Assembly: GCA_008125075.1 (NCBI GenBank)
Contig: VLTH01000001.1
Span: 62,001-126,000 of the forward strand
DNA length: 64,000 nucleotides
Direction of reading: 5' to 3'
From: Acetivibrio alkalicellulosi
GTDB lineage: Bacteria; Bacillota; Clostridia; Acetivibrionales; Acetivibrionaceae
The number at the start of each line of letters is the position of its first letter. The first letter of the stretch is position 1. The translations under genes and the position numbers were made by a program. Positions 1-64,000 of this stretch are shown piece by piece. Under the pieces are notes generated by a model, which was given only the letters and a program-made list of their open reading frames with translations, ran no database searches and was not told the DNA's origin.

Positions 1-218
1 TTTGCACCAAATGCTTCAGTAATTACTCTGACAGGTACAAGAGTTACTCCGTTTATAACAACAGGTTTTTCAACTTTAAGATTATTACCGTTGATAGAAA
101 GAGTATCATCTCCTACTCTAAAAGAAATCTCAATTGAAGTGCCTTCATTTGCTAACGCAAGATTAGATGATAACATCAAGCTTAAAATTACTAATAAGAT
201 AATTAATAGTTTTTTCAA
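1..218 (-). CDS. Secreted stalk-domain (copper amine oxidase N-like) protein, 3' end outside window
   Basis: Only the first 72 codons are present; the gene runs off the left edge. I chose the TTG at 216-218 because a GGAGG ribosome site sits 6-7 bases upstream of it (plus-strand 226-230 region) and because it opens directly into a signal peptide (two Lys, then a Leu/Ile-rich core, then an LALA-type cleavage region). The rest reads as the first half of a copper-amine-oxidase N-terminal / stalk domain, with the typical VVINGVTLVPVRVITEAFGA ending, a motif also found in the downstream protease gene. These domains are common as wall-proximal modules of secreted clostridial proteins; the main functional domain is not visible. 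Confidence 0.75.
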   Translation of the reverse strand, partial: MKKLLIILLVILSLMLSSNLALANEGTSIEISFRVGDDTLSINGNNLKVEKPVVINGVTLVPVRVITEAFGA

Positions 219-244
219 AATAACTCCTCCTTATATTTTTAATA

Positions 245-1393
245 CTATCCCAAAACTACAATAACATCTAATATAATACCTCCTCGTCGTATTTTTATAG
301 TTATTTTGTCACTTGGAATATACTTTTTCATTTCTTCATTATAATCTACCAAAGTATTTATACTTGAGCCATTTATAGAAATTATAACATCCTCTTCTAA
401 AAGCCCATGATCCATAGCAGCAGAACCTTCTCTTACACGTGATATGGTAAGTCCACTATTTGTAGGAAGCCCAACTTTTGCTGCCCAATCTTCTTCTAGT
501 TCTACTCCAAGTGTTGGTCTTCTAACAACCCCATATTTTTTAAAGTGTTCTAAAACATACTTTACAGTTCCAATAGGAATGGAAAACCCAAGACCTTCAA
601 TATTTGAACCTGAATACTTATTTGAATTTATTCCTATAACTTCACCCTTTAAATTTATAAGGGGGCCGCCGCTATTACCAGGGTTTATTGCAGCATCTGT
701 TTGAATTAATCTATAGGAACTATTTATGCTTCTGTTAACACCACTTATAATTCCAAGAGACGCAGAATTTCTTAAAGAAAATGATACTGGAGTACCTATT
801 GCAATAACAGTTTTTCCAATTATAATATCTTCTTCTTTTCCTAATTTAGCAGGTTTCAAATCTTGCTTATTGATTTTTATTACTGCTAAATCCGTCTCTA
901 TATCAATATTAATTAAGTTAGCTTCAAAGCCTTCCCCACTAGACAGTATAACTACAATTCTTTCCATGTCTGCTACAACATGAGCATTTGTTAATATTTC
1001 TCCTTTAGAACTTATAACAACGCCTGTGCCATGAACAATATTATCAGTATATCTGCTTTCCAAATTAGAGCCTCTTTTTAAAGTGCCAATTATTCCTACT
1101 ACTGAAGGGCTTGCATCCTTTATTATTTCAGGAATCAAATTGTCATCTGAAGACAGATGATTAATATTAACTACTCTATTTTTGTCATCCCATTCAACAT
1201 TAGCACCTAGAGCTTCAGAAATTGCTCTTACAGGTAGATAAGTTCTGTCATTTATTAAGTGAACAGGTTCATTAATTTCATTTCCATTAACATATATTTT
1301 TATTCTTGAGTTACTAAAAGTATTAATAGAAAAGAACATAAAGAACAGTAAAAGGTGAACTAAAACAAGATAGGCAATGAATTTTTTTCTCAC
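245..1393 (-). CDS. HtrA/DegP-like membrane-anchored serine protease with N-terminal stalk domain
   Basis: Trypsin-like protease of the HtrA family, which degrades or checks misfolded envelope proteins outside the cell. From the GTG start the order is: membrane anchor/signal segment (about residues 5-25), copper-amine-oxidase-N/stalk domain (about 32-78), protease domain with the His in TNAHVV (H138), Asp in ETDLAVIKI (D168) and Ser in NPGNSGGPL (S241), and one PDZ domain (about 290-375). The triad is complete, so it should be active. A TTG three codons upstream is possible, but the GGGGAG ribosome site would nearly touch it, while it lies 9 bases from GTG 1391-1393. It follows the other stalk-domain gene on the same strand, with 26 bases between them; the two may be co-transcribed. 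The exact substrate is unknown. Confidence 0.88.
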   Translation of the reverse strand: MRKKFIAYLVLVHLLLFFMFFSINTFSNSRIKIYVNGNEINEPVHLINDRTYLPVRAISEALGANVEWDDKNRVVNINHLSSDDNLIPEIIKDASPSVVGIIGTLKRGSNLESRYTDNIVHGTGVVISSKGEILTNAHVVADMERIVVILSSGEGFEANLINIDIETDLAVIKINKQDLKPAKLGKEEDIIIGKTVIAIGTPVSFSLRNSASLGIISGVNRSINSSYRLIQTDAAINPGNSGGPLINLKGEVIGINSNKYSGSNIEGLGFSIPIGTVKYVLEHFKKYGVVRRPTLGVELEEDWAAKVGLPTNSGLTISRVREGSAAMDHGLLEEDVIISINGSSINTLVDYNEEMKKYIPSDKITIKIRRGGIILDVIVVLG

Positions 1394-1629
1394 AATAATC
1401 AACTCCCCTTAAATAATTTATTTAATTCTTATATTGAAAATTACCTTAGCCATCTTAGTAACCATGTTTAGGATTTGCCGAAAATACAACTTCCACTACA
1501 GTATATTCAGAATAGCACTTATAAACAATTAAATTAAGAATTTCTAATTTAATTAATATTATATTCAATAAATTAGAAGATTGCAATAATTTTTTGCCAT
1601 GGATTATTTTGGGTTATTTTTTCAAGGCC

Positions 1630-1657
1630 TTGACATACAAAGTTAAAATGATATAAT
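1630..1657 (+). promoter_or_regulatory. Sigma-A type promoter of smpB
   Basis: TTGACA at 1630-1635 and TATAAT at 1652-1657, separated by 16 bases; both boxes are perfect consensus. The start point would fall about 75-80 bases before the smpB ATG. Confidence 0.7.
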
Positions 1658-1681
1658 AAATAATTGTAAGCATATAAAAAC

Positions 1682-1711
1682 ACCTTTCCAACAGGAAGGG
1701 TTATTTTTATC
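1682..1711 (+). other. Hairpin in smpB leader
   Basis: An 8-bp stem (1682-1689 with 1694-1701, one G-T pair, loop AACA) is followed by a T-rich run TATTTTTATC. It sits between the promoter and the smpB start, so it could be an attenuator or a weak terminator. No regulator is identifiable. Confidence 0.35.
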
Positions 1712-1743
1712 AGAATAACTTAATGTGACAGGCGGTTTGTAGT

Positions 1744-2208
1744 ATGTCAAAGGAAGCAAAAAAGACTATAGCACAAAATAAAAAAGCCCGGCAAGAGTAC
1801 TTTATTGAACAGACATTAGAAGCAGGAATTGTTTTGTCAGGAACTGAAGTAAAGTCTGTAAGAGCCGGCAAGGTTAACTTAAAGGATAGCTATGCCATTA
1901 TTAAAAGTGGTGAAGTGTTTATAAATGGCATGCATGTTAGTCCCTATGAGCAGGGTAATATATTTAATAAAGATCCTTTAAGGGACAGGAAACTTCTTTT
2001 GCACAGATTTGAGATAAACAAGCTGATAGGTTATATTCAACAAAAGGGAATGACATTAGTACCTCTTGAAATATATTTTAAAAGAGGCAAAGTAAAAGTC
2101 TCATTAGGAGTTGGAAAAGGTAAAAAGTTATATGACAAAAGGCAGGACATTGCCAAAAGGGATGCTCAAAGAGAAATTGAAAGAAAGCTAAAAGATAATT
2201 TAAAGTAA
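1744..2208 (+). CDS. smpB: SsrA-binding protein SmpB
   Basis: SmpB binds the tRNA-like end of tmRNA and carries it into stalled ribosomes for trans-translation. The 154-residue length is normal for the family. Recognisable family signatures include [20 protein letters not shown] at the N terminus, [19 protein letters not shown], the HVSPYEQGN segment, and the basic tail with [21 protein letters not shown] that enters the mRNA channel. Its partner RNA gene ssrA starts only 32 bases downstream, so the pair is an adjacent functional unit; ssrA may be read from the same promoter or from its own. The ribosome site is weak (AGGCGGT about 6 bases before the ATG). Confidence 0.97.
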
Positions 2209-2240
2209 TTTGAATATTGAAAACTTAATATTTTATACAT

Positions 2241-2626
2241 GGGGGCGTAATGGTTTCGACGGGATTGTTGAAGCTTGAGTAGCGGGTAGAGGATTCTCGT
2301 GGGCCTCTTTAAAAAACGGGAACTTTAAATTAAACGCTACAAACGATAATAACGTTTTAGCTGCTGCCTAATAAGGCGGCCCGTCAGTCCAGGGTTCCTG
2401 CACCTTGGGTAGCTGGCGTCATTAAGTCAGGCCTTTTGCACGGGAAGGTTAAATGCTAGAACTACCGCAGATGTATCCTTGGTTTGCGGCGGAATTTTAA
2501 GGATACCGAGCTGTATAGCTTGCCCTTGGGCGATACAGTAAGGGAATTTTAAAGTGAGGGCTGCACCCGGAGAAACTCTTGTGGAAGTGGTTTCGGACAG
2601 GGGTTCGACTCCCCTCGCCTCCACCA
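2241..2626 (+). ncRNA. ssrA: Transfer-messenger RNA (tmRNA)
   Basis: The 5' end GGGGGCGTAATGGTTTCGAC and the 3' end with GGTTCGACTCCC and CCACCA are the standard tmRNA ends. The 7-bp acceptor stem pairs GGGGGCG with CGCCTCC. The tag frame most likely resumes at GCT 2336-2338 and encodes ATNDNNVLAAA, ending at TAA 2369-2371. The LAAA-type C terminus is the protease-targeting end, and the tag resembles those of other clostridia. The resume codon is inferred by analogy. smpB lies directly upstream. An open frame on the opposite strand of this RNA is a known type of false protein and is not annotated. Confidence 0.97.
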
Positions 2627-2634
2627 TAATTTGT

Positions 2635-2672
2635 CTGAAAACCCTTGTGTATCAAGGGTTTTCAGCGTTTTT
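2635..2672 (+). terminator. Rho-independent terminator of ssrA
   Basis: A perfect 13-bp stem (2635-2647 with 2653-2665, loop TGTAT) is followed by CGTTTTT, nine bases after the tmRNA CCA end. Confidence 0.9.
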
Positions 2673-2759
2673 ACAGAGGAAAAAGTAGAGGATTTTGATA
2701 TTTTTATTTAATACCCTGCTAATTTTTTATGAATTTCTCTTTTTTTCTTTCAATATTTA

Positions 2760-3655
2760 TTATATTGCTTTGATTAATTCCCTTAATCCAATTAAATTTA
2801 TTGCTCTTTTCAGATTATAGGCAAGGAAGCTAAGCCCCAGCTCAGCTGTTGCTTTTTCTTTACCTTTGCATAAAAGATAATTTGCTCCCTGATACCATTT
2901 GACTGTTCCGAAAGGGTGCTCTGACAAGCACATTCGTTCTTTTATCTTTTGAACATCTTCCTTTATTTTCAAGACTACTTTTTTTGGAGGATAATAATCT
3001 TTTCTATCAAGAGTATGATTAAATGGATTCATAGGAATATTATGTGGAATTGGATTTAGATTATAACTCGGACTTCCGTACATTAGAACAGGTACATATT
3101 TTGTATTTGGTCCAAAACTTACTGTTTTAGCATTCTTAGAACCAGTACATTTATTGGGGCACTGCCTGCAAGCATCTTTATTTTTAAACCATGTGCTATT
3201 GCCTTTAGCTCTTACTTTTGAAAGTATATTTCCCATAGGACAAGTTACAGTAGTGCCGTCATCATTTAAAGTAAAACAGCTTAACATAGATTTTTCTTGG
3301 AGTTCTACACAAATAGCCGTATTTTCGTAGCAAGTTGGGAGTACGCCAGCCTTTATGCATTTTTGTATATCTTCTGGTTTTTTAGAATCTTTTATTTTTT
3401 CTGTTATTTCTGATTCTTCATAGTCCACAGTGTATAGCCTTTCGTTTTTGTCGTATTTTAAAGCTACATTGGGAACTATACCATTCATTACACAGTTTAG
3501 AATATCCTCTCTGCTTTCATAGCCTTTGTCAGCTACAACCTCAATTGTTTCTACTTCAAGAGTTTCTTTTGAACTTTCAGCTACTTTTTTAAGTAGTCCC
3601 TGATCATTGTTGTGATTGGTGACTTCATATACAAGTAAGCTGTCAGGGGTATAAC
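2760..3655 (-). pseudogene. 5'-truncated IS1182-family transposase
   Basis: The frame encodes the C-terminal part of a DDE transposase of the IS1182 type. Visible signatures are VVADKGYES (second catalytic Asp region), a Cys-rich zinc-like insert (CRQCPNKC) and the C-terminal MCLSEHPFGTVKWYQG followed by LSFLAYNLKRAINLIG, which carries the last catalytic Glu. The recognisable frame continues upstream of the first ATG (3488) to about 3640-3655 (LLVYEVTNHNNDQGLLKK), then stops matching. The N-terminal half with the first Asp is missing, so the gene is dead. It ends against a phage tail fragment on the other strand. I could not identify terminal inverted repeats. Confidence 0.85.
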
Positions 3656-3682
3656 CATATTCCGAAAAGAAGAACCGTTCAA

Positions 3683-4396
3683 TATAGACCGGATAATGTT
3701 TCGGCAGGACATGCAGTTAGGTATATGCTCCAAAATGTACTCGCAGATGAGGGTATTACAGAAGGTGTTATTGAGGATGGTATTGTTCTATTTGGTTACG
3801 ATGCTGAGTTAAAATCTGTACGTGATATATTAGATGATCTGGCTGAAAGCTGTAGCTTTAAATGGTATATCGATGACGAGAAAAAGCTATTTTTCTTAAA
3901 GAGTGATACTGTGGGTGATGCTCCCTATCAAATCATAGAAAACGGTGGCAATTTTACGGATTTTTCAGAGGTAGAGGTAACTGATACTCTTGAAGGTTAT
4001 AGGAATAAGCAGTTTGTAAGAGCCGGTGATAGGATAATCGTAAAACAAAATGATACAGAGATTTCTGCAAGAGCAGCGGTTGAAGGTGGCACTGGGATAT
4101 ATGGCGAGGTTCAGGAAAACTCAAATGTTCAAGAGAGGTCAGATTCAGAAAACTTAGCGGATGAACTGCTTTTTAGATACGGCTCACATATCCCTGCCAC
4201 TTTAAGTTTTAAAACAAATACTCCGGGTTTTGATGCAGGGCAAAGGCTGTATGTAGAACTTCCTTCATATGGTGCATCGGGCAGTTATCTGATTGAGCAG
4301 GTTGATATATCAGATGCCCGAAACCGTCATCTGCAATTTCAAGTTTATGCAGTAAAAAAGAATTTTGAAAAGACAACTAAAAGAAAAGATACATAA
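3683..4396 (+). pseudogene. Phage tail/baseplate-like protein, N-terminus lost
   Basis: The frame resembles the C-terminal two thirds of a phage tail protein found in prophages of Gram-positive bacteria: a YRPDNVSAGHAVRYMLQNVLADEGI stretch interrupted by the ATG at 3725, then DILDDLAESCSFKWYIDDEKKLFF, then a beta-rich part. The sense is open from about 3638, upstream of the first ATG, and the similarity also seems to begin before that ATG. This suggests truncation at the junction with the transposase fragment rather than a true start. No other tail, capsid or lysis genes are nearby, so it is an orphan prophage remnant. The family call is from memory of sequence style. Confidence 0.6.
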
Positions 4397-4430
4397 GCCT
4401 AAAAACCACAAAAAAAGTTTATAGGCTTAT
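4393..4430 (+). terminator. Hairpin after the phage fragment
   Basis: ATAAGCCTA at 4393-4401 pairs with TAGGCTTAT at 4422-4430, overlapping the stop codon of the tail-like frame. A T-run is lacking, so termination is uncertain. Confidence 0.35.
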
Positions 4431-4510
4431 TAAAGTGCACCCAAAAATAAAAAGACAATTAAAATTTTCAATTACATACGAATTTTCATCGTCTTATTTC
4501 CAACCATATA

Positions 4511-4560
4511 CAAAAAAAGGATGCTACTTTCTACTTAAAAAGTAGTTTTGCAACATCCCC
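4511..4560 (-). terminator. Terminator for the minus-strand small gene
   Basis: A stem-loop with an inner CTACTT/AAGTAG stem (4532-4546) and an outer GGATG/CATCC pair is followed, in the minus direction, by a run of seven T (4512-4518). It lies about 100 bases beyond the stop of the gene at 4665-4877. The plus direction also has a T-rich tail, so it may work both ways. Confidence 0.6.
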
Positions 4561-4664
4561 TTTTAATTTTGTACATTTTAAACTATTTGTAAGAGAAGCA
4601 GAATGAATTTTTATTATTTCAAATCGTACCCCCCGCACTGGAGGTATTCTCTCTGTCTATAAAA

Positions 4665-4877
4665 TTAGAGTAAGGTTACAGCTTCTTTATCTTTAAATAA
4701 TGTAGCTTTTCCCAAGATTAAATCGGATAGTGAGAGACTGTCTTTATAATATAGGAATTGAATAGTTAGAAAATCAGCATTTCCTGATACATATTTTCCT
4801 TGCCGCTCACGAATATTTCTACTTGGCTTATCAAAAACAGTTATTACATCTTCGGGCTTTAGTTCACTTAACTTCAT
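4665..4877 (-). CDS. Small hypothetical protein, 70 aa
   Basis: Unrecognised. The case for a real gene is a strong ribosome site (AGGAGG, 7 bases before the ATG at 4875-4877) and a terminator downstream. The protein is soluble and mixed charge, opening with MKLSELKPEDVITVFDKPS and ending in a hydrophobic KEAVTLL. It has no signal peptide, Cys pair or membrane segment. It sits among mobile-element debris downstream of ssrA and might be a leftover phage or element gene; nothing in the sequence decides this. Confidence 0.55.
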   Translation of the reverse strand: MKLSELKPEDVITVFDKPSRNIRERQGKYVSGNADFLTIQFLYYKDSLSLSDLILGKATLFKDKEAVTLL

Positions 4878-5062
4878 ATCAATACCTCCTATGTTATAGT
4901 TTTTCCTTAATTAAAGTTCGGGTAGGAGAGCGCCTTCAATACAGCTCTTAAAATCTGCTAATTACCATCTCATCCCATTCCCTCTGTATCAAGCAATTTC
5001 TTATTTTACCCATAAAATTAAAAAAGCTACCTCAAAAAGAGATAACTTTATTCAACGGAAAT

Positions 5063-5263
5063 TTAAGCGAGATAAACATTAGTTGCTTGCATGCCACGCT
5101 GGCCTTTTTCCATATCAAAGCTCACTCTTTGCCCTTCATCCAAGCTTTTGTAGCCACTTGACTGAATTGAAGAAAAATGAACGAATACATCATCTCCACC
5201 ATCCACGGTAATAAATCCAAATCCTTTTTCTGCGTTGAACCATTTTACTGTACCATTATTCAT
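5063..5263 (-). CDS. Cold-shock protein (CspA family), first of three
   Basis: A 66-residue single cold-shock domain, an RNA chaperone that melts structured transcripts. Both RNA-binding motifs are present: [12 protein letters not shown] (RNP1) and DVFVHFS (RNP2). I place the start at the ATG 5261-5263, behind a GGAGG site, giving MNNGTVKWF, the family's normal start. An upstream in-frame extension of 28 codons is leader, not protein. A consensus promoter at 5393-5421 gives a leader of roughly 120 bases containing a 24-bp perfect hairpin. Two paralogues lie at 11040 and 13711, but this one is not paired with a zinc-ribbon gene. Confidence 0.95.
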
Positions 5264-5309
5264 ATTGGTACCTCCATCAATTATATTATATTTCGTTGTA
5301 AAAACAAAA

Positions 5310-5363
5310 GCACATATTCTTGTAAATGATTTTAATGTCAAAATCATTTACAAGAATATGTGC
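5310..5363 (-). promoter_or_regulatory. Perfect 24-bp hairpin in csp leader
   Basis: Positions 5310-5333 are the exact reverse complement of 5340-5363, with a 6-base loop. The hairpin lies between the csp promoter and its ribosome site. In RNA this is a long, mismatch-free stem, stronger than the structured leaders usually described for csp genes. Confidence 0.7.
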
Positions 5364-5392
5364 AAATAATTATCACTTTTAAATACCTCTTT

Positions 5393-5421
5393 AGTATAGC
5401 ACATATATAACTATGTGTCAA
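5393..5421 (-). promoter_or_regulatory. Sigma-A promoter of the first csp gene
   Basis: On the minus strand TTGACA (5416-5421) and TATACT (5393-5398) are separated by 17 bases. Transcription would begin about 120 bases before the csp ATG. Confidence 0.75.
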
Positions 5422-5875
5422 ATAATCTAACGATATGACGATATATGGGTACATAAACTATATATTACAGTCGTGATACCCAGATTTGAAGATGCACCCC
5501 CCTATACAATTTGCACCCCCCTCGGAAAATTAACAACCGAGGAAAAATTAAATCGTATCAATCTCGCTCATTTTAGACATATTAAAACTCAAATTTTGAT
5601 ACAATGTAAAGTCACTGATTTCAGTGACTTTCGTTGTTTTTGTGGGTAAAAATGAGGTTGTTTTTACATGGATTTTGATTGTTGTAATGTAGATATTAAG
5701 TAAATATGAACAGTGGTGTTCAAAAAGGTGCAAGGGGTGTGCATTTTTTAGCAGAAATATTAGGATTCTTGATTTTTAAGGTTTTTAAGAACTGTTTTTT
5801 AGGTCAAAAAAGGCAGGTTGATACCTATCAATAATATACTGGATATTTAATTACATTTATTTTATCTTGGTATTC
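5422..5875. other. Non-coding stretch with C-rich motif and repeat copy A
   Basis: It contains two TGCACCCCCC-like motifs (about 5491-5520) just before repeat copy A (5555-5762), and then the SUKH gene's 3' side. Short open frames here lie within the repeat and have no ribosome sites. Confidence 0.5.
5555..5762 (+). repeat. ~210-bp direct repeat, copy A
   Basis: It matches copy B (7705-7928) along its whole length with scattered substitutions and small indels. Both begin GTATCAATCTCGCTCATTTT and end at TTTTTAGCAGAAATAT. An internal stem AAAGTCACTG/CAGTGACTTT (5608-5631) is followed by a T-rich tail and keeps pairing in copy B through one G-T pair. Together the copies bracket the SUKH and Rpn genes in direct orientation. 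Confidence 0.8.
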
Positions 5876-6319
5876 CTACTCTGGATTCTTTAATTCCTTT
5901 GTAAAAGATTCGAAGCTATTAGAAATTAAATAAACATTATTATCTTCATCTGATTTATCAAAATTGAATGAATGATCCCAATAATATACTCCACTATCCT
6001 CAGTATTATTTATTAAAACAATGAATCCTGCACCAGGGGCACGCCCTATGATTATAGTATTTGGGAGTAAATCATCTTTGTACTCATCATTCCAATCCCT
6101 TAGATCGAAATCAACATCATCAACAAGACCAAAGAGAACATCTAATGGGATATCTTCGGATAACGCCTCAACCCAAAATGTGCTGTATACAGAGTTTGAT
6201 GTTCCGCCATTATATGTATTTAAGAATTTCTTATAATCATCCATTAATGTAAAACCAATCAGTTTTTCAAAATCATCGATCATTTGTTTTGTCGCTTTGC
6301 CAAAGCTTGCAATATTCAT
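5876..6319 (-). CDS. SMI1/KNR4 (SUKH) family protein
   Basis: A 147-residue protein with the SUKH fold signatures: an N-terminal helix with MIDDFEKLIGFTLMDDYKKFL followed at once by the NGG turn (LNTYNGGTSN), an acidic middle, and the late FIVLINNTEDSGVYYWDH strand region, interrupted only by normal loops. SUKH proteins most often act as immunity proteins against nuclease or polymorphic toxins, and some have other roles. I chose ATG 6317-6319 because AAAGGAGAA lies 8 bases upstream; a GTG six codons earlier overlaps that site. No toxin gene is adjacent, so it is an orphan immunity-like gene, inside the repeat-bracketed segment with an Rpn nuclease gene. Confidence 0.8.
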   Translation of the reverse strand: MNIASFGKATKQMIDDFEKLIGFTLMDDYKKFLNTYNGGTSNSVYSTFWVEALSEDIPLDVLFGLVDDVDFDLRDWNDEYKDDLLPNTIIIGRAPGAGFIVLINNTEDSGVYYWDHSFNFDKSDEDNNVYLISNSFESFTKELKNPE

Positions 6320-6708
6320 TACACGTTCTCCTTTCACTTTTTCACTTTAGACATTCCACCAACATGTGTAAAACTGGAATGCAGTTTAGCATTTATTTCT
6401 TGCATTGTAGTTCCATCTTGATGGTTGAACTTACAAGAATAATTGCCCTTTTAAGGGTAGTGCCTTATATAATTTGACAAGGGACAAACATAGCAAACCG
6501 CTGCTTGTCATGATTGCCTGTGTATACCTATTACCATAGAATTATTATATATATATAAATATTGTAATCGAAAGTCGAATTTAATATATTAATATATTTT
6601 AAGATCTTTTGAAGTATTTATAAATATGTTAAAATGGTAAATATAAAGTTGGTTTTTTTAAAAAAGGTTAGGTTAAAATATAATAAATTATAGGGCAGGT
6701 GAAGTATA
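6320..6708. other. Intergenic region between divergent SUKH and Rpn genes
   Basis: AT-rich, with both genes reading outward. A TTGACA occurs at 6474-6479 but has no convincing -10 at the right distance. I see no gene in it. Confidence 0.4.
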
Positions 6709-7641
6709 ATGTGCAGATTAAATCCACGTGTTGATTTTGTTTTTAAGAAGCTATTTGGAGCAGAAGAAAATAAAGATATATTAATAGATTTTATCAATGC
6801 AGTTGTTAGCGAAGAAGATAGAGTAAAAGATATAACAATTAAAAATCCATATAATGATAAAGCGTATTCAAAAGACAAATTATCAGTGCTAGATATAAAG
6901 GCTAGGTCAGAAAAAGGAGTATGGTTTAATATTGAAATGCAAATGTTAGACCAGGATTATTATGATAAAAGAGCGCTGTATTATTGGGCAAGATTATATT
7001 CTTCACAACTAAGTGAAGGAATTAATTATGATCAATTAGAAAAAACAATAGGAATAAATATTTTAAATTTTAATTCATTAGAAGAAAAAAACTATCACAA
7101 TGTATATAAATTATTAAATGTTAGCTCACAAAAGGAGTTAGCAGGACAATTAGAAATTCACTTCGTAGAACTAGAAAAATATGATGAGAATATTAAGACT
7201 GTAATGGATAGATGGGTTAATTTTCTGAAAAAAGCAGGAGAATATACGTTAAAGGAAATGCCAATAGAGTTAAAGGAAATATCTACAATTAAAAAAGCTA
7301 TGGAAGCATTAGAAACTATGAATTTAAGTGAAGAAGAAAGAGAAAGATTCGAAGCTAGAATTAAGTGGCTTAGAGATGAAAGAGCAGCATTGATATCAGC
7401 AGAGAGGCGAGGACAAGAAAAGGGAATGAAAGAAGGAATGAAAGAAGGAATAAAAGAAGGAATAAAAGAAGGAATAAAAGAAGGAATAAAAGAAGGAATA
7501 AAAGAAGGAATAAAAGAAGGTAAGTTACAAGAGAAAAGAGAAATAGCTAAAGGTTTATTAGATGTTTTAGATGATGAAATGATTTCTAAAAAAACAGGGT
7601 TATCTATAGAGGAAATAAAAGACATGAGAGATCAAAAGTAA
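6709..7641 (+). CDS. Rpn-family PD-(D/E)XK nuclease / putative transposase
   Basis: A 310-residue member of the recombination-promoting nuclease (Rpn, PD-(D/E)XK) family. The N-terminal NPRVDFVFKKLFG motif is typical. The nuclease core shows D62 in VLDIKA and E76-x-Q78 in FNIEMQ, so the metal-binding residues look intact. Rpn proteins cleave DNA and promote RecA-independent transfer; they are often mobile and multicopy. The C-terminal part is a coiled-coil-like tail with a run of EGIK/EGMK tetrapeptides encoded by a 12-bp tandem repeat (about 7427-7520). A weak AGGTGA lies before the ATG. It lies within two direct copies of a ~210-bp repeat. Confidence 0.88.
   Translation: MCRLNPRVDFVFKKLFGAEENKDILIDFINAVVSEEDRVKDITIKNPYNDKAYSKDKLSVLDIKARSEKGVWFNIEMQMLDQDYYDKRALYYWARLYSSQLSEGINYDQLEKTIGINILNFNSLEEKNYHNVYKLLNVSSQKELAGQLEIHFVELEKYDENIKTVMDRWVNFLKKAGEYTLKEMPIELKEISTIKKAMEALETMNLSEEERERFEARIKWLRDERAALISAERRGQEKGMKEGMKEGIKEGIKEGIKEGIKEGIKEGIKEGKLQEKREIAKGLLDVLDDEMISKKTGLSIEEIKDMRDQK
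7427..7520 (+). repeat. 12-bp tandem repeat inside the Rpn gene
   Basis: About eight units of the form AAAGAAGGAATA/ATGA encode Lys-Glu-Gly-Ile/Met. Each unit adds four residues without breaking frame, so copy-number change would lengthen the tail smoothly. The opposite-strand open frame over it is an artefact. Confidence 0.85.
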
Positions 7642-7704
7642 TATAATGCACCCTATAAAAAAATGCACACCCCTAACTAATAACAAATGAGCAATAATTA
7701 GATT

Positions 7705-7928
7705 GTATCAATCTCGCTCATTTTAGACAAATTAAAACTCAAATTTTGATAATGTAAAGTCACTGATTTCAGTGGCTTTTGTTGTTTTTAGGGGAAAAAA
7801 TGGGGTTGTTTTTGAATGGATTTTGATTGTTGTGGTGCAAATATTAGGTAAATGTGAACAGGGATGTTCAAAAAGGTGCAAGGGGTGTGCATTTTGATAT
7901 AGGGGTGTGCACTTTTTAGCAGAAATAT
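7705..7928 (+). repeat. ~220-bp direct repeat, copy B
   Basis: The second copy of the element at 5555-5762. It carries a small insertion near its end that duplicates the GGGGTGTGCA motif (GGGGTGTGCATTTTGATATAGGGGTGTGCACTTT). Confidence 0.8.
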
Positions 7929-7930
7929 AA

Positions 7931-8128
7931 TTGGATATGTTCCCGCATACGACACAGGAGGAAAGCCGTTCTATTTCAGAAAACGTCACATGCGGTGAAC
8001 GGAAAAGGTTTGCTGATGGAAAAGTCAGTCTCCCTTACTCACGATTTCTTGGATATGACATGAGCCAGGATGGTTTGCCATGCCACAGATTAATGAGTAG
8101 GAATGTAGAAATAACAATATATAATTGA
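7931..8128 (+). pseudogene. Serine recombinase fragment
   Basis: The frame reads QEESRSISENVTCGERKRFA followed by DGKVSLPYSRFLGYDMSQDGLP, a characteristic stretch at the end of the resolvase catalytic domain and start of the recombinase domain in large serine recombinases. Both the N-terminal catalytic Ser region and the C-terminal DNA-binding part are absent, and the similarity breaks off after DGLP. It abuts repeat copy B. Confidence 0.75.
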
Positions 8129-8137
8129 GGATTGTGA

Positions 8138-8245
8138 TTGCAAACAAAAGTATTTTATTTTTCTGGAACAGGAAATACGCTTTCATTGGCAAGGGAAATC
8201 TCTCAAAAAATTGAAGCAGACCTCGTTTCTATTTCGAATTTATAG
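8138..8245 (+). pseudogene. Flavodoxin-like (EFR1-type) N-terminal fragment
   Basis: Thirty-five codons from TTG 8138 to TAG read as the first strand, FMN phosphate loop (FSGTGNT) and first helix of a flavodoxin-fold protein of the kind fused to ferredoxin in clostridia. A stop follows immediately. It has no clear ribosome site and is too short to fold, so it is a remnant. Confidence 0.6.
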
Positions 8246-8323
8246 TTTTGGAGAAAAAATCAAGAAGGTAATATAGTAATATGATAAAATAATTATATCT
8301 TAAGATATAAGGGAGTACTCCGG

Positions 8324-9697
8324 ATGAACTATTACGAACGCATTCAGAAATCCATTGATTACATTGAAAGCCAATTAAATGCCAGTATTGAAATTGAAAA
8401 AGCAGCACAGGAAGCATATATGTCTTGTTCAAGTTATTACCGTATGTTCTTTGCTTTAACAGGCTATGCAGTTAAAGAATATATCCGTCAAAGGAGAATA
8501 AGCAGTGCGGTTAAGGAGATTAAGAAGACGAATGACAGTATTTTAGATATAGCTATACGGCATGACTTTGAGAGCAATGAGGCATTTACAAGAGCTTGCA
8601 AACGTATTACAGGATATCCTCCAAGTGCGTTTAGAAAACATGATGTAAAATATAGTTTTGAAAGGGTGAATGTTTTGGATAAATTTATTGATGCTCAGGA
8701 TAATGATCTGATTGAAAAATATCCAGATATAAAAGTACTCAAAAACTTAGAACCGATGAGAGTTGCATATTATTGCTATTATGGCAGGGAACCTGAGAAT
8801 GGAGCTTTTTCTGTAATAAGTGACTGGTTTAGAAGAAGTGGAATGAATATAGAAAAAGATAAAATGCGAATATTTGGTTTCAATAACCCGAATCCTTCTC
8901 CGGGGCAGGATGAGTACGGATATGAAGTATGGGTTACAATTGCAGACAATATAGAAGTAAATGATAGCCTTATTAAAACAAAAATTGTTGAGGGTGGGCT
9001 ATATGTAGTCTGCGGAGTCAGAGATCTTGTTGGAGGGGATGGAGCAGAAATCAGCTCCACATGGAAAAGGTTTTCTCAATGGATTAGCGAAAGCAAGTAC
9101 GTTATTGCAGATCATCAGTGGCTTGAAGAGCATTTAAACTTCAATGATGAATTTGAGCATACTGGTGGAATGGATTTATACATGCCTATAGCTCCTAAAG
9201 CTGCAATTACAGATCAAGAAAAAGAAATTGTGAATGTTGAACCCATGAAGACAGTGGCAATTACATTTAATGGGGAAAATGCATACGATGAAGCCTTGGG
9301 TTATATGTATGAATTTGTCATGGCAAATGGATACCATATGAATACAGGAAAAAGAAGGACATTCTGCTATTATAACCATGAAAGAGCTGGGAAAAATGAC
9401 TTCTGGGTTAAGGTTCATATTACTGTAGATGATAGTTTTACTACTAACAATAAAAAACTTAATACTGAGATTTTCCAAGGGGGATTATATGCTTATGAGG
9501 AAGTTGAATGGATTAACAATGGAAAGAGATGGTATCAATTTATAGATTGGGTGAAAATGAGTAAGAAATATGATTTTGACAATAGACCATTCATAGAAGA
9601 GTTTATTATTGATGGTCCTGGGAAATTAAGGCCTAGCTCACGAGTAAAACATTTTATGCCAATAAGGAATTGTCCAGAAACATCCGAATTCCTTTGA
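8324..9697 (+). CDS. AraC-family regulator with two GyrI-like effector domains
   Basis: A 457-residue transcription factor. Residues about 8-105 form the AraC/XylS double helix-turn-helix (IEKAAQEAYMSCSSYYRMF, then DFESNEAFTRACKRITGYPPSAFR). Residues about 140-290 and 300-452 are two GyrI/SOUL-like small-molecule-binding domains; each has the family's start (EPMRVAYYCYYGREPE; EPMKTVAITFNGENAYDEA) and a conserved late GLY(V/A)xxxV strand. A double GyrI tail suggests ligand-gated control, often of multidrug or stress genes. The target is not evident. It begins behind a modest GGGAG site. The preceding DNA is element debris, while the gene itself looks intact. Confidence 0.88.
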   Translation: MNYYERIQKSIDYIESQLNASIEIEKAAQEAYMSCSSYYRMFFALTGYAVKEYIRQRRISSAVKEIKKTNDSILDIAIRHDFESNEAFTRACKRITGYPPSAFRKHDVKYSFERVNVLDKFIDAQDNDLIEKYPDIKVLKNLEPMRVAYYCYYGREPENGAFSVISDWFRRSGMNIEKDKMRIFGFNNPNPSPGQDEYGYEVWVTIADNIEVNDSLIKTKIVEGGLYVVCGVRDLVGGDGAEISSTWKRFSQWISESKYVIADHQWLEEHLNFNDEFEHTGGMDLYMPIAPKAAITDQEKEIVNVEPMKTVAITFNGENAYDEALGYMYEFVMANGYHMNTGKRRTFCYYNHERAGKNDFWVKVHITVDDSFTTNNKKLNTEIFQGGLYAYEEVEWINNGKRWYQFIDWVKMSKKYDFDNRPFIEEFIIDGPGKLRPSSRVKHFMPIRNCPETSEFL

Positions 9698-10040
9698 TAT
9701 GTATGCTAATATTAAACATGAAATTGTGGTTAAAGTTATGTCTTCACTTATTATACTTTGGAAGTATTTTGGTGACTGAAAGGTATACACTATTTTATGA
9801 TTATTCAAGAAGTAGTAATCAATGACTTTGATTCTATTCAGAAATTATATTTGCATCTGCATATTGATCAGTAAGAACAAAAGAATGTAAAAGACAGTTT
9901 GAGAAGATGTATTTAAGGGTTGTTTTGAAATAATTTTAGGTAGATACTACCCTCTAAAAACACTAATTATTAACAAAGAGGAGTTACAATAAAAATAATA
10001 GAATAAAGAGTAGTAGTTAAAAGATCAATGGAGGGATAGT
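9698..10040. other. Intergenic region, no gene seen
   Basis: AT-rich stretch with stops in all frames I checked and no consensus promoter or clear terminator. It ends in the GGAGGGA ribosome site of the next gene. Confidence 0.4.
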
Positions 10041-10889
10041 ATGTCAAAGATAAAAATTGCATCATTAGCTATTGCTATCATTGTGCTTTTGTTAATTATA
10101 AGTTCTTATGTGGCTAACGTAATTTTTGACTGTAGAGTAAAAAAAGAAGTAAAAGAGTTTTTAAGTGAAGTTGAAAAGAATAGTACAATTATTGAAAGGG
10201 AAGATATAGAAGGGTTGCCGTTAAATGTACAAAAATGGCTTGAATACTCTGGAATTATTGGGCGGGAGAAAATAAATTCTGTTCGCTTAATACAGAATGC
10301 TGATATGAGACTAGGAAAAGATAGCTCGTGGATGCCAGTTCGAGCAGAACAATACTTTACTATTAGCAATCCAGGCTTTATATGGAAAGCAAAAATAAAT
10401 GTAGCTCCACTAATTCATATTGTAGGAAGAGATAAATATTATGAAGGAAAAGGTAGTATGATTATTAAGCCCCTTTCATTATTTACTCTTGCTGATTCCA
10501 GTGGAAAAGAAATGGATCAAGGAGCTATGCTTAGATACCTAGCAGAAATAGTTTGGTTTCCTACAGCTGCTTTAGAGGATTACATCACGTGGGAAGAAAT
10601 AGACAATAATATTGCTAAGGCAACAATGTCTTACGGAGGAATAACAGCTTCAGGAATATTTACTTTTAACGAAGTGGGGGAGGTAATAAAATTTGAGGCT
10701 GAAAGATATGGAGAATTTGATGGTGAGTTTAAGCTAGAGCTTTGGTCAATACCCATTAGGGAATATAAAGAGTTTGATGGCATAAAAGTTCCGACGAAAG
10801 GAGATGTTACATGGAAGTTTAAAGAAAGAGACTTTAATTGGTATAACTTCGAGTTAATTGAGATTGAATATAATAATCCTATACCTTAA
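10041..10889 (+). CDS. DUF6544-like membrane-anchored protein
   Basis: A 282-residue protein with one N-terminal membrane helix (about 5-28) and an extracytoplasmic, beta-rich domain. The pattern LPLNVQKWLEYSGIIG, then WMPVRAEQYFTISNPGFIWKA, then MLRYLAEIVWFPTAAL matches a family annotated in genomes as DUF6544/DUF6920; I recall this from its pattern and cannot check it. No catalytic residues are known to me. The start is secure (GGAGGGATAGT before ATG). It is flanked by a regulator and a cold-shock gene on the same strand, but gaps of over 150 bases on both sides argue for a single-gene unit. Confidence 0.65.
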   Translation: MSKIKIASLAIAIIVLLLIISSYVANVIFDCRVKKEVKEFLSEVEKNSTIIEREDIEGLPLNVQKWLEYSGIIGREKINSVRLIQNADMRLGKDSSWMPVRAEQYFTISNPGFIWKAKINVAPLIHIVGRDKYYEGKGSMIIKPLSLFTLADSSGKEMDQGAMLRYLAEIVWFPTAALEDYITWEEIDNNIAKATMSYGGITASGIFTFNEVGEVIKFEAERYGEFDGEFKLELWSIPIREYKEFDGIKVPTKGDVTWKFKERDFNWYNFELIEIEYNNPIP

Positions 10890-10966
10890 CGTTGCCGTGA
10901 CTCAAACATATGGAAAAATACTCTAAAATGTCATACAAAAGGAAGAATAACAGAGCTTTTATATTA

Positions 10967-11039
10967 ACATAATATAATTAGAAGCATCATGAACTATTGC
11001 ATGCTTAAAACACAGGAAATTAAGGAGGTGCAGTACTGA
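10967..11039 (+). promoter_or_regulatory. Conserved leader of csp copy 2
   Basis: This 73-bp block is nearly repeated at 13637-13710 before the third csp. It contains a TATAAT-like box (10973-10978), a hairpin AAGCAT/ATGCTT (10982-10987 with 11001-11006) and the AAGGAGG ribosome site. No good -35 box is seen. The hairpin lies between the likely transcript start and the ribosome site. Confidence 0.6.
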
Positions 11040-11237
11040 ATGAATGGTACAGTTAAATGGTTTAGCGCAGAAAAAGGTTTTGGTTTTATTGAAAGAGAAG
11101 ATGGGGATGATGTGTTTGTGCATTTCTCCGCAATTCAATCACAAGGTTACAAATCGCTAAATGAAGGTCAAAGAGTTGAGTTTGATTTGGAAAAAGGTCA
11201 GCGTGGTCCACAAGCAACAAATGTTAGGTTATCGTAA
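11040..11237 (+). CDS. Cold-shock protein (CspA family), second of three
   Basis: A 65-residue cold-shock domain with [12 protein letters not shown] and DVFVHFSAI, the two RNA-binding motifs, and the family's normal length. It acts as a cytosolic RNA chaperone. The ATG at 11040 lies 11 bases after AAGGAGG. It is followed by a zinc-ribbon gene, and the same pair with the same leaders recurs at 13711-14417, so this is half of a duplicated two-gene module. The protein differs from its 13711 paralogue at only a few positions. Confidence 0.96.
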
Positions 11238-11428
11238 AAAAGCAGTAGTTTAAGAGAGAAAATTTAGTAAATATGAATTATAAAAATTTAGATAATGGGA
11301 AGAATTAAAAAAATAGTAAGTTGGCAAATAACATGGATTAATTTTCTAAAAACAACTCTCTTTACTTTATTGGAGCGGGAAGTTAAGAATTATATGATCC
11401 AAATAAATTAAGGAGGAGGTATATAGAC

Positions 11429-11614
11429 ATGCCAGATAAAACAATAGATTGCAAGGATTGTAATTCACAATTCGTTTTCAGCGAAAGTGAGCAGGCTTTT
11501 TATAAAGAGAAGGGATTTGACAATGAACCACAAAGATGCCCTGACTGCAGAAGAGCAAAAAAGCAGCAAAGGAATGACAACAGAGGCGGCGGAAGAAGAT
11601 TTGGTAATAGATGA
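11429..11614 (+). CDS. Small zinc-ribbon protein paired with csp, copy 1
   Basis: A 61-residue protein with two CxxC knuckles (CKDC near residue 8 and CPDC near residue 38) around a QAFYKEKGFDNEPQRC core, the pattern of the bacterial probable zinc-ribbon family. The C terminus is basic and Gly/Arg-rich (NDNRGGGRRFGNR), which resembles RNA-binding tails. Pairing with a cold-shock gene in two copies suggests a shared role in RNA handling; that is inferred. The ribosome site AAGGAGGAGG is very strong. About 95 bases of leader before it are conserved in the second copy. Confidence 0.85.
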   Translation: MPDKTIDCKDCNSQFVFSESEQAFYKEKGFDNEPQRCPDCRRAKKQQRNDNRGGGRRFGNR

Positions 11615-11617
11615 TGA

Positions 11618-11645
11618 ATAAGAGGAGGACAGTTCCTCCTATTTA
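11618..11645 (+). terminator. Hairpin after zinc-ribbon copy 1
   Basis: AGGAGGA and TCCTCCT pair around a CAGT loop just after the stop, followed by ATTTAATT. It matches the position of the better terminator after copy 2. Confidence 0.6.
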
Positions 11646-12026
11646 ATTCTGTAGATTAGCCAAACACTTAATAACCGATAATTTTTATACAAAATAGCAG
11701 ATTGATTCAAACTATTCTGCTATTTTTTATTTAAATGTAAAGTAATTGATTTCAGTAGATTTTGTACATATTTCATCGGACCTACCTTGCAATAATAATT
11801 CCAGTTTATATTATGAAGTATACGATGTAGCCTTCATAACAATAAATTGCTACAGAGTAAATATGACTAACTGTAAGGGTATACAATGCACATGAGGTGT
11901 GTGGTTTGGCTAAAAGAAAAGTGTGCATATTATCTTCACTTTTATGTCGAATTTATGATATAATTTAGTTTCGTAGAGATGCTTTTGTATAATTATTTTC
12001 ATTTACCGTTGGAGGGGGAAGCTTAA

Positions 12027-12089
12027 ATGACTAATATAAACATCTTAGATGATGACAAAGATATAATAGATCAGACAAAGCAATGTTGA
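12027..12089 (+). pseudogene. Response-regulator start fragment
   Basis: Behind a strong GGAGGGGG site, 20 codons (MTNINILDDDKDIIDQTKQC) resemble the first strand and acidic pocket of an OmpR-type receiver domain, then stop. The match is short, so it could equally be a small real peptide. Confidence 0.4.
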
Positions 12090-12147
12090 AAAAATAAATA
12101 TAGAGTTCGCAGATATTTATAAATTATAAAAGTACAAATCTAAACAG

Positions 12148-12192
12148 GCTCTACACTGCGCAATTTAAGTTTCTGGATTATTTTTCTTCACT
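12148..12192 (+). repeat. Dispersed repeat, copy 1
   Basis: It shares the core TTAAGTTTCTGGA and a downstream TTTTTCTTCA with copies at 18040-18084 (same strand) and 19123-19167 (opposite strand). Similarity to the third copy continues through TTGTTACA. Confidence 0.65.
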
Positions 12193-12485
12193 TTTGTTAC
12201 ACAACCCATGTGATAATAAGCTGTTTGAAATAACGGAAATATGTTATTATAATATAGATTTTTTAAATTTGCTTATAACTAGACCATTATTCTGTCAATA
12301 CTTAATGGTAGCAAAGAGTCAATTGCTTTGTACATAGACTCTTTAATGGTTTATAAATAAATTTGTATAAAATACAGAAAATATCTATATAGGTGTTTTC
12401 TTTTTAGAAAAAATTAGCGGCCAAAGATGGAAAGCAAAAGTATGAGGGAGATATTGAATCCTAATAAAAAGTAAGGAGAAGTGAC

Positions 12486-13574
12486 ATGTTATCTTGGAGA
12501 GGTAAAAGTTTAAATATAGGTGGTTTAACAGCAAAATTACCCATAATTCAGGGCGGTATGGGAATTGGGGTTTCACTAAGTGGGCTTGCGTCTGCAGTAG
12601 CCAATGAAGGCGGTATTGGGGTTATCTCAGCTGCTGCTATAGGAATGCTGGAGCCGGACTTTTCAACGAATTATATTGAGGCTAACATTAGAGCACTTAG
12701 AAATGAAATTAGGAAAGCTCGGGAGCTCACCAAAGGAATTCTTGGGGTAAATATCATGGTAGCCCTATCGAATTTTTCGGATATGGTTAAAACTTCAATA
12801 GAAGAAGGGATAGATATTATTTTCTCTGGGGCAGGACTTCCACTTAATCTTCCCTCTTTTTTAGGAGAGACTCGGGATACAAAGCTTGTTCCCATTGTAT
12901 CTTCATCAAGAGCAGCAGGTCTAATTGCCAAGAGATGGTTAGAAAAATACAATTATGTGCCTGATGCAATTGTGGTGGAAGGACCTATGGCAGGAGGACA
13001 CCTAGGATTTAAAAGTGAACAGATTCCAGATCCAAATTACAAATTGGAAAAACTTGTTTCTGAGGTTATCAGTGAGGTTAAGATTATTGAAAGTAAAGCT
13101 GGAAAATCTATTCCAGTAATTGCAGCAGGAGGTATATATACTGGTGAAGATATATATAGATTTATTCAGCTGGGAGCTTCTGGTGTTCAAATGTCCACAC
13201 GCTTTGTAACAACAGAAGAATGTGATGCTTCTTTGGAATTTAAAAAAGCCTATGTTGATTGCAGGAAAGAAGATATAGGAATTATAAAGAGTCCAGTTGG
13301 AATGCCTGGAAGAGCAATTATTAATGAGTTTATCAATGATGTAAATATAGGAACTAAAAAACCATATAAATGTCCGTTTCACTGTATTATAACCTGTCAA
13401 TATAAATCAAGTCCGTACTGTATTGCTCTTGCTTTAGCAAATGCAAAAAAAGGAAAAATGAAGTATGGGTTTGCTTTTGCAGGTGAAAATGCTTATAGAG
13501 CTGAAAGAATTGTTTCAGTGAAGGAATTGGTGACTGCTTTGGTTGAAGAGTATAACAATGCTGAGATGGCATAA
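12486..13574 (+). CDS. Nitronate monooxygenase (2-nitropropane dioxygenase family)
   Basis: A 362-residue FMN-dependent TIM-barrel enzyme of the NMO/FabK-like group, which oxidises nitronates and so detoxifies them. Signatures: PIIQGGMGIGVSLSGLASAVA near the N terminus, broken by no gap; VVEGPMAGGHLGF near 160-172; the FMN phosphate site AAGGIYTGEDI and LGASGVQMSTRFVTTEE. The C terminus carries the Cys-containing CPFHCIITC stretch and YGFAFAGENAYRAE, common in clostridial members. FabK-type enoyl-ACP reductase is the main alternative, but the gene is not in a fatty-acid cluster. The ribosome site AAGGAG precedes the ATG by 8 bases. It appears to be a single-gene unit. Confidence 0.88.
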   Translation: MLSWRGKSLNIGGLTAKLPIIQGGMGIGVSLSGLASAVANEGGIGVISAAAIGMLEPDFSTNYIEANIRALRNEIRKARELTKGILGVNIMVALSNFSDMVKTSIEEGIDIIFSGAGLPLNLPSFLGETRDTKLVPIVSSSRAAGLIAKRWLEKYNYVPDAIVVEGPMAGGHLGFKSEQIPDPNYKLEKLVSEVISEVKIIESKAGKSIPVIAAGGIYTGEDIYRFIQLGASGVQMSTRFVTTEECDASLEFKKAYVDCRKEDIGIIKSPVGMPGRAIINEFINDVNIGTKKPYKCPFHCIITCQYKSSPYCIALALANAKKGKMKYGFAFAGENAYRAERIVSVKELVTALVEEYNNAEMA

Positions 13575-13636
13575 ACACTTTTGAATTGGTATATAAATCC
13601 AGTATAGAATAGATTGAATAACTAAGTCTTGATATT

Positions 13637-13710
13637 AATATAATATAATCAGAAGCATCATGAATTATTGTATGCTTAATACATGGGAAATTAAGGAGGC
13701 GCAGTACTGA
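13637..13710 (+). promoter_or_regulatory. Conserved leader of csp copy 3
   Basis: Near-identical to 10967-11039, with TATAAT at 13644-13649, the hairpin AAGCAT/ATGCTT (13653-13658 with 13672-13677) and the AAGGAGG site. Confidence 0.6.
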
Positions 13711-13908
13711 ATGATTGGCACAGTTAAATGGTTTAATGCAGAAAAGGGTTTCGGATTTATTGAAATAGAAGGTGGAGACGATGTATTTGTACATTTCTCT
13801 GCAATTCAGTCACAGGGGTACAAGTCACTAGATGAAGGCCAAAGAGTTGAGTTTGATATTGAAAGAGGACAGCGTGGCCCACAAGCGGTTAATGTAAGAT
13901 TATCTTAA
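13711..13908 (+). CDS. Cold-shock protein (CspA family), third of three
   Basis: A 65-residue cold-shock domain with [12 protein letters not shown] and DVFVHFSAI. It is the closest relative of the gene at 11040 and shares its leader, so the two arose by duplication of a csp plus zinc-ribbon module. The start ATG follows AAGGAGG by 11 bases, as in the other copy. Between this gene and its zinc-ribbon partner lie two large inverted repeats absent from the other module, so the pair may be differently regulated. Confidence 0.96.
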
Positions 13909-13930
13909 CTGAATGATGAGGGAAGCTAGT

Positions 13931-14039
13931 TTTATTGAACTCATAAAGTGTTCTACACTAAGAATATTGAGTTCAATAAACACAGTTATATGATTTCTCA
14001 AAAATTTGAAATATGAATTCAAAATGTTTTTTGAGAAAC
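13931..14039 (+). other. Two large hairpins between csp and zinc-ribbon genes
   Basis: TTTATTGAACTCA (13931-13943) pairs with TGAGTTCAATAAA (13968-13980), a perfect 13-bp stem. A second stem pairs TTTCTCAAAAA (13994-14004) with TTTTTTGAGAAA (14027-14038). Either could terminate or process the csp transcript. Confidence 0.6.
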
Positions 14040-14228
14040 ATATAGATAAGAAGTGTAATATTGGTGAAATATATGTTGCTTAATGCTTCAAAATATGTTA
14101 TTATTAATACGTTAGTCACTATATATTGGTATGGATTAATTTTTGATTATAACTATAACTCTCTTTGATTTTTTGGAGTGGTAAGTTAAGAATGATTTGA
14201 TCCAAATAAATTAAGGAGGTATATAGAT

Positions 14229-14417
14229 ATGGCGGATAAAGTAATAACTTGCAAGGATTGTAATTCAGAATTCATTTTTAATGAAAGCGAACAGGCTTTT
14301 TACAAAGAGAAGGGATTCGACAATGAACCACAGAGATGTCCTGACTGCAGAAGAGCAAGAAAGCAACAAAGGAATGACAACAGAGGTGGCGGAAGAAGTT
14401 TTGGCAACAGATGGTAA
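14229..14417 (+). CDS. Small zinc-ribbon protein paired with csp, copy 2
   Basis: A 62-residue paralogue of the protein at 11429, with both CxxC pairs and the Gly/Arg-rich tail kept (NDNRGGGRSFGNRW). About 90 bases of upstream DNA, including TTGGAGTGGTAAGTTAAGAA and ATCCAAATAAATTAAGGAGG, are conserved with copy 1. This supports duplication of the gene with its own control region. The same RNA-related role is inferred from the tail and the csp partner. Confidence 0.85.
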   Translation: MADKVITCKDCNSEFIFNESEQAFYKEKGFDNEPQRCPDCRRARKQQRNDNRGGGRSFGNRW

Positions 14418-14421
14418 AAAC

Positions 14422-14445
14422 AGGAGGGCTTAGGCTCTCCTTTTT
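14422..14445 (+). terminator. Terminator of csp/zinc-ribbon module 2
   Basis: AGGAGG pairs with TCTCCT around GCTTAGGC, followed by TTTTTC, immediately after the zinc-ribbon stop. Confidence 0.8.
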
Positions 14446-14447
14446 CA

Positions 14448-14705
14448 TTACATAATACTTAACCCTATCAAAATTAGTTCCTTCTCAATAGTATTCCTTA
14501 ATTCTGAAGGCACCCTTAATTCTAGCCAAACTCTGTCATTTTCTTTCACACATGTTATAGCACAAAATTTATTATCTTTTTTGAAACAACATGTACAATA
14601 AAACATAAAATCAATTCCATCAAATTTAGGTATCTCAGCTATTTTTTTGACATAAGTGTCGTATTCATCAGGTGTATATTCTGTTTTTCCACTTATAAAT
14701 ACCCT
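14448..14705 (-). pseudogene. Start-less open frame, unknown protein, 85 codons
   Basis: The minus frame is open from just after a TAA (14706-14708) to TAA 14448-14450 and reads like real protein: SGKTEYTPDEYDTYVKKIAE, FYCTCCFKKDN and VWLELRVPSELR. There is no ATG, GTG or TTG near its beginning and no ribosome site, so its 5' end is probably lost. I do not recognise the family. It ends against the plus-strand terminator. Confidence 0.4.
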
Positions 14706-14871
14706 TTATAATTTTCATTTGTTACACGCACCCATTTTAGATGGGTGTATTTAGTGAATGTGAAGAAAAATATGTACTCATTTAGACTTTATGATTGAAA
14801 AACAGAATTTGATATGGTAACATGAAAAAGCAAATACCTTTCTATTAAATATTGAAGCAGAGATCACAAGG
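14706..14871. other. Short gap with a CACCCAT hairpin
   Basis: CACCCAT and ATGGGTG (about 14730-14748) pair around TTTAG. No gene is seen. Confidence 0.4.
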
Positions 14872-15106
14872 ATAACATATCGTAATGCCACAAATCTCAC
14901 TGATGTTGTTAAGGTTGTACCTTAGGATATACTTCTTATTGAAACAAATTGTCCATATCTTAACCCATAGCCATTTAGAGGCAAAAGGAATAATTCAAGT
15001 TTTGTAAGATTGGTGGCAGAGAAAATTGCCTAAGTTAAAGGTAAAAGTATAGTGGAAATTGCAATAACTACAACAAATAATGCAAAAAGAATAATGGAAA
15101 AAATAA
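14872..15106 (+). pseudogene. Decayed 3' end of tatD (metal-dependent DNase)
   Basis: Read through its stops, the frame matches the end of TatD-family nucleases: ITYRNATNLTDVVKVVP, then LLIETNCPYLNP, PFRGKRNNSSFVRLVAEKIA and VEIAITTTNNAKRI. The usual Asp in the ETDCPYL motif is Asn here. At least three in-frame stops interrupt it, so it is a dead C-terminal fragment. It lies directly before ribonuclease Z. Confidence 0.8.
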
Positions 15107-15122
15107 GACTAAGGAGATTCAT

Positions 15123-16031
15123 ATGCTTGATGTTTGTTTACTTGGTACAGGAGGTATGATGCCTCTACCACACAGGTGGCTTACCTCGCTTCTCATACGT
15201 TATAATGGAAGGATGATTTTAATAGATTGTGGAGAGGGGACACAAATTCCCTTAAAGATGGCTGAATGGGGTTTTAAGGCTATAGATGTTATTTTGTTTA
15301 CTCATTACCATGCGGATCATATAGCAGGATTACCAGGACTCCTACTCACATTGGGTAATTCAGGAAGAGAAGAAAAAGTAACAATAATGGGTCCTCCTGG
15401 GCTTAAAAAAGTGGTTGAGGGGGTAACTGTTATTTCGCCTCAGCTTCCTTTCCCTTTAGAATTAGTGGAACTGTCAGACAGTGAGGAATCAGAACAATAT
15501 AAAAGTAATATTTTCATAACCAGTATTCCTGTAGATCATACTCTTACTTGTGTTTCTTATAGTATTGAAATTAAAAGACAGGGCAAATTTGATGTAGAAA
15601 AAGCTAAAAATTTAAATATACCTATGAATTACTGGGGGCGTTTGCAAAAAGGGGAAACCATAATTATGGAAGATAAAGTGATTAAGCCTGAAATGGTCTT
15701 AGGAGAGTCAAGAAAAGGAATAAAGATTTGTTATTGTACAGACACAAGACCTACAGAGGGACTGGTTCCATTTGTTGAGAAGGCTGATTTACTGATATGT
15801 GAAGGCATGTATGGGCATGTAGATGATTCTCATAAAGCTGTAGAAAAAAAGCATATGACATTTTATGAGGCAGCCATTCTTGCAAAGCATGGGGGGGTTG
15901 ATGAATTGTGGCTTACTCATTATAGCCCGGCACTAAATGATCCAGAGGAGTATATTCATGATACAAAAGCAATTTTTGCTAATACCATTGCAGGAAAAGA
16001 TTTAATGACCAAAACAATAAAATTTCAATAG
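15123..16031 (+). CDS. rnz: Ribonuclease Z (metallo-beta-lactamase fold)
   Basis: A 302-residue zinc hydrolase that cleaves the 3' trailer from tRNA precursors lacking an encoded CCA. Motifs: the metal site THYHADHIAGLPG (HxHxDH) near residue 60, DHTL around residue 140 (a further metal His), CTDTRP with the Asp ligand near 205, and the C-terminal LWLTHYSPAL histidine near 280. The length fits the short RNase Z form. An AAGGAG site lies 6 bases before the ATG. A dead tatD fragment directly upstream suggests rearrangement of the neighbourhood. RNase BN-like activity cannot be excluded. Confidence 0.88.
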   Translation: MLDVCLLGTGGMMPLPHRWLTSLLIRYNGRMILIDCGEGTQIPLKMAEWGFKAIDVILFTHYHADHIAGLPGLLLTLGNSGREEKVTIMGPPGLKKVVEGVTVISPQLPFPLELVELSDSEESEQYKSNIFITSIPVDHTLTCVSYSIEIKRQGKFDVEKAKNLNIPMNYWGRLQKGETIIMEDKVIKPEMVLGESRKGIKICYCTDTRPTEGLVPFVEKADLLICEGMYGHVDDSHKAVEKKHMTFYEAAILAKHGGVDELWLTHYSPALNDPEEYIHDTKAIFANTIAGKDLMTKTIKFQ

Positions 16032-16058
16032 ATCGAACACTTTATATCAACCAATTTA

Positions 16059-16217
16059 GTGTTAAGTGAAATCAAAGAAAAAGTAAGTTTGTATAAGTGT
16101 ACTTCAGTATTTTATTTTTCAACATTGGATCTACCTACTATAAGCTCTAATGCTGCTATATTTGAGAGGGATTTTTTAAAAACTATTGTTGTAGATTGGA
16201 AAAACAGTAAGGGATAA
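16059..16217 (+). CDS. Possible small protein, 52 aa, uncertain
   Basis: An open frame from GTG 16059 (MLSEIKEKVSLYKCTSVFYF onward, ending DWKNSKG) lies between ribonuclease Z and the radical SAM gene. No ribosome site is seen and I do not recognise the protein. It could be a fragment. Confidence 0.25.
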   Translation: MLSEIKEKVSLYKCTSVFYFSTLDLPTISSNAAIFERDFLKTIVVDWKNSKG

Positions 16218-16221
16218 TTAG

Positions 16222-16332
16222 ATGACAGTATTAGATAAAAGATATATAATTCTTTATAAGGATGTGGATAAAAAGCTTTTAAATTCTATGAAAAGCAGTG
16301 AGGAATTAGTGATATGCACTACAAAGAAGTAA
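16222..16332 (+). CDS. Possible small protein, 36 aa, overlapping the radical SAM start
   Basis: An ATG-started frame (MTVLDKRYIILYKDVDKKLL onward) ends 19 bases inside the next gene. Only GTAAGGG lies upstream, so translation is doubtful; if translated it would couple to the radical SAM gene. Confidence 0.25.
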   Translation: MTVLDKRYIILYKDVDKKLLNSMKSSEELVICTTKK

Positions 16333-17183
16333 AGACAATTTTATCGGCCAATAACGGAATAAACATATATCGGGGATGCTCCCACGGCTGCATTTATTGC
16401 GACAGTAGAAGCAATTGCTACAATATGGAGCATGATTTTGAGGATATTCAAGTTAAAAAAAATGCTCCAGAGCTTCTCGAAAGTGCACTCAGAAAAAAAC
16501 GTAAAAAATGTATGATTGGAACTGGTGCTATGTGCGATCCATATATGCATATTGAAATTGAGCTTGATCATACTCGAAAATGCCTTGAAATTATTGATAA
16601 GTACGGGTTTGGGCTATGTATACAGACAAAATCCGATAGAATACTTAGGGATTTGGATTTGTTAAAAAGTATCAACAATAAATCAAAATGTGTAGTTCAG
16701 ATGACTTTAACAACGTATGATGAGGACCTGTGTAAAATAATTGAACCTGAAGTTTGTACAACAAAAAAGCGTTATCAGGTTTTGAAAATATTAAGAGACA
16801 ATGAGATTCCTACTGTAGTATGGCTTGGCCCTATATTACCCTTAATAAATGACACAGAAGAAAATCTAATAGGCATACTCAATTATTGCATCGATGCTAA
16901 AGTGTTTGGAATAATTTGTTTTGGAATGGGCTTAACTTTAAGGGATGGAAATAGAGAATACTTTTATAAAAATCTTGATAGGCATTTTCCTGGATTAAAG
17001 CAAATATATCAAAAAAAATATGGTTATAGTTATGAATTAAAAAGCGATAATAACGAAAAACTGCTAGAGATTTTTCATGAAAAATGTGAAAAATATGGAA
17101 TAACTCACAAAAATGATGATATATTTAAATATCTTCACACATATAAAGAAGCTTCAAAATTAGAACAAATGACTTTGTTTTAA
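16314..17183 (+). CDS. Radical SAM protein, spore-photoproduct-lyase-like
   Basis: A 289-residue radical S-adenosylmethionine enzyme. The iron-sulfur cluster motif is CSHGCIYC (C22, C26, C29), followed by the SPL-family pattern CDSRSNCY and a GTGAMCDPYMHIE segment (residues about 65-77) that precedes the SAM-binding strand. Proteins of this SPL-like group are widespread in clostridia and differ from true spore photoproduct lyase, so the substrate is not known. No strong ribosome site is visible before the ATG (GAGGAATTAGTGAT, with GAGGA 9-10 bases upstream). It is followed by a CPBP protease gene with a 91-base gap. Confidence 0.85.
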   Translation: MHYKEVKTILSANNGINIYRGCSHGCIYCDSRSNCYNMEHDFEDIQVKKNAPELLESALRKKRKKCMIGTGAMCDPYMHIEIELDHTRKCLEIIDKYGFGLCIQTKSDRILRDLDLLKSINNKSKCVVQMTLTTYDEDLCKIIEPEVCTTKKRYQVLKILRDNEIPTVVWLGPILPLINDTEENLIGILNYCIDAKVFGIICFGMGLTLRDGNREYFYKNLDRHFPGLKQIYQKKYGYSYELKSDNNEKLLEIFHEKCEKYGITHKNDDIFKYLHTYKEASKLEQMTLF

Positions 17184-17274
17184 ATGACATACATATTGAA
17201 GCTGTAATAAAAGCAATAAAATACCTGCTATGGATATAGAGTTATTGAAAATGAATTTAAAGAGGATTATAAAT

Positions 17275-18018
17275 ATGAGTAAAAAAATAGCAATACAAGT
17301 GATATATAATTTTAAAAGCTTTATATGGGTCTTGTTTTTAACCGTATTGTTGTTAGGTGTTCCCAAGCTATCTGGTATGATCGCCAGTCTCTTTGACTAT
17401 CAATTAATTGATCCAGATGGCTCCTATGCATGGATATCCGTACATCATATTGTTCAAGCTCTTATTTTTATTGCTATTATGGTTGCTTTAATGAAATTTA
17501 AATCCATTAGATATGGCTTTGGGTGGGGTAATAAACAAGCGGGCAGAAAATTTGTTTTATTATTTTCATTATTTTTTGGTATATATGCTATAGGAGCATT
17601 TTTAACAGCAATTCTAACCCAAACCTTTCAGCAATTTTGGTATCCACTAACTGCTAATAATATAATTGGGCAATTAAGTTTTCAGCTCTTATTATCCGGT
17701 CCCTCAGAAGAGCTTATATTTAGAGGTTTTGCAATAACCATGCTTGCAATTGTAATTAAAGGTAGAGTCTTTAAAGGCAAAGTAAGTATTGCAAATATCA
17801 TAGCTGCAGTAATTTTTGGATTAGCACACATAGGTTTTTCACTTGTACCTTTTGAAGTTACATATAATCTATTTCAAGTTATATATTCAATTACACTAGG
17901 ATTATTTTACGGTCATTGTTATGAGAAAACTAATAGTATGTATTATCCAATGATGATGCACAGTATTAGCAATGTTGTGATGGTGGGTTTAACAATTCTG
18001 TTGTCACTTGTGTTATGA
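17275..18018 (+). CDS. CPBP-family intramembrane metalloprotease (CAAX protease-like)
   Basis: A polytopic membrane protein (about seven to eight hydrophobic segments) with the glutamyl-protease motifs of the CPBP/Abi family: EELIFR (E145, E146, R150), FGLAHIGF (H185) and MMMHSISN (H229). These proteases process prenylated or short membrane peptides and include bacteriocin self-immunity proteins. I start at ATG 17275 because AGAGGA sits 8 bases upstream; an ATG 15 codons earlier has no site and would prepend a soluble stretch to the signal-like N terminus. 247 residues is normal. No bacteriocin gene is adjacent. Confidence 0.85.
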   Translation: MSKKIAIQVIYNFKSFIWVLFLTVLLLGVPKLSGMIASLFDYQLIDPDGSYAWISVHHIVQALIFIAIMVALMKFKSIRYGFGWGNKQAGRKFVLLFSLFFGIYAIGAFLTAILTQTFQQFWYPLTANNIIGQLSFQLLLSGPSEELIFRGFAITMLAIVIKGRVFKGKVSIANIIAAVIFGLAHIGFSLVPFEVTYNLFQVIYSITLGLFYGHCYEKTNSMYYPMMMHSISNVVMVGLTILLSLVL

Positions 18019-18039
18019 AAAGTAGAAGGAGCATTTACA

Positions 18040-18084
18040 GGCGCTAGACTGCATAACTTAAGTTTCTGGAATGTTTTTCTTCAA
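18040..18084 (+). repeat. Dispersed repeat, copy 2
   Basis: A second copy of the TTAAGTTTCTGGA...TTTTTCTTCA repeat. It is followed by GCACCCT...TTAGCAGAAAT, which resembles the end of the ~210-bp repeat. Copy 3 lies in inverted orientation on the far side of the tautomerase/dpaB pair. Confidence 0.65.
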
Positions 18085-18157
18085 TTAAAGAATATGCACC
18101 CTTTCTTAGCAGAAATTTTAGGCGTAATTGATTGCAAGCTTTAAGTTGCTTTTTAGC

Positions 18158-18195
18158 GTCAGATGGAAAAGCTGCCTTTTCCATCTGACACTTTT
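18158..18195. terminator. Perfect 14-bp hairpin between convergent genes
   Basis: GTCAGATGGAAAAG (18158-18171) pairs exactly with 18176-18189, loop CTGC, followed on the plus side by ACTTTTAT. It lies between the plus-strand CPBP gene and the minus-strand tautomerase and may serve both. Confidence 0.7.
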
Positions 18196-18209
18196 ATAGT
18201 TAAAGTTTT

Positions 18210-18389
18210 TTAATCTAATATCTTTCCTCCGATTATCCAGTCTTCTTTTGAAATTTCATGATAGACTACCTGTACAGAACTCTCTTTCACATTAAGTAAT
18301 CTTACCATTTCTTTTGTTATAGATTGTGCAAACTCCAGCTTTTGTTTTTGAGTTCTTCCTTTCCATAAAGTTATATTAATTACAGGCAT
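18210..18389 (-). CDS. 4-oxalocrotonate tautomerase-family protein, 59 aa
   Basis: A complete small tautomerase. After the initiator Met the catalytic Pro is present (MPVINITLWKGRT), followed by the family's helix QKQKLEFAQSITKEMVRLL and the second strand SVQVVYHEIS, then EDWIIGGK, where family members have a similar W-GG turn. Such enzymes move double bonds in keto/enol substrates using the N-terminal Pro as base; the substrate here is unknown. GGAGG lies 9 bases before the ATG. It is 45 bases downstream of dpaB on the same strand, so the two are probably one operon. Confidence 0.85.
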   Translation of the reverse strand: MPVINITLWKGRTQKQKLEFAQSITKEMVRLLNVKESSVQVVYHEISKEDWIIGGKILD

Positions 18390-18434
18390 TTTTTAATCCT
18401 CCACTTTGATATAATTCTAAAATTAAAATTACCA

Positions 18435-19019
18435 TTAATACTCTTGTAATATAGGTTGAATTTGATTACCTTTAAGAGCTTCTATTACAGTTGGTAATGT
18501 AAGATGAAATTTGGCAACAAGAGAATCAGGCTTTGCAGTATAATTATCCTGACCAAAAGGTATAAAAAAAACATTTTTTAAAGGAATAAGTGCTCCAAGG
18601 TTTTTGCTACATATACCAAGGCCATCATTAGTTGCTATGCCAATAACAACAGGCTTATGATTTCTAAAGGCACCTTTAGCTGCCATAAGAGCAGGTGAGT
18701 CAGTGGCAGCACTTGCGAGTTTTGACAATGAATTACCAGTGCATGGCGATACAATAACCAGATCAAGAGGGTGTACAACTCCTAAAGGTTCTACTTCTTC
18801 CATTGTACTTATTACTTTTTTACCTGTTATTAATTTTAGTTTATCTAAAAAGTCCTGAGACTTTCCAAACCTTGAATTTGTTTTAGCGACTTCATAGGAG
18901 ACAACAGGGTAGACATTTGCTCCTTCATTAACCAGTTTTTCAACTTGTGGAATGACCTTATCAAACACACAGTAAGACCCAGTAAGTGCGAATGCTACAC
19001 TAATATTTTTAAGACTCAT
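18435..19019 (-). CDS. spoVFB: Dipicolinate synthase subunit B
   Basis: A 194-residue flavoprotein-like subunit of dipicolinate synthase (DpaB/SpoVFB), which makes the calcium-chelating spore-core compound dipicolinic acid from dihydrodipicolinate in the mother cell. It matches the Bacillus protein throughout: FALTGSYC near the start, VEKLVNEGANVYPVVS, the phosphate-binding SPCTGNSLSKLA, TDSPALMAAK, and IATNDGLG followed by FFIPFGQDN. The partner subunit gene dpaA, normally directly upstream, is absent; instead a 480-base gap with an inverted dispersed repeat lies there. The visible ribosome site is GGAGGTAGT. A mother-cell sigma factor promoter is expected from the role but not identified. 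Confidence 0.93.
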   Translation of the reverse strand: MSLKNISVAFALTGSYCVFDKVIPQVEKLVNEGANVYPVVSYEVAKTNSRFGKSQDFLDKLKLITGKKVISTMEEVEPLGVVHPLDLVIVSPCTGNSLSKLASAATDSPALMAAKGAFRNHKPVVIGIATNDGLGICSKNLGALIPLKNVFFIPFGQDNYTAKPDSLVAKFHLTLPTVIEALKGNQIQPILQEY

Positions 19020-19501
19020 ATACTACCTCCATTTTAAAATCCAATCATATTTTTATCTTAATAAAGTTTATTAAGGAATGTCTGAAATATTACTTCCACT
19101 TTCACGGGTGTATGTAACAACAGTGAAGAAAAGTATTCCAGAAACTTAAGTTATCAAGTCTAGAGTCTGTGATGCTCCTCGGAGCTTTTGCAAAACTCGT
19201 TTCGTCAAGAAGGATGTTCTCCCTTTCCTGTAGTATTAGAAGTCTTTAACGACATTCCAATACTTCTAAAACCATATAATTTTTTTAATAATTATTTTAA
19301 AAAGAGAAAATACTAATGTTAAAGTAGTTATTTTATAATGTAGTGTAAGCTGAAAGTTGTAAGTTGCGCTGAGATAAACAGAGGAACTATATCTTTTCAA
19401 AAAGAACTTATATCGCTTGAATTATAAGACTTTAAACATAAAAGTTTGCTAAAACAAACTTTTTGAGAAGAATAGTATATAAAAAATAAATATGTAATGG
19501 A
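19020..19501. other. Non-coding stretch with inverted dispersed repeat
   Basis: It holds copy 3 of the dispersed repeat (19123-19167, minus) and a GCTCCTCGGAGC palindrome near 19184. No dpaA sequence and no intact gene are seen. Confidence 0.5.
19123..19167 (-). repeat. Dispersed repeat, copy 3 (inverted)
   Basis: The reverse strand reads GACTCTAGACTTGATAACTT and then AAGTTTCTGGAATACTTTTC, the same core as copies at 12148 and 18040. With copy 2 it brackets the tautomerase/dpaB pair in opposite orientation. Confidence 0.65.
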
Positions 19502-19861
19502 GTGATATTTATAGGTGCAGATGGTGGTAATAAAACCCTTAATGCAGTAAATGAGCTTGAAAAAATAGAACCTGAATTATGTAACATACCTTCTGTTTTT
19601 GCCGAGATATTAAAAAATGAAATAAATGCAAATGATGAGCAAAAACTATACAATGGGATTAAGAGAATAGTAAGAAAATACTCCCAACAAAAAAATGGAA
19701 TACAGATAATAAATGAATTAGTTAGGGTTTTGTGTGGAGGAGCTACATTAGATGAAATTTTGGAAATATCTAAAGAAGAAGCATTAAATCCAACGACAGT
19801 AACAGATATTGTGGCAGATAGCACTTGTTATTTAGAAAGTAAAGAGCCAGATTTTCATTAA
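19502..19861 (+). CDS. Hypothetical protein, 119 aa
   Basis: Unrecognised. The frame opens with GTG (VIFIGADGGNKTLNAVNELEK read from the first codon) and continues as a mostly helical, acidic, soluble protein ending ESKEPDFH. The ribosome site is poor (only ATGGAG close by), so the true start may be later or the 5' end lost. A clean terminator overlaps its stop codon, which supports real transcription. It has no signal peptide or membrane segment. Its neighbours are unrelated in function. Confidence 0.5.
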   Translation: MIFIGADGGNKTLNAVNELEKIEPELCNIPSVFAEILKNEINANDEQKLYNGIKRIVRKYSQQKNGIQIINELVRVLCGGATLDEILEISKEEALNPTTVTDIVADSTCYLESKEPDFH

Positions 19862-19888
19862 CCAGAGAAATAATTTCTCTGGTTTTAC
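19860..19888 (+). terminator. Terminator after the 119-aa gene
   Basis: AACCAGAGAAA and TTTCTCTGGTT pair perfectly around TAA, followed by TTACTTTG. Confidence 0.8.
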
Positions 19889-20079
19889 TTTGTGAGATAT
19901 ATTGGAAGGGGCTTTATTCATAAGCATCTATTTTGATAAGTATTTTTAAAATAGACATTTATAAGCAAAAAGCTCACCAACATAGTATGAAAAGTATAAT
20001 GTCTATTCACATGTTCATGTTTGCATAGGCAAGCAAATTGCATTTTCATTAAATCGAAGAATATTATATCTAAAGGATT

Positions 20080-20688
20080 TCATGGTTTTTTCTTTGTGGC
20101 AAATTGTTTAATCAATACAGAATTTAATGATATTATTTTATCATCTTCAATTGTCAGCAGTCTGTGCTTTTCCCACCGGGAGACAATTTCTTCAGTTTTA
20201 TCTTTTGGTATGTCTATTAGACTGTGTAATTCTAAGAGATTTACAGTTGATTTTCTGCGGTTTAAAATGTAATCTAAATATCTGTAAATCTTCATTTCAG
20301 GGGATTTAAGTTTGTTAATTTCATTTAGTTCAAATGAATATTCTATCCTATCGGAAAAACTGATTAAAAAACTCCAGACAAAATCCAAATTGCTGTCAAT
20401 AATAACGTCTAGATTTGTGTTGTTTATCTTAATTAAACCAACATCAGTTTCAGCTGTTACAGTTGCAGTTCTTCTATTTCCACAAAAGTGTGCATACTCA
20501 CCAAAAAGGCTGCCTTTCTTTAGAATTCTCAGGACTCGTATATCCCCTCTGGCAAATTTCACAACTTTAACAACTCCCCAATACACTACATAAAAGTCTT
20601 CTCCTTGATCTCCTTCAAAAAAGATTATGTCGCCTGCTTTATACGTAACACCATACTTTTGAAATAAAATATCAAAATTTATATGCAT
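20080..20688 (-). CDS. Cyclic-nucleotide-binding-domain regulator (Crp/Fnr-like)
   Basis: A 202-residue protein. Residues about 10-125 form a cNMP-binding beta-barrel (FFEGDQGEDFYVVYWGVVKV, then GSLFGEYAHFCGNRRTATVTA), including the phosphate-cassette-like Gly-Glu and Arg positions (FGEYA...RRTATV). The C-terminal ~75 residues are helical and may be a degenerate winged helix, but I do not see a clear Crp-type recognition helix. It follows another cNMP-domain gene on the same strand with 71 bases between, and GGGAGAA precedes the ATG. The effector is unknown. Confidence 0.75.
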   Translation of the reverse strand: MHINFDILFQKYGVTYKAGDIIFFEGDQGEDFYVVYWGVVKVVKFARGDIRVLRILKKGSLFGEYAHFCGNRRTATVTAETDVGLIKINNTNLDVIIDSNLDFVWSFLISFSDRIEYSFELNEINKLKSPEMKIYRYLDYILNRRKSTVNLLELHSLIDIPKDKTEEIVSRWEKHRLLTIEDDKIISLNSVLIKQFATKKKP

Positions 20689-20759
20689 AGCTATTCTCCC
20701 TTATTAACCAATTATTAAAGCAGATACTTATATGTAAAGGTATTGAGAATAAGTGTCTT

Positions 20760-21281
20760 CTATACAGACCACCCTTTATCCTTAAGTATACGAAGTGCTT
20801 TTTGATAGAATTCACTGCTAGAGTATGAAGTTTTAAAAATGTCTATAAGTTTGTAAACGTTTCTTTTATGTCCATTATTGGTATAATAAATAACTGCATT
20901 GTAAATTATTTCTGGAGTAGATGTAGTTTCTAAAGAAGCGGTATCAAGGCACTTATTTGCTAATTTGCATAATGATATTAATTGAACCATTAAGTTTTTT
21001 GGATTTATCTTTCTATTAATAATCAAACTTTTTAAATCATTTCTGCTTATTTCACACACTTCGCAATTAGTTATTGCAAGGGCAGATTCCCGACGTAATG
21101 AGCCATTGATGAGGCTATATAAGCCAAACAGGTTTCCAGGCTCAATAATAATATCGGCTAAGCCTTTATGTAGTAATACTACTTGTCCCTTATTTAAAAG
21201 ATAACAGTTTAAGGCAGATGAGTTTTTTAAGTAAATAAAATCATTACTTTTAAAATTTAATATGTTGCCCAGAACAACCAC
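20760..21281 (-). CDS. Second cNMP-binding-domain protein
   Basis: A 173-residue protein with a shortened cyclic-nucleotide-type barrel (YLLNKGQVVLLHKGLADIII, then EPGNLFGLYSLINGSLRRESALAITNCEVCEI interrupted by no insertion) and a helical C-terminal part that resembles that of the downstream gene only in style. The key Glu of the phosphate cassette is replaced (LFGLYS rather than FGE), so nucleotide binding is doubtful. The start is ambiguous: the GTG at 21279-21281 is immediately after AGGAG, whereas a CTG at 21270-21272 has ideal spacing. Probably an operon with the next gene. Confidence 0.65.
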   Translation of the reverse strand: MVVLGNILNFKSNDFIYLKNSSALNCYLLNKGQVVLLHKGLADIIIEPGNLFGLYSLINGSLRRESALAITNCEVCEISRNDLKSLIINRKINPKNLMVQLISLCKLANKCLDTASLETTSTPEIIYNAVIYYTNNGHKRNVYKLIDIFKTSYSSSEFYQKALRILKDKGWSV

Positions 21282-21401
21282 CTCCTATATTCCTATAATG
21301 TTTAATTATGTTGAGTTTTTTCATAAATGTTTTATAAATATATATCGGAATAATTATTTAAATGTAAAACACCAATTAAGGAAATGTTGAGAAGTTTTTA
21401 T

Positions 21402-21513
21402 CTTATTTCTAAGACTCCACCTTCTATAAGGTGGAGTTCCTCTTATAAATCTTCAGGTGGAGTTGAGTCTCCACCTGAAGCCTCGATGTTTAGCTTTAGC
21501 TAAACGAGTTCAC
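21402..21513. mobile_element. 112-bp triple-hairpin element, copy 1
   Basis: Three stem-loops in a row: ACTCCACCTT/AAGGTGGAGT, CTTCAGGTGGAG/CTCCACCTGAAG, and CTCG-GTTTAGCT/AGCTAAAC-GAG, ending GAGTTCAC. It is preceded by TTTTAT (21396-21401), as is copy 2 at 25262-25372. Non-coding, and likely a passenger (PATE/MITE) of an IS200/IS605-type transposon. Confidence 0.7.
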
Positions 21514-21636
21514 TAAAAGGCTTGGAGACTAGGGCTTATCTTGGTGGCATGTTAAATGAATTTATGAAAGTTGTACAAGGAAACGTCATATGATTAGTAA
21601 AAGGATATTAAAATTATATTTATATTAGGAGGAAAC

Positions 21637-22797
21637 ATGAAACAAGCAAAGCGTCTTGATAATGCACCACCGTACTTATTTGTGGAGATTGAAGAAAATA
21701 TCAATAAGTACATGGCAAAAGGAGTAGATGTTATTAATTTAGGAATAGGAGATCCAGACATACCTACCCCTGATTTTATAGTACAAAAGATGATAGAAGC
21801 TGTTAAGGAATCAAAATACCATCAATATCCTGAATACGATGGCTCTATGGAGTTTAGGGAAGCAGTTGCAAGATATTATAAAAGAAGATTTCAGGTAAAT
21901 ATTGACCCTGAAACGGAAGTAGTTGCTCTTTTAGGTTCAAAGGAGGGCATAGCACACATATTTTTTGCATTGGTAAACGAGGGAGATTTTACCCTGGTTC
22001 CAGATCCTGAATATCCTGTGTATGAGCTGGCAACTGCTCTAACTGGTGGAGTACCCTACCCAATGCCACTACTTAAAGAAAATAATTACTTCCCAGATAC
22101 TTCAATAATACCTAGAGAAGTTATAAAAAGATCAAAAATCCTTTTTATTAATTATCCTAATAATCCTACTGGAGCAGTGGCAGATCTTACTCAATACCAG
22201 AAAATAGTTGATTTTGGGATGGAACACGATATCGTTGTATGTAATGATAATGCATATTCTGAGTTTACCTATGATGGACTTAAGGCTCCAAGCATATTAA
22301 ATGCAAAGGGAGCAAAGGATATAGCTGTTGAGTTCCATTCATTTTCAAAGTCTTTCAACATGACTGGATGGAGATTAGGATTTGCTGTGGGGAACAGAGA
22401 TGCTATATCAAAACTCAAAAAAATGAAGAACAATATAGATTCAGGTGTCTTTACTGCAATTCAGGAAGCCGGAATTGAAGCTCTAAATAATGGAGATAAT
22501 TTTGTTGAGTATATGAGAAAAGTGTATACAAGAAGAAGAGACATAGCTATGGAAGAATTAAAAAAACTGGGTTTTCAATTTGAAATTCCAAAAGGAGCAT
22601 TTTATTTGTGGATAAAAGTTCCTAAAGGCTATAATTCAAAGAGCTTTACTAATTTAATTTTGGAGGAGACAGGGGTAGTTGTCGCTCCAGGAAGGGGATA
22701 TGGAGAGTGGGGAGAAGGATACATAAGAATATCTCTAACGATAGATGACAACAGGCTTAAAGAAGCATTTGACAGAATAGCAAAACTAAATATTTAA
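21637..22797 (+). CDS. dapL: LL-diaminopimelate aminotransferase (DapL)
   Basis: A 386-residue class I/II fold aminotransferase that converts tetrahydrodipicolinate directly to LL-diaminopimelate, with glutamate as amino donor, for lysine and peptidoglycan. Signatures: VINLGIGDPDIPTP near the N terminus, the PLP-contacting NYPNNPTGA, NDNAYSEFTYDG, and the Schiff-base lysine in SFSKSFNMTGWRLGF (K238); the late Arg of the carboxylate site is in YIRISL. The length and NMTGWR motif fit DapL rather than general aspartate aminotransferase, though a related aminotransferase cannot be excluded. AGGAGGAAAC gives a secure start. Dipicolinate synthesis (spoVFB, 2.6 kb away) draws on the same pathway. 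Confidence 0.85.
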   Translation: MKQAKRLDNAPPYLFVEIEENINKYMAKGVDVINLGIGDPDIPTPDFIVQKMIEAVKESKYHQYPEYDGSMEFREAVARYYKRRFQVNIDPETEVVALLGSKEGIAHIFFALVNEGDFTLVPDPEYPVYELATALTGGVPYPMPLLKENNYFPDTSIIPREVIKRSKILFINYPNNPTGAVADLTQYQKIVDFGMEHDIVVCNDNAYSEFTYDGLKAPSILNAKGAKDIAVEFHSFSKSFNMTGWRLGFAVGNRDAISKLKKMKNNIDSGVFTAIQEAGIEALNNGDNFVEYMRKVYTRRRDIAMEELKKLGFQFEIPKGAFYLWIKVPKGYNSKSFTNLILEETGVVVAPGRGYGEWGEGYIRISLTIDDNRLKEAFDRIAKLNI

Positions 22798-23220
22798 TTT
22801 ATGCCTCACCCTTTTTATTTTTTTTGCATTAATTTGACATAACATTGACAATATTATATAATTTTCTTATAGGCATTCTTGAGCAAAGTATGTTAAGAAG
22901 TACACAAGATGCACGCGAATAAATTGAAAGATCTGAAAAAAAGACATATATAGGATGTTAAATTTATTGAATTAATATCCTTCACGTTCAATATAATATA
23001 TAAAAGTTAAATATAGTTTACAATAATCAAATTCATCTTACTCCCAATTATTTTGTATACGATTACTAGAAATTCGTAAAAATGTATTATTTTCTTGAGC
23101 ATTTATATTGATAATTCAATATAATTACATTTTTTAGAAGCTGTTTGTGCCAAACTTATATAAATTAAAAGTTAGCAGTGAGAAATTATGCATTGCTATT
23201 ATTGGGAGGAGATTAAAAGC
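22798..23220. other. Long leader/intergenic region before the cellulase
   Basis: It contains a consensus promoter (22834-22862) and a second, weaker candidate (TTGAGC near 23094 with TATAAT near 23119, spacing 19). I recognise no riboswitch or protein gene. Confidence 0.5.
22834..22862 (+). promoter_or_regulatory. Sigma-A promoter upstream of the cellulase
   Basis: Perfect TTGACA (22834-22839) and TATAAT (22857-22862) with a 17-base spacer. It implies a leader of about 350 bases to the GH5 start, unusually long. Confidence 0.75.
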
Positions 23221-24957
23221 ATGTTAAAAAGGAAAAAGGTACTAATTGTTCTTTCATCTTTAGTTTTTCTTATTACAACTATCTTAGGTAATATCTCAGT
23301 TTCTACAACTTCTACTGTTAATGCATCTGGAAGCCAGGTAACTCCTGTAAGCTACTATGGGAAAATGGTTGCAAGTGGTAATAGTATTATTGGTTCAAAA
23401 ACTAATGCTCCAATGCAAGTAAAAGGTATGAGCTTTTTTTGGTCTAACTGGTCTGGCCCATACTATAATTCTGCTACTGTGGATAGAATGGTAGATGAAT
23501 TTCAATGTGAGATTCTAAGAGTTGCATATGGAATTAGGGACAATGGAACTCCATACAACACAAACGATGAACAAAAAATTCGAGAAGTAATAGATGCATC
23601 AATAAGAAGAGGCGTATACATTATAATTGACTGGCATAGCCACGGTGCCCATCTTAACCCTCAGGCTGCAAAAGACTTTTTTGGAAGAATGGCACAACAA
23701 TATGGTAGTTATGATAACGTAATATTTGAACTTTATAACGAACCTGTAAGGACTTCCTGGTCAGAGATAAAAAGGTATGCAGAAGAAGTAATTCCTGTTA
23801 TAAGGCAACATTCTGATAATCTGATAGTTGTAGGAACACCTACTTGGTCTCAGGATGTTGATCATGCAGCAAACGACCCAATAAATGATAAAAACGTAGC
23901 TTATGCACTTCACTTTTATGCAGGAACTCATAGACAAAGTTTAAGAAATAAAGCTAATACTGCTCTAAGTAGAGGAATACCTCTTTTTGTAACTGAGTGG
24001 GGTGGCGTAAATGCAGATGGTGATGGGGGTATTGACTACAATTCAACAAACGAATGGCTGTCATGGATGGACCAACATAAAATATCATGGTGTAACTGGG
24101 CTATAAATGATAAGGCCGAGTCATCAAGTATATTCTTTCCAGGTGGAAGCCTTACTGACAATGGCAGATTGCTTAAAGAGACTTTAAATAACCATGCAAG
24201 AACTGCAGAATGGAGAAATGTTCAACCTCCTACATCAACAACACCACCGCCAACAACACCGCCGCCAACAACAACACCGCCAACAACAACACCGCCAACA
24301 ACAACACCACCAACAACGCCTCCAAATTTTCAACACAACATTCCAGGGACAATTCAAGCAGAAAGCTTTTCAGCAATGAGCGGAATACAAATCGAACCAT
24401 GTATTGAAGGTGGAAACAATGTTGGATACATTGACAGTGGGGACTGGATGGATTATAACGTTAATGTGCAAACATCTGGAACCTATAATGTTAGTTTCAG
24501 AGTAGCAAGCTTAAATGGAGCACCGGGAGCAATTCAGCTTAGAGAAGGAAATAATATACTTTGTACAGTAGATGTTCCCAATACAGGCGATTGGCAAAAC
24601 TGGATAACTGTAAATGCAAATGTAAATTTACAAGCAGGTTCTAAAACTCTTAGAATTCATGCAGGCAATTCGGCATGGAATATAAATTGGATAAATTTCG
24701 AACTTGCTGGTACAACACCTACACAACCTCCTCAAACAAATTTTAAATATGGAGATATAAATGGAGATAATGTTGTTGATTCTACTGATTATATTTTGCT
24801 AAGAAGATATATACTAGAAATCATTAATGATTTTCCTCAACCAAACGGGAGACTTGCCGCTGATGTTAATAACGATGGAAAAATTGATTCCACTGATGCT
24901 ATTTTAATGAGAAGATATATAATGGAAATAATAGATAGATTTCCTGCAGAATCTTAA
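23221..24957 (+). CDS. Cellulosomal GH5 endoglucanase with CBM6 and type I dockerin
   Basis: A secreted glycoside hydrolase, 578 residues. Order: signal peptide (about 1-36), GH5 catalytic domain (about 45-330) with the acid/base in FELYNEP (E174) and nucleophile in VTEWGG (E259), Pro/Thr linker (about 336-370), family 6 carbohydrate-binding module (about 374-497, GTIQAESFSAMSG...GYIDSGDWMDYNV...INWINFE), and a C-terminal type I dockerin (about 510-578) with two calcium loops, DINGDNVVD and DVNNDGKID. Both dockerin repeats carry Ser-Thr at the cohesin-recognition position, as in C. thermocellum-type dockerins. It hydrolyses beta-glucan or cellulose outside the cell while bound to a scaffoldin. 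GGGAGGAG before ATG 23221 decides the start. No other cellulosome gene is near. Confidence 0.93.
   Translation: MLKRKKVLIVLSSLVFLITTILGNISVSTTSTVNASGSQVTPVSYYGKMVASGNSIIGSKTNAPMQVKGMSFFWSNWSGPYYNSATVDRMVDEFQCEILRVAYGIRDNGTPYNTNDEQKIREVIDASIRRGVYIIIDWHSHGAHLNPQAAKDFFGRMAQQYGSYDNVIFELYNEPVRTSWSEIKRYAEEVIPVIRQHSDNLIVVGTPTWSQDVDHAANDPINDKNVAYALHFYAGTHRQSLRNKANTALSRGIPLFVTEWGGVNADGDGGIDYNSTNEWLSWMDQHKISWCNWAINDKAESSSIFFPGGSLTDNGRLLKETLNNHARTAEWRNVQPPTSTTPPPTTPPPTTTPPTTTPPTTTPPTTPPNFQHNIPGTIQAESFSAMSGIQIEPCIEGGNNVGYIDSGDWMDYNVNVQTSGTYNVSFRVASLNGAPGAIQLREGNNILCTVDVPNTGDWQNWITVNANVNLQAGSKTLRIHAGNSAWNINWINFELAGTTPTQPPQTNFKYGDINGDNVVDSTDYILLRRYILEIINDFPQPNGRLAADVNNDGKIDSTDAILMRRYIMEIIDRFPAES
24226..24330 (+). 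repeat. Tandem CCAACAACA-type repeat encoding the linker
   Basis: Short units such as CCAACAACAACACCG repeat about five to seven times and encode Pro-Thr. The open frames in other registers here are artefacts. Confidence 0.85.
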
Positions 24958-25060
24958 ATTCTGCAAATTATCCCTATAAGATAATTTTCATGGGAATATA
25001 GGCACAAACAGCGAAAAATATATAAATTAAAGTCTTTCACAGGGTTAAAAGACTTTAAAT

Positions 25061-25106
25061 ACTAAAAGTGAGGGGGCATCTAGCTCCCTCACTTTTAGTT
25101 TAAATC
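25061..25106 (+). terminator. Terminator of the cellulase gene
   Basis: A perfect 14-bp stem ACTAAAAGTGAGGG (25061-25074) / CCCTCACTTTTAGT (25086-25099), followed by TTAAATC. A smaller TAAAGTCTTT hairpin precedes it. Confidence 0.75.
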
Positions 25107-25232
25107 TAAACCTGAAAGTTGTAGATGTTGTAACATCTGCAAGTATTCTAACATCTGTTGATTTAAATACCCGCCGAGAAGTCCCCTTCAATTAAAAGTT
25201 TTTCGTTTTGCTCGAAGACTTCTAATAATACA

Positions 25233-25254
25233 AATAGTGACTTAAGTCACTATT
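25233..25254. repeat. 22-bp palindrome, copy 1
   Basis: AATAGTGACTT followed by its reverse complement. It is identical at 26875-26896, and the match extends several bases on both sides. It is followed by CTTTTAT, the site of the 111-bp element. Confidence 0.8.
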
Positions 25255-25261
25255 CTTTTAT

Positions 25262-25372
25262 CGTATTCTAAGACTCCATCTTCTATAAGGTGGAGTTCCT
25301 CTTATAAATCTTCAGGTGGAGTTGAGTCTCCATCTGAAGCCTCGATGTTTAGCTTTAGCTAAACGAGTTCAC
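25262..25372. mobile_element. 111-bp triple-hairpin element, copy 2
   Basis: Nearly identical to 21402-21513 and also preceded by TTTTAT (25256-25261). The DNA on both sides matches an uninterrupted site at 26898-26925 (TTTTAT then ATAATGATATAATATA), so the element appears as a clean insertion with no target duplication. Confidence 0.75.
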
Positions 25373-25589
25373 TTAATAATGATATAATATATTAAACCTG
25401 AATTATTCATGAACTATAATTAAAAATATAATACAGATTGATAAACAGCAATATTAGCTAAATTTAAATATCACTTAAAAAGTGATGGATAGATGTAGAA
25501 AAAAGGGGTCAAATTTGTTAAAATATAGTTGAAAAACAAATATAAACAAAGGAGACCCTCAAGGTTTTTAAAATTATATTATAATATTT

Positions 25590-25874
25590 GTGCATTTTTT
25601 CTTTATAATATTTGTGTATTTTTTTGCATTATCATTTACATCGTGGAGCAATAGACCTGGTAGTATAGTCTATAGCAGTGCACATTCAACTGTGCAACCT
25701 TGGACTAAGGCTATATACTATCACAATTATCACTTTGCAAGAGTTGTTGCATGGACTTCAGATGGTACTCCTACTCAAATTATATCTAAATGGGGAAGGG
25801 CGGAATTAATAAGTAGTGATAGCATGAACCCATTTCGTAGCGTCTATGGAGCGGCAAGGCGTTATTATAAATAA
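25590..25874 (+). CDS. Small secreted peptide, 94 aa
   Basis: Unrecognised. The frame starts at GTG with a hydrophobic, signal-like N terminus (HFFFIIFVYFFALSFTSWS) but lacks the usual Lys/Arg, and the only good ribosome motif (AAAGGAG near 25548) is about 36 bases upstream. A 20-bp tandem duplication (ATAATATTTGTG...) lies across the start, so the 5' end may be damaged. The mature part is rich in Tyr, Trp, His and Ser (YYHNYHFARVVAW, VYGAARRYYK). That style loosely recalls lactococcin-972-like secreted peptides, a weak comparison. An anchored protein follows 42 bases downstream. Confidence 0.5.
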   Translation: MHFFFIIFVYFFALSFTSWSNRPGSIVYSSAHSTVQPWTKAIYYHNYHFARVVAWTSDGTPTQIISKWGRAELISSDSMNPFRSVYGAARRYYK

Positions 25875-25916
25875 GTAATAGTTTGATAACTTAATTAAAT
25901 TGGAGGTTTGAATAAT

Positions 25917-26717
25917 ATGAAAAAGATCTTTGGTATAGTAGCAATTGTCATATTAATCGGGATAATTACTGCAGGAGTAGTATTTTCATTTGGACGTAAT
26001 GAAAAAAGAATTCCTGAGCCACCAAGGGAAGGTAAAGATATACCGAGTGATGTGGTTTGGGATGAAACAGAAGGAATGTACAAATTAAAAGAAGAAGAAT
26101 TATTTTTTAATGCCAATGCACCATCGGATTTTGTTGAATCATTTGTTGCGTGGGAGGAAGAAGATAAATGGATTGCAAAACATAAAGATTCTACAAGCAA
26201 ATTAGATAGAGCAATGATTAAGTGGATTGAAAATAGAAAATTAGACTCCGCTTTTAAATCAAGATATGAACCTGATAAAGATAAGACATTTAAAGAAATA
26301 GTAAAGCTAGGAGTTGAATATTTGCCAGAAATGCTTGATAGAATTGAAGAAGACAATGCTTTTAAGACTGGTGTATTGATGGACGCATTTTCAAGAATAT
26401 CAAATGTTGATGCACTAAAGCGCATTGATGTATCTGAAGAAGGTAAAAAAGAATGGAAGCAGAAATGTAAGGATGTAATGGAGAATGCAGAACAAAAAGT
26501 TAAGAATGCTAAAGAGAAAATAAATAATGGTGATGTTGAAAGTGCAAAAAATGAAATTAAGGAATTAGGAGTGTTTGCACTACCATATGTTGTTGATGAA
26601 ATAGAAAATGGTAACAAAAATATGGAGACTTTATTAGACACTAAGAAATACAGTCAGGACGAATTGGAAATACTTAAAAATATGGTTGAAAAAACCAAAC
26701 AACAAAAAAATAAGTAA
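25917..26717 (+). CDS. Membrane-anchored helical protein of unknown function, 266 aa
   Basis: One N-terminal membrane helix (about 4-26) followed by an extracytoplasmic, strongly charged, helical region, with HEAT/ARM-like pairs of helices (VKLGVEYLPEMLDRIEEDNA; IKELGVFALPYVVDEIENGN have the same layout). I do not recognise the family. The start at ATG 25917 has GGAGG 9 bases upstream; a TTG three codons earlier overlaps that site. It follows the small secreted peptide closely and ends in a strong terminator, so the two look like one transcript. A partner or immunity role is only a guess from position. Confidence 0.7.
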   Translation: MKKIFGIVAIVILIGIITAGVVFSFGRNEKRIPEPPREGKDIPSDVVWDETEGMYKLKEEELFFNANAPSDFVESFVAWEEEDKWIAKHKDSTSKLDRAMIKWIENRKLDSAFKSRYEPDKDKTFKEIVKLGVEYLPEMLDRIEEDNAFKTGVLMDAFSRISNVDALKRIDVSEEGKKEWKQKCKDVMENAEQKVKNAKEKINNGDVESAKNEIKELGVFALPYVVDEIENGNKNMETLLDTKKYSQDELEILKNMVEKTKQQKNK

Positions 26718-26770
26718 GCAAATTTAATAATTATGTTGACTGTAAAACTTAATTTACTTTGTAACAATAA

Positions 26771-26823
26771 AAACCATCCCTACTAGAAAAACAAGATTTT
26801 TTAGAAGGGGTGGTTTTTTTTGT
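26771..26823 (+). terminator. Terminator of the peptide/anchored-protein operon
   Basis: AACCATCCC pairs with GGGGTGGTT, with an inner CTAGAAAAA/TTTTTTAG stem, followed by a run of eight T. Confidence 0.9.
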
Positions 26824-27084
26824 AAGTACAAAGGAGTCGCTACGCTCACTCAACAGGCTAAAGCCTATAATACAAATAGTGACTTAAGTCACTATTCTTT
26901 TATTTTTATAATGATATAATATACTAAAATATATATGCCATGCAAAAATATAAGATTTTCAAAACATCTATTTCAAAAAATACATTGCACTTACAAAAAA
27001 TCTAAAATAATTACTTTTCACTTATTCAACACAAAAATTTATATATAACGATGTTTTAATACAAATTTTGGGGAGGAATGTAAG
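26824..27084. other. Leader region of the giant gene
   Basis: It carries palindrome copy 2 (26875-26896), the uninterrupted site that matches the flanks of the 111-bp element, and GGGGAGG before the TTG start. No clear -35/-10 pair stands out, though TATAAT occurs at 26915-26920. Confidence 0.5.
26875..26896. repeat. 22-bp palindrome, copy 2
   Basis: Identical to 25233-25254. The shared block continues as CTTTTAT and then ATAATGATATAATATA, without the 111-bp insertion. Confidence 0.8.
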
Positions 27085-30000
27085 TTGAAAGAAAAAATGA
27101 AGGTAATTTTAGCATTAATGTTAGTATTTATGTTAATTTTTAGCCATACCATAAACTCGTTTACCTATGGTATTAATTTTTCAAGTGGACAAGGAGCAAT
27201 ATCTCAAGAAAGAATATCTTCAGTAGAAATACAGAAGACAACGTCAACACCAGATCTTACAGATATGATGTATGAAACAGAAGAGCAAGAGGTCATAGAA
27301 GAGCAAGAGGCAATAGAAGAGCAAGAGGAAATAGAAGAGCAAGAGGATATAGAAGAGCAAGAGGATATAGAAGAGCAAGAGGTAATAGAAGAGCAAGAGG
27401 TCATAAAAGAGCAAGAGGTCATAGAAGAGCAAGAGGTAATAGAAGAGCAAGAGGTCATAGAAGAGCAAGAGGCAATAGAAGAGCAAGAGGATATAGAAGG
27501 GCAAGAGGATATAGAAGAGCAAGAGGCAATAGAAGAGCAAGAGGATATAGAAGGGCAAGAGGATATAGAAGGGCAAGAGGATATAGAAGAACTAGAACAT
27601 ATAGAAACACCAGAGATAACATCTGTATCAATATTATCCCATGAAGATGTTGTAATTAGCAGTGATTTAACATTAGATCAAAATATGACTGTTGAAGGCA
27701 GCTTATATTTAAATGGTGGAACTTTAAATCTTAATGGAAATAAGCTTATAGTAAGTGGAAACCTGATACAACGAAGTGGAACACTAAATGTAAACGGAGG
27801 AGAAGTATACATAGAAGGTGACTATAGGATACAGACAGAGAATACAAATTCAAGTGGACAGATAACATATGGAACTAGCTGGGGATACCTGTCAATGACA
27901 GAAGAAAGTGATTATGTTTACATCGGAGGAGGTTTTTATACATCAAGCATATATTCACATTCTAACAGACTGACAGAAGGCATAATGGAAATAAAAGGGA
28001 ATTTTAGACAGATATCTGCAACTAACAACAATTTTGCTGCAAGTGGAAATCATAAAGTGATATTAAGTGGAACAGAGCTTCAAACAGTAAGCTTTGCAAG
28101 TCCAGGAAGTTCAAGATTTAATATACTAGAACTAAATAACACTTCAGAGGAAGGTGTAGAATTTATAAGTGCACTGGCAGTTAACAATTTAACAACAAAT
28201 GAAAAACCAATAAAAATGATTGAAATAACATCGTCAAATTGTCAACTAGGCGCTGATTTAGTAATAGATAATGACTTTAGAATTACAAACAGTACAATTA
28301 ATTTAAATGGTTATACCTTGGAGGTAGATAGAAATCTTACAATTAGTGGAACAATAAACTTTAATGAAGGAAAATTGACTGTAAATGGCGATCTTTTCAC
28401 CAGCGGTAATATAGACATAAACGGGGGAGAATTAAGAGTAAAGGGAAACACAATACAGTCAAATGGAACGCTAAATGTAAATGGAGGAGAAGTATACATA
28501 GAAGGGGACTACAGGCTACAGACAGAGAATACAAATTCAAGTGGACAGATAACATATGGATCCAGCTGGGGCATTCTAAGAATGACAGAAGAAAATGATT
28601 ATGTATATGTAGGAGGAAGTTTTTACACAGCAAGTGTATATTCACATTCAAGCAGGTTTACAGCAGGGGTCATGGAAGTAAAAGGGGATTTTAGACAGAT
28701 ATCTGCAACAAGTAACAATTTTGCTGCAAGTGGAAATCATAAAGTGATATTAAGTGGGTCAGGGCTTCAAACAGTAAGTTTTGCAAGTCCGGGAAGTTCT
28801 AAGTTTAATATACTTGAACTAAGGAATGTTTCAGATGAAGGCATAGAATTTACAAGTACAATATCATTTAATAATTTTATAACAAATGAAATACCAATTA
28901 GGATGTTTGAAGCAACATCTTCAAATTGGATATTAAGTGATGATGCAGTAATACAGGACAATGACTTTAGACTGACCAACAGTACAATTAATTTAAATGG
29001 ATATAAGCTGGAGATAGATGGTAGTCTTTATATTGGAAGTGGGACATTAGACATAAACGGAGGCGAATTAAGAGTAAAGGAAAACACAATACAGTCAAAT
29101 GGAACGCTAAATGTAAATGGAGGAGAAGTATACATAGAAGGGGACTACAGGCTACAGACAGAGAATACAAATTCAAGTGGACAGATAACATATGGATCCA
29201 GCTGGGGTATTCTAAGAATGACAGAAGAAAATGATTATGTATATGTAGGAGGAAGTTTTTATACAGCAAGTGTATACTCTCATTCAAGCAGGTTTACAAC
29301 AGGAGTAATGGAAGTAAAAGGGGATTTTAGACAGATATCTGCAACAAGTAACAATTTTGCTGCAAGTGGAAATCATAAAGTGATATTAAGTGGGTCAGGG
29401 CTTCAAACAGTAAGTTTTGCAAGTCCGGGAAGTTCTAAGTTTAATATACTTGAACTAAGGAATGTTTCAGATGAAGGCATAGAATTTACAAGTACAATAT
29501 CATTTAATAATTTTATAACAAATGAAATACCAATTAGGATGTTTGAAGTAACATCTTCAAATTGGATATTAAGTGATGATGCAGTAATACAGGACAATGA
29601 CTTTATAATTACCAACAGTACAATTAATTTAAATGGTTATAAGCTAGATATAGATGGTAGCCTTTATATTGGTAGCGGTACTTTAGACATAAACGGAGGA
29701 GAATTAAGAGTAAAGGAAAACACAATACAGTCAAATGGAACGCTAAATGTAAATGGAGGAGAAGTATACATAGAAGGGGACTACAGGCTACAGACAGAGA
29801 ATACAAATTCAAGTGGACAGATAACATATGGATCCAGCTGGGGCATTCTAAGAATGACAGAAGAAAATGATTATGTATATGTAGGAGGAAGTTTTTATAC
29901 AGCAAGTGTATACTCACATTCAAGCAGGTTTACAACAGGAGTAATGGAAGTAAAAGGGGATTTTAGTCAGTTATCTGCAAGTAACAACAATTTTGCTGCA

Positions 30001-33000
30001 AGTGGAAATCATAAAGTAATATTAAGTGGGGAAGAACTTCAAACAGTAAGTTTTGCAAACCCCGGAAGCTCCAAATTCAATATACTGCAAATAACAAAAC
30101 CTCTTGACGAGGGATATGAGTTTAGCCACACCAATGTTTGGAACATCCTTATATACGATAATGAGCCTCCAACTGCACCAAAGAATCTTGAGGTTCAAGC
30201 TAAAGGTGCTTCAACAATTTCATTACAATGGGAAGCTTCAACAGATGATACTGGTGTATCAGGGTATAGAATACTTCGTGATGGTAACATTATAAGGAGT
30301 GTTAGAAATACTTTTTTTACAGATGAAGGTCTAATTCCTAATACCACATATACTTATATGGTAAAGGCATATGATGATGGAGGAAATATATCTCAAGCTA
30401 GTAACAGCATAAGTGTAACTACTGATATAGATGATGAACCTCCAACTCCACCAGGAAATTTATCAGCTTATTATACTGATACAACTGTATACTTGACGTG
30501 GACACCTTCCTTAGACAATGTAGGGGTTGCAGGGTATGATATTTATCGTGATGGAGAAAAAACAGGAACAACATCTAGCTTAAGATATGAGGATACAGAT
30601 TTAATAATAAATGAAACCTATGAATACACAGTAAAGGCATTTGATCATTCAGGAAACACTTCCCAATCCACCATAGTAGTAACTTTAACAGATGACCATG
30701 GCAATGACATGGACAGAGCAACACAGATAGAACTTGGAGTAAAAACAGCTGGTGTCATAAACTATGAAGGTGATGTGGATTTCTTTAAATTTAACTCGGT
30801 AAGTGCTGGTAATTATATTATTAAAAGTACTGGTGATACCAATACATTTGGATATCTTATAGACAAAGATGGAAATGTAATTGCTTTTGACAATAGCTCA
30901 GGAGAAGGCAGGAACTTTTTAATACAACACAGTTTATCTTCAAATGAAACATATTATATTAAGGTCAGACACTTTAGAAGTACAGGGATGGGGCCATATA
31001 ATGTCTTAGCAATAGAGCTTGATAATGAGTCTCCTACTGTGCCTTCAGGATTATCTGTCCTTTCAACAGATGTTACAAGCATATCATTTAGATGGGAACC
31101 ATCAACTGATAATGTAGCAGTTTTAGGATATGAAATATATCGTGACGGGCAAAACATAGGAACTACACAAGATACCAGTTTTACAGATACTAAACTTGAA
31201 CCGGGTACAACTTATACTTACACCGTTAGGGCATACGATGCAGCAGGTAATTACTCACCTTTTAGTGAGGAGTTAAGTGTAACTGCAGATATAGATACTG
31301 AGCCTCCAACTTCACCTGCAAACTTACGGATAAGTTCTCGTACAACAACGTCAGTATCGCTGATATGGACAGCTTCCACAGATAACGTTGGTGTTATAGG
31401 ATATGAGGTATACCAAAATGGCGAAATGGTGGGAACAACAAATACCAATAGATTTACCCAGGAAGATTTGACTGAAAATGTTACTTATACATATACTGTG
31501 AAGGCATATGATGCAGCAGGTAATTTCTCGGAAGAAAGTATTAGTTTAGATGTAACACTTACCTTGCCAAATGCTCCAGGGGAGTTAAATGCAAAAGGTG
31601 AAGAGATACAGGTAGTATTGACCTGGCAGCCTTCAGATAGCACTGACGTAAACAGTTACAATATATATAGAAAAATTGAAGGTTTTGAAATAACAAAAAT
31701 ACATGAAAATGTTAGATCTACAACAGCAACAGATATAAATGTAGAGCCAGGTGTAGAATACATATACTATATATCCACAGTTGATATATATGGTATTGAA
31801 GGAGAATTATCAGAAGGGGCAGTGGCAATACCCCTCGAGGATACAACAATCCCTATGATAAATAGTTTTAATGCTCAAAGGACAGGGGATGTGTTTAATC
31901 TACGTGCAGGAGTACGTGACAATATTGGAGTAAGTCTTGTTGAATTTACCTATAGTCTTAAAGATTTAGAAGAGTGGAATGAACTTGCAGCTATAACTAT
32001 GACACCTGAGAGAGGAAGAACAGTTTATGCAAACTATCTTTGGGATACTTCTCAGTTAGATGATGGCATATATAAAATAAAAGTAATTGCCTATGATGAA
32101 GCTGGTAACGTAAGTGATGACTCAATAATAAACATAACAGTGAGAAATACTCCTCCAGATGCTCCCTTAACTATTGAAGCAGTTCCAGGAGAACTTGAGG
32201 TAGTAGTGGTATGGGCAAAAGTTGACGACAGTGATCTAGCATTGTATAAGCTTTACAGGAGTAAAGATGGGTTAAATTATGAACCGGTATTGGAGACAGT
32301 TTTAAGGTCATACACAGATAGAAATGTTGAGGAAAACAATACCTATACTTATAAAGTGACAGCAATTAATACATACGGTCATGAAAGTGAAGGGGCATTC
32401 AGTGAAGTTGTAACAGTTTATCCTGATACTACACCTCCTGAAATTATAGGAATACTGCCAAAAGGTGAAGGCCGTATAAATGAAACAGTTAGACTTAGTG
32501 TATTAGCTCAGGACAATGTAAAACTAAAGGATATGGAATTTTTATATTCATTAGATCCAGATAATGAAGATTCATGGATTAGCCTTGGTATAACAACATC
32601 CGGCTCTATCAATTGGAATACTAAAAACATTGATGATGGAACTTATTATATAAAAGCAGTGGTTAGAGATACTTCAAATAATTATAGCCAACTGGTTGTA
32701 TCATATATAGTAGATAATACCCCTCCAAATGCACCTATATTAAGTGCAAGTTCATCTGAACTTAGAATATCATTGAGTTGGGTGCTTAATGATATTCCTG
32801 ATGATTTTGATCATTACAGAGTATATAAAAGTACTAATGGGCTAGAAGGAACATTTTTGCTAGCTACAAGAACAGATGCAGTATCTTATGAGGATAAATT
32901 GGCACCTGTTGACAGTGACAGTCATTACAAAGTAACAGCTGTTGACAGGCTTGGAAATGAGAGTGAACCTTCTAATATAGTAAGTATAAGGCCAGGAAGA

Positions 33001-36000
33001 GATATAACTCCACCTACAATAAAAAAGTTTAATCCTGAGGATGGATCGGCTATAAGAAGTGTAGTATCCTTAACGGCTTATGCAGAGGATAATGTAGGAG
33101 TTAGCCAGTATTCATTTCAATTCAGACAAGTAAACGAAAATGGTCAACCTGTTGAAGATGGAGAATGGACTCCTATTGCTGATGTAAATAATCTAATTAA
33201 TCAAGAGGTTTTAGTTAAATGGGATACTCTTGTAACAGGTTCTAATGGTGAGCTCATTTATCCTGATGGTTACTATCAGGTAAAAGTTATTGCAAGTGAC
33301 GAAGCAGGAAACTATTCTAAAAGAGTTCATACCTTTGTTTTAGCAAATGATCCACCACCACCACCAGAACAGATTTTTGTAAAAGCAGGAGAATGGCAGC
33401 TTATTGTCAGTTGGTCTCCAGTATTGCGTTCTGATTTTAGACATTATGTTTTATATAGAAAAGAAGGTAAAGATGGAGAGTGGGAAAAAATAGTTAGAAA
33501 TACCACATCAAATGTATATATTGATACATTGAGAAACCCTCAAAATGAGTATTTTTATGCTGTTTCTGTTATAAATGATTTAGGAAGAGAAAGTGAGAAA
33601 ACTTATGATTACTCACAGGATGAAGAAAATGAAAACATTGATATAAGAGCTTTGCATCAGACATCTATTCCTTTGATTTTAAGCACTGGGCCTTCAGAAC
33701 TTTCAAGAACAAACAGCACTTTAGAATTGGAGGCATTAATAAGTGACAGGGTAGGAGTAAATATAATATATGAATATGCCTATCTTGGAGAATCTCCTTC
33801 AAGCAATCTAACAGGAAATGAAATATGGAATTTAATTGGAGAAGATACATCTCCAAGACTTGCAGGTACAACAGATAATATTAACTGGCTAGAGGATAAT
33901 GATGGACAATCTCAGGTGCCAAGACTTTCAGTTGGAGAAATTCGATTTATTTCAAATTATACATGGGATGTATCAAGTCTTCCTTCAGGTACTTATGCAG
34001 TTCGTGTTGCTGCCATAAACAAGGGAAATAACGAAACAACTCTTATAAAAAGATATATAGTAGACAGAGAAGCTCCTGATGCACCTTCAAATATTACAGT
34101 AAGCGATTCAAAGTCTGGTGGAGAGCTTCAATTATCCTGGGAAAGAAGTTTGGCAACTGATGTGGATTATTATAAACTTTATAGAGCAACACAAAGTGGA
34201 GGACCATTCACTCTTATTACCGAGAGTAGGTCGTTGGTATACCGTGATACTGGTCTTTTAGATGGAAGCATATACTATTATGTTATAACAGCGGTAGATA
34301 TGGCAGGAAATGAGAGTAATGTCTCTGACCAGGTATCGGCTGTGCCGACAGCTTTAAGTGACCTTACAGTTAAGGAAATTAAGTCAGAACCAGGCCTTCC
34401 TGCATACACAAGGCCTGCTACAATAACAGCAATTATTGAAAACTTAGGTTATGCTAATGCAAAAGGTACTGTGGACTTTTATATTAATAAAGGTCAGGAA
34501 GATGAGCATATAGGGAGTGCAGTTGTTGACGTAAGGAGTATGAACAGTTCCCAAGCTTCTATTCTATGGACGCCTGAAGAAAATTTAGATAGTATAGTCA
34601 ATATAAAAGCTATAGTTACTACAATGCCTGGAACGGAAGACATTAATGAAAATAATAACACTCTAAATAAAGAGTTTAGACTGAACAGTCCTCCAGAAGC
34701 TATTATTGAAACTAATGAGTGGGTATATTCAGGAGACAGATTTACAGCTGACGGAAGTTTGTCACAAGACTCTGATGGAAGAATTGTATCCTACATATGG
34801 GATATGGGAGACGGATCAGAGAAGAAGGGTGCTCATATTACACACATGTACCAGATTCCAGGAGATTATAATATAACTCTTGCTGTTACAGATAATAATG
34901 GAGCAAAATCTACAACAACCACCTCAATTCATGTACATGATAATCGTCCTGACCTGATTGTATCAGATATAAGATGGAGTCCTGAAGAACCACAGGAAGG
35001 GAATGTTGTAAGAATTTTTGCACAAATCGGAAATATAGGAAAAGGCCCAAACAGACAGGGATTCCTAACAGGATTTTATATTAACAATCGGTATATGGGA
35101 TATGTGAGAGTGGATGAGAATATAGAACCTGGTGAAAGTGTAGAAATACCTTTCATGTGGATTGCAGAACCGGGTGTTCACGTGCTGGAAGTTGTGGCAA
35201 ATGATATTTTAGATAATCTTAAAGAAATAAATACCACCAATAACTCTAAAACTGTTCCATTAACATCTCAGCAGGTGAACTTTCCAGATGTAAAAGTAGA
35301 TGATATAACATGGACATCAGGTGATGAAGTTAATTTAGGTAGTGAAACTCCATTTGGTTATAAGGTTGCAATATCAAATATAGGTACAGCAAAGGCAGAG
35401 AGATTTTTTGTATCTCTTTATATAAATGGACAGTGGACATCAAAACAACATGTGAATTTACTTGATGTTGAAGATACTCGTGAAATTATTTTTATGATTA
35501 AACCCTCATCTGGTACACACGAAATAACTGTTAAAGTAGACGATCCAGTGCCTGTACTTGTTGAACTTGACAAGGATAATAATGTAAAAACTATTATTAC
35601 ACCTGAGTTTGATGTTACTTATCCAGAGCTTGAATTGTCTCCTATTACTTGGCTCCCACAGGAAACAGTTCTAACGGAAGGCACATCACTTACATTTGAA
35701 ACAAAAGTAAAAAATACAAGTGAAGTGGATATAAGAAATAAATTTAATATAGACTTTATGGTAAATGGTGAGGTTATAAGGACAGTTACGGTAGATGGAT
35801 TGAACGCAGGTGAGGAAAAGGAAGTATGGTCACGCTGGGTGGCTAAGCCTGGAAGCCATACTGTAAGCATTGTTGCAGATGCTTTAGGTACTATCACAAA
35901 TAGTGATTATGTTGCACAAGTGGATGCGCAGGTACCAGAACTTAAGATAATTTATCCCGATTTAAATATTTCTGACGTTCAGTGGTCACCTATGTATTTA

Positions 36001-39000
36001 AAATACGGATATCCTGTAACTTTCATTGCAAGAGTAAGTAATCAGAGTGTTAGCTCCATATTTAGTGAATTTAATGTAGGTCTTTATGCAGATGGAAGAC
36101 AGGTTGCAGGTAAAAGAGTAAGAGGCTTGAGAGGTCATAGCACAGCTATTGTTGATTTGACTTGGATTCCTGATGTAGTAGGGGATGTTGAATTAAAAAT
36201 TGTTGTTGATAATTTAGGTCAGCTTACTCAGGAGCCTATAGCTGAAGGAGTAAGACGTACATGGGAAGACCAATTTAATATAGCTGATGCATTAACCATG
36301 GACGTTTTACCACATCCAGATGGTCATTGTGAAATATTTAATGCTCATGTATATACTTCCTCAGACAGCTTAATACCTTTACAGGTTAATGCATGGAAGG
36401 CCAGCAATCCTTCAAGTTCACTCACTCCTGATGATGGAATAAGGACATATTATACTCTAAAAAGCGATACACAATTGATAATGGATGGGGAAATAGGATT
36501 TAATGTTGCCGAAGGTCTCTTTAAAGGGCAGATACCCATAATGTTATTGGATACAGGATTATATACATTAACCCTTGAAGCAGGAGACGGAATAGAAAAC
36601 ATAAGTATAGAAAACAATATTTTAATTGTGCAAGAGACGATTGCTACAGTTGAAACAGAAAAAGACTTTTATCAGCTTGGAGAAACAGTAAATTTATATG
36701 GAAACTTAAGATTTAGGGATGGAAGTCCTATAGCAAATGAAAGAATAGTTTTGGAATTTCCTATTCCCGGATGTGATTCGAATAAATCAATATTGCGATA
36801 TACAAACACAGATGAAGATGGATACTTTGAAATGGAAATACTGTCTACTACCCTTGGAGCAGGTAGATGGAGCGTTAATGCTTATGCTTTTAGAAAAGGT
36901 GTTGGGAATGCAGGATTGGCACAATTTACAATTTGGGGAATGAAATCTTCTCCTTCAAATCTATCCTTGACAACTTCTAAAAACTCCAGTTTTTCAAGAT
37001 TTATTACTATAGAAAACATGGCAAAAGAAGGTCAGGGCCTAACAGGTGTAAGTGCAGTACTTGTTAACCTTACACCAGATAGCAAAGTGCGGGCAACTAT
37101 AGATACATCTATACTTTCACCAGTTATACATTCTAAAGGTACCAGTGGTGTTATGGTCAACTTTAATGCACCTCTTGAATCTGCCGATACAGCATCCTAC
37201 CAGATAATATTTAGTAGTGCAGAAGGTGCAGTTGCTACATCAAACATTAATCTCTATCTAAGACCAGCAGTTCCTGTGCCGGTAATTGATCCTGGAGTTG
37301 TGAAGGCGGGGGTAAATCCTGGCAGTAATTTTACAAGAACAGTTACTGTTACAAACAAAGGACTTGGTAATATGGAAGGTATTAGAATGGAATCTCCAGC
37401 CAGCCTTCCATGGATAAGAGCGGTTAATCTTGAAAAAACTTTTCTATCCCCGGGAGAGTCAGCTAGCTTTGATATTATATTAAATCCACCTGAAGGAACA
37501 CCTTTAGGACAATATCAAGACAGTATAATTGTTACTGATGGTAAATACAGGGCTAATGTTGCAGTTGCTGCAGAAGTTTCAAGTTCAAACAGAGGAACTA
37601 TATCATTTATGGTAAAGGATGATACAGGTGAAAGAGTAGAGAATGCAGAAGTAACTCTTGTATCAAAGGAAGCATATATTCAAGTAATAAGGGGACAGGA
37701 AGTAACATATTATCAAAATTTCTATGGAAAGACGGATAGTAATGGTTTAGTAACCTTTGAGGATAGTCCTTTAGGAGAATACAGCTATATTGTAAGAGCA
37801 AGAGGTAAAAACCGGGTAGATGGAACTTCTTATATTATGCCAATGCAAGAATCTAATGTAGTACATGTAACTATGGAGACCCAGCCAGTTCAAATAACAT
37901 GGACAGTAGTTCCAACTACAATTGAAGACAAGTATGATATTGAGTTGGAATTAACCTTTGTTACCAATATTCCTGAGCCTAAGTTTGGATTTATACCACC
38001 TTGGATAAGTATACCAAGGCATGTAAATGAGCCAATAATTCTTGAGGCTACAGTAATAAATACTGGACTTATAGCAATTACAGATGTTACAGCTTCTGTA
38101 GTAAGAGGAACTTCTTCTGATATGGGAATAAGCATTGTAGGTGGGGGATATATAGGTGAAATCCCTGCTCATGGAAGTACCCGAATCAGTATCATGGTAC
38201 AGCCGGGATATTACAACCTTACAGCTCTTAATACTTTTAATGATCCAAACAGGAAAAAGGATATTATAAAACTTAGCGGAAGCTATGTAAGTTTTGACAA
38301 TGACACTGGTTTACCAGTTTATCCACCAAAAAAAGTAGAAGGATCAATACCTTTAGTAAATCCGGGAGAACAAAAAGCTATTATAAGAGTGGATAGGGAA
38401 GAAATTGAAATCATTATGCCTGAAGGTGGAGGTGAAGGAGGAAATATATTTGAACTTCCTAAAGCACCACCAAAAGAATCAGATGTTCAATTAGTAACAC
38501 TTAAACTTGAACAGGAAGCTACATTGGAAAGACAGGCGTTTGATGCTACTTTAAATATAGCAAACGGTCATGCAAATAATGCTCTTCAAAATCTTGAAGT
38601 AAGAATAGTAATAACAGATACAGAAGGGAAGGATGTAACAGGTCAAAATTTCATAATACCTACAGGTATAGAGGGAATATCCTCCCTTGATGGATCTTCC
38701 TCACTGTCCCCAGGAAGGGATATGACTGCTACCTGGCAGTTGATACCAGGAGAAGGATTAGGTGGGGAAGACCCCGAAGGTAAGGTTTACTTTGCAAGGG
38801 CAATAGTATCATACTATTTAAATGGACGATATATAGAAACCCAGACCAAAGCAGAAGAGATAACAATAGTTCCTCAGCCTAAGATTAAGCTAAACTACTA
38901 TATACCTGACAAAATATTATCAGGACAGCCTTTCAGACTAGGAGTGGTTGCAGAGAATGTTGGACATGGAGTTGCAAGAAACCTTGTAATAGATTCAGGA

Positions 39001-42000
39001 CAACTGGAGATAAACACAAATCAAGCAGGGTTAAAAACAGATTTTAGAATTCTTGAGACATCTTTTGGAAGCAGTACAGGAAATAGATTCAGATTAAACT
39101 TAGGAGATATTCAGCCTCATAGCAGGGTCAGTGGCTATTGGCTTGTAAATTGGATTATGTATGAAGATGACGAAGATGCAGAACCTCATGAAGGAGAGTT
39201 TCGTGATTTTAAAGCGACACTGCATCACAGGGACTATAAAGGAGTTCAGCTTAATCCTTTAATTGTTGGTGTAACCACTGAAATAATAGGCAAAGATAAC
39301 ATTTATACAGAAGATGAAGGGGTATTGAGCCTCATTGATATTGGAGAAACTGGATTTCCTAATTATTTAATCAACTTTACAACGGGAATGAGGATTCCTA
39401 TATATGTTCCTCAGAGTTTGAGTGTTGAGAAACAGCCTGACATAGAAGACAATACCCTTGAATTTAGTGTGCCAGTTGTAGACGGAAATCCCGATGAACC
39501 TAAAATGCCAAGGTATCAGGTGCTAATGATTAAAGATCCACTTATGGATACTCCTATTCGTTGGGTTACAAGAGATGTTTATATTGAAGGCTATGAAGAG
39601 GTTGCCTTAAGCAGAAATAATGTGTGGAAAAATAACGGTAACATATATATAGTAGATGAAATACCAGTACTAAATATAAAGCCCGATAATTACCCAAATG
39701 AACAGGAAAGATACTATTATCCTACAAGATATACTATTGATTTTAGCTCTGGAACAGTAATAGATAAGCTTGAATATGCCAGAATTTATTATGAGTTAGA
39801 CCCTCGCACAATGGAAGCTGATGAAGTATTTGTGTACTATGATATAGGAGTGGAACCTAATGAAGGTCAAATGACTAGGTTAAGAGCTTCACTCTATAAC
39901 GAAGGTACCAGTGTGGAAAGTGGTGTTTTAGAATTTTTTGCATCAAGGCTTAACAAGTGGGGTGAAGAGGAAGAAGAGTTTAAAATTGGAGAAGGCAGGT
40001 TTACAAATCTTCACCCACTTAATTCAGTTTATGTATATACAGATTGGACACCTGAAGAGGGTGGCAAGTATGCTTTAAAAGCCAGCATTAAAGGAAGCAT
40101 TTCTGAAGAAAGTACACTAAGTGAAGAAGCAAAAGTTAATTACAGACCTTATGCAGATGCAGGTGTGGACTTTTCGGTTGATGTTATGAAACCGGCGCGG
40201 TTTGACGGCTCACGCTCATACGATAAGGATGGATACATACAGAGCTTTATATGGGAGTTTGGAGATGGAGAGTCAGGTACTGGAGTTGCTCCTGTATATA
40301 CTTATAGGCAATCAGGTACTTATAGAGTTAAACTTACTGTTATGGACAATAATTATGTTGAAAGCACATCTGAGATGCAGATTACAGTTAATGAAACCCG
40401 TCCCGATTTAAGAATTACAGCTTTAAACTTAAGCAACGATAATCCAGAAGAAGGGGAAAGAATAGAAGTCACTGCAACAATTTATAACGGAGGTTATTCT
40501 AAAACTGATGAGTCATTCCTTGTAGGCTTTTATGTAAATAACAGATTTACTGACTATGTAAGAGTAAATGACAATATTAACCCAGGAGAATCAAAAGAAG
40601 TAACATTTAATTGGAGAACCATATCAGGAAATCACATGCTGACAGTTGTAGCAAATGATATGGGAAGGCCTGTTGATGAAGCTGATTTTGACAATAACCA
40701 AAGAAGCATAGCAGTGTATACTGACAGTTACTTTTTACCTAATCTTAATGTGTTGGAGTTTAGCTGGGATGGACCTTTAAATGGTGTAATGGACTGGAAT
40801 GAGGAAGTTACATTATCTGCTGTTATTGAAAACAACGGTATGGCAAGTGCAGGAAAATTCAATATAGCCTTTTATGTAAACGATAAACTCATAGATGTTA
40901 AAGCTGTTGAATCATTGTCTCATGCAAGAGGGTTTAATACTATTGAGGCAACAACAGTATGGAGAGCAGAAAGGGAGGGCATATATGAATTTAAGGTGAT
41001 TGCTGATGCCCCAATGCCACATATTGTTGAAACAGATAAAAGTGATAATGAAAAAGTTATAAAATCGCCGAGTATAAGGCTTCGCTATCCTGACCTAGAA
41101 GTCTTGAATATTTCAATTGTGCCTGAAGGAACTGCTATAGATCCAGGTCAGCCTGTAATAATAAATGTGTCTGTGACTAACACAGGTTATGCCCATGTCA
41201 ATAAGCCCTTTTATCTTTTGGCATATGCAGATGACTATTATATTGGGACAGCTAAAATTGATGAAGTGCAAAGAGACGGTATTGCTTTTGCATCATTTGC
41301 GTGGAACAGACCTATAATGGGTGTTGAGACTATAAGGATTGTTTTAGATGAAAACAATGATATAAGTGAATTAAAGAAAGACAATAACACTTTTGTATAT
41401 GAATTGAGTCAACCACTAAACGTAAGACTTCCACAGTTAATGATTGAAGAAATAAAAACAATTCCAGATGATATAACTCCAAAGTTTGGAGATATAGTGT
41501 CTACAGAAATTAAACTTCGCAATACAGGTGATGTAGCAATAACAAGGCCTTTTACTACAGCATTGTATGTTAATAATGTGATGACAGGAAGTTTTAGAAC
41601 TAGTACAACTATAAACCCTAATGCTTCTGTTACAGGAATTATTGACTGGAAAGCAGAGTATCTTCCTACTGCCTCCGATTATGAACTTACAGTGTATGCA
41701 GATGTACATAGTGAGCTTAATATAACTAACAGAGACATTGCTAGAAAGATAGATTATTATAAAGTAGAAGGTCAGTTACAGGTGAAATATTTAAGTAATA
41801 GAGAAGTTTATACTGTAAATGAAAGCCCACAATATAGCTTAAAGGTAACTTCCACAGATCATCTTGGGTGGCCTTTAGGAACTGACGATGGTGTAATGGC
41901 AGAGCTTGAAATATATGAAGGACAACCGGATGAGGACGGAAATATTCAAGGAGAAAAAGTATTTTCTAGCTTAATGGCTTACAATGAGGTGCAAGGAATA

Positions 42001-45000
42001 TTTAATCTAAATGTAGATGAAGAACTTGAGACAGGAACCTATACAGTATTTATTACAGTTACAAGAGAAGAGCAACAACAGGTTGTTTATGGTTCCCTTC
42101 AGTTAATAGAGGACTATATGGTAACTGTATCAACTTTAAGACAGACCTACACATGTGGAGAACCAATAGAAATAGCAGGAAGAGTTGCTACCTATGATGG
42201 ACAGCAACCAATAGAAGATTCTGAAGTAACTGTAATAATCGTAGGAGAAAAAGAATGGAGAATAGATGTAAAAACTGACCATGAAGGATACTATAATCAT
42301 ATGTTTGAGCTTCCTGGAGGATTTGGGGGCACTTACTCACTAAGGTCTGAGGCTAACGTGAGTGGAGCCTTAAAATCAAGCCAGTCTCAAGTGTTCTATG
42401 TGGAAGGACTGTATTTGTCATTAGCTCCTAAAAAGCAAGTTACCCCAGGATACCTTGATGATATGCAGATTACTCTGGTAAATGTGGGTACCATACCTCT
42501 TACATCAATAGAAATCAGTTCAGTTTGGGATGAGCATGTAGAATTTATTGACGTATCATTTGAAGGACATATACCAGAGAGCCTGGAGATAGGAGAATCA
42601 ATTGATATAAATATAAAAATAAGTGCAGAGGACTCAGCAGTTCCAGGTAATTATACACTAAAGCTTAAAGCTGATTGTGTAGAAGGGTATGAATATATTA
42701 CCTATATTGATATTGAAGTTTTAGAGGCAAGACCTGAATATCATGTGGAAAATTCATGGGGCAGGGACTTATTAGTGGCTGCAAGACCTGGGGAGATAGT
42801 TAGTCATATTATTTCTGTTGCAAATACAGGAACCGGTTCAATCAGAAACCTTCAGGCGCTTCCCCCAGAAAAGCTACCATGGGTACACTTGACAACTGCT
42901 GGAACAGAGTTGATTCTCCCTGTTAATAAGGGGCTTTCAATAAGAGATGAAAATGCACGTGCTACTGTAGCAATACATATAGCACCTAATGAATATGTAA
43001 GAACAGGCGTATATCAGGATTTTATAACATTAATCTCTAATGCAGGTGAAAAAAGAATTCCTATACATGTAGAAGTAGGAGCGGCTAACATAGGTACAAT
43101 AATTCTTGAAGTAGTTAATGAAAATTATGCGCCTTTAGATGATTCAAGCATTTTACTTATAGGTCCTCATACATCAGATTGGGATCAGCCAGTTCATGAA
43201 GAATATTATAGAGGAGAGCTTGTTGGTAATGCTTTATACAGGTTTGAAAACATACCTTCTGGAACATATACATTAAAAGCGTCTTCACCAGGCCATGAAA
43301 GAATTGAAAAAAGTATATCAATACCGGCGGTAATAAATGAAATTCCTAAGAAAATAATTTTACCAAGAGAGAGAATAAGCCTTGGTTTTGAACTTGAGAG
43401 TATATTAAATGCTATAAGAACGCTTAATAAGGCTAATGAGGACTTCATACTTGAGCAAAAGCTAAATATAGATTTGAATACACCTCAATTTGTGTCAAAC
43501 TTCCCTGGAGATGAAGTGTCTTTAAGAGATACAGGTATAATCAACACAAATGTAGGTGGAGAGCTATCAATTGAGAATTTTTACCAACATGGAGAAATAT
43601 ATGGGGTACAGGCTCAAATTACTTATGAAAACATTGAGCTTCCAGCTGACTCCATTAATTTAAACTATGGAAGGGTAAAAAGTAATTCTATTTGGTTAGG
43701 TGACTTTATACCAGGGGAGTCAAAAAATATAACATGGAGCTTTGACTCATCTCATTTATATCATATGGTAGAAGTGGAACCTTACAATGAGCCTGGATTT
43801 TATAGGGTATTAGTTTTGGATGATGTAACTGATGAAAACTTTGATGCCTGGTTAGAAGGTCTTAAATGGACACACTATGAAGGTGAAAATGTAGAAAAAC
43901 TGTCTTGGGATGAGGAATCAAAAACATATATAATTAGAGTTCCTCAAAATGAAGATGGAAGTTTTACAGAGCCAGGAGGGAATATTCAAAAGTATTATGG
44001 AAGGCACTATGTTATAGACGCAATAATATCTTTAACAGGATTAGCTTTAAACCTTGAGGGTGAAGAAGAAACTGTTGTAATGGATCTTCCTGTAAGGATA
44101 AACTATTCTCCTCCTGATTTAATAACTGATTCACTGCCTAAAGAAAATTATACCAAGTATAGAGTCAAAGAAGCAGATATTAGATTTGCTATACCTAATG
44201 TGGACAGTTACTCTTTTATTAATTCATTATCGTTAGATGATTCTAACAAGGACAGTTTAGAAAGAGCTAATACTGATGATGAAACTAAAGAAATAAGAAA
44301 TTTTAGCAGGGACTTTTTAAATAACAAGTGTAAAATTGACTTTAATGAGATACCTCAGGCTGCTGGTATAGCTGCTGGATCTATTGGATTTTCTCAGGAT
44401 GTTGCAATGGTAGATGAGGCATTTGATGCTGTATTTACCTTATATAATCCTTTCGAGGATAAGGAAATTACAGACGCTGTATTTTCACTGATAATTACAG
44501 ATAAGTATATAGATACAGATGGCAATGTGCCTGCTGGAGTAAAGCAGGTTACAAATTGGTTTAATGTTGAGCCGGAGGTAAAAGTGGGGGATGGAAGCAC
44601 AATCCCTTCTATACAAGGAAACAGTAGTGAGACAATTAGATATAGTATTAAGAGTAAATCTGGAATGGGAGATATAAGTGGAGATTATTATACCTATGTC
44701 AAATACTCATACAAGGTGGAAGATGAAATCTATGAAGGTTATATTGGACCTAAAAAATTCTCTATTGAAGCTCCTCCTAAATTATACGTTAGTTATAGTT
44801 TAAACCGTTCTGGAGGTGATTTGTATGCCTTAGATGCCAGAGTAACTAATGCGGGGGAAGGTACAGCTCGTAATGTGACTGTTGGGCTGCCGTTTATACC
44901 TGGAGCTAGTCGAGTAGAAGTTGTTAGAACATATCCAAGCTATGTTGATGATGAAATTAATACCCTTAAACTGGGAGACATTTGGCCAGGGCATACTAAA

Positions 45001-48000
45001 TCGGGAAGCTTTTTGATTGTCGCAGAAGGTTTAGAGAATTGGAGTAATCTACCTAATCTTGCAGTGGAGGGTGGTTTAGCTAATGATAATATTGTCATAG
45101 CACCAATGACGGTTCAGCAAGTCTGGTACTCAGGATTTAATGATTTAATTAATGAAGTTAATTTGCTCGAACATAACCTTGAAACTCTTATGGACACAAC
45201 AATACGTGACATGGCAATACTTCTTACAGACATGGCATACTATGTTGAGGATTTAATGGAAACAAAAGATTATTCATTACTTATGGACTCTCTGTTTGCA
45301 TTTAATGCATGCATTAGCAATGCAAAACTTATTTATGCCTTGCGAAATAATATAAAGAATAATATAAAGAGAAATATAGTAGACCATGCCAATCAAGGGT
45401 TTGCCTTATATACTATAATGAATACTTTGCTTGATGCTTCAATACACATAGCTAATCAAGACAGACTCCAAAAAATGCTTGGGGAGCTTGTTGATACTGG
45501 TGTTAAAATGAGAACAGAAGGAAATTACCAGACATATTCAAGAGAAGATATAGTTAATTATATGATAGATGAAATTAACTCTAGAATATTTTTAATACCA
45601 GATGGAGAAAGAATAAAGGAATATTTAATTGATAACTCATTGGATTTAGAGCATACACAAATTGAAGAAATGATTAATGAATGGGTGTATATGTCCACAG
45701 AGCTTACTATAGCAGAATTCAAGGAAAGAATAAGAATAGAGCTACATGATACTAGACGCATTCTTCAAAATTATATAATTTATCCAGATAGTGCTCCTGC
45801 ATACTATCCTCTTGATCCTATTCTTACATATTTAGGAAGATTGAACGAAAGTTTAGTAGATATGAGGGATGTTGTTGAAGGAAGAACACGTGGAGTTGGA
45901 GGAAACTATAAAAATGTATGGGTGTATCATTCTGATAAGGGCGATTTACTGCCACGTGAAGTGGAATTTGCAGAGTATAGAGAGAAGTTAATAGATTCTT
46001 ATCGTTTACAAACAAGTGCATATTACGATCTTGCACTAATGTGGAGATTGAATGCCCAAAAAGCAGAATTAGCAAAGAGTGAACTTTATCTTGAATTAAT
46101 TACTGCAACAATACCTGATCGTTATGGAATTATTTCACTCATATCCTTATCTAATACAGTTACTTTAGCTTATCTACAATATAACATAGCACTACAGCAA
46201 AAAGAACTAGGAGAACGTGGATTGACTGCTTTGTCACTTAATACAGCTGAAGTAGCACAATTGGCAGACGTTTCTCTTTTCAGACAACTTTGCATAGCAA
46301 ACTCTGTAAATGATATGTTTGTAGCCATAGACGAATGGAGAAAGATTGATCCTCCACTGCCAGTGGAAGTTTTAAGTATGGTTGTACCTGATGTAACTAT
46401 GGGATCTTTAAATGAAGCTGGAGAAGGAAGAGCAATACTTAAAATTAAGAATATATATACAGGAACATTAACACTTGCCCCATTGTTGGATATATACAGC
46501 AGCAGAGGTTTGGTTGCTTCACCTAAAGGAGAGCCCGTTACTGTTGCACCTGGAGACATAGTTACTATAGAAATACCATTTATAGTACCTAGATCAACAA
46601 TGATAGATGCAGGAGGATATACTGCTATTGCCTATATTGATATTGCAGAGCCTGATACTATGTCTATTGGTGATCCGGAGGGACCTCACATTGCTTACTT
46701 CTTTGCAGGTACAAATGAGCAAATTAGTGCAAGAAGAAATGATTATAATGCAAGACAACCTATGGGAAGAGATATTAAGCCTGGTGAGATGGACGAAATT
46801 AATATATATTCAGATGGTCATACAAAAGAAATAAGAATGTTTATGGTGGCTATACCAGGGTCAAAACTTGAAATTGGTATTTACGATCCAGAAGGAAATT
46901 TTGTAGGAAATTACGGAGGTATAGAAACAAACAATGTACAAGGGGCAGCCCTTAGTGGTCTTATAAATAACATGGATTACATAAGCATTACAAATCCTGT
47001 TAATGGATACTACAGGGTAGTTGTAAAATCCCCACAAGATGGGGAAAGTGAAAACTATGTACTGAGCATAGTAGAACTTCCTGATTTAGGTACAGTACCC
47101 GATGTAAGTTACCCGTTTATTCATGCAAGTGCATCTAAAGATATAGTATTTGAAGTTGATGTATTTGAATCATCTATGAGATATGATATAGAAAAAGTAA
47201 GCTTTAATGTTGGAGAACTTATAAATGAAGATGGGTATACGGTATCTGAGGGAAGCTTTAGCTTTAAAGGTTATAGTGGTGGATATATTCCTGAAATAGT
47301 ACCTGCAGGAAAAGGAATATCAGTAGTTGCTACTACAAAAATACCTGATGATGCTCCTGATGGCATTTATATGGGCGTATTGACTGTAACGGTAGAAGGT
47401 AGTAATCTAAACCCTGGGCTTATAAATCAGACAGGCACAATGTCAGTAACCAACTCTGTATATGGTTGGTCAGACAGTTATGAATCTAGTACAGATGGAT
47501 GGCATAAGTATGAGTACAATGTTCCTATAATAATAGACTTAAATACATCAATACCTGAGACACCTATATTGTACACTGTAAATCAGCCTAAAGAGACTTT
47601 ACCCCACACTGTCTGGATAGAAGGTGAAGCAACTGCTGGAACTGGTATAGTGATATGGGCAAATGATCTAGTAAGGGGAATTGCCGAAGCAGATAGTGAA
47701 GGAAAATTCAAAACATCACTATTTCTCCAAACTGGAAACTATGATATTTATGTTACGGGATTTAATATTTACGGTGCACAGAGTGAACCTTCACAGGAGT
47801 ACACTGTATTAGTAGGAGGTCTGGTAGAAGAACTACTAAGAGGAATGTTGGAAGTTAGTTCTGTTGGAAATGGTTTTGTAAGGATTAATGATAGTGAAAC
47901 CTTGCCACCAAACTATAAGAAAAGCTATGAATATGGCTCAAAAATAAAACTTACTGCCCAGGAAAACCCCGGTTCAAAATTTGCATATTGGGAAAATGCT

Positions 48001-48870
48001 CAAATAGGAAGAATTATTTCTACAGATCCTGTATATGAACTAATCATGGGAACAGGTGAAAAAGTAAATGCTGTATTTTATAGAACTTCTACAGAAGAAA
48101 CTAATGAATTTATTGTTGTTTTCAAAGATAGGAGTAAAAAGATATTACAGTCTACAATAGTTGCTAAAAATACATCAGCAATTCCACCTGCCACACCTTC
48201 CCTTATGGGATATGAATTTGTAGGATGGGATAAAGATTTTAGTAATGTAGAATCAGATATGATTATCTCACCTGTATTTAAAAGACTTGAGGACAAATAC
48301 TCTGTAACTGTTCAAGGAGGAAGGTTATCCACAGGAGGCAGGTCAGGACAGTATCAGTTTGATATACGGGTTAAAGTAATAGCAGATGAACCAGGGGATG
48401 GAGAGAAGTTTAGTCACTGGAATCAGGATGGTGTAAGAGTAAGCAGCAAGAGCACATTTAACTTCTTCATGCCTAAGAGAGATACGGTACTTACTGCAGT
48501 TTATGTTGAAGATACAACCATTGTAGATAGGACTCCTTTTATCACTTTATCAGAAGATGTGCTAATAGACACAAAAGATAAAACAATGATGTTTACGGCA
48601 AATAGAAATATTACCAGTGGATATGTATTAGTTGAAAGTGGTGTGATTTTATTAAAGTCCAGTACTGAGATAGAGGAAGAAATAACTTTAGGAACTGATA
48701 ATATAATACGTGGAAGAATAAATAATGATTCTACAAATCAATTTTATGTACGTAAATTGAATGTTAATGAGGGAGAAATTTGGTACGGAAGAGCATATAT
48801 GATTTTTGAGGATACTGAGGGTAGAATTATCACTGTATATAGTGACATTACTGCAAAAGGTGTAATGTAG
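27085..48870 (+). CDS. Giant secreted multidomain surface protein, 7261 aa
   Basis: One uninterrupted frame from TTG 27085 (GGGGAGG 8 bases upstream). Order, by residue: signal peptide (1-29); 18 acidic hexapeptides like EEQEVI (66-173); four ~212-residue beta-helix-like repeats with GTLNVNGGEVYIEGDYR (about 205-1010); FN3 domains, about nine, mixed with Ig-like strands and one pre-peptidase-C-like domain (about 1206-1311), to about 2415. Then come CARDB, PKD (about 2536-2617) and four CARDB (2622, 2734, 2847, 2958), macroglobulin-like and carboxypeptidase-regulatory-like domains. A second PKD (about 4354), four CARDB (4440, 4552, 4669, 4783) and the same following modules repeat this. A helical region (about 6012-6416), Ig-like domains and InlB/Big-type repeats (about 6900-7250) close the protein. 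No SLH, LPXTG, dockerin or protease motif is visible. Adhesion or a sheath role is likely from the domain types, but unproven. Confidence 0.9.
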   Translation: MKEKMKVILALMLVFMLIFSHTINSFTYGINFSSGQGAISQERISSVEIQKTTSTPDLTDMMYETEEQEVIEEQEAIEEQEEIEEQEDIEEQEDIEEQEVIEEQEVIKEQEVIEEQEVIEEQEVIEEQEAIEEQEDIEGQEDIEEQEAIEEQEDIEGQEDIEGQEDIEELEHIETPEITSVSILSHEDVVISSDLTLDQNMTVEGSLYLNGGTLNLNGNKLIVSGNLIQRSGTLNVNGGEVYIEGDYRIQTENTNSSGQITYGTSWGYLSMTEESDYVYIGGGFYTSSIYSHSNRLTEGIMEIKGNFRQISATNNNFAASGNHKVILSGTELQTVSFASPGSSRFNILELNNTSEEGVEFISALAVNNLTTNEKPIKMIEITSSNCQLGADLVIDNDFRITNSTINLNGYTLEVDRNLTISGTINFNEGKLTVNGDLFTSGNIDINGGELRVKGNTIQSNGTLNVNGGEVYIEGDYRLQTENTNSSGQITYGSSWGILRMTEENDYVYVGGSFYTASVYSHSSRFTAGVMEVKGDFRQISATSNNFAASGNHKVILSGSGLQTVSFASPGSSKFNILELRNVSDEGIEFTSTISFNNFITNEIPIRMFEATSSNWILSDDAVIQDNDFRLTNSTINLNGYKLEIDGSLYIGSGTLDINGGELRVKENTIQSNGTLNVNGGEVYIEGDYRLQTENTNSSGQITYGSSWGILRMTEENDYVYVGGSFYTASVYSHSSRFTTGVMEVKGDFRQISATSNNFAASGNHKVILSGSGLQTVSFASPGSSKFNILELRNVSDEGIEFTSTISFNNFITNEIPIRMFEVTSSNWILSDDAVIQDNDFIITNSTINLNGYKLDIDGSLYIGSGTLDINGGELRVKENTIQSNGTLNVNGGEVYIEGDYRLQTENTNSSGQITYGSSWGILRMTEENDYVYVGGSFYTASVYSHSSRFTTGVMEVKGDFSQLSASNNNFAASGNHKVILSGEELQTVSFANPGSSKFNILQITKPLDEGYEFSHTNVWNILIYDNEPPTAPKNLEVQAKGASTISLQWEASTDDTGVSGYRILRDGNIIRSVRNTFFTDEGLIPNTTYTYMVKAYDDGGNISQASNSISVTTDIDDEPPTPPGNLSAYYTDTTVYLTWTPSLDNVGVAGYDIYRDGEKTGTTSSLRYEDTDLIINETYEYTVKAFDHSGNTSQSTIVVTLTDDHGNDMDRATQIELGVKTAGVINYEGDVDFFKFNSVSAGNYIIKSTGDTNTFGYLIDKDGNVIAFDNSSGEGRNFLIQHSLSSNETYYIKVRHFRSTGMGPYNVLAIELDNESPTVPSGLSVLSTDVTSISFRWEPSTDNVAVLGYEIYRDGQNIGTTQDTSFTDTKLEPGTTYTYTVRAYDAAGNYSPFSEELSVTADIDTEPPTSPANLRISSRTTTSVSLIWTASTDNVGVIGYEVYQNGEMVGTTNTNRFTQEDLTENVTYTYTVKAYDAAGNFSEESISLDVTLTLPNAPGELNAKGEEIQVVLTWQPSDSTDVNSYNIYRKIEGFEITKIHENVRSTTATDINVEPGVEYIYYISTVDIYGIEGELSEGAVAIPLEDTTIPMINSFNAQRTGDVFNLRAGVRDNIGVSLVEFTYSLKDLEEWNELAAITMTPERGRTVYANYLWDTSQLDDGIYKIKVIAYDEAGNVSDDSIINITVRNTPPDAPLTIEAVPGELEVVVVWAKVDDSDLALYKLYRSKDGLNYEPVLETVLRSYTDRNVEENNTYTYKVTAINTYGHESEGAFSEVVTVYPDTTPPEIIGILPKGEGRINETVRLSVLAQDNVKLKDMEFLYSLDPDNEDSWISLGITTSGSINWNTKNIDDGTYYIKAVVRDTSNNYSQLVVSYIVDNTPPNAPILSASSSELRISLSWVLNDIPDDFDHYRVYKSTNGLEGTFLLATRTDAVSYEDKLAPVDSDSHYKVTAVDRLGNESEPSNIVSIRPGRDITPPTIKKFNPEDGSAIRSVVSLTAYAEDNVGVSQYSFQFRQVNENGQPVEDGEWTPIADVNNLINQEVLVKWDTLVTGSNGELIYPDGYYQVKVIASDEAGNYSKRVHTFVLANDPPPPPEQIFVKAGEWQLIVSWSPVLRSDFRHYVLYRKEGKDGEWEKIVRNTTSNVYIDTLRNPQNEYFYAVSVINDLGRESEKTYDYSQDEENENIDIRALHQTSIPLILSTGPSELSRTNSTLELEALISDRVGVNIIYEYAYLGESPSSNLTGNEIWNLIGEDTSPRLAGTTDNINWLEDNDGQSQVPRLSVGEIRFISNYTWDVSSLPSGTYAVRVAAINKGNNETTLIKRYIVDREAPDAPSNITVSDSKSGGELQLSWERSLATDVDYYKLYRATQSGGPFTLITESRSLVYRDTGLLDGSIYYYVITAVDMAGNESNVSDQVSAVPTALSDLTVKEIKSEPGLPAYTRPATITAIIENLGYANAKGTVDFYINKGQEDEHIGSAVVDVRSMNSSQASILWTPEENLDSIVNIKAIVTTMPGTEDINENNNTLNKEFRLNSPPEAIIETNEWVYSGDRFTADGSLSQDSDGRIVSYIWDMGDGSEKKGAHITHMYQIPGDYNITLAVTDNNGAKSTTTTSIHVHDNRPDLIVSDIRWSPEEPQEGNVVRIFAQIGNIGKGPNRQGFLTGFYINNRYMGYVRVDENIEPGESVEIPFMWIAEPGVHVLEVVANDILDNLKEINTTNNSKTVPLTSQQVNFPDVKVDDITWTSGDEVNLGSETPFGYKVAISNIGTAKAERFFVSLYINGQWTSKQHVNLLDVEDTREIIFMIKPSSGTHEITVKVDDPVPVLVELDKDNNVKTIITPEFDVTYPELELSPITWLPQETVLTEGTSLTFETKVKNTSEVDIRNKFNIDFMVNGEVIRTVTVDGLNAGEEKEVWSRWVAKPGSHTVSIVADALGTITNSDYVAQVDAQVPELKIIYPDLNISDVQWSPMYLKYGYPVTFIARVSNQSVSSIFSEFNVGLYADGRQVAGKRVRGLRGHSTAIVDLTWIPDVVGDVELKIVVDNLGQLTQEPIAEGVRRTWEDQFNIADALTMDVLPHPDGHCEIFNAHVYTSSDSLIPLQVNAWKASNPSSSLTPDDGIRTYYTLKSDTQLIMDGEIGFNVAEGLFKGQIPIMLLDTGLYTLTLEAGDGIENISIENNILIVQETIATVETEKDFYQLGETVNLYGNLRFRDGSPIANERIVLEFPIPGCDSNKSILRYTNTDEDGYFEMEILSTTLGAGRWSVNAYAFRKGVGNAGLAQFTIWGMKSSPSNLSLTTSKNSSFSRFITIENMAKEGQGLTGVSAVLVNLTPDSKVRATIDTSILSPVIHSKGTSGVMVNFNAPLESADTASYQIIFSSAEGAVATSNINLYLRPAVPVPVIDPGVVKAGVNPGSNFTRTVTVTNKGLGNMEGIRMESPASLPWIRAVNLEKTFLSPGESASFDIILNPPEGTPLGQYQDSIIVTDGKYRANVAVAAEVSSSNRGTISFMVKDDTGERVENAEVTLVSKEAYIQVIRGQEVTYYQNFYGKTDSNGLVTFEDSPLGEYSYIVRARGKNRVDGTSYIMPMQESNVVHVTMETQPVQITWTVVPTTIEDKYDIELELTFVTNIPEPKFGFIPPWISIPRHVNEPIILEATVINTGLIAITDVTASVVRGTSSDMGISIVGGGYIGEIPAHGSTRISIMVQPGYYNLTALNTFNDPNRKKDIIKLSGSYVSFDNDTGLPVYPPKKVEGSIPLVNPGEQKAIIRVDREEIEIIMPEGGGEGGNIFELPKAPPKESDVQLVTLKLEQEATLERQAFDATLNIANGHANNALQNLEVRIVITDTEGKDVTGQNFIIPTGIEGISSLDGSSSLSPGRDMTATWQLIPGEGLGGEDPEGKVYFARAIVSYYLNGRYIETQTKAEEITIVPQPKIKLNYYIPDKILSGQPFRLGVVAENVGHGVARNLVIDSGQLEINTNQAGLKTDFRILETSFGSSTGNRFRLNLGDIQPHSRVSGYWLVNWIMYEDDEDAEPHEGEFRDFKATLHHRDYKGVQLNPLIVGVTTEIIGKDNIYTEDEGVLSLIDIGETGFPNYLINFTTGMRIPIYVPQSLSVEKQPDIEDNTLEFSVPVVDGNPDEPKMPRYQVLMIKDPLMDTPIRWVTRDVYIEGYEEVALSRNNVWKNNGNIYIVDEIPVLNIKPDNYPNEQERYYYPTRYTIDFSSGTVIDKLEYARIYYELDPRTMEADEVFVYYDIGVEPNEGQMTRLRASLYNEGTSVESGVLEFFASRLNKWGEEEEEFKIGEGRFTNLHPLNSVYVYTDWTPEEGGKYALKASIKGSISEESTLSEEAKVNYRPYADAGVDFSVDVMKPARFDGSRSYDKDGYIQSFIWEFGDGESGTGVAPVYTYRQSGTYRVKLTVMDNNYVESTSEMQITVNETRPDLRITALNLSNDNPEEGERIEVTATIYNGGYSKTDESFLVGFYVNNRFTDYVRVNDNINPGESKEVTFNWRTISGNHMLTVVANDMGRPVDEADFDNNQRSIAVYTDSYFLPNLNVLEFSWDGPLNGVMDWNEEVTLSAVIENNGMASAGKFNIAFYVNDKLIDVKAVESLSHARGFNTIEATTVWRAEREGIYEFKVIADAPMPHIVETDKSDNEKVIKSPSIRLRYPDLEVLNISIVPEGTAIDPGQPVIINVSVTNTGYAHVNKPFYLLAYADDYYIGTAKIDEVQRDGIAFASFAWNRPIMGVETIRIVLDENNDISELKKDNNTFVYELSQPLNVRLPQLMIEEIKTIPDDITPKFGDIVSTEIKLRNTGDVAITRPFTTALYVNNVMTGSFRTSTTINPNASVTGIIDWKAEYLPTASDYELTVYADVHSELNITNRDIARKIDYYKVEGQLQVKYLSNREVYTVNESPQYSLKVTSTDHLGWPLGTDDGVMAELEIYEGQPDEDGNIQGEKVFSSLMAYNEVQGIFNLNVDEELETGTYTVFITVTREEQQQVVYGSLQLIEDYMVTVSTLRQTYTCGEPIEIAGRVATYDGQQPIEDSEVTVIIVGEKEWRIDVKTDHEGYYNHMFELPGGFGGTYSLRSEANVSGALKSSQSQVFYVEGLYLSLAPKKQVTPGYLDDMQITLVNVGTIPLTSIEISSVWDEHVEFIDVSFEGHIPESLEIGESIDINIKISAEDSAVPGNYTLKLKADCVEGYEYITYIDIEVLEARPEYHVENSWGRDLLVAARPGEIVSHIISVANTGTGSIRNLQALPPEKLPWVHLTTAGTELILPVNKGLSIRDENARATVAIHIAPNEYVRTGVYQDFITLISNAGEKRIPIHVEVGAANIGTIILEVVNENYAPLDDSSILLIGPHTSDWDQPVHEEYYRGELVGNALYRFENIPSGTYTLKASSPGHERIEKSISIPAVINEIPKKIILPRERISLGFELESILNAIRTLNKANEDFILEQKLNIDLNTPQFVSNFPGDEVSLRDTGIINTNVGGELSIENFYQHGEIYGVQAQITYENIELPADSINLNYGRVKSNSIWLGDFIPGESKNITWSFDSSHLYHMVEVEPYNEPGFYRVLVLDDVTDENFDAWLEGLKWTHYEGENVEKLSWDEESKTYIIRVPQNEDGSFTEPGGNIQKYYGRHYVIDAIISLTGLALNLEGEEETVVMDLPVRINYSPPDLITDSLPKENYTKYRVKEADIRFAIPNVDSYSFINSLSLDDSNKDSLERANTDDETKEIRNFSRDFLNNKCKIDFNEIPQAAGIAAGSIGFSQDVAMVDEAFDAVFTLYNPFEDKEITDAVFSLIITDKYIDTDGNVPAGVKQVTNWFNVEPEVKVGDGSTIPSIQGNSSETIRYSIKSKSGMGDISGDYYTYVKYSYKVEDEIYEGYIGPKKFSIEAPPKLYVSYSLNRSGGDLYALDARVTNAGEGTARNVTVGLPFIPGASRVEVVRTYPSYVDDEINTLKLGDIWPGHTKSGSFLIVAEGLENWSNLPNLAVEGGLANDNIVIAPMTVQQVWYSGFNDLINEVNLLEHNLETLMDTTIRDMAILLTDMAYYVEDLMETKDYSLLMDSLFAFNACISNAKLIYALRNNIKNNIKRNIVDHANQGFALYTIMNTLLDASIHIANQDRLQKMLGELVDTGVKMRTEGNYQTYSREDIVNYMIDEINSRIFLIPDGERIKEYLIDNSLDLEHTQIEEMINEWVYMSTELTIAEFKERIRIELHDTRRILQNYIIYPDSAPAYYPLDPILTYLGRLNESLVDMRDVVEGRTRGVGGNYKNVWVYHSDKGDLLPREVEFAEYREKLIDSYRLQTSAYYDLALMWRLNAQKAELAKSELYLELITATIPDRYGIISLISLSNTVTLAYLQYNIALQQKELGERGLTALSLNTAEVAQLADVSLFRQLCIANSVNDMFVAIDEWRKIDPPLPVEVLSMVVPDVTMGSLNEAGEGRAILKIKNIYTGTLTLAPLLDIYSSRGLVASPKGEPVTVAPGDIVTIEIPFIVPRSTMIDAGGYTAIAYIDIAEPDTMSIGDPEGPHIAYFFAGTNEQISARRNDYNARQPMGRDIKPGEMDEINIYSDGHTKEIRMFMVAIPGSKLEIGIYDPEGNFVGNYGGIETNNVQGAALSGLINNMDYISITNPVNGYYRVVVKSPQDGESENYVLSIVELPDLGTVPDVSYPFIHASASKDIVFEVDVFESSMRYDIEKVSFNVGELINEDGYTVSEGSFSFKGYSGGYIPEIVPAGKGISVVATTKIPDDAPDGIYMGVLTVTVEGSNLNPGLINQTGTMSVTNSVYGWSDSYESSTDGWHKYEYNVPIIIDLNTSIPETPILYTVNQPKETLPHTVWIEGEATAGTGIVIWANDLVRGIAEADSEGKFKTSLFLQTGNYDIYVTGFNIYGAQSEPSQEYTVLVGGLVEELLRGMLEVSSVGNGFVRINDSETLPPNYKKSYEYGSKIKLTAQENPGSKFAYWENAQIGRIISTDPVYELIMGTGEKVNAVFYRTSTEETNEFIVVFKDRSKKILQSTIVAKNTSAIPPATPSLMGYEFVGWDKDFSNVESDMIISPVFKRLEDKYSVTVQGGRLSTGGRSGQYQFDIRVKVIADEPGDGEKFSHWNQDGVRVSSKSTFNFFMPKRDTVLTAVYVEDTTIVDRTPFITLSEDVLIDTKDKTMMFTANRNITSGYVLVESGVILLKSSTEIEEEITLGTDNIIRGRINNDSTNQFYVRKLNVNEGEIWYGRAYMIFEDTEGRIITVYSDITAKGVM
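27280..27603 (+). repeat. 18-bp x 18 tandem array (acidic hexapeptides)
   Basis: Eighteen units of the type GAAGAGCAAGAGGTCATA encode E(E/G)QE(V/A/D/E)I, all in frame, with variation mainly at the fifth residue. The last unit (EELEHI) is diverged. Opposite-strand frames across it are artefacts. Confidence 0.95.
27778..30110 (+). repeat. Four large tandem repeats, three at a 636-bp period
   Basis: Starting each unit at GTLNVNGG, copies begin at 27778, 28465, 29101 and 29737. The last three are spaced exactly 636 bp (212 codons) and are almost identical in DNA; the first is more diverged and 51 bp longer. The fourth diverges near its end. Confidence 0.93.
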
Positions 48871-48897
48871 ATTTTTCTTCACATTTATCATTTATCG

Positions 48898-48935
48898 GCT
48901 CCACCTTTAATAAGGTGGAGTTCTTTTTATAATCT
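48898..48935 (+). terminator. Terminator of the giant gene
   Basis: CTCCACCTT and AAGGTGGAG pair around TAAT, followed by TTCTTTTTAT. The stem matches the first hairpin of the 112-bp element. Confidence 0.85.
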
Positions 48936-48992
48936 TTTATAATTGAATTGAATTATCAACTATTGAGATAGAAGGTTTTTCAATTGAATTAA

Positions 48993-49160
48993 ATAAAAAC
49001 AGATGAACATTGGAAGGATATTCTAGAAAAGTTCTCTAGACATAAGGGAACATTAGGAGACATGACAATAGAAAATAATGATGCCTTTATACTCAGTTCT
49101 ATTGAAAAAAGTCTCACATCCAATCCGGTTTTAAGTAATCTTTCAAACTGGATTAGATAA
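48993..49160 (+). pseudogene. Possible IS66 TnpA-like remnant
   Basis: An open frame without a start codon reads KTDEHWKDILEKFSRHKGTL and on to NWIR. The beginning resembles the helix-turn-helix start of IS66-type accessory TnpA proteins, then diverges. Weak call. Confidence 0.3.
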
Positions 49161-49316
49161 GATGTTTATTCATTGATTGAAGTAGCTCGGCGTTTTAATG
49201 GAAGATTAAAATGTAATTAATTAACAAATAACTAAAAAAGGGTGAGAGCAGCCTGTAGAGCATAAAATACCTTTAGAAGATTTATGCAACATCATAATTA
49301 GTAATTTTATTAACTA

Positions 49317-49371
49317 TTGACAAAGGAATATTTCGATGATAGAATTAAATAATAGTTCTTAACACGAACTA
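49317..49371 (+). promoter_or_regulatory. marR promoter with operator-like palindrome
   Basis: TTGACA (49317-49322), 17 bases, TAGAAT (49340-49345). TAGTTC (49353-49358) and GAACTA (49366-49371) form an inverted repeat over the likely start point, 15 bases before the marR ATG. This fits autorepression. A half site GAACTATT recurs near 49930, before the first ATPase gene. Confidence 0.6.
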
Positions 49372-49386
49372 ATTTGGAGGAAACAA

Positions 49387-49887
49387 ATGGGAATAAATAA
49401 AAAAATTGATTTGAATAGTTTTCTATTTTACTTTATGGATGAGTTTAAGTTTATGTTTTATCCTGAAAAGTGGAGTGAAGATTTTCTTGACTATTCAAAA
49501 AACGAGATGTTGGCATTACTTTATCTTTATAGATATAAAAGAGCAAATATGACTCAAATTTGTGAGTATATAAATACACCTTTGAATACTGGGACTGGAG
49601 TTATAAACAGGCTAAAAAATAAAAACATGGTTGAAAGAATAAGGAGTAATGAGGATAGAAGGATAGTTAAGATAACTCTTACACAAAAAGCATATAATCA
49701 TTTTGAAAATGAAATAAAACTTTGGGAATTCTATCTAAACAAGTTGTATTTATCTCTTACCGAGGATGAAATAGCAACAGCTTTAAGTATATTTTTAAAA
49801 GTGAAGGCAGTGTTGACTCAAGCTAAAAAAACAGACAGCTCTAAATGTATAAAGGAGATAAAGGTTAAAAAAATTACTATTGAATAA
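49387..49887 (+). CDS. MarR-family transcriptional regulator
   Basis: A 166-residue winged-helix repressor. The helix-turn-helix lies at about 55-80 (MTQICEYINTPLNTGTGVIN), and the wing has the family's DRR in RIRSNEDRRIVKITLTQKAY. The flanking helices make the usual dimer. It heads an operon of ABC-transporter genes on the same strand (114 bases to the next gene) and has an inverted repeat at its own promoter, so it most likely represses itself and the transporter until a ligand binds. The ligand is unknown; a polyketide from the following cluster is one speculation. GGAGGAAACAA gives a secure start. Confidence 0.9.
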   Translation: MGINKKIDLNSFLFYFMDEFKFMFYPEKWSEDFLDYSKNEMLALLYLYRYKRANMTQICEYINTPLNTGTGVINRLKNKNMVERIRSNEDRRIVKITLTQKAYNHFENEIKLWEFYLNKLYLSLTEDEIATALSIFLKVKAVLTQAKKTDSSKCIKEIKVKKITIE

Positions 49888-50001
49888 CTCAGGAATTTGA
49901 GTTATTTTTAGAACATATACTTCTAAATAAGAACTATTCACCAAAGGAATGAAAAGAGGTTTATTATGGGACTGCTTAGGCAAAAAAAAGGAGGGGTTTA
50001 T

Positions 50002-50709
50002 ATGATGAAAGAAATAATAACTTTCAAAGATGTTTCAAAAAAATACGTAATGGGTGAAGTAACAATTAATGCACTGAATAACGTTAACTTTTCTATAAAC
50101 GAAGGAGAACTAGTAATCGTACTGGGATCCAGTGGTGCTGGTAAAACTACAGTACTGAATCTATTAGGAGGAATGGATAGAGTTAGCTCTGGGCAGATAT
50201 ATGTAAATCAAAAGGATATTACTCAATTTAACGAAAAGGAGCTGACAAATTACAGGAGAGAAAGTATTGGATTTGTGTTTCAGTTTTATAATCTTATATC
50301 AAATCTAAACGCGTTAGAAAATGTAGAATTTGCTGCTGATGTTTGTAAAAATCACTTAGATTCCGAAACTATATTAAAGGATGTAGGTTTGGGGGAACGA
50401 TTATACAATTTTCCTTCTCAGCTGTCAGGAGGGGAGCAGCAAAGAGTCTCTATTGCCCGTGCGGTTGGGAAGAATCCGCTTTTACTGCTTTGCGATGAAC
50501 CAACTGGTGCACTTGATTATGTTACAGGAAAACAGGTATTAAAGTTGCTGTATACCGTGAACAAGGAATATAAAAAGACGGTAATAATTATTACCCATAA
50601 CACATCAATTGCAGAAATGGGAGATAAGATTATACGTATGAAAAGTGGACAGATCCAAGATGTTACGCTAAATCAGAATATTAAGTCAGTAGAGGAGATT
50701 GAGTGGTAA
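50002..50709 (+). CDS. ABC transporter ATPase (MacB/LolD-like)
   Basis: A 235-residue nucleotide-binding subunit of the type paired with FtsX-like permeases. Walker A is GSSGAGKT (residue 42), the Q-loop is FVFQFYN, the signature is [14 protein letters not shown], Walker B is [11 protein letters not shown], and the switch His is in IIITHN. FtsX-type pairs export peptides, drugs or lipids or move resistance signals. I start at ATG 50002, 7 bases after GGAGG; the upstream in-frame ATG at 49966 would add MGLLRQKKGGVY, which is really the ribosome site. It overlaps its permease by one base (TAATG), so translation is coupled. Confidence 0.92.
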
Positions 50710-53060
50710 TGAAGAAGCTATTTATAAAAATAACCCGAGATATTAAAAAATCATTGGGTCAGTTTTGCGCAATAACGATTGTATCAGCGATTGGTGTTAT
50801 GTTACTGACTGGTATTTCTTCTGTTTATAATGCTCTTTATAACACAACGGATAAATATTATGAGTCCGCCAATTTATCTGATTTATCCATTCGATATGTG
50901 GGAATTGATCCCGCTGGAATTGAGAAAATTAAAGTAGTAGATGGGGTCACTGGTGCCTATGGAAGGTACATTGGTGAAGCACATAATTTAAAAAATTCCT
51001 CATCGTTTCTTGTACATTCCGTTACGGAGAATCAAAATATTAGTATTCCAGTTATGGATATGGGAGTACTTCCAGCAGAAGAGAATGAGTGTATGGTTAA
51101 CACTGCATATGCCGAAGAAAATCAATTATTTGTGGGAGACGTTGTTAAGGTTAGTATTGCAGATAATGATTTAAGTTTTACTATAACAGGATTATTTAAT
51201 ACTGCTGAGTACATTTTTCATGTAAACGAATCCACAAAGGCATTGCTTCCCAATCATAAAGAATATGGACTGCTTTACGTTGCAGATTCCTTTGTTACAA
51301 AAATGCAGGGGAGCCTTATCTATAATCAAGTACTGGTGACTTTAGAACATACGAAAGAAGGGGCTCAGGTTGTAGATGAAATCCTTGCTGTTACTGAAGA
51401 ATATGGTTTTTCTGCAAGAACCTTCAAAGAAGATCAAATCAGTTATAAATGGCTTAATACGGATATTGTTACACTAGGATCTGTATCTGTGTCATTTCCA
51501 TATGTTTTCTTTTTAGTGGCCTCCCTTATCATTTTTATCAGTATGTCACGAACTGTTGAGTCAGAAAGAAATCAAATTGGAATTATGAAAGCACTAGGTT
51601 TGTCCTCTTCTACCATCTCATTACATTACATAACCTATTCTGTTTATACAGGTGTGACTGGAGGAATAATAGGTAACGTGCTGGGGATTTTTGTGTTGCC
51701 CGAAATTTTACTAAGCGTATATACTCCCAAATACACATTTCCAGAAATAGAATTTAGCGGACAGTGGAAGTATATAGTGCTTTCTATAGTAGTTCTGCTT
51801 ATATTTGGCATAACTGCAAGTTTTATTTCGGTACGAAAGAAACTAAAAGAAGTTCCTGCCCAGTGCATGCGTCCACTACCACCAAAAAAAATTAAGAAAA
51901 CTTGGATTGAAAAAAGGACTTGGCTGTGGAAACGTCTTTCTTATAAAAATAAACTGGTTTTTCGAAATGTGGTTTTGAATAAAAAAAGGGTTTTGTTAAG
52001 TGCTATTGGAATTATTGGCTGCACAGGGCTTCTGATTTCAGGGTTTGGGCTAAATGAAGCCACTAATAGCATGTTATATATACAGTTTGATAAAATACAG
52101 ATGTATGATGCAGTAACAACCGTTGCAGAACCTGTAGAATACAGTCAGCCGACTCCTTTTGATTATGACAATGTAATAGCGACAGATAAAGTATCTACCA
52201 TTTCTGTTATCACTACAACAAGAGAAAGAATGCAGGCAAACAAAAGACTGTATATCTTGGATTCTGATAATACAACGGTTCAATTGTATAATAAAGAAAA
52301 TCAGAAAATTGAGTATCCAAAACACGGAATTTCTGTACCCTATAAATTTGCAGAAGAAAATAACATAAAGTCTGGAGATACACTTACAATGGCACTGGGT
52401 TCTTCTTTATATGGTAATAGAACTATTGAGGTTAAGGTTGAGTCAATTTGTGTTCTTTATGTAACACAAGATTTGTATACGTCCTATGAGTACTTGGAGT
52501 CCCTGGGAATTGACTCTTATGTAAATGGATACTATTTGAAATTTGAAGATGCAAAAAAGGAGAAGGAAACGGTTGAGTACTTGAAGTCAGTTGAAAACAT
52601 AAAAACTGCTCAAAGCAAAGAACAACTACTGGATGATATGGGTTATGTGCATGATGTTATGAATACATTAGTTTATGTCCTAATCTTTATGTCTGCTTTA
52701 CTTGCTCTGGCGGTTATATTTAATATTAGTTCAATCAATATTTTTGACAGAAGAAGAGATATTGCAACACTTAAGGTGCTCGGATATCATAAAAAAGAGA
52801 TTAACCGTTTAATTCATATTGAAAATTATATTGTAACTAGTTTTGGATGCTTAGGAGGAGCATTTTTTGGAGCCATTTTACATAAACAGATGCTTCTATC
52901 GGTAATGACTGGCGATTTATATCTGCCATACTATGTATCTGCAAGTATGGTTATTATATCTGTTGTGCTTGCCTTTGTATTTACTGCATTAGCAAATCTC
53001 CTACTAAAAGGAAAGATCGCTAAAATTGATATGGTGGAATCACTTAAGAGTGTTGAATAG
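50709..53060 (+). CDS. FtsX-like ABC permease, large two-unit form
   Basis: A membrane permease of about 783 residues with around eight membrane helices: one near the N terminus, three in a first FtsX unit (about residues 260-380), one near 425, and three in a second FtsX unit (about 655-780). Two large extracytoplasmic loops (about 45-255 and 445-650) are typical. Each FtsX unit shows the RxxIGIMKALG / RRDIATLKVLG motif (ERNQIGIMKALGLS; RRRDIATLKVLGYH) that contacts the ATPase. ATG 50709 overlaps the stop of the ATPase gene; GTG two codons earlier is also possible because GAGGAG sits 5 bases before it. It forms the transporter with the preceding ATPase. Confidence 0.9.
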   Translation: MKKLFIKITRDIKKSLGQFCAITIVSAIGVMLLTGISSVYNALYNTTDKYYESANLSDLSIRYVGIDPAGIEKIKVVDGVTGAYGRYIGEAHNLKNSSSFLVHSVTENQNISIPVMDMGVLPAEENECMVNTAYAEENQLFVGDVVKVSIADNDLSFTITGLFNTAEYIFHVNESTKALLPNHKEYGLLYVADSFVTKMQGSLIYNQVLVTLEHTKEGAQVVDEILAVTEEYGFSARTFKEDQISYKWLNTDIVTLGSVSVSFPYVFFLVASLIIFISMSRTVESERNQIGIMKALGLSSSTISLHYITYSVYTGVTGGIIGNVLGIFVLPEILLSVYTPKYTFPEIEFSGQWKYIVLSIVVLLIFGITASFISVRKKLKEVPAQCMRPLPPKKIKKTWIEKRTWLWKRLSYKNKLVFRNVVLNKKRVLLSAIGIIGCTGLLISGFGLNEATNSMLYIQFDKIQMYDAVTTVAEPVEYSQPTPFDYDNVIATDKVSTISVITTTRERMQANKRLYILDSDNTTVQLYNKENQKIEYPKHGISVPYKFAEENNIKSGDTLTMALGSSLYGNRTIEVKVESICVLYVTQDLYTSYEYLESLGIDSYVNGYYLKFEDAKKEKETVEYLKSVENIKTAQSKEQLLDDMGYVHDVMNTLVYVLIFMSALLALAVIFNISSINIFDRRRDIATLKVLGYHKKEINRLIHIENYIVTSFGCLGGAFFGAILHKQMLLSVMTGDLYLPYYVSASMVIISVVLAFVFTALANLLLKGKIAKIDMVESLKSVE

Positions 53061-53141
53061 AAATATAAAAGTATAAATACCACATTTAGTACATTTTACT
53101 CGTATATTGATTAATTGTAGTATTATATCGGGAGGTAAATT

Positions 53142-53993
53142 ATGATTGAAGTAAAGAATGTTAATTTCAGCTACACAAAAAAACCTTTTATTCAAAATGT
53201 TTCATTTTCAGTTGAAAAAGGGGAAATACTAGGATTTCTTGGTCCCTCTGGAGCAGGTAAAAGTACGTTGCAGAAAATTCTGACAGGCTTGATTGTAACA
53301 TACGAGGGGAATGCTATTGTCAATGGAGTGGAAAGCCGAAAGCATGATAATAATTTTTATGAACATATAGGTGTAGACTTTGAATTTCCCAGCTTATATG
53401 AAAAGCTCACGGCACGTGAAAACCTGAATTATTTTCGTTCCCTATATAAAAAGAAAGGTTCCTCAGTAGATGAGTTGTTGAAAATGATTGGACTTAGCAA
53501 TGACGCGGATAAGAAGGTCTCTGCATTTTCAAAAGGAATGAAGTCCAGGCTAAACTTTATTAAAGCGTTATTACATAATCCAGACATTTTGTTTCTGGAT
53601 GAACCTACAAGTGGATTGGATCCAACCAATGCCAGAATTATGAAGGATATTATTTTGGAACAAAAGAAAGCCAGTAAAACTATTATTTTAACTACTCATA
53701 ATATGGAGGATGCATCAGAATTATGTGACAGGGTAGCTTTTATTGTAGATGGAAGGATAAAGGCATTGGATACTCCCCATAACCTGATTATGTCAAAAGG
53801 AGCGTCAAAAGTTGAATATTCCTACCTAAATGAAAACAATCTAGAGGAGAAGGCAGAATGCTTGCTCAGTGATCTAAAAAATGACAAAAAGCTGATACAC
53901 TTAATAAATACGGATAGGATTATCTCGATACATAGTAGTGAGCCAAATTTAAATGATATTTTTATGGATATAACAGGGAGGGTGCTATGTTAA
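53142..53993 (+). CDS. ABC transporter ATPase (ABC-2 exporter type)
   Basis: A 283-residue nucleotide-binding subunit. Walker A GPSGAGKST, signature FSKGMKSRLNFIKAL (SKGM rather than SGGQ, as is common in ABC-2 exporters), Walker B ILFLDEPTSGLDP, switch His in LTTHNMEDA. The C-terminal extension after residue 215 is typical of drug and bacteriocin exporters. GGGAGG lies 7 bases before the ATG. Its stop overlaps the next permease start by seven bases, so this ATPase works with the two small permeases that follow rather than with the FtsX pair. Confidence 0.92.
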   Translation: MIEVKNVNFSYTKKPFIQNVSFSVEKGEILGFLGPSGAGKSTLQKILTGLIVTYEGNAIVNGVESRKHDNNFYEHIGVDFEFPSLYEKLTARENLNYFRSLYKKKGSSVDELLKMIGLSNDADKKVSAFSKGMKSRLNFIKALLHNPDILFLDEPTSGLDPTNARIMKDIILEQKKASKTIILTTHNMEDASELCDRVAFIVDGRIKALDTPHNLIMSKGASKVEYSYLNENNLEEKAECLLSDLKNDKKLIHLINTDRIISIHSSEPNLNDIFMDITGRVLC

Positions 53994-54679
53994 CAGTTAG
54001 GTTATGGAATCTGATTGCTGGAGATGTAAAATTTCAGGTGAAATATGGATTTTATTTTATTTATGCAATTCTTGTTGCTGTTTATATATTTATTTTAAGC
54101 CTGATACCATCAGAATGGAAGGAAAGGGTGGCCGATGTCATGATATTTACGGATCCAGCGGCTATTGGTATGTTTATAATAGGTGCAGTGGTTTTATTTG
54201 ACAAAAGTCAACGAGTGTTAAATTCTTTGGCAGTTTCACCTGTAAAAGTGAATGAGTATCTGATTTCAAAATTAGTTTCTATTGGGGTACTTTCGTCATT
54301 TGTGGCATTGGTTATAGCGTTCGTTTCTCCAAAGGAAAACTACTTTACGCTATTCATTGGTACTTTTTTGGCGTCAGTGTTATTTACACTAATTGGTATG
54401 ATTGTGGCTACTAAAATACGAAGTATGAATCAGTTTATTATGGTTATTGTTCCTTTTGAAATTATTATTTTTTTGCCACCCATTTTGCATATAGCAGGAT
54501 ATCATAACTTTTTTTTATTACTGCATCCTGGAGTTGCAGTAATGAGCCTTATTCAAGGTAACTTATCAAACGTTTTTTTCAATTTAATTATTCTTATTTC
54601 TTGGATTTTACTTTTAAGTTTATTAGCTTGTAAAAGGGTAGAAACAATGTTTTGTAGTATTGGAGGGGGGAATTTATGA
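53987..54679 (+). CDS. ABC-2 type permease subunit
   Basis: A 230-residue membrane protein with about six helices, the pattern of the small permeases of ABC-2 drug exporters (fluoroquinolone-exporter-like style). The N-terminal soluble piece (LTVRLWNLIAGDVKFQVKYG) before the first helix is typical. It overlaps the ATPase gene by seven bases at the start and the next permease by four bases (ATGA) at the end, so all three are translationally coupled. The substrate is unknown. Confidence 0.85.
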   Translation: MLTVRLWNLIAGDVKFQVKYGFYFIYAILVAVYIFILSLIPSEWKERVADVMIFTDPAAIGMFIIGAVVLFDKSQRVLNSLAVSPVKVNEYLISKLVSIGVLSSFVALVIAFVSPKENYFTLFIGTFLASVLFTLIGMIVATKIRSMNQFIMVIVPFEIIIFLPPILHIAGYHNFFLLLHPGVAVMSLIQGNLSNVFFNLIILISWILLLSLLACKRVETMFCSIGGGNL

Positions 54680-55388
54680 AAGCGGTTCTTATGTCTTATC
54701 GACGAATGGTAAGAGAAACTTTTTCGGATATCATGCTTATTCCTGTAACCGTTGCACCGTTTTTGTGTGGAGTGGCCTTCCATTATGGAATACCTATAGT
54801 AGAGAAAATATTGGTAAATCAACTGAACAGACCTCATGTATTGGAACCGTACTACTTAATTTTTGATTTAGTTATGCTATGCTGGCGGCTATGCTGTTTT
54901 GTTTTGCTAGTGCTATGGTTACTTTAGGTGAAATGGATGATCATATTTCTATCTATATGTCCATAACTCCTCTTGGACGAAAAGGGTATTTGTATTCAAG
55001 GTTTGCCATTCCTACAGGAGTTGCCTTTCTTGTTACGGTGTTTGTACTAGCCATTTTTTCTGTTACAAATTTTACTTTACCAGCTTTACTATTATTATCT
55101 ATTATTGCTTCCTTGGTTGGGATGTTGGTTTCCTTTATGATTGTTGCACTGGCGTCAAATAGAGTAGAAGGAATGGCGGTCTGTAAAATTGCATCACTTA
55201 TTATGCTGGGAGCTTTTGTACCGTTCTTTATAGCTGAAAAAAGTCAATATATATTTACAATATTGCCCTCTTATTGGATGGCGAAATACATGTTAGAAAA
55301 TAAGGTTTCCTATGCTTTTCTTTCGCTCGCAATCTCATGCGTTTGGATTGTTTTGCTTTTTAACAAGTTTAAGAAGAAATTAAATTAA
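54676..55388 (+). pseudogene. Second ABC-2 permease subunit, split by a frameshift
   Basis: Two overlapping frames encode one ~235-residue permease. The first (54676-54927) gives MKAVLMSYRRMVRETFSDIM through YLIFDLVML, then degenerates into CWRLCCFVLL. The second frame carries MLAAMLFCFASAMVTLGEMD and the remaining helices to 55388. The switch falls at about 54870-54885, where GTTATGCTATGCTGG contains a repeated TATGC. A one-step shift there restores a continuous protein. It may be a true mutation, a recoding site, or a sequencing error. The start overlaps the previous permease by ATGA. Confidence 0.8.
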
Positions 55389-55440
55389 AAAAATCAGGAA
55401 CTGAATCAAATACTTTCAATAAAGAATAGTAAACAGAAAC

Positions 55441-55472
55441 AGGAGCAGAACTGCTTTAGTCTGCTCCTTTAC
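55441..55472 (+). terminator. Terminator of the transporter operon
   Basis: AGGAGCAGA (55441-55449) pairs with TCTGCTCCT (55460-55468), followed by TTACTATTG. It separates the transporter operon from the PKS promoter. Confidence 0.8.
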
Positions 55473-55803
55473 TATTGATAAAATCTAAAATGACTATAGT
55501 ATATATTATGAAATGAGTATACTAGTTACTTTTTTTAGTAAGAATACGATAAAAATAAGTCGTAAATTAGCTGTTATTAAAGGTTTTGTTTTTGTATACA
55601 AGTAAAATTAACTAAATTATAAAAAAAAGGTTGCAAATGTTGACAATGTAATATTGGTACTATATAATAGTCGTAAGAATATTAGGGGATAAAAGAACTT
55701 TTTAGCAAGAAAGATAAAAAAATACGAACAAAGATAAAGTGCCCAATTTAATTGATTATTGTTGCGGTTAGCTACATAATCATTATGAATAGGAGGTGCA
55801 CAT
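55473..55803. other. Upstream region of the polyketide cluster
   Basis: It holds the consensus promoter at 55640-55668 and about 130 bases of leader with AGGAGGTG before the ATG. No gene is seen. Confidence 0.6.
55640..55668 (+). promoter_or_regulatory. Sigma-A promoter of the PKS cluster
   Basis: Perfect TTGACA (55640-55645) and TATAAT (55663-55668), 17-base spacer. It would drive the AT-AT-ER gene and, with only a 57-base gap after it, the modular PKS too. Confidence 0.8.
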
Positions 55804-58800
55804 ATGAAAAAGAATGTATTTATGTTTAGTGGACAAGGTTCTCAGTACTATCACATGGCTAAAGTACTATATAGTCAAAACGTTGTCTTTAAAGAGTGGA
55901 TGGCAAACATCAATCACAAGTTATTTCAATTAACTGGTATTAATATTAGAGATAAAATATATGATGAAATGAAAACAATGTCAGATGCATTTGATCGATT
56001 ATTGTATACGCATCCAGCTATCTTCATGATTGAATACGCTCTTGCTCAAACTTTAATTGAGGCAGGAATTGAACCTAATTGTGTACTTGGTTCTAGTTTA
56101 GGAGAACTGGTAGCATTAACGTTGGCTGACTTTGTTGAACTTGATAAAATGTTGGAATTTATTATTTATCAGGCTCAGTGCATTGAAAGCAGCTGTGTAA
56201 CAGGAAGAATGTTGGCGGTTTTTGATGATGCTAGCATGTATAAGGAATCCATTATGTGTCAAAACTGCTGCCTGGTTTCTGAGAATTATGTGGGGCATTT
56301 TGTAGTTTCAGGGAGTCATAACGAAATAAAAATAGTTTCGGACTATTTAGACACAATGAATATAAGATATCAAATTTTATCTGTTGCGTATCCATTCCAC
56401 TCACCTCTTATAGACAATATGAAGAAGTATATAGAAGACTTTTCGATGCCTGTAAAGTATCCTTCTTCTAGAATTCGAGTGGTTTCATGTGCATTGGGGA
56501 CAGAAGTGAAAAGTGTAAATAATGAGTTATTTTGGAGAATAGCTAGAAATCCAATTCGGTTCAAGGAAGCAATTAATTATCTAGAAAGCTTGGAGCCACA
56601 CAATTACATTGATCTTGGTCCAGGTGGCACTTTATCTAATTTTTCAAAAAGAAATCTGAATAAAAATTCAAAATCTAATGTTTATTCAATCATAACTCCA
56701 TTTGGAACTGAAATTACTAATTTGGAAATTGTAAAGAACAAATGCAGTAACTCATCCAAAAATACTATATTAAGAGGAAAGAAGGAAATGAATGTGTTAG
56801 CGTATGTTTTTCCAGGACAAGGTTCTCAATGCAAAGGGATGGGAGGAGATTTATTTGATGAGTTTTATGATTTAACAGAAAAAGCAGATAAAATTCTGGG
56901 ATACTCAATTAAGGAACTATGCATGAATGATACAGAAAACCTATTAAATCAAACAAGCTATACCCAACCTGCACTGTACATAGTAGGAACATTGTCCTAT
57001 TTAAAAAAATTAAAGGAAACAGGAATCAAGCCAGACTTTGTTGCTGGCCACAGTTTAGGAGAATATGTGGCACTATTTGCTTCTGGTGTAGTTGATTTTG
57101 AAACTGGTCTAAAGCTAGTAAAAAAGAGAGGGCAATTAATGTTTCAGGCAACAGGTGGAGGAATGGCAGCGGTCATTGGAATGAGCGAGGAGAAGGTTTT
57201 TGAGGTATTACAGCAGCACCAATTAGACACGATCGATGTAGCAAACTATAATTCACCTTCCCAAATCGTTATATCTGGGCATAGGACAGACATAGAAGAG
57301 GCAAAGGAGCTATTTGAGGCAGAAGGTGCCAGATATATAATTTTAAAAGTTAGCGGTGCATTTCATTCTCGTTATATGCAAGAAGCAGCGGAAGAATTCG
57401 CTGAGTATCTGCATACATTTGTCTTTTCCAATATGGCCATTCCGGTTATTTCAAATGTAACAGCCAAACCATATAATGAAATAGCTATAAAACAAAATCT
57501 TATTCAACAGATTACACATTCTGTTAAATGGTCAGATACTATTCGGTATCTAATGGGAAAGGAACCAATAGACATTGTGCAGATAGGTCCAGGAAATGTA
57601 CTTGATGGGTTTACGAAAGCAATTAAGAGAGAAGCCGCACCCCTAATTGTAGAGGATGAGGAAAGAAACGAGAAAGAATCCAGTCAAGATAAAGAAGAAA
57701 ACAGAAAATCTGCTGCTGGTTTAGGAGATGCTTCATTTTGCTTGGATTATGGACTAAAGTATGCTTATGTTGCAGGAGGGATGTATAAAGGAGTAGCATC
57801 AAAGGAATTAGTGGTAAGAATGGGGAGAGCTGGATTTATGGCCTTTTTTGGATCAGGCGGCTTAAGCTATGATGCGATCGAGGAAGCAATTCAACTCATT
57901 CAAGGAGAATTAAATAATGGGGAATCTTTTGGGATGAATGTTCTTTATAATGCAAACAATCCTGAAAAGGAAGAAAAATTAGTCAATCTACTTCTGCAAT
58001 ATGGAGTAAACAAAATAGAAGCAGCCTCTTACATCAATATAACACCTGCACTCGTTCGATTTCGCCTTTATGGAATAAAAAGAGATGAGAAAGGAATAAT
58101 CTGTACAAAGAATAAAATAATTGCAAAGGTATCTAGACCCGAAGTTGCAGAACGATTCTTAGCGCCACCTCCTAGTCGTATTTTGGAAAAGCTTGTATCA
58201 GGGGGGCAAATAACTGAGAAAGAGGCAAATTTGGCAAAGAGGATACCAATGGCAGATGATATTTGTGTAGAAGCCGATTCGGGTGGGCACACTGATCAGG
58301 GCGTAGCGTACACGTTGGTGCCAGCTATGATTTGTTTAAGAGATGCTATGATGAGAGAGTATGGGTATTCAAAGAAAATTCGGATTGGAGCAGCGGGCGG
58401 TATCGGTACACCAGAAGCAGCAGCGGCAGCATTTATCTTAGGTGCAGAGTTTATTATGACTGGGTCCATTAATCAATGTACAGTAGAAGCGGGAACCAGT
58501 GACTCAGTAAAGGAAATCTTACAGCACATCAATGTTCAGGATATGGATTATGCGCCATCAGGAGATATGTTTGAGCTGGGAGCCAAGATTCAGGTATTAA
58601 GGAAGGGGACATTTTTTCCTGCAAGAGCAAAAAAACTGCATGATTTGTACTTGAATCACCAGTCGATAGAAGAGATTGATGGAGATATCAGAAAGCAATT
58701 GGAAAAGAGATATTTTAATAATCCATTAGAAACTATTTATGAGGAAGTAAAAAGGCATTATAGCATACAGGAGATTGAAAAGGCAGAAAAGAATCCAAAG

Positions 58801-59055
58801 CATAAAATGGCTCTGATATTCAAATGGTATTATGCATATGCAACAAAAATTGCACTTTTAGGAGATGAAGGGGATAAGGTAAACTATCAGGTGCCTTGTG
58901 GACCAGCGTTAGGAGCATTTAATCAGTGGATAAAGGGTACAGAATTGGAAAGCTGGAAAAACCGGCATGTTGATGAGATTGCAGAAAAAATAATGAAAGA
59001 GACAAGAGAGGTCATAGAATGCAGGCTGAAATCCATACTAGCAGAGTCCGTATAA
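55804..59055 (+). CDS. trans-AT PKS tailoring protein: acyl hydrolase-like AT, AT and PfaD enoyl reductase
   Basis: A three-domain protein, 1083 residues. Domain 1 (about 1-290) is acyltransferase-like, with GSSLGE (S98) and PFHS, but the Arg that binds the malonyl carboxylate, 25 residues after the Ser, is Gln (Q123). That is the mark of proofreading acyl hydrolases of trans-AT systems. Domain 2 (about 333-620) is a full malonyl-CoA:ACP transacylase with GHSLGE (S417), R442 and GAFHS. Domain 3 (about 655-1083) is a PfaD-type FMN enoyl reductase (GGLSYDAIEEAI, EADSGGHTDQG, GAAGGIGTPEAAAAAF, TGSINQ). The fusion order matches known discrete AT-AT-ER proteins of trans-AT polyketide pathways such as MmpC. 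It loads malonyl units, clears stalled intermediates and reduces enoyl groups in trans. It is followed after 57 bases by the modular PKS. Confidence 0.93.
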   Translation: MKKNVFMFSGQGSQYYHMAKVLYSQNVVFKEWMANINHKLFQLTGINIRDKIYDEMKTMSDAFDRLLYTHPAIFMIEYALAQTLIEAGIEPNCVLGSSLGELVALTLADFVELDKMLEFIIYQAQCIESSCVTGRMLAVFDDASMYKESIMCQNCCLVSENYVGHFVVSGSHNEIKIVSDYLDTMNIRYQILSVAYPFHSPLIDNMKKYIEDFSMPVKYPSSRIRVVSCALGTEVKSVNNELFWRIARNPIRFKEAINYLESLEPHNYIDLGPGGTLSNFSKRNLNKNSKSNVYSIITPFGTEITNLEIVKNKCSNSSKNTILRGKKEMNVLAYVFPGQGSQCKGMGGDLFDEFYDLTEKADKILGYSIKELCMNDTENLLNQTSYTQPALYIVGTLSYLKKLKETGIKPDFVAGHSLGEYVALFASGVVDFETGLKLVKKRGQLMFQATGGGMAAVIGMSEEKVFEVLQQHQLDTIDVANYNSPSQIVISGHRTDIEEAKELFEAEGARYIILKVSGAFHSRYMQEAAEEFAEYLHTFVFSNMAIPVISNVTAKPYNEIAIKQNLIQQITHSVKWSDTIRYLMGKEPIDIVQIGPGNVLDGFTKAIKREAAPLIVEDEERNEKESSQDKEENRKSAAGLGDASFCLDYGLKYAYVAGGMYKGVASKELVVRMGRAGFMAFFGSGGLSYDAIEEAIQLIQGELNNGESFGMNVLYNANNPEKEEKLVNLLLQYGVNKIEAASYINITPALVRFRLYGIKRDEKGIICTKNKIIAKVSRPEVAERFLAPPPSRILEKLVSGGQITEKEANLAKRIPMADDICVEADSGGHTDQGVAYTLVPAMICLRDAMMREYGYSKKIRIGAAGGIGTPEAAAAAFILGAEFIMTGSINQCTVEAGTSDSVKEILQHINVQDMDYAPSGDMFELGAKIQVLRKGTFFPARAKKLHDLYLNHQSIEEIDGDIRKQLEKRYFNNPLETIYEEVKRHYSIQEIEKAEKNPKHKMALIFKWYYAYATKIALLGDEGDKVNYQVPCGPALGAFNQWIKGTELESWKNRHVDEIAEKIMKETREVIECRLKSILAESV

Positions 59056-59112
59056 TGAAAGGGCAAGAATACGTTGCTTTGTAAATTTGGTGGATATGGC
59101 AGGGGGGAAAAA

Positions 59113-62100
59113 ATGATTTCAAAGGATTATATACTTAGAATGGTAAAAGAATACAAAATTAGCTCCGGAGAAGGTGCCAGAATTCTAAAAATGCTAACTC
59201 AGGGAAGAAAAATTGAAGAGAAAGATATTACTCAATTGTTATTATACTCCTGTGAGTATGAGAAAAAGGAACTCCATTATCAGAATCAGGAGCATGAAGA
59301 AAGTATAGTAATATTTGATGAAGATTCTATGTTGAAGAAAACATTGCAAAAACTCAACTCTTTTTCAAACTCGAATATGATGCTGGTGAATTTAGGAGAG
59401 AAGGAAAGTCTGGACAACTTCTTTTTAGAACTGAGGCAGAAAAAGATTGAACTGTCCTGTATTATATTTAACATTAAGTCAGAAAAATTTGGAGTCTTGT
59501 CAGGGGTATCAGGCTACGCAGCACTGGAGAAAGGCTTATTGTCCGTATTTGAAATAACTAAAGCCTTGTTTATGTCAGGATTAGATAGAAATGTACGTAT
59601 TTTCTTCTTGTACGAGAGCTCTGGTTTGGGTTCTGCACCACTATTTTCGGGTATGCAAGGATTTTTTAAAACCGCTTGTTTAGAGAATCAAAAGGTGGCA
59701 TATAAAACCATAGGATTAGAGCCATTTAATCCAGAGAAAATAGGAAAAATTCTAGAGGAAGAAATACAATTGGACATTTACAATGAAGATGTTTGCTATG
59801 TTGGGGATAAACGATATGTAAAGTCCATTAAACCTATAGAAAGAGAAAAAATATTAAAGAATAGTGTTTTAAAAAGCGGTGGAACTTATCTTTTGATTGG
59901 AGGAAATGGAGGGATTGGATTTGCAATTGCAAAATTTCTTGCAGAAAAATATAAAGCCAATCTTGTCATTTCAGGCAGGCGGGAACGAAGCCAATCAATT
60001 CAAGATAAAGTTACAGAGTTAGTTCAGTTGGGGGCACAAGTTGAATATGTAAGGGCTGATATTACCCAAAAGGAAAGTGCTACTTTGCTGGTTCAGCTTG
60101 CCAAAAGACGTTTTGGAAATATAAATGGTGTTTTTCAAATTGCAGGGGTTATAAAAGATAATTACATCATGAAAAAAAGTAAAAGCGAATGGAAAGAAGT
60201 AATATCACCTAAAGTTATGGGAACTTTACATATACATGAAGCACTGATAGATGAAAAAATAGATTTTCTTCTTCTGTTTTCCTCTATTGTTTCCGTGGTT
60301 GGAAACAATGGACAATGTGATTACGCTTATGCAAATAGTTTTTTGGATGAGTTTGCTTTTTATAGAGAGCAGCTTAGAAAGGCTGGAAGGTGTCAGGGAA
60401 AAACTATTTCTATTAACTGGCCATTGTGGAAAGATGGCGGCATGAAGGTACCAAAAGAGGTTGAGAAATATTTCAAATCTACATTAGGAATGGTTTCTAT
60501 TGAAAATGATATGGGAATCAGAGTTTTGGAGGATATCCTGAATATGGAGTCTGTGCAAACAGTTGCCGTTACTGGATTTCGTGAAAAGCTGAATAAGAGG
60601 CTGGGGATGATTTCAAAAGGGAAGGAGAAAGAGGGAGAAAAGAAGGAGCAAATAGGTGAAACAGATTTTCTAAATGAAATACACTGTTTTGTAAAAAGCA
60701 CCATTGGAACAATTCTGAAAGTTGAGATAGCTGATGTAGATGTGGAAGGGGCTTTTAGCGAATATGGATTTGAATCCATTACCTATACAGAATTAGCCAA
60801 TCTGGTTAATGAGGAATATGACATAGACTTAAATCCTACTATATTTTTTGAATATCCAGTAATAAAAGGCTTTGCTCAGTATATAGTAGATAATTATAGA
60901 GAAAAAATGAAAAAAAACTTCAGAACGAAGCTGATGGGAATTAGGGAATTAGGGAATTCGGCAGTAAGTGAAGAAGTTTTTTCTAGTTTCATCAAAAAAG
61001 TGGTAGTTCAAATTCTAAAAGTACGTGAAGAAGACATAGATATGGAAGGTACTTTTAATGAATATGGATTTGAATCCATCACCTATACAGAGCTTGTAAA
61101 TCGGATCAATGAGGAATACGCCATAGACTTAAATCCTACCGTTTTTTTTGAATATCCAGTCATAGGAGATTTCGTGAAGCACCTATTGAATCACTTTGAG
61201 TTAGAAATGAAAGGTTTTAGCAGGAGTGAAATGGTGAAGGATGACTATAAAGATAACGGATGGACGAAAGAAGGTGCTCTGGAGGAACAGATAGTTATAG
61301 TGGATGAAGTGGTGAAAGAGAAGGAAGAAACGATTTTAGTGGATGAAGTGGTGAAAGAGAAGGAAGAATCTGTACACATGATTTGTAAAGGAGAGAGGGA
61401 ACCAGTTGCGATAATAGGAATAAGTGGAAAAATGCCTGGATCCAACAGTCTGGAGGAATTTTGGAAGCATATTGAGAGGGGAGAAGATTTAGTACAAGAA
61501 ATTCCTGCAGAACGTTGGAACTGGAAAGAGTATTATGGAGATAAGCATGAGGCAAATAAATCCTATTCAAAATGGGGGGGGTTTATCCCCGATATTGACA
61601 AATTTGACGCAAGTTTTTTTCATATATCTGCTCATGAAGCATCTTTAATGGATCCTCAGCACAGGATGTTGTTACAGACAGTATGGGAAGCTGTGGAAGA
61701 TGCTGGATATAAAGCCTCTTGTTTTGCTGGAACGAATACAGGTGTTTTTGTAGGGATAGGTGTCAATGATTATGGGGATTTGATGTATCAAAATAATGTT
61801 GATATTGAGGCACATACTTCTACGGGAAATTATGTTTCAGCTGCAGCTAATCGGATTTCCTATGTGTTTGATTTACATGGGCCAAGTGAGCCAGTTGATA
61901 CGGCATGCTCCAGTTCTCTGGTCGCTATTCACAGAGCGGTTGAAAATATACAAAACCATAATTGCGATATGGCTATTGCGGGTGGTGTCAATGCATTGCT
62001 ATCTCCAAAAGCATATATTTCTTTTTCAAAAGCTGGTATGCTGTCACCAGATGGTAAATGTAAAACCTTTGATAAGAATGCCAATGGATATGTTCGCAGT

Positions 62101-64000
62101 GAAGGGGTTGGAATCGTTATATTAAAACCTTTAAGTCAGGCAGAGAGAGATGGAGATACGATATATGGGGTTATAAAAGGAAGCTTTGTAAATCATGGTG
62201 GAAAGGCAGAATCATACACGGCACCTAATTCCCATATGCAGTCAGAGTTAATTGTAGAAGCTTGTAACCGTGCAGGAATTTCGCCTGATACGATTACATA
62301 CATGGAAGCTCACGGGACAGGAACTAAGCTGGGAGATCCAATAGAATTCTCTGGGTTAAAGAAAGCATTTGATATACTCCACCAAAAATGGAATATTGAC
62401 AACGTGATGCATTATTGCGGTATTGGTTCAGTAAAAACTAACATTGGGCACTTGGAAATGGCTGCTGGCATGGCAGGGCTATTTAAAGTACTTTTATCTA
62501 TGAAGTATAAAAAAATACCGAAGATGCTCCATTTTAAAGAAGTAAATCCTTACGTTTGTACAGAAGGTACTCCTTTCTATTTTGTTACAGAAACAAAAGA
62601 GTGGAAACATTTAAGACGGAATGACAATCAGATAATTCCATATAGAGCAGGTATTAGCTCTTTTGGCTTTGGTGGTGTGAATGCTCATTTGATTGTGGAA
62701 GAATATATACGAGAAAAACAAGAAATACCAATGAGCATTCCAGCATTGTTCTTATTTTCAGCAAAAACCATCCCAGTGCTAAAGGAAAATATAAAAGCTA
62801 TGATTGCGTTTTTGTCAGAAGAGAGAACCATCTCTATTTATGATATGGCATATACATTGCAGACAGGTCGCGAAGAGATGGAGGAACGCTTTGCAGTTAT
62901 TTCAAATTCAAAGGAAGAATTGTTAATCCAGTTGAAGGCGTTTTTGGCTGAACCGAAAGCTGTAAATATTTTAAGAAGAAAAGAGAAATTAAAGCAGTCA
63001 GGTGCTGAAACGAGTCCGAATGCTCATATTATTGACCAGTTGATTGAGAAGATGCAGCTAGAAGAATTGCGGAACCTTTGGTTATGTGGATATAAGATAA
63101 ACTGGGAGCTGCTGTATGAACAGAAACCTCACAGGGTATCCCTTCCCACCTATTCATTTGACAAGAAAAGGCATTGGATTCCTTGCAATCGATTCACACG
63201 TAATCAACGTTATAGTTCAAAAAATGGTTTATTTGATGAATTTGTGATTTCAAAAAGTATGAAGTCAGGACTTATGTTTAAGAAGAATTTTAGCAGTACA
63301 GATTTCCAAGTAAAGCATGCAAGTATAAATAATAAATCCTGTATTTCACTATCAGTTTTGTTGGAAATGCTTTGTAATCAGATAGCTATAATAGACCCCG
63401 AGAAAAGGTTAATCATAAAAAATATTGAGGCAGATGAGCCACTTGTTTTTGATGAAAACGAAATAGACCTATATTTGTACCTAACTGAAAAAGAGGAAAG
63501 TCGTTATGTATTTACATTTTCCGATAGTGCAGAGGAAGGTAAAGTCTATGCAAAAGGTGAGTTCCATTTTGAAGGAAATCGTGATATAGAACAATTGGAA
63601 ACAATAGTTTTAGATGAAATAAAGGAACGTTGCTTTAACAGATTAGATGAAAACCAAATATATGAAAAGCTAGAGCACTTCAATTTACGCTATGATTCTT
63701 ATTTGAAATCAATTCATACCGTATTTATTAATGAACAGGAAGGGATTGCAGAAATTACCTTATCAGACTGGGTGTGTGGGGAGTTAAAAGGCTGTTTCAT
63801 TCACTCAGTAGTAATGGAAGCGGTTCTGCAATCCTTACCAATGATTTGGGAGGAAGGCAGTTTGCGGATTCCAAAGGGAGTTCAGCAAGTTGATGTTTGC
63901 CATTTAATGGATAAACAGAGCTATGTTTATATTAAGAAATATGGACAGAATCATTACAATGCTCTTGTAACAGACTCCTGTGGAACGATTTGTGCCAGAT
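59113..64000 (+). CDS. Modular trans-AT polyketide synthase (KR-ACP-ACP-KS-DH-like), runs off the window
   Basis: An open frame of 1629 codons with no stop, starting at ATG 59113 behind AGGGGGG. Domains: ketoreductase, with a structural half (about 85-250) and catalytic half (about 255-430: GGNGGIG, LLLFSSIVS, then YAYAN); two nearly identical acyl carrier proteins with Ser 555 and Ser 655 in GFESI, exactly 100 residues apart; a charged linker (about 700-760, including VVKEKEE repeated); ketosynthase (about 762-1195) with C932 in DTACSSS, H1067 in EAHGTGT and H1113 in NIGHLE; the post-KS LPTYSFDKKRHWI linker; and a dehydratase-like domain from about 1375. No AT domain lies within the module, so malonyl is supplied in trans by the upstream protein. 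The dehydratase keeps H1402 but has lost several motif residues. The product is unknown. Confidence 0.93.
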   Translation, partial: MISKDYILRMVKEYKISSGEGARILKMLTQGRKIEEKDITQLLLYSCEYEKKELHYQNQEHEESIVIFDEDSMLKKTLQKLNSFSNSNMMLVNLGEKESLDNFFLELRQKKIELSCIIFNIKSEKFGVLSGVSGYAALEKGLLSVFEITKALFMSGLDRNVRIFFLYESSGLGSAPLFSGMQGFFKTACLENQKVAYKTIGLEPFNPEKIGKILEEEIQLDIYNEDVCYVGDKRYVKSIKPIEREKILKNSVLKSGGTYLLIGGNGGIGFAIAKFLAEKYKANLVISGRRERSQSIQDKVTELVQLGAQVEYVRADITQKESATLLVQLAKRRFGNINGVFQIAGVIKDNYIMKKSKSEWKEVISPKVMGTLHIHEALIDEKIDFLLLFSSIVSVVGNNGQCDYAYANSFLDEFAFYREQLRKAGRCQGKTISINWPLWKDGGMKVPKEVEKYFKSTLGMVSIENDMGIRVLEDILNMESVQTVAVTGFREKLNKRLGMISKGKEKEGEKKEQIGETDFLNEIHCFVKSTIGTILKVEIADVDVEGAFSEYGFESITYTELANLVNEEYDIDLNPTIFFEYPVIKGFAQYIVDNYREKMKKNFRTKLMGIRELGNSAVSEEVFSSFIKKVVVQILKVREEDIDMEGTFNEYGFESITYTELVNRINEEYAIDLNPTVFFEYPVIGDFVKHLLNHFELEMKGFSRSEMVKDDYKDNGWTKEGALEEQIVIVDEVVKEKEETILVDEVVKEKEESVHMICKGEREPVAIIGISGKMPGSNSLEEFWKHIERGEDLVQEIPAERWNWKEYYGDKHEANKSYSKWGGFIPDIDKFDASFFHISAHEASLMDPQHRMLLQTVWEAVEDAGYKASCFAGTNTGVFVGIGVNDYGDLMYQNNVDIEAHTSTGNYVSAAANRISYVFDLHGPSEPVDTACSSSLVAIHRAVENIQNHNCDMAIAGGVNALLSPKAYISFSKAGMLSPDGKCKTFDKNANGYVRSEGVGIVILKPLSQAERDGDTIYGVIKGSFVNHGGKAESYTAPNSHMQSELIVEACNRAGISPDTITYMEAHGTGTKLGDPIEFSGLKKAFDILHQKWNIDNVMHYCGIGSVKTNIGHLEMAAGMAGLFKVLLSMKYKKIPKMLHFKEVNPYVCTEGTPFYFVTETKEWKHLRRNDNQIIPYRAGISSFGFGGVNAHLIVEEYIREKQEIPMSIPALFLFSAKTIPVLKENIKAMIAFLSEERTISIYDMAYTLQTGREEMEERFAVISNSKEELLIQLKAFLAEPKAVNILRRKEKLKQSGAETSPNAHIIDQLIEKMQLEELRNLWLCGYKINWELLYEQKPHRVSLPTYSFDKKRHWIPCNRFTRNQRYSSKNGLFDEFVISKSMKSGLMFKKNFSSTDFQVKHASINNKSCISLSVLLEMLCNQIAIIDPEKRLIIKNIEADEPLVFDENEIDLYLYLTEKEESRYVFTFSDSAEEGKVYAKGEFHFEGNRDIEQLETIVLDEIKERCFNRLDENQIYEKLEHFNLRYDSYLKSIHTVFINEQEGIAEITLSDWVCGELKGCFIHSVVMEAVLQSLPMIWEEGSLRIPKGVQQVDVCHLMDKQSYVYIKKYGQNHYNALVTDSCGTICAR

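Follow-up and report, generated by a model that had tools for sequence, protein, structure and literature searches.

The right-hand end of the DNA stretch analysed here opens what is very probably a complete orphan trans-AT polyketide synthase (PKS) cluster (C1:117804-173525), whose proteins would act in the order g6, g2, g3 (+g4), g5, with release of the chain by a terminal thioesterase (TE). The whole stretch, hereafter the window, comprises 64 kb (C1:62001-126000) of the 5,307,226-bp, three-contig genome of Acetivibrio alkalicellulosi; window-equivalent coordinates are C1 coordinates minus 62000. The cluster covers 56 kb and holds six open reading frames (ORFs) with 13 KS domains, all of them on one strand (C1:123399-171476).

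Gene content and upstream region

A sigma-70-type promoter of full consensus, TTGACA-N17-TATAAT (55640..55668, + strand; 12 of 12 positions, 17-nt spacer), lies ahead of the PKS genes, and the 64-kb window holds three exact sites of this form where a first-order Markov model predicts 0.2. AGGAGG is found 5' of the ATG of g1 at 55804. The product of g1 (55804..59055, C1:117804-121055, +; 1083 aa) is a fusion of an acyl hydrolase (AH), an acyltransferase (AT) and a PfaD-type (trans-acting) enoyl reductase (ER). The AH domain (55804..56733, +), whose best solved-structure match is the acyl hydrolase PksD (over 5-311), carries GSSLGE at the nucleophile and a Gln where the malonate-binding Arg would stand, the latter position having been read by eye. 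A nucleophile of the GSSLGE type and the absence of this Arg are diagnostic of acyl hydrolases (PMC11775670), and the domain has the features of the AH in AH-AT-ER fusions, where the nucleophile follows a Ser, Ala or Val and the FabD-117 position lacks an Arg. The trans-acting malonyl AT domain (56788..57657, +; TIGR00128) has GHSLGE, keeps the Arg within KKRGQLM and matches the structures of PksC, PksE and DisD, so that a discrete malonyl AT, as characteristic of trans-AT PKSs, is encoded within the cluster. The third domain (57712..59028, +; TIGR02814, 664 bits) matches DfnA, MlnA and PfaD in structure and provides the C-terminal PfaD-type ER of an AH-AT-ER fusion. Such fusions have been described before, for example OzmM (PMC11775670); whole-fusion matches to g1 occur in Desulfosporosinus, Thermoflavimicrobium, Brevibacillus and others, and the view that the fusion is unusual was dropped in light of the many found in a search of genome contigs.

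The operon's first modular PKS ORF, g2 (59113..64000 in the window and on to window-equivalent 76152; C1:121113-138152, +; 5679 aa), likelier starts at the ATG at 59113, behind AGGGGGG, than at the TTG at 59074. Domain order, motifs and split points were read from the translations, and for g2 the series is KR-ACP-ACP-KS1-DH-KR-MT-ACP-KS2-KR-ACP-KS3-[pseudo-ACP]-KR-ACP-KS4. Within the window, a docking-type N-terminal sequence is followed by the KR (59881..60435, +; PF08659), tandem ACPs with GFESIT twice (60676..61191, +; two PF00550 stretches), KS1 with its Cys-His-His intact in the alignment (61393..62739, +; PF00109, 310 bits), and a DH-like domain that runs past the window end (63238..64000, +; PF14765) and in which alignment finds the HxxxGxxxxP pattern degenerate. 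Beyond the window lie, all on the + strand, g3 (C1:138139-146979; DH-ACP-KS5-KR-ACP-KS6-DH-KR, the last domain cut), g4 (C1:146949-160070; KR tail-ACP-KS7-DH-KR-ACP-ER-KS8-DH-MT-ACP-KS9-DH), g5 (C1:160084-167529; KR-ACP-KS10-ACP-KS11-ACP-TE) and, past this thioesterase ORF, one more PKS ORF, g6 (C1:167547-173525; KS12-DH-ACP-KS13-DH). Acyl_transf_1 gave no match in the pieces between the KSs of g2 to g6 (13 KS modules), as befits AT-less modules.

The initial annotation had seen in this region the start of a trans-AT polyketide cluster, with a consensus promoter leading into an AH/AT/PfaD fusion and an AT-less modular PKS, and each of these readings held up, the PKS genes running 47 kb further than the window. 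Its designation of g2 as the first modular gene is correct for the operon; in the assembly line, another protein probably precedes g2.

Upstream of the PKS genes, and possibly serving in export or self-protection, lie ABC transporter genes (49966..55388, +) for two ATPases, a permease of the FtsX/MacB type and ABC-2 permeases. At the other end, downstream of the cluster, there is a 725-aa ORF (L022:15254-17428) for which Pfam returned no match. An Rfam search of the window yielded a full-length match to a tmRNA gene (2241-2626) and nothing besides.

Catalytic state, the serine-less insert and the frameshift

In the alignment, the catalytic Cys and the second His (NIGH type) are kept in 13 of 13 KSs. 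KS12 alone has QGTGT where its relatives have HGTGT, and since it lacks this His it is predicted to be non-elongating; the DH that follows it has Asn for Asp in the second motif. The phosphopantetheine-site Ser is present in all ACP matches of the cluster but the one within the KS3 linker, and a single Sfp-type PPTase was found in the genome (C2:2377-2378 kb), inside the celluxanthene-like (cex-like) locus.

This exceptional match is a 72-residue ACP-like stretch located 35 residues past the KS3 core, inside the flanking subdomain (L020:10046-10783). Among the 192 KSs examined, seven more have this insert at the same place, two of them from macrolactin synthase and one from bacillaene synthase. 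The Ser motif is missing from all eight inserts, whereas 249 of 277 other ACPs keep it. For the KS3 linker with its insert, an AlphaFold model gave a mean pLDDT of 62, rising to ~82 across most of the insert; trans-AT KS linkers match the modelled linker along its length, and the insert matches solved ACPs with TM ~0.7-0.87 (target length) at ~2 A. As the Ser is missing, the insert cannot be phosphopantetheinylated, and a working extra ACP in the KS3 module was therefore dropped. A similar, weaker insert is seen in the KS10 linker of g5. A tentative proposal, to which we give rather less than even weight, is that the insert of KS3, and probably that of KS10, would have a structural role or act in docking (of the trans AT or of neighbouring lines) and be miscalled as an ACP by annotation tools, and that KS12 would be a transacylating loader of a preformed alpha-methyl starter. 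A pseudo-ACP recurring in KS linkers matters for the automated prediction of modules.

Three-frame translation places the g3/g4 boundary inside the KR that follows KS6, which led us to reject a subunit split in favour of a frameshift within this domain. In one frame the KR runs to ...INWPLWEEGG, after which the translation departs from the pattern of the family, while in the -1 frame the domain continues with MHPELGAIEKVY; the switch falls at a run of six G (C1 ~146949-146990; run ~146951-146965), a site that also fits the -1 slippage heptamer G GGG GGA. The break may reflect misassembly, a genuine mutation or a site of slippage, and with this KR cut the line may be inactive, unless the break is a sequencing error or slippage bypasses it. 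A second split affects the last ABC-2 type permease, 5' of the PKS promoter, which is broken into overlapping frames (window 54676-54927 and 54879-55388; split ~54879-54927) at a ATGCTATGCT tandem repeat, which looks like a small duplication and is not a homopolymer error. That the two lesions together mark a decaying, non-functional cluster seems unlikely to us, however: the remaining PKS ORFs are all open over 55 kb with their catalytic motifs mostly intact, the permease is linked to the cluster only by its position as a neighbour, and single-base errors at G runs do occur in long-read assemblies.

Order of the proteins and the predicted product

Counting g3 and g4 as one, the proteins end in KS13-DH (g6), KS4 (g2), KS9-DH (g4) and TE (g5), and they begin with KR-ACP-ACP (g2), DH-ACP (g3), KR-ACP (g5) and KS12 (g6). 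Only one linear order, g6-g2-g3/4-g5, closes all split modules and ends at the TE, from which we infer that the last gene acts first and that the line is non-colinear. In the mechanism we propose, with activities deduced from the domains, the AT of g1 would load malonyl units onto the ACPs, its AH domain would hydrolyse stalled acyl-ACPs, and its PfaD-type ER would probably act in trans to reduce selected enoyl intermediates. The PKS proteins would most likely act as g6, g2, g3 (+g4) and g5: g6 would open the chain with KS12-DH-ACP and end in KS13-DH, a module to be completed by the KR-ACP-ACP of g2, and the thioesterase of g5 would release the chain.

The KS phylogeny and the protein termini point to the same order. 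KS12 groups, with a support of 0.995, with KSs that open PKS ORFs, mostly ORFs immediately next to an AT-PfaD gene; they come from Thermoflavimicrobium, Paenibacillus, Alkalimonas and a genome of the same order (G403), and the grouping speaks for g6 as the protein that starts the chain. KS4 falls (0.998) with the KSs of macrolactin and bacillaene synthases that precede //DH-ACP, lacks a flanking subdomain and has a basic tail at its end, features that likewise argue for this order; at DHD (KS//DH) junctions the flanking subdomain of the KS is known to be missing (PMC9113145). Across g2/g3 the series KS3-KR-ACP-KS4//DH-ACP has the architecture of a dehydrating bimodule split after its second KS, and the KS4//DH-ACP junction is most likely a split of this type. 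The second KS of a type A bimodule is non-elongating; KS4 keeps Cys, HGTGT and NMGH in the alignment, and as its Cys-His-His is retained, type A is not claimed. Furthermore, the terminal sequences of g6, g4, g2 and g5 at the DH//KR junctions (g6/g2 and g4/g5) resemble those of macrolactin synthase proteins, suggesting docking ends of the four-helix-bundle type and lending the order additional support; such docking pairs are specific (PMC9113145).

The alternative that the proteins act in gene order, with g2 first, g5 and its TE last, and g6 a spare or a separate initiating piece outside the series, appears improbable. The arrangement of g2 to g5 conforms to it and the TE does reside in g5, but g2 would then open with KR-ACP-ACP in the absence of a KS or a loading domain, the KS-DH end of g6 would be left without a partner, and g6 and g2 are compatible at their DH//KR ends.

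For a line running g6-g2-g3/4-g5, the domain content predicts a chain of ~11-12 C2 units, partly unsaturated and with several hydroxyls or alkenes. Two C-methyl groups would be introduced by the KS1 and KS8 modules, one fully reduced unit by the KS7 module with its ER, and one or two unreduced (or unextended) units would be placed near the carboxyl end by KS10/KS11; the prediction extends to neither ring size nor structure. KS13 lies in a group (0.974) of KSs most of which come after modules that bear a methyltransferase, and no MT precedes KS13 here; an alpha-methyl starter is one reading of this, with little support.

Relation to known pathways and to the host

In a tree with the macrolactin, difficidin and bacillaene KSs and those of relatives from the order, the KSs of the cluster fall among those of other trans-AT pathways and not with each other; the known-pathway references are three Bacillus lines, and many distances are ~1. 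The macrolactin synthase (mln) of Bacillus velezensis shares with the cluster an AT-PfaD gene beside the PKS genes, one PKS protein whose first domain is a KS, modules split at DH//KR and KS//DH with similar terminal sequences, Ser-less ACP-like inserts in KS linkers, and several KSs in common clades. In contrast to mln, the cluster has an AH fused to AT-PfaD and its presumed starting gene last in the operon. That it is a known macrolactin-like pathway carried by another genus is highly improbable, and identity with the macrolactin pathway was rejected: KS4, KS6, KS7 and KS11 do group with macrolactin KSs and the split points agree, but the modules follow another series (with two MT modules, a cis ER, a KS-DH-ACP start, and a TE after two KS-ACP modules), the KS distances are large, and no match to the AT-PfaD exceeds 60% identity.

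Bacillaene synthase (pks/bae) resembles the cluster in its AH, AT and AT-ER activities, its terminal TE, its KS-KR-ACP-KS//DH-ACP dehydrating bimodules and an ER after the ACP in a late module. Bacillaene synthase includes NRPS and HMG-synthase genes, whereas none were seen among the ORFs of the cluster, and its AH is a separate protein. The orphan BGC11 of Brevibacillus brevis (K3DAK4, PDB 7ZMA/7ZSK) is like g6 in its KS-DH-ACP-KS series (1743-bit match to the 1992-aa protein); on the other hand, K3DAK4 represents modules 3-4 of another orphan line, and its first KS best matches KS13, not KS12. The trans-AT clusters in seven genomes of the same order have other module series with KS identities of at most 67%, and the one in G403 (contig C42), whose first KS is of the same kind, was considered as an orthologue but dismissed.

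Outside the cluster, each KS has its closest relative at 47-67% identity, and the nearest AT-PfaD relatives are at most 60% identical among 84,980 species plus a class sample, in which the host's own records may be left out. Strong g6 matches occur in nine of 58 genomes of the order, the host included, the others being at most 56% identical, and in only three others of a 398-genome sample of the phylum; a PfaD gene was absent from the other 13 genomes of the host family, and a search of plasmids gave nothing above 60% identity. With no close relative among the species searched, the product is probably an undescribed compound made by known chemistry. The suggestion of an uncharacterised polyketide in the initial annotation is thereby supported, as neither a described product nor a near-identical cluster was matched; the rarity it attached to such clusters was overstated. 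Many trans-AT clusters, with up to 16 KSs per cluster, were tabulated by Behnken and Hertweck (PMC3250452) in C. cellulolyticum and C. papyrosolvens; by description, those clusters resemble the present one as trans-AT PKSs of cellulolytic clostridia, a kind known since 2012 and hence not new, and trans-AT lines have also been reported in fastidious gut anaerobes (PMC7930024).

Few polyketides of strict anaerobes have known structures, and an orphan line that is complete and almost intact, in an organism that forms cellulosomes, offers a tangible target for isolation. The non-colinear order of this line can also serve to test whether the sequence of proteins can be read from the ends of split modules. 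The host had been surmised to be a cellulolytic-type anaerobe, and its genome, with at least 149 dockerin matches (150 of 282 candidates scored) and 47 cohesin matches, is that of a cellulosome-forming organism; a 5.3-Mb genome with 142 dockerin proteins and 44-45 cohesins has been reported for A. alkalicellulosi (PMC6780208).

A second polyketide pathway, celluxanthene (cex), is probably present in the same Acetivibrio genome; unlike the cluster described here, it is an iterative cis-AT PKS at a separate locus, and the two are unrelated. The region C2:2376-2390 kb (L024:1565-13872) holds an iterative PKS, an Sfp-type PPTase, an alpha/beta hydrolase, an acyl-CoA ligase and a KAS III, which corresponds to the cex gene content, and a cex locus is listed for A. 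alkalicellulosi DSM 17461 (PMC12144888).
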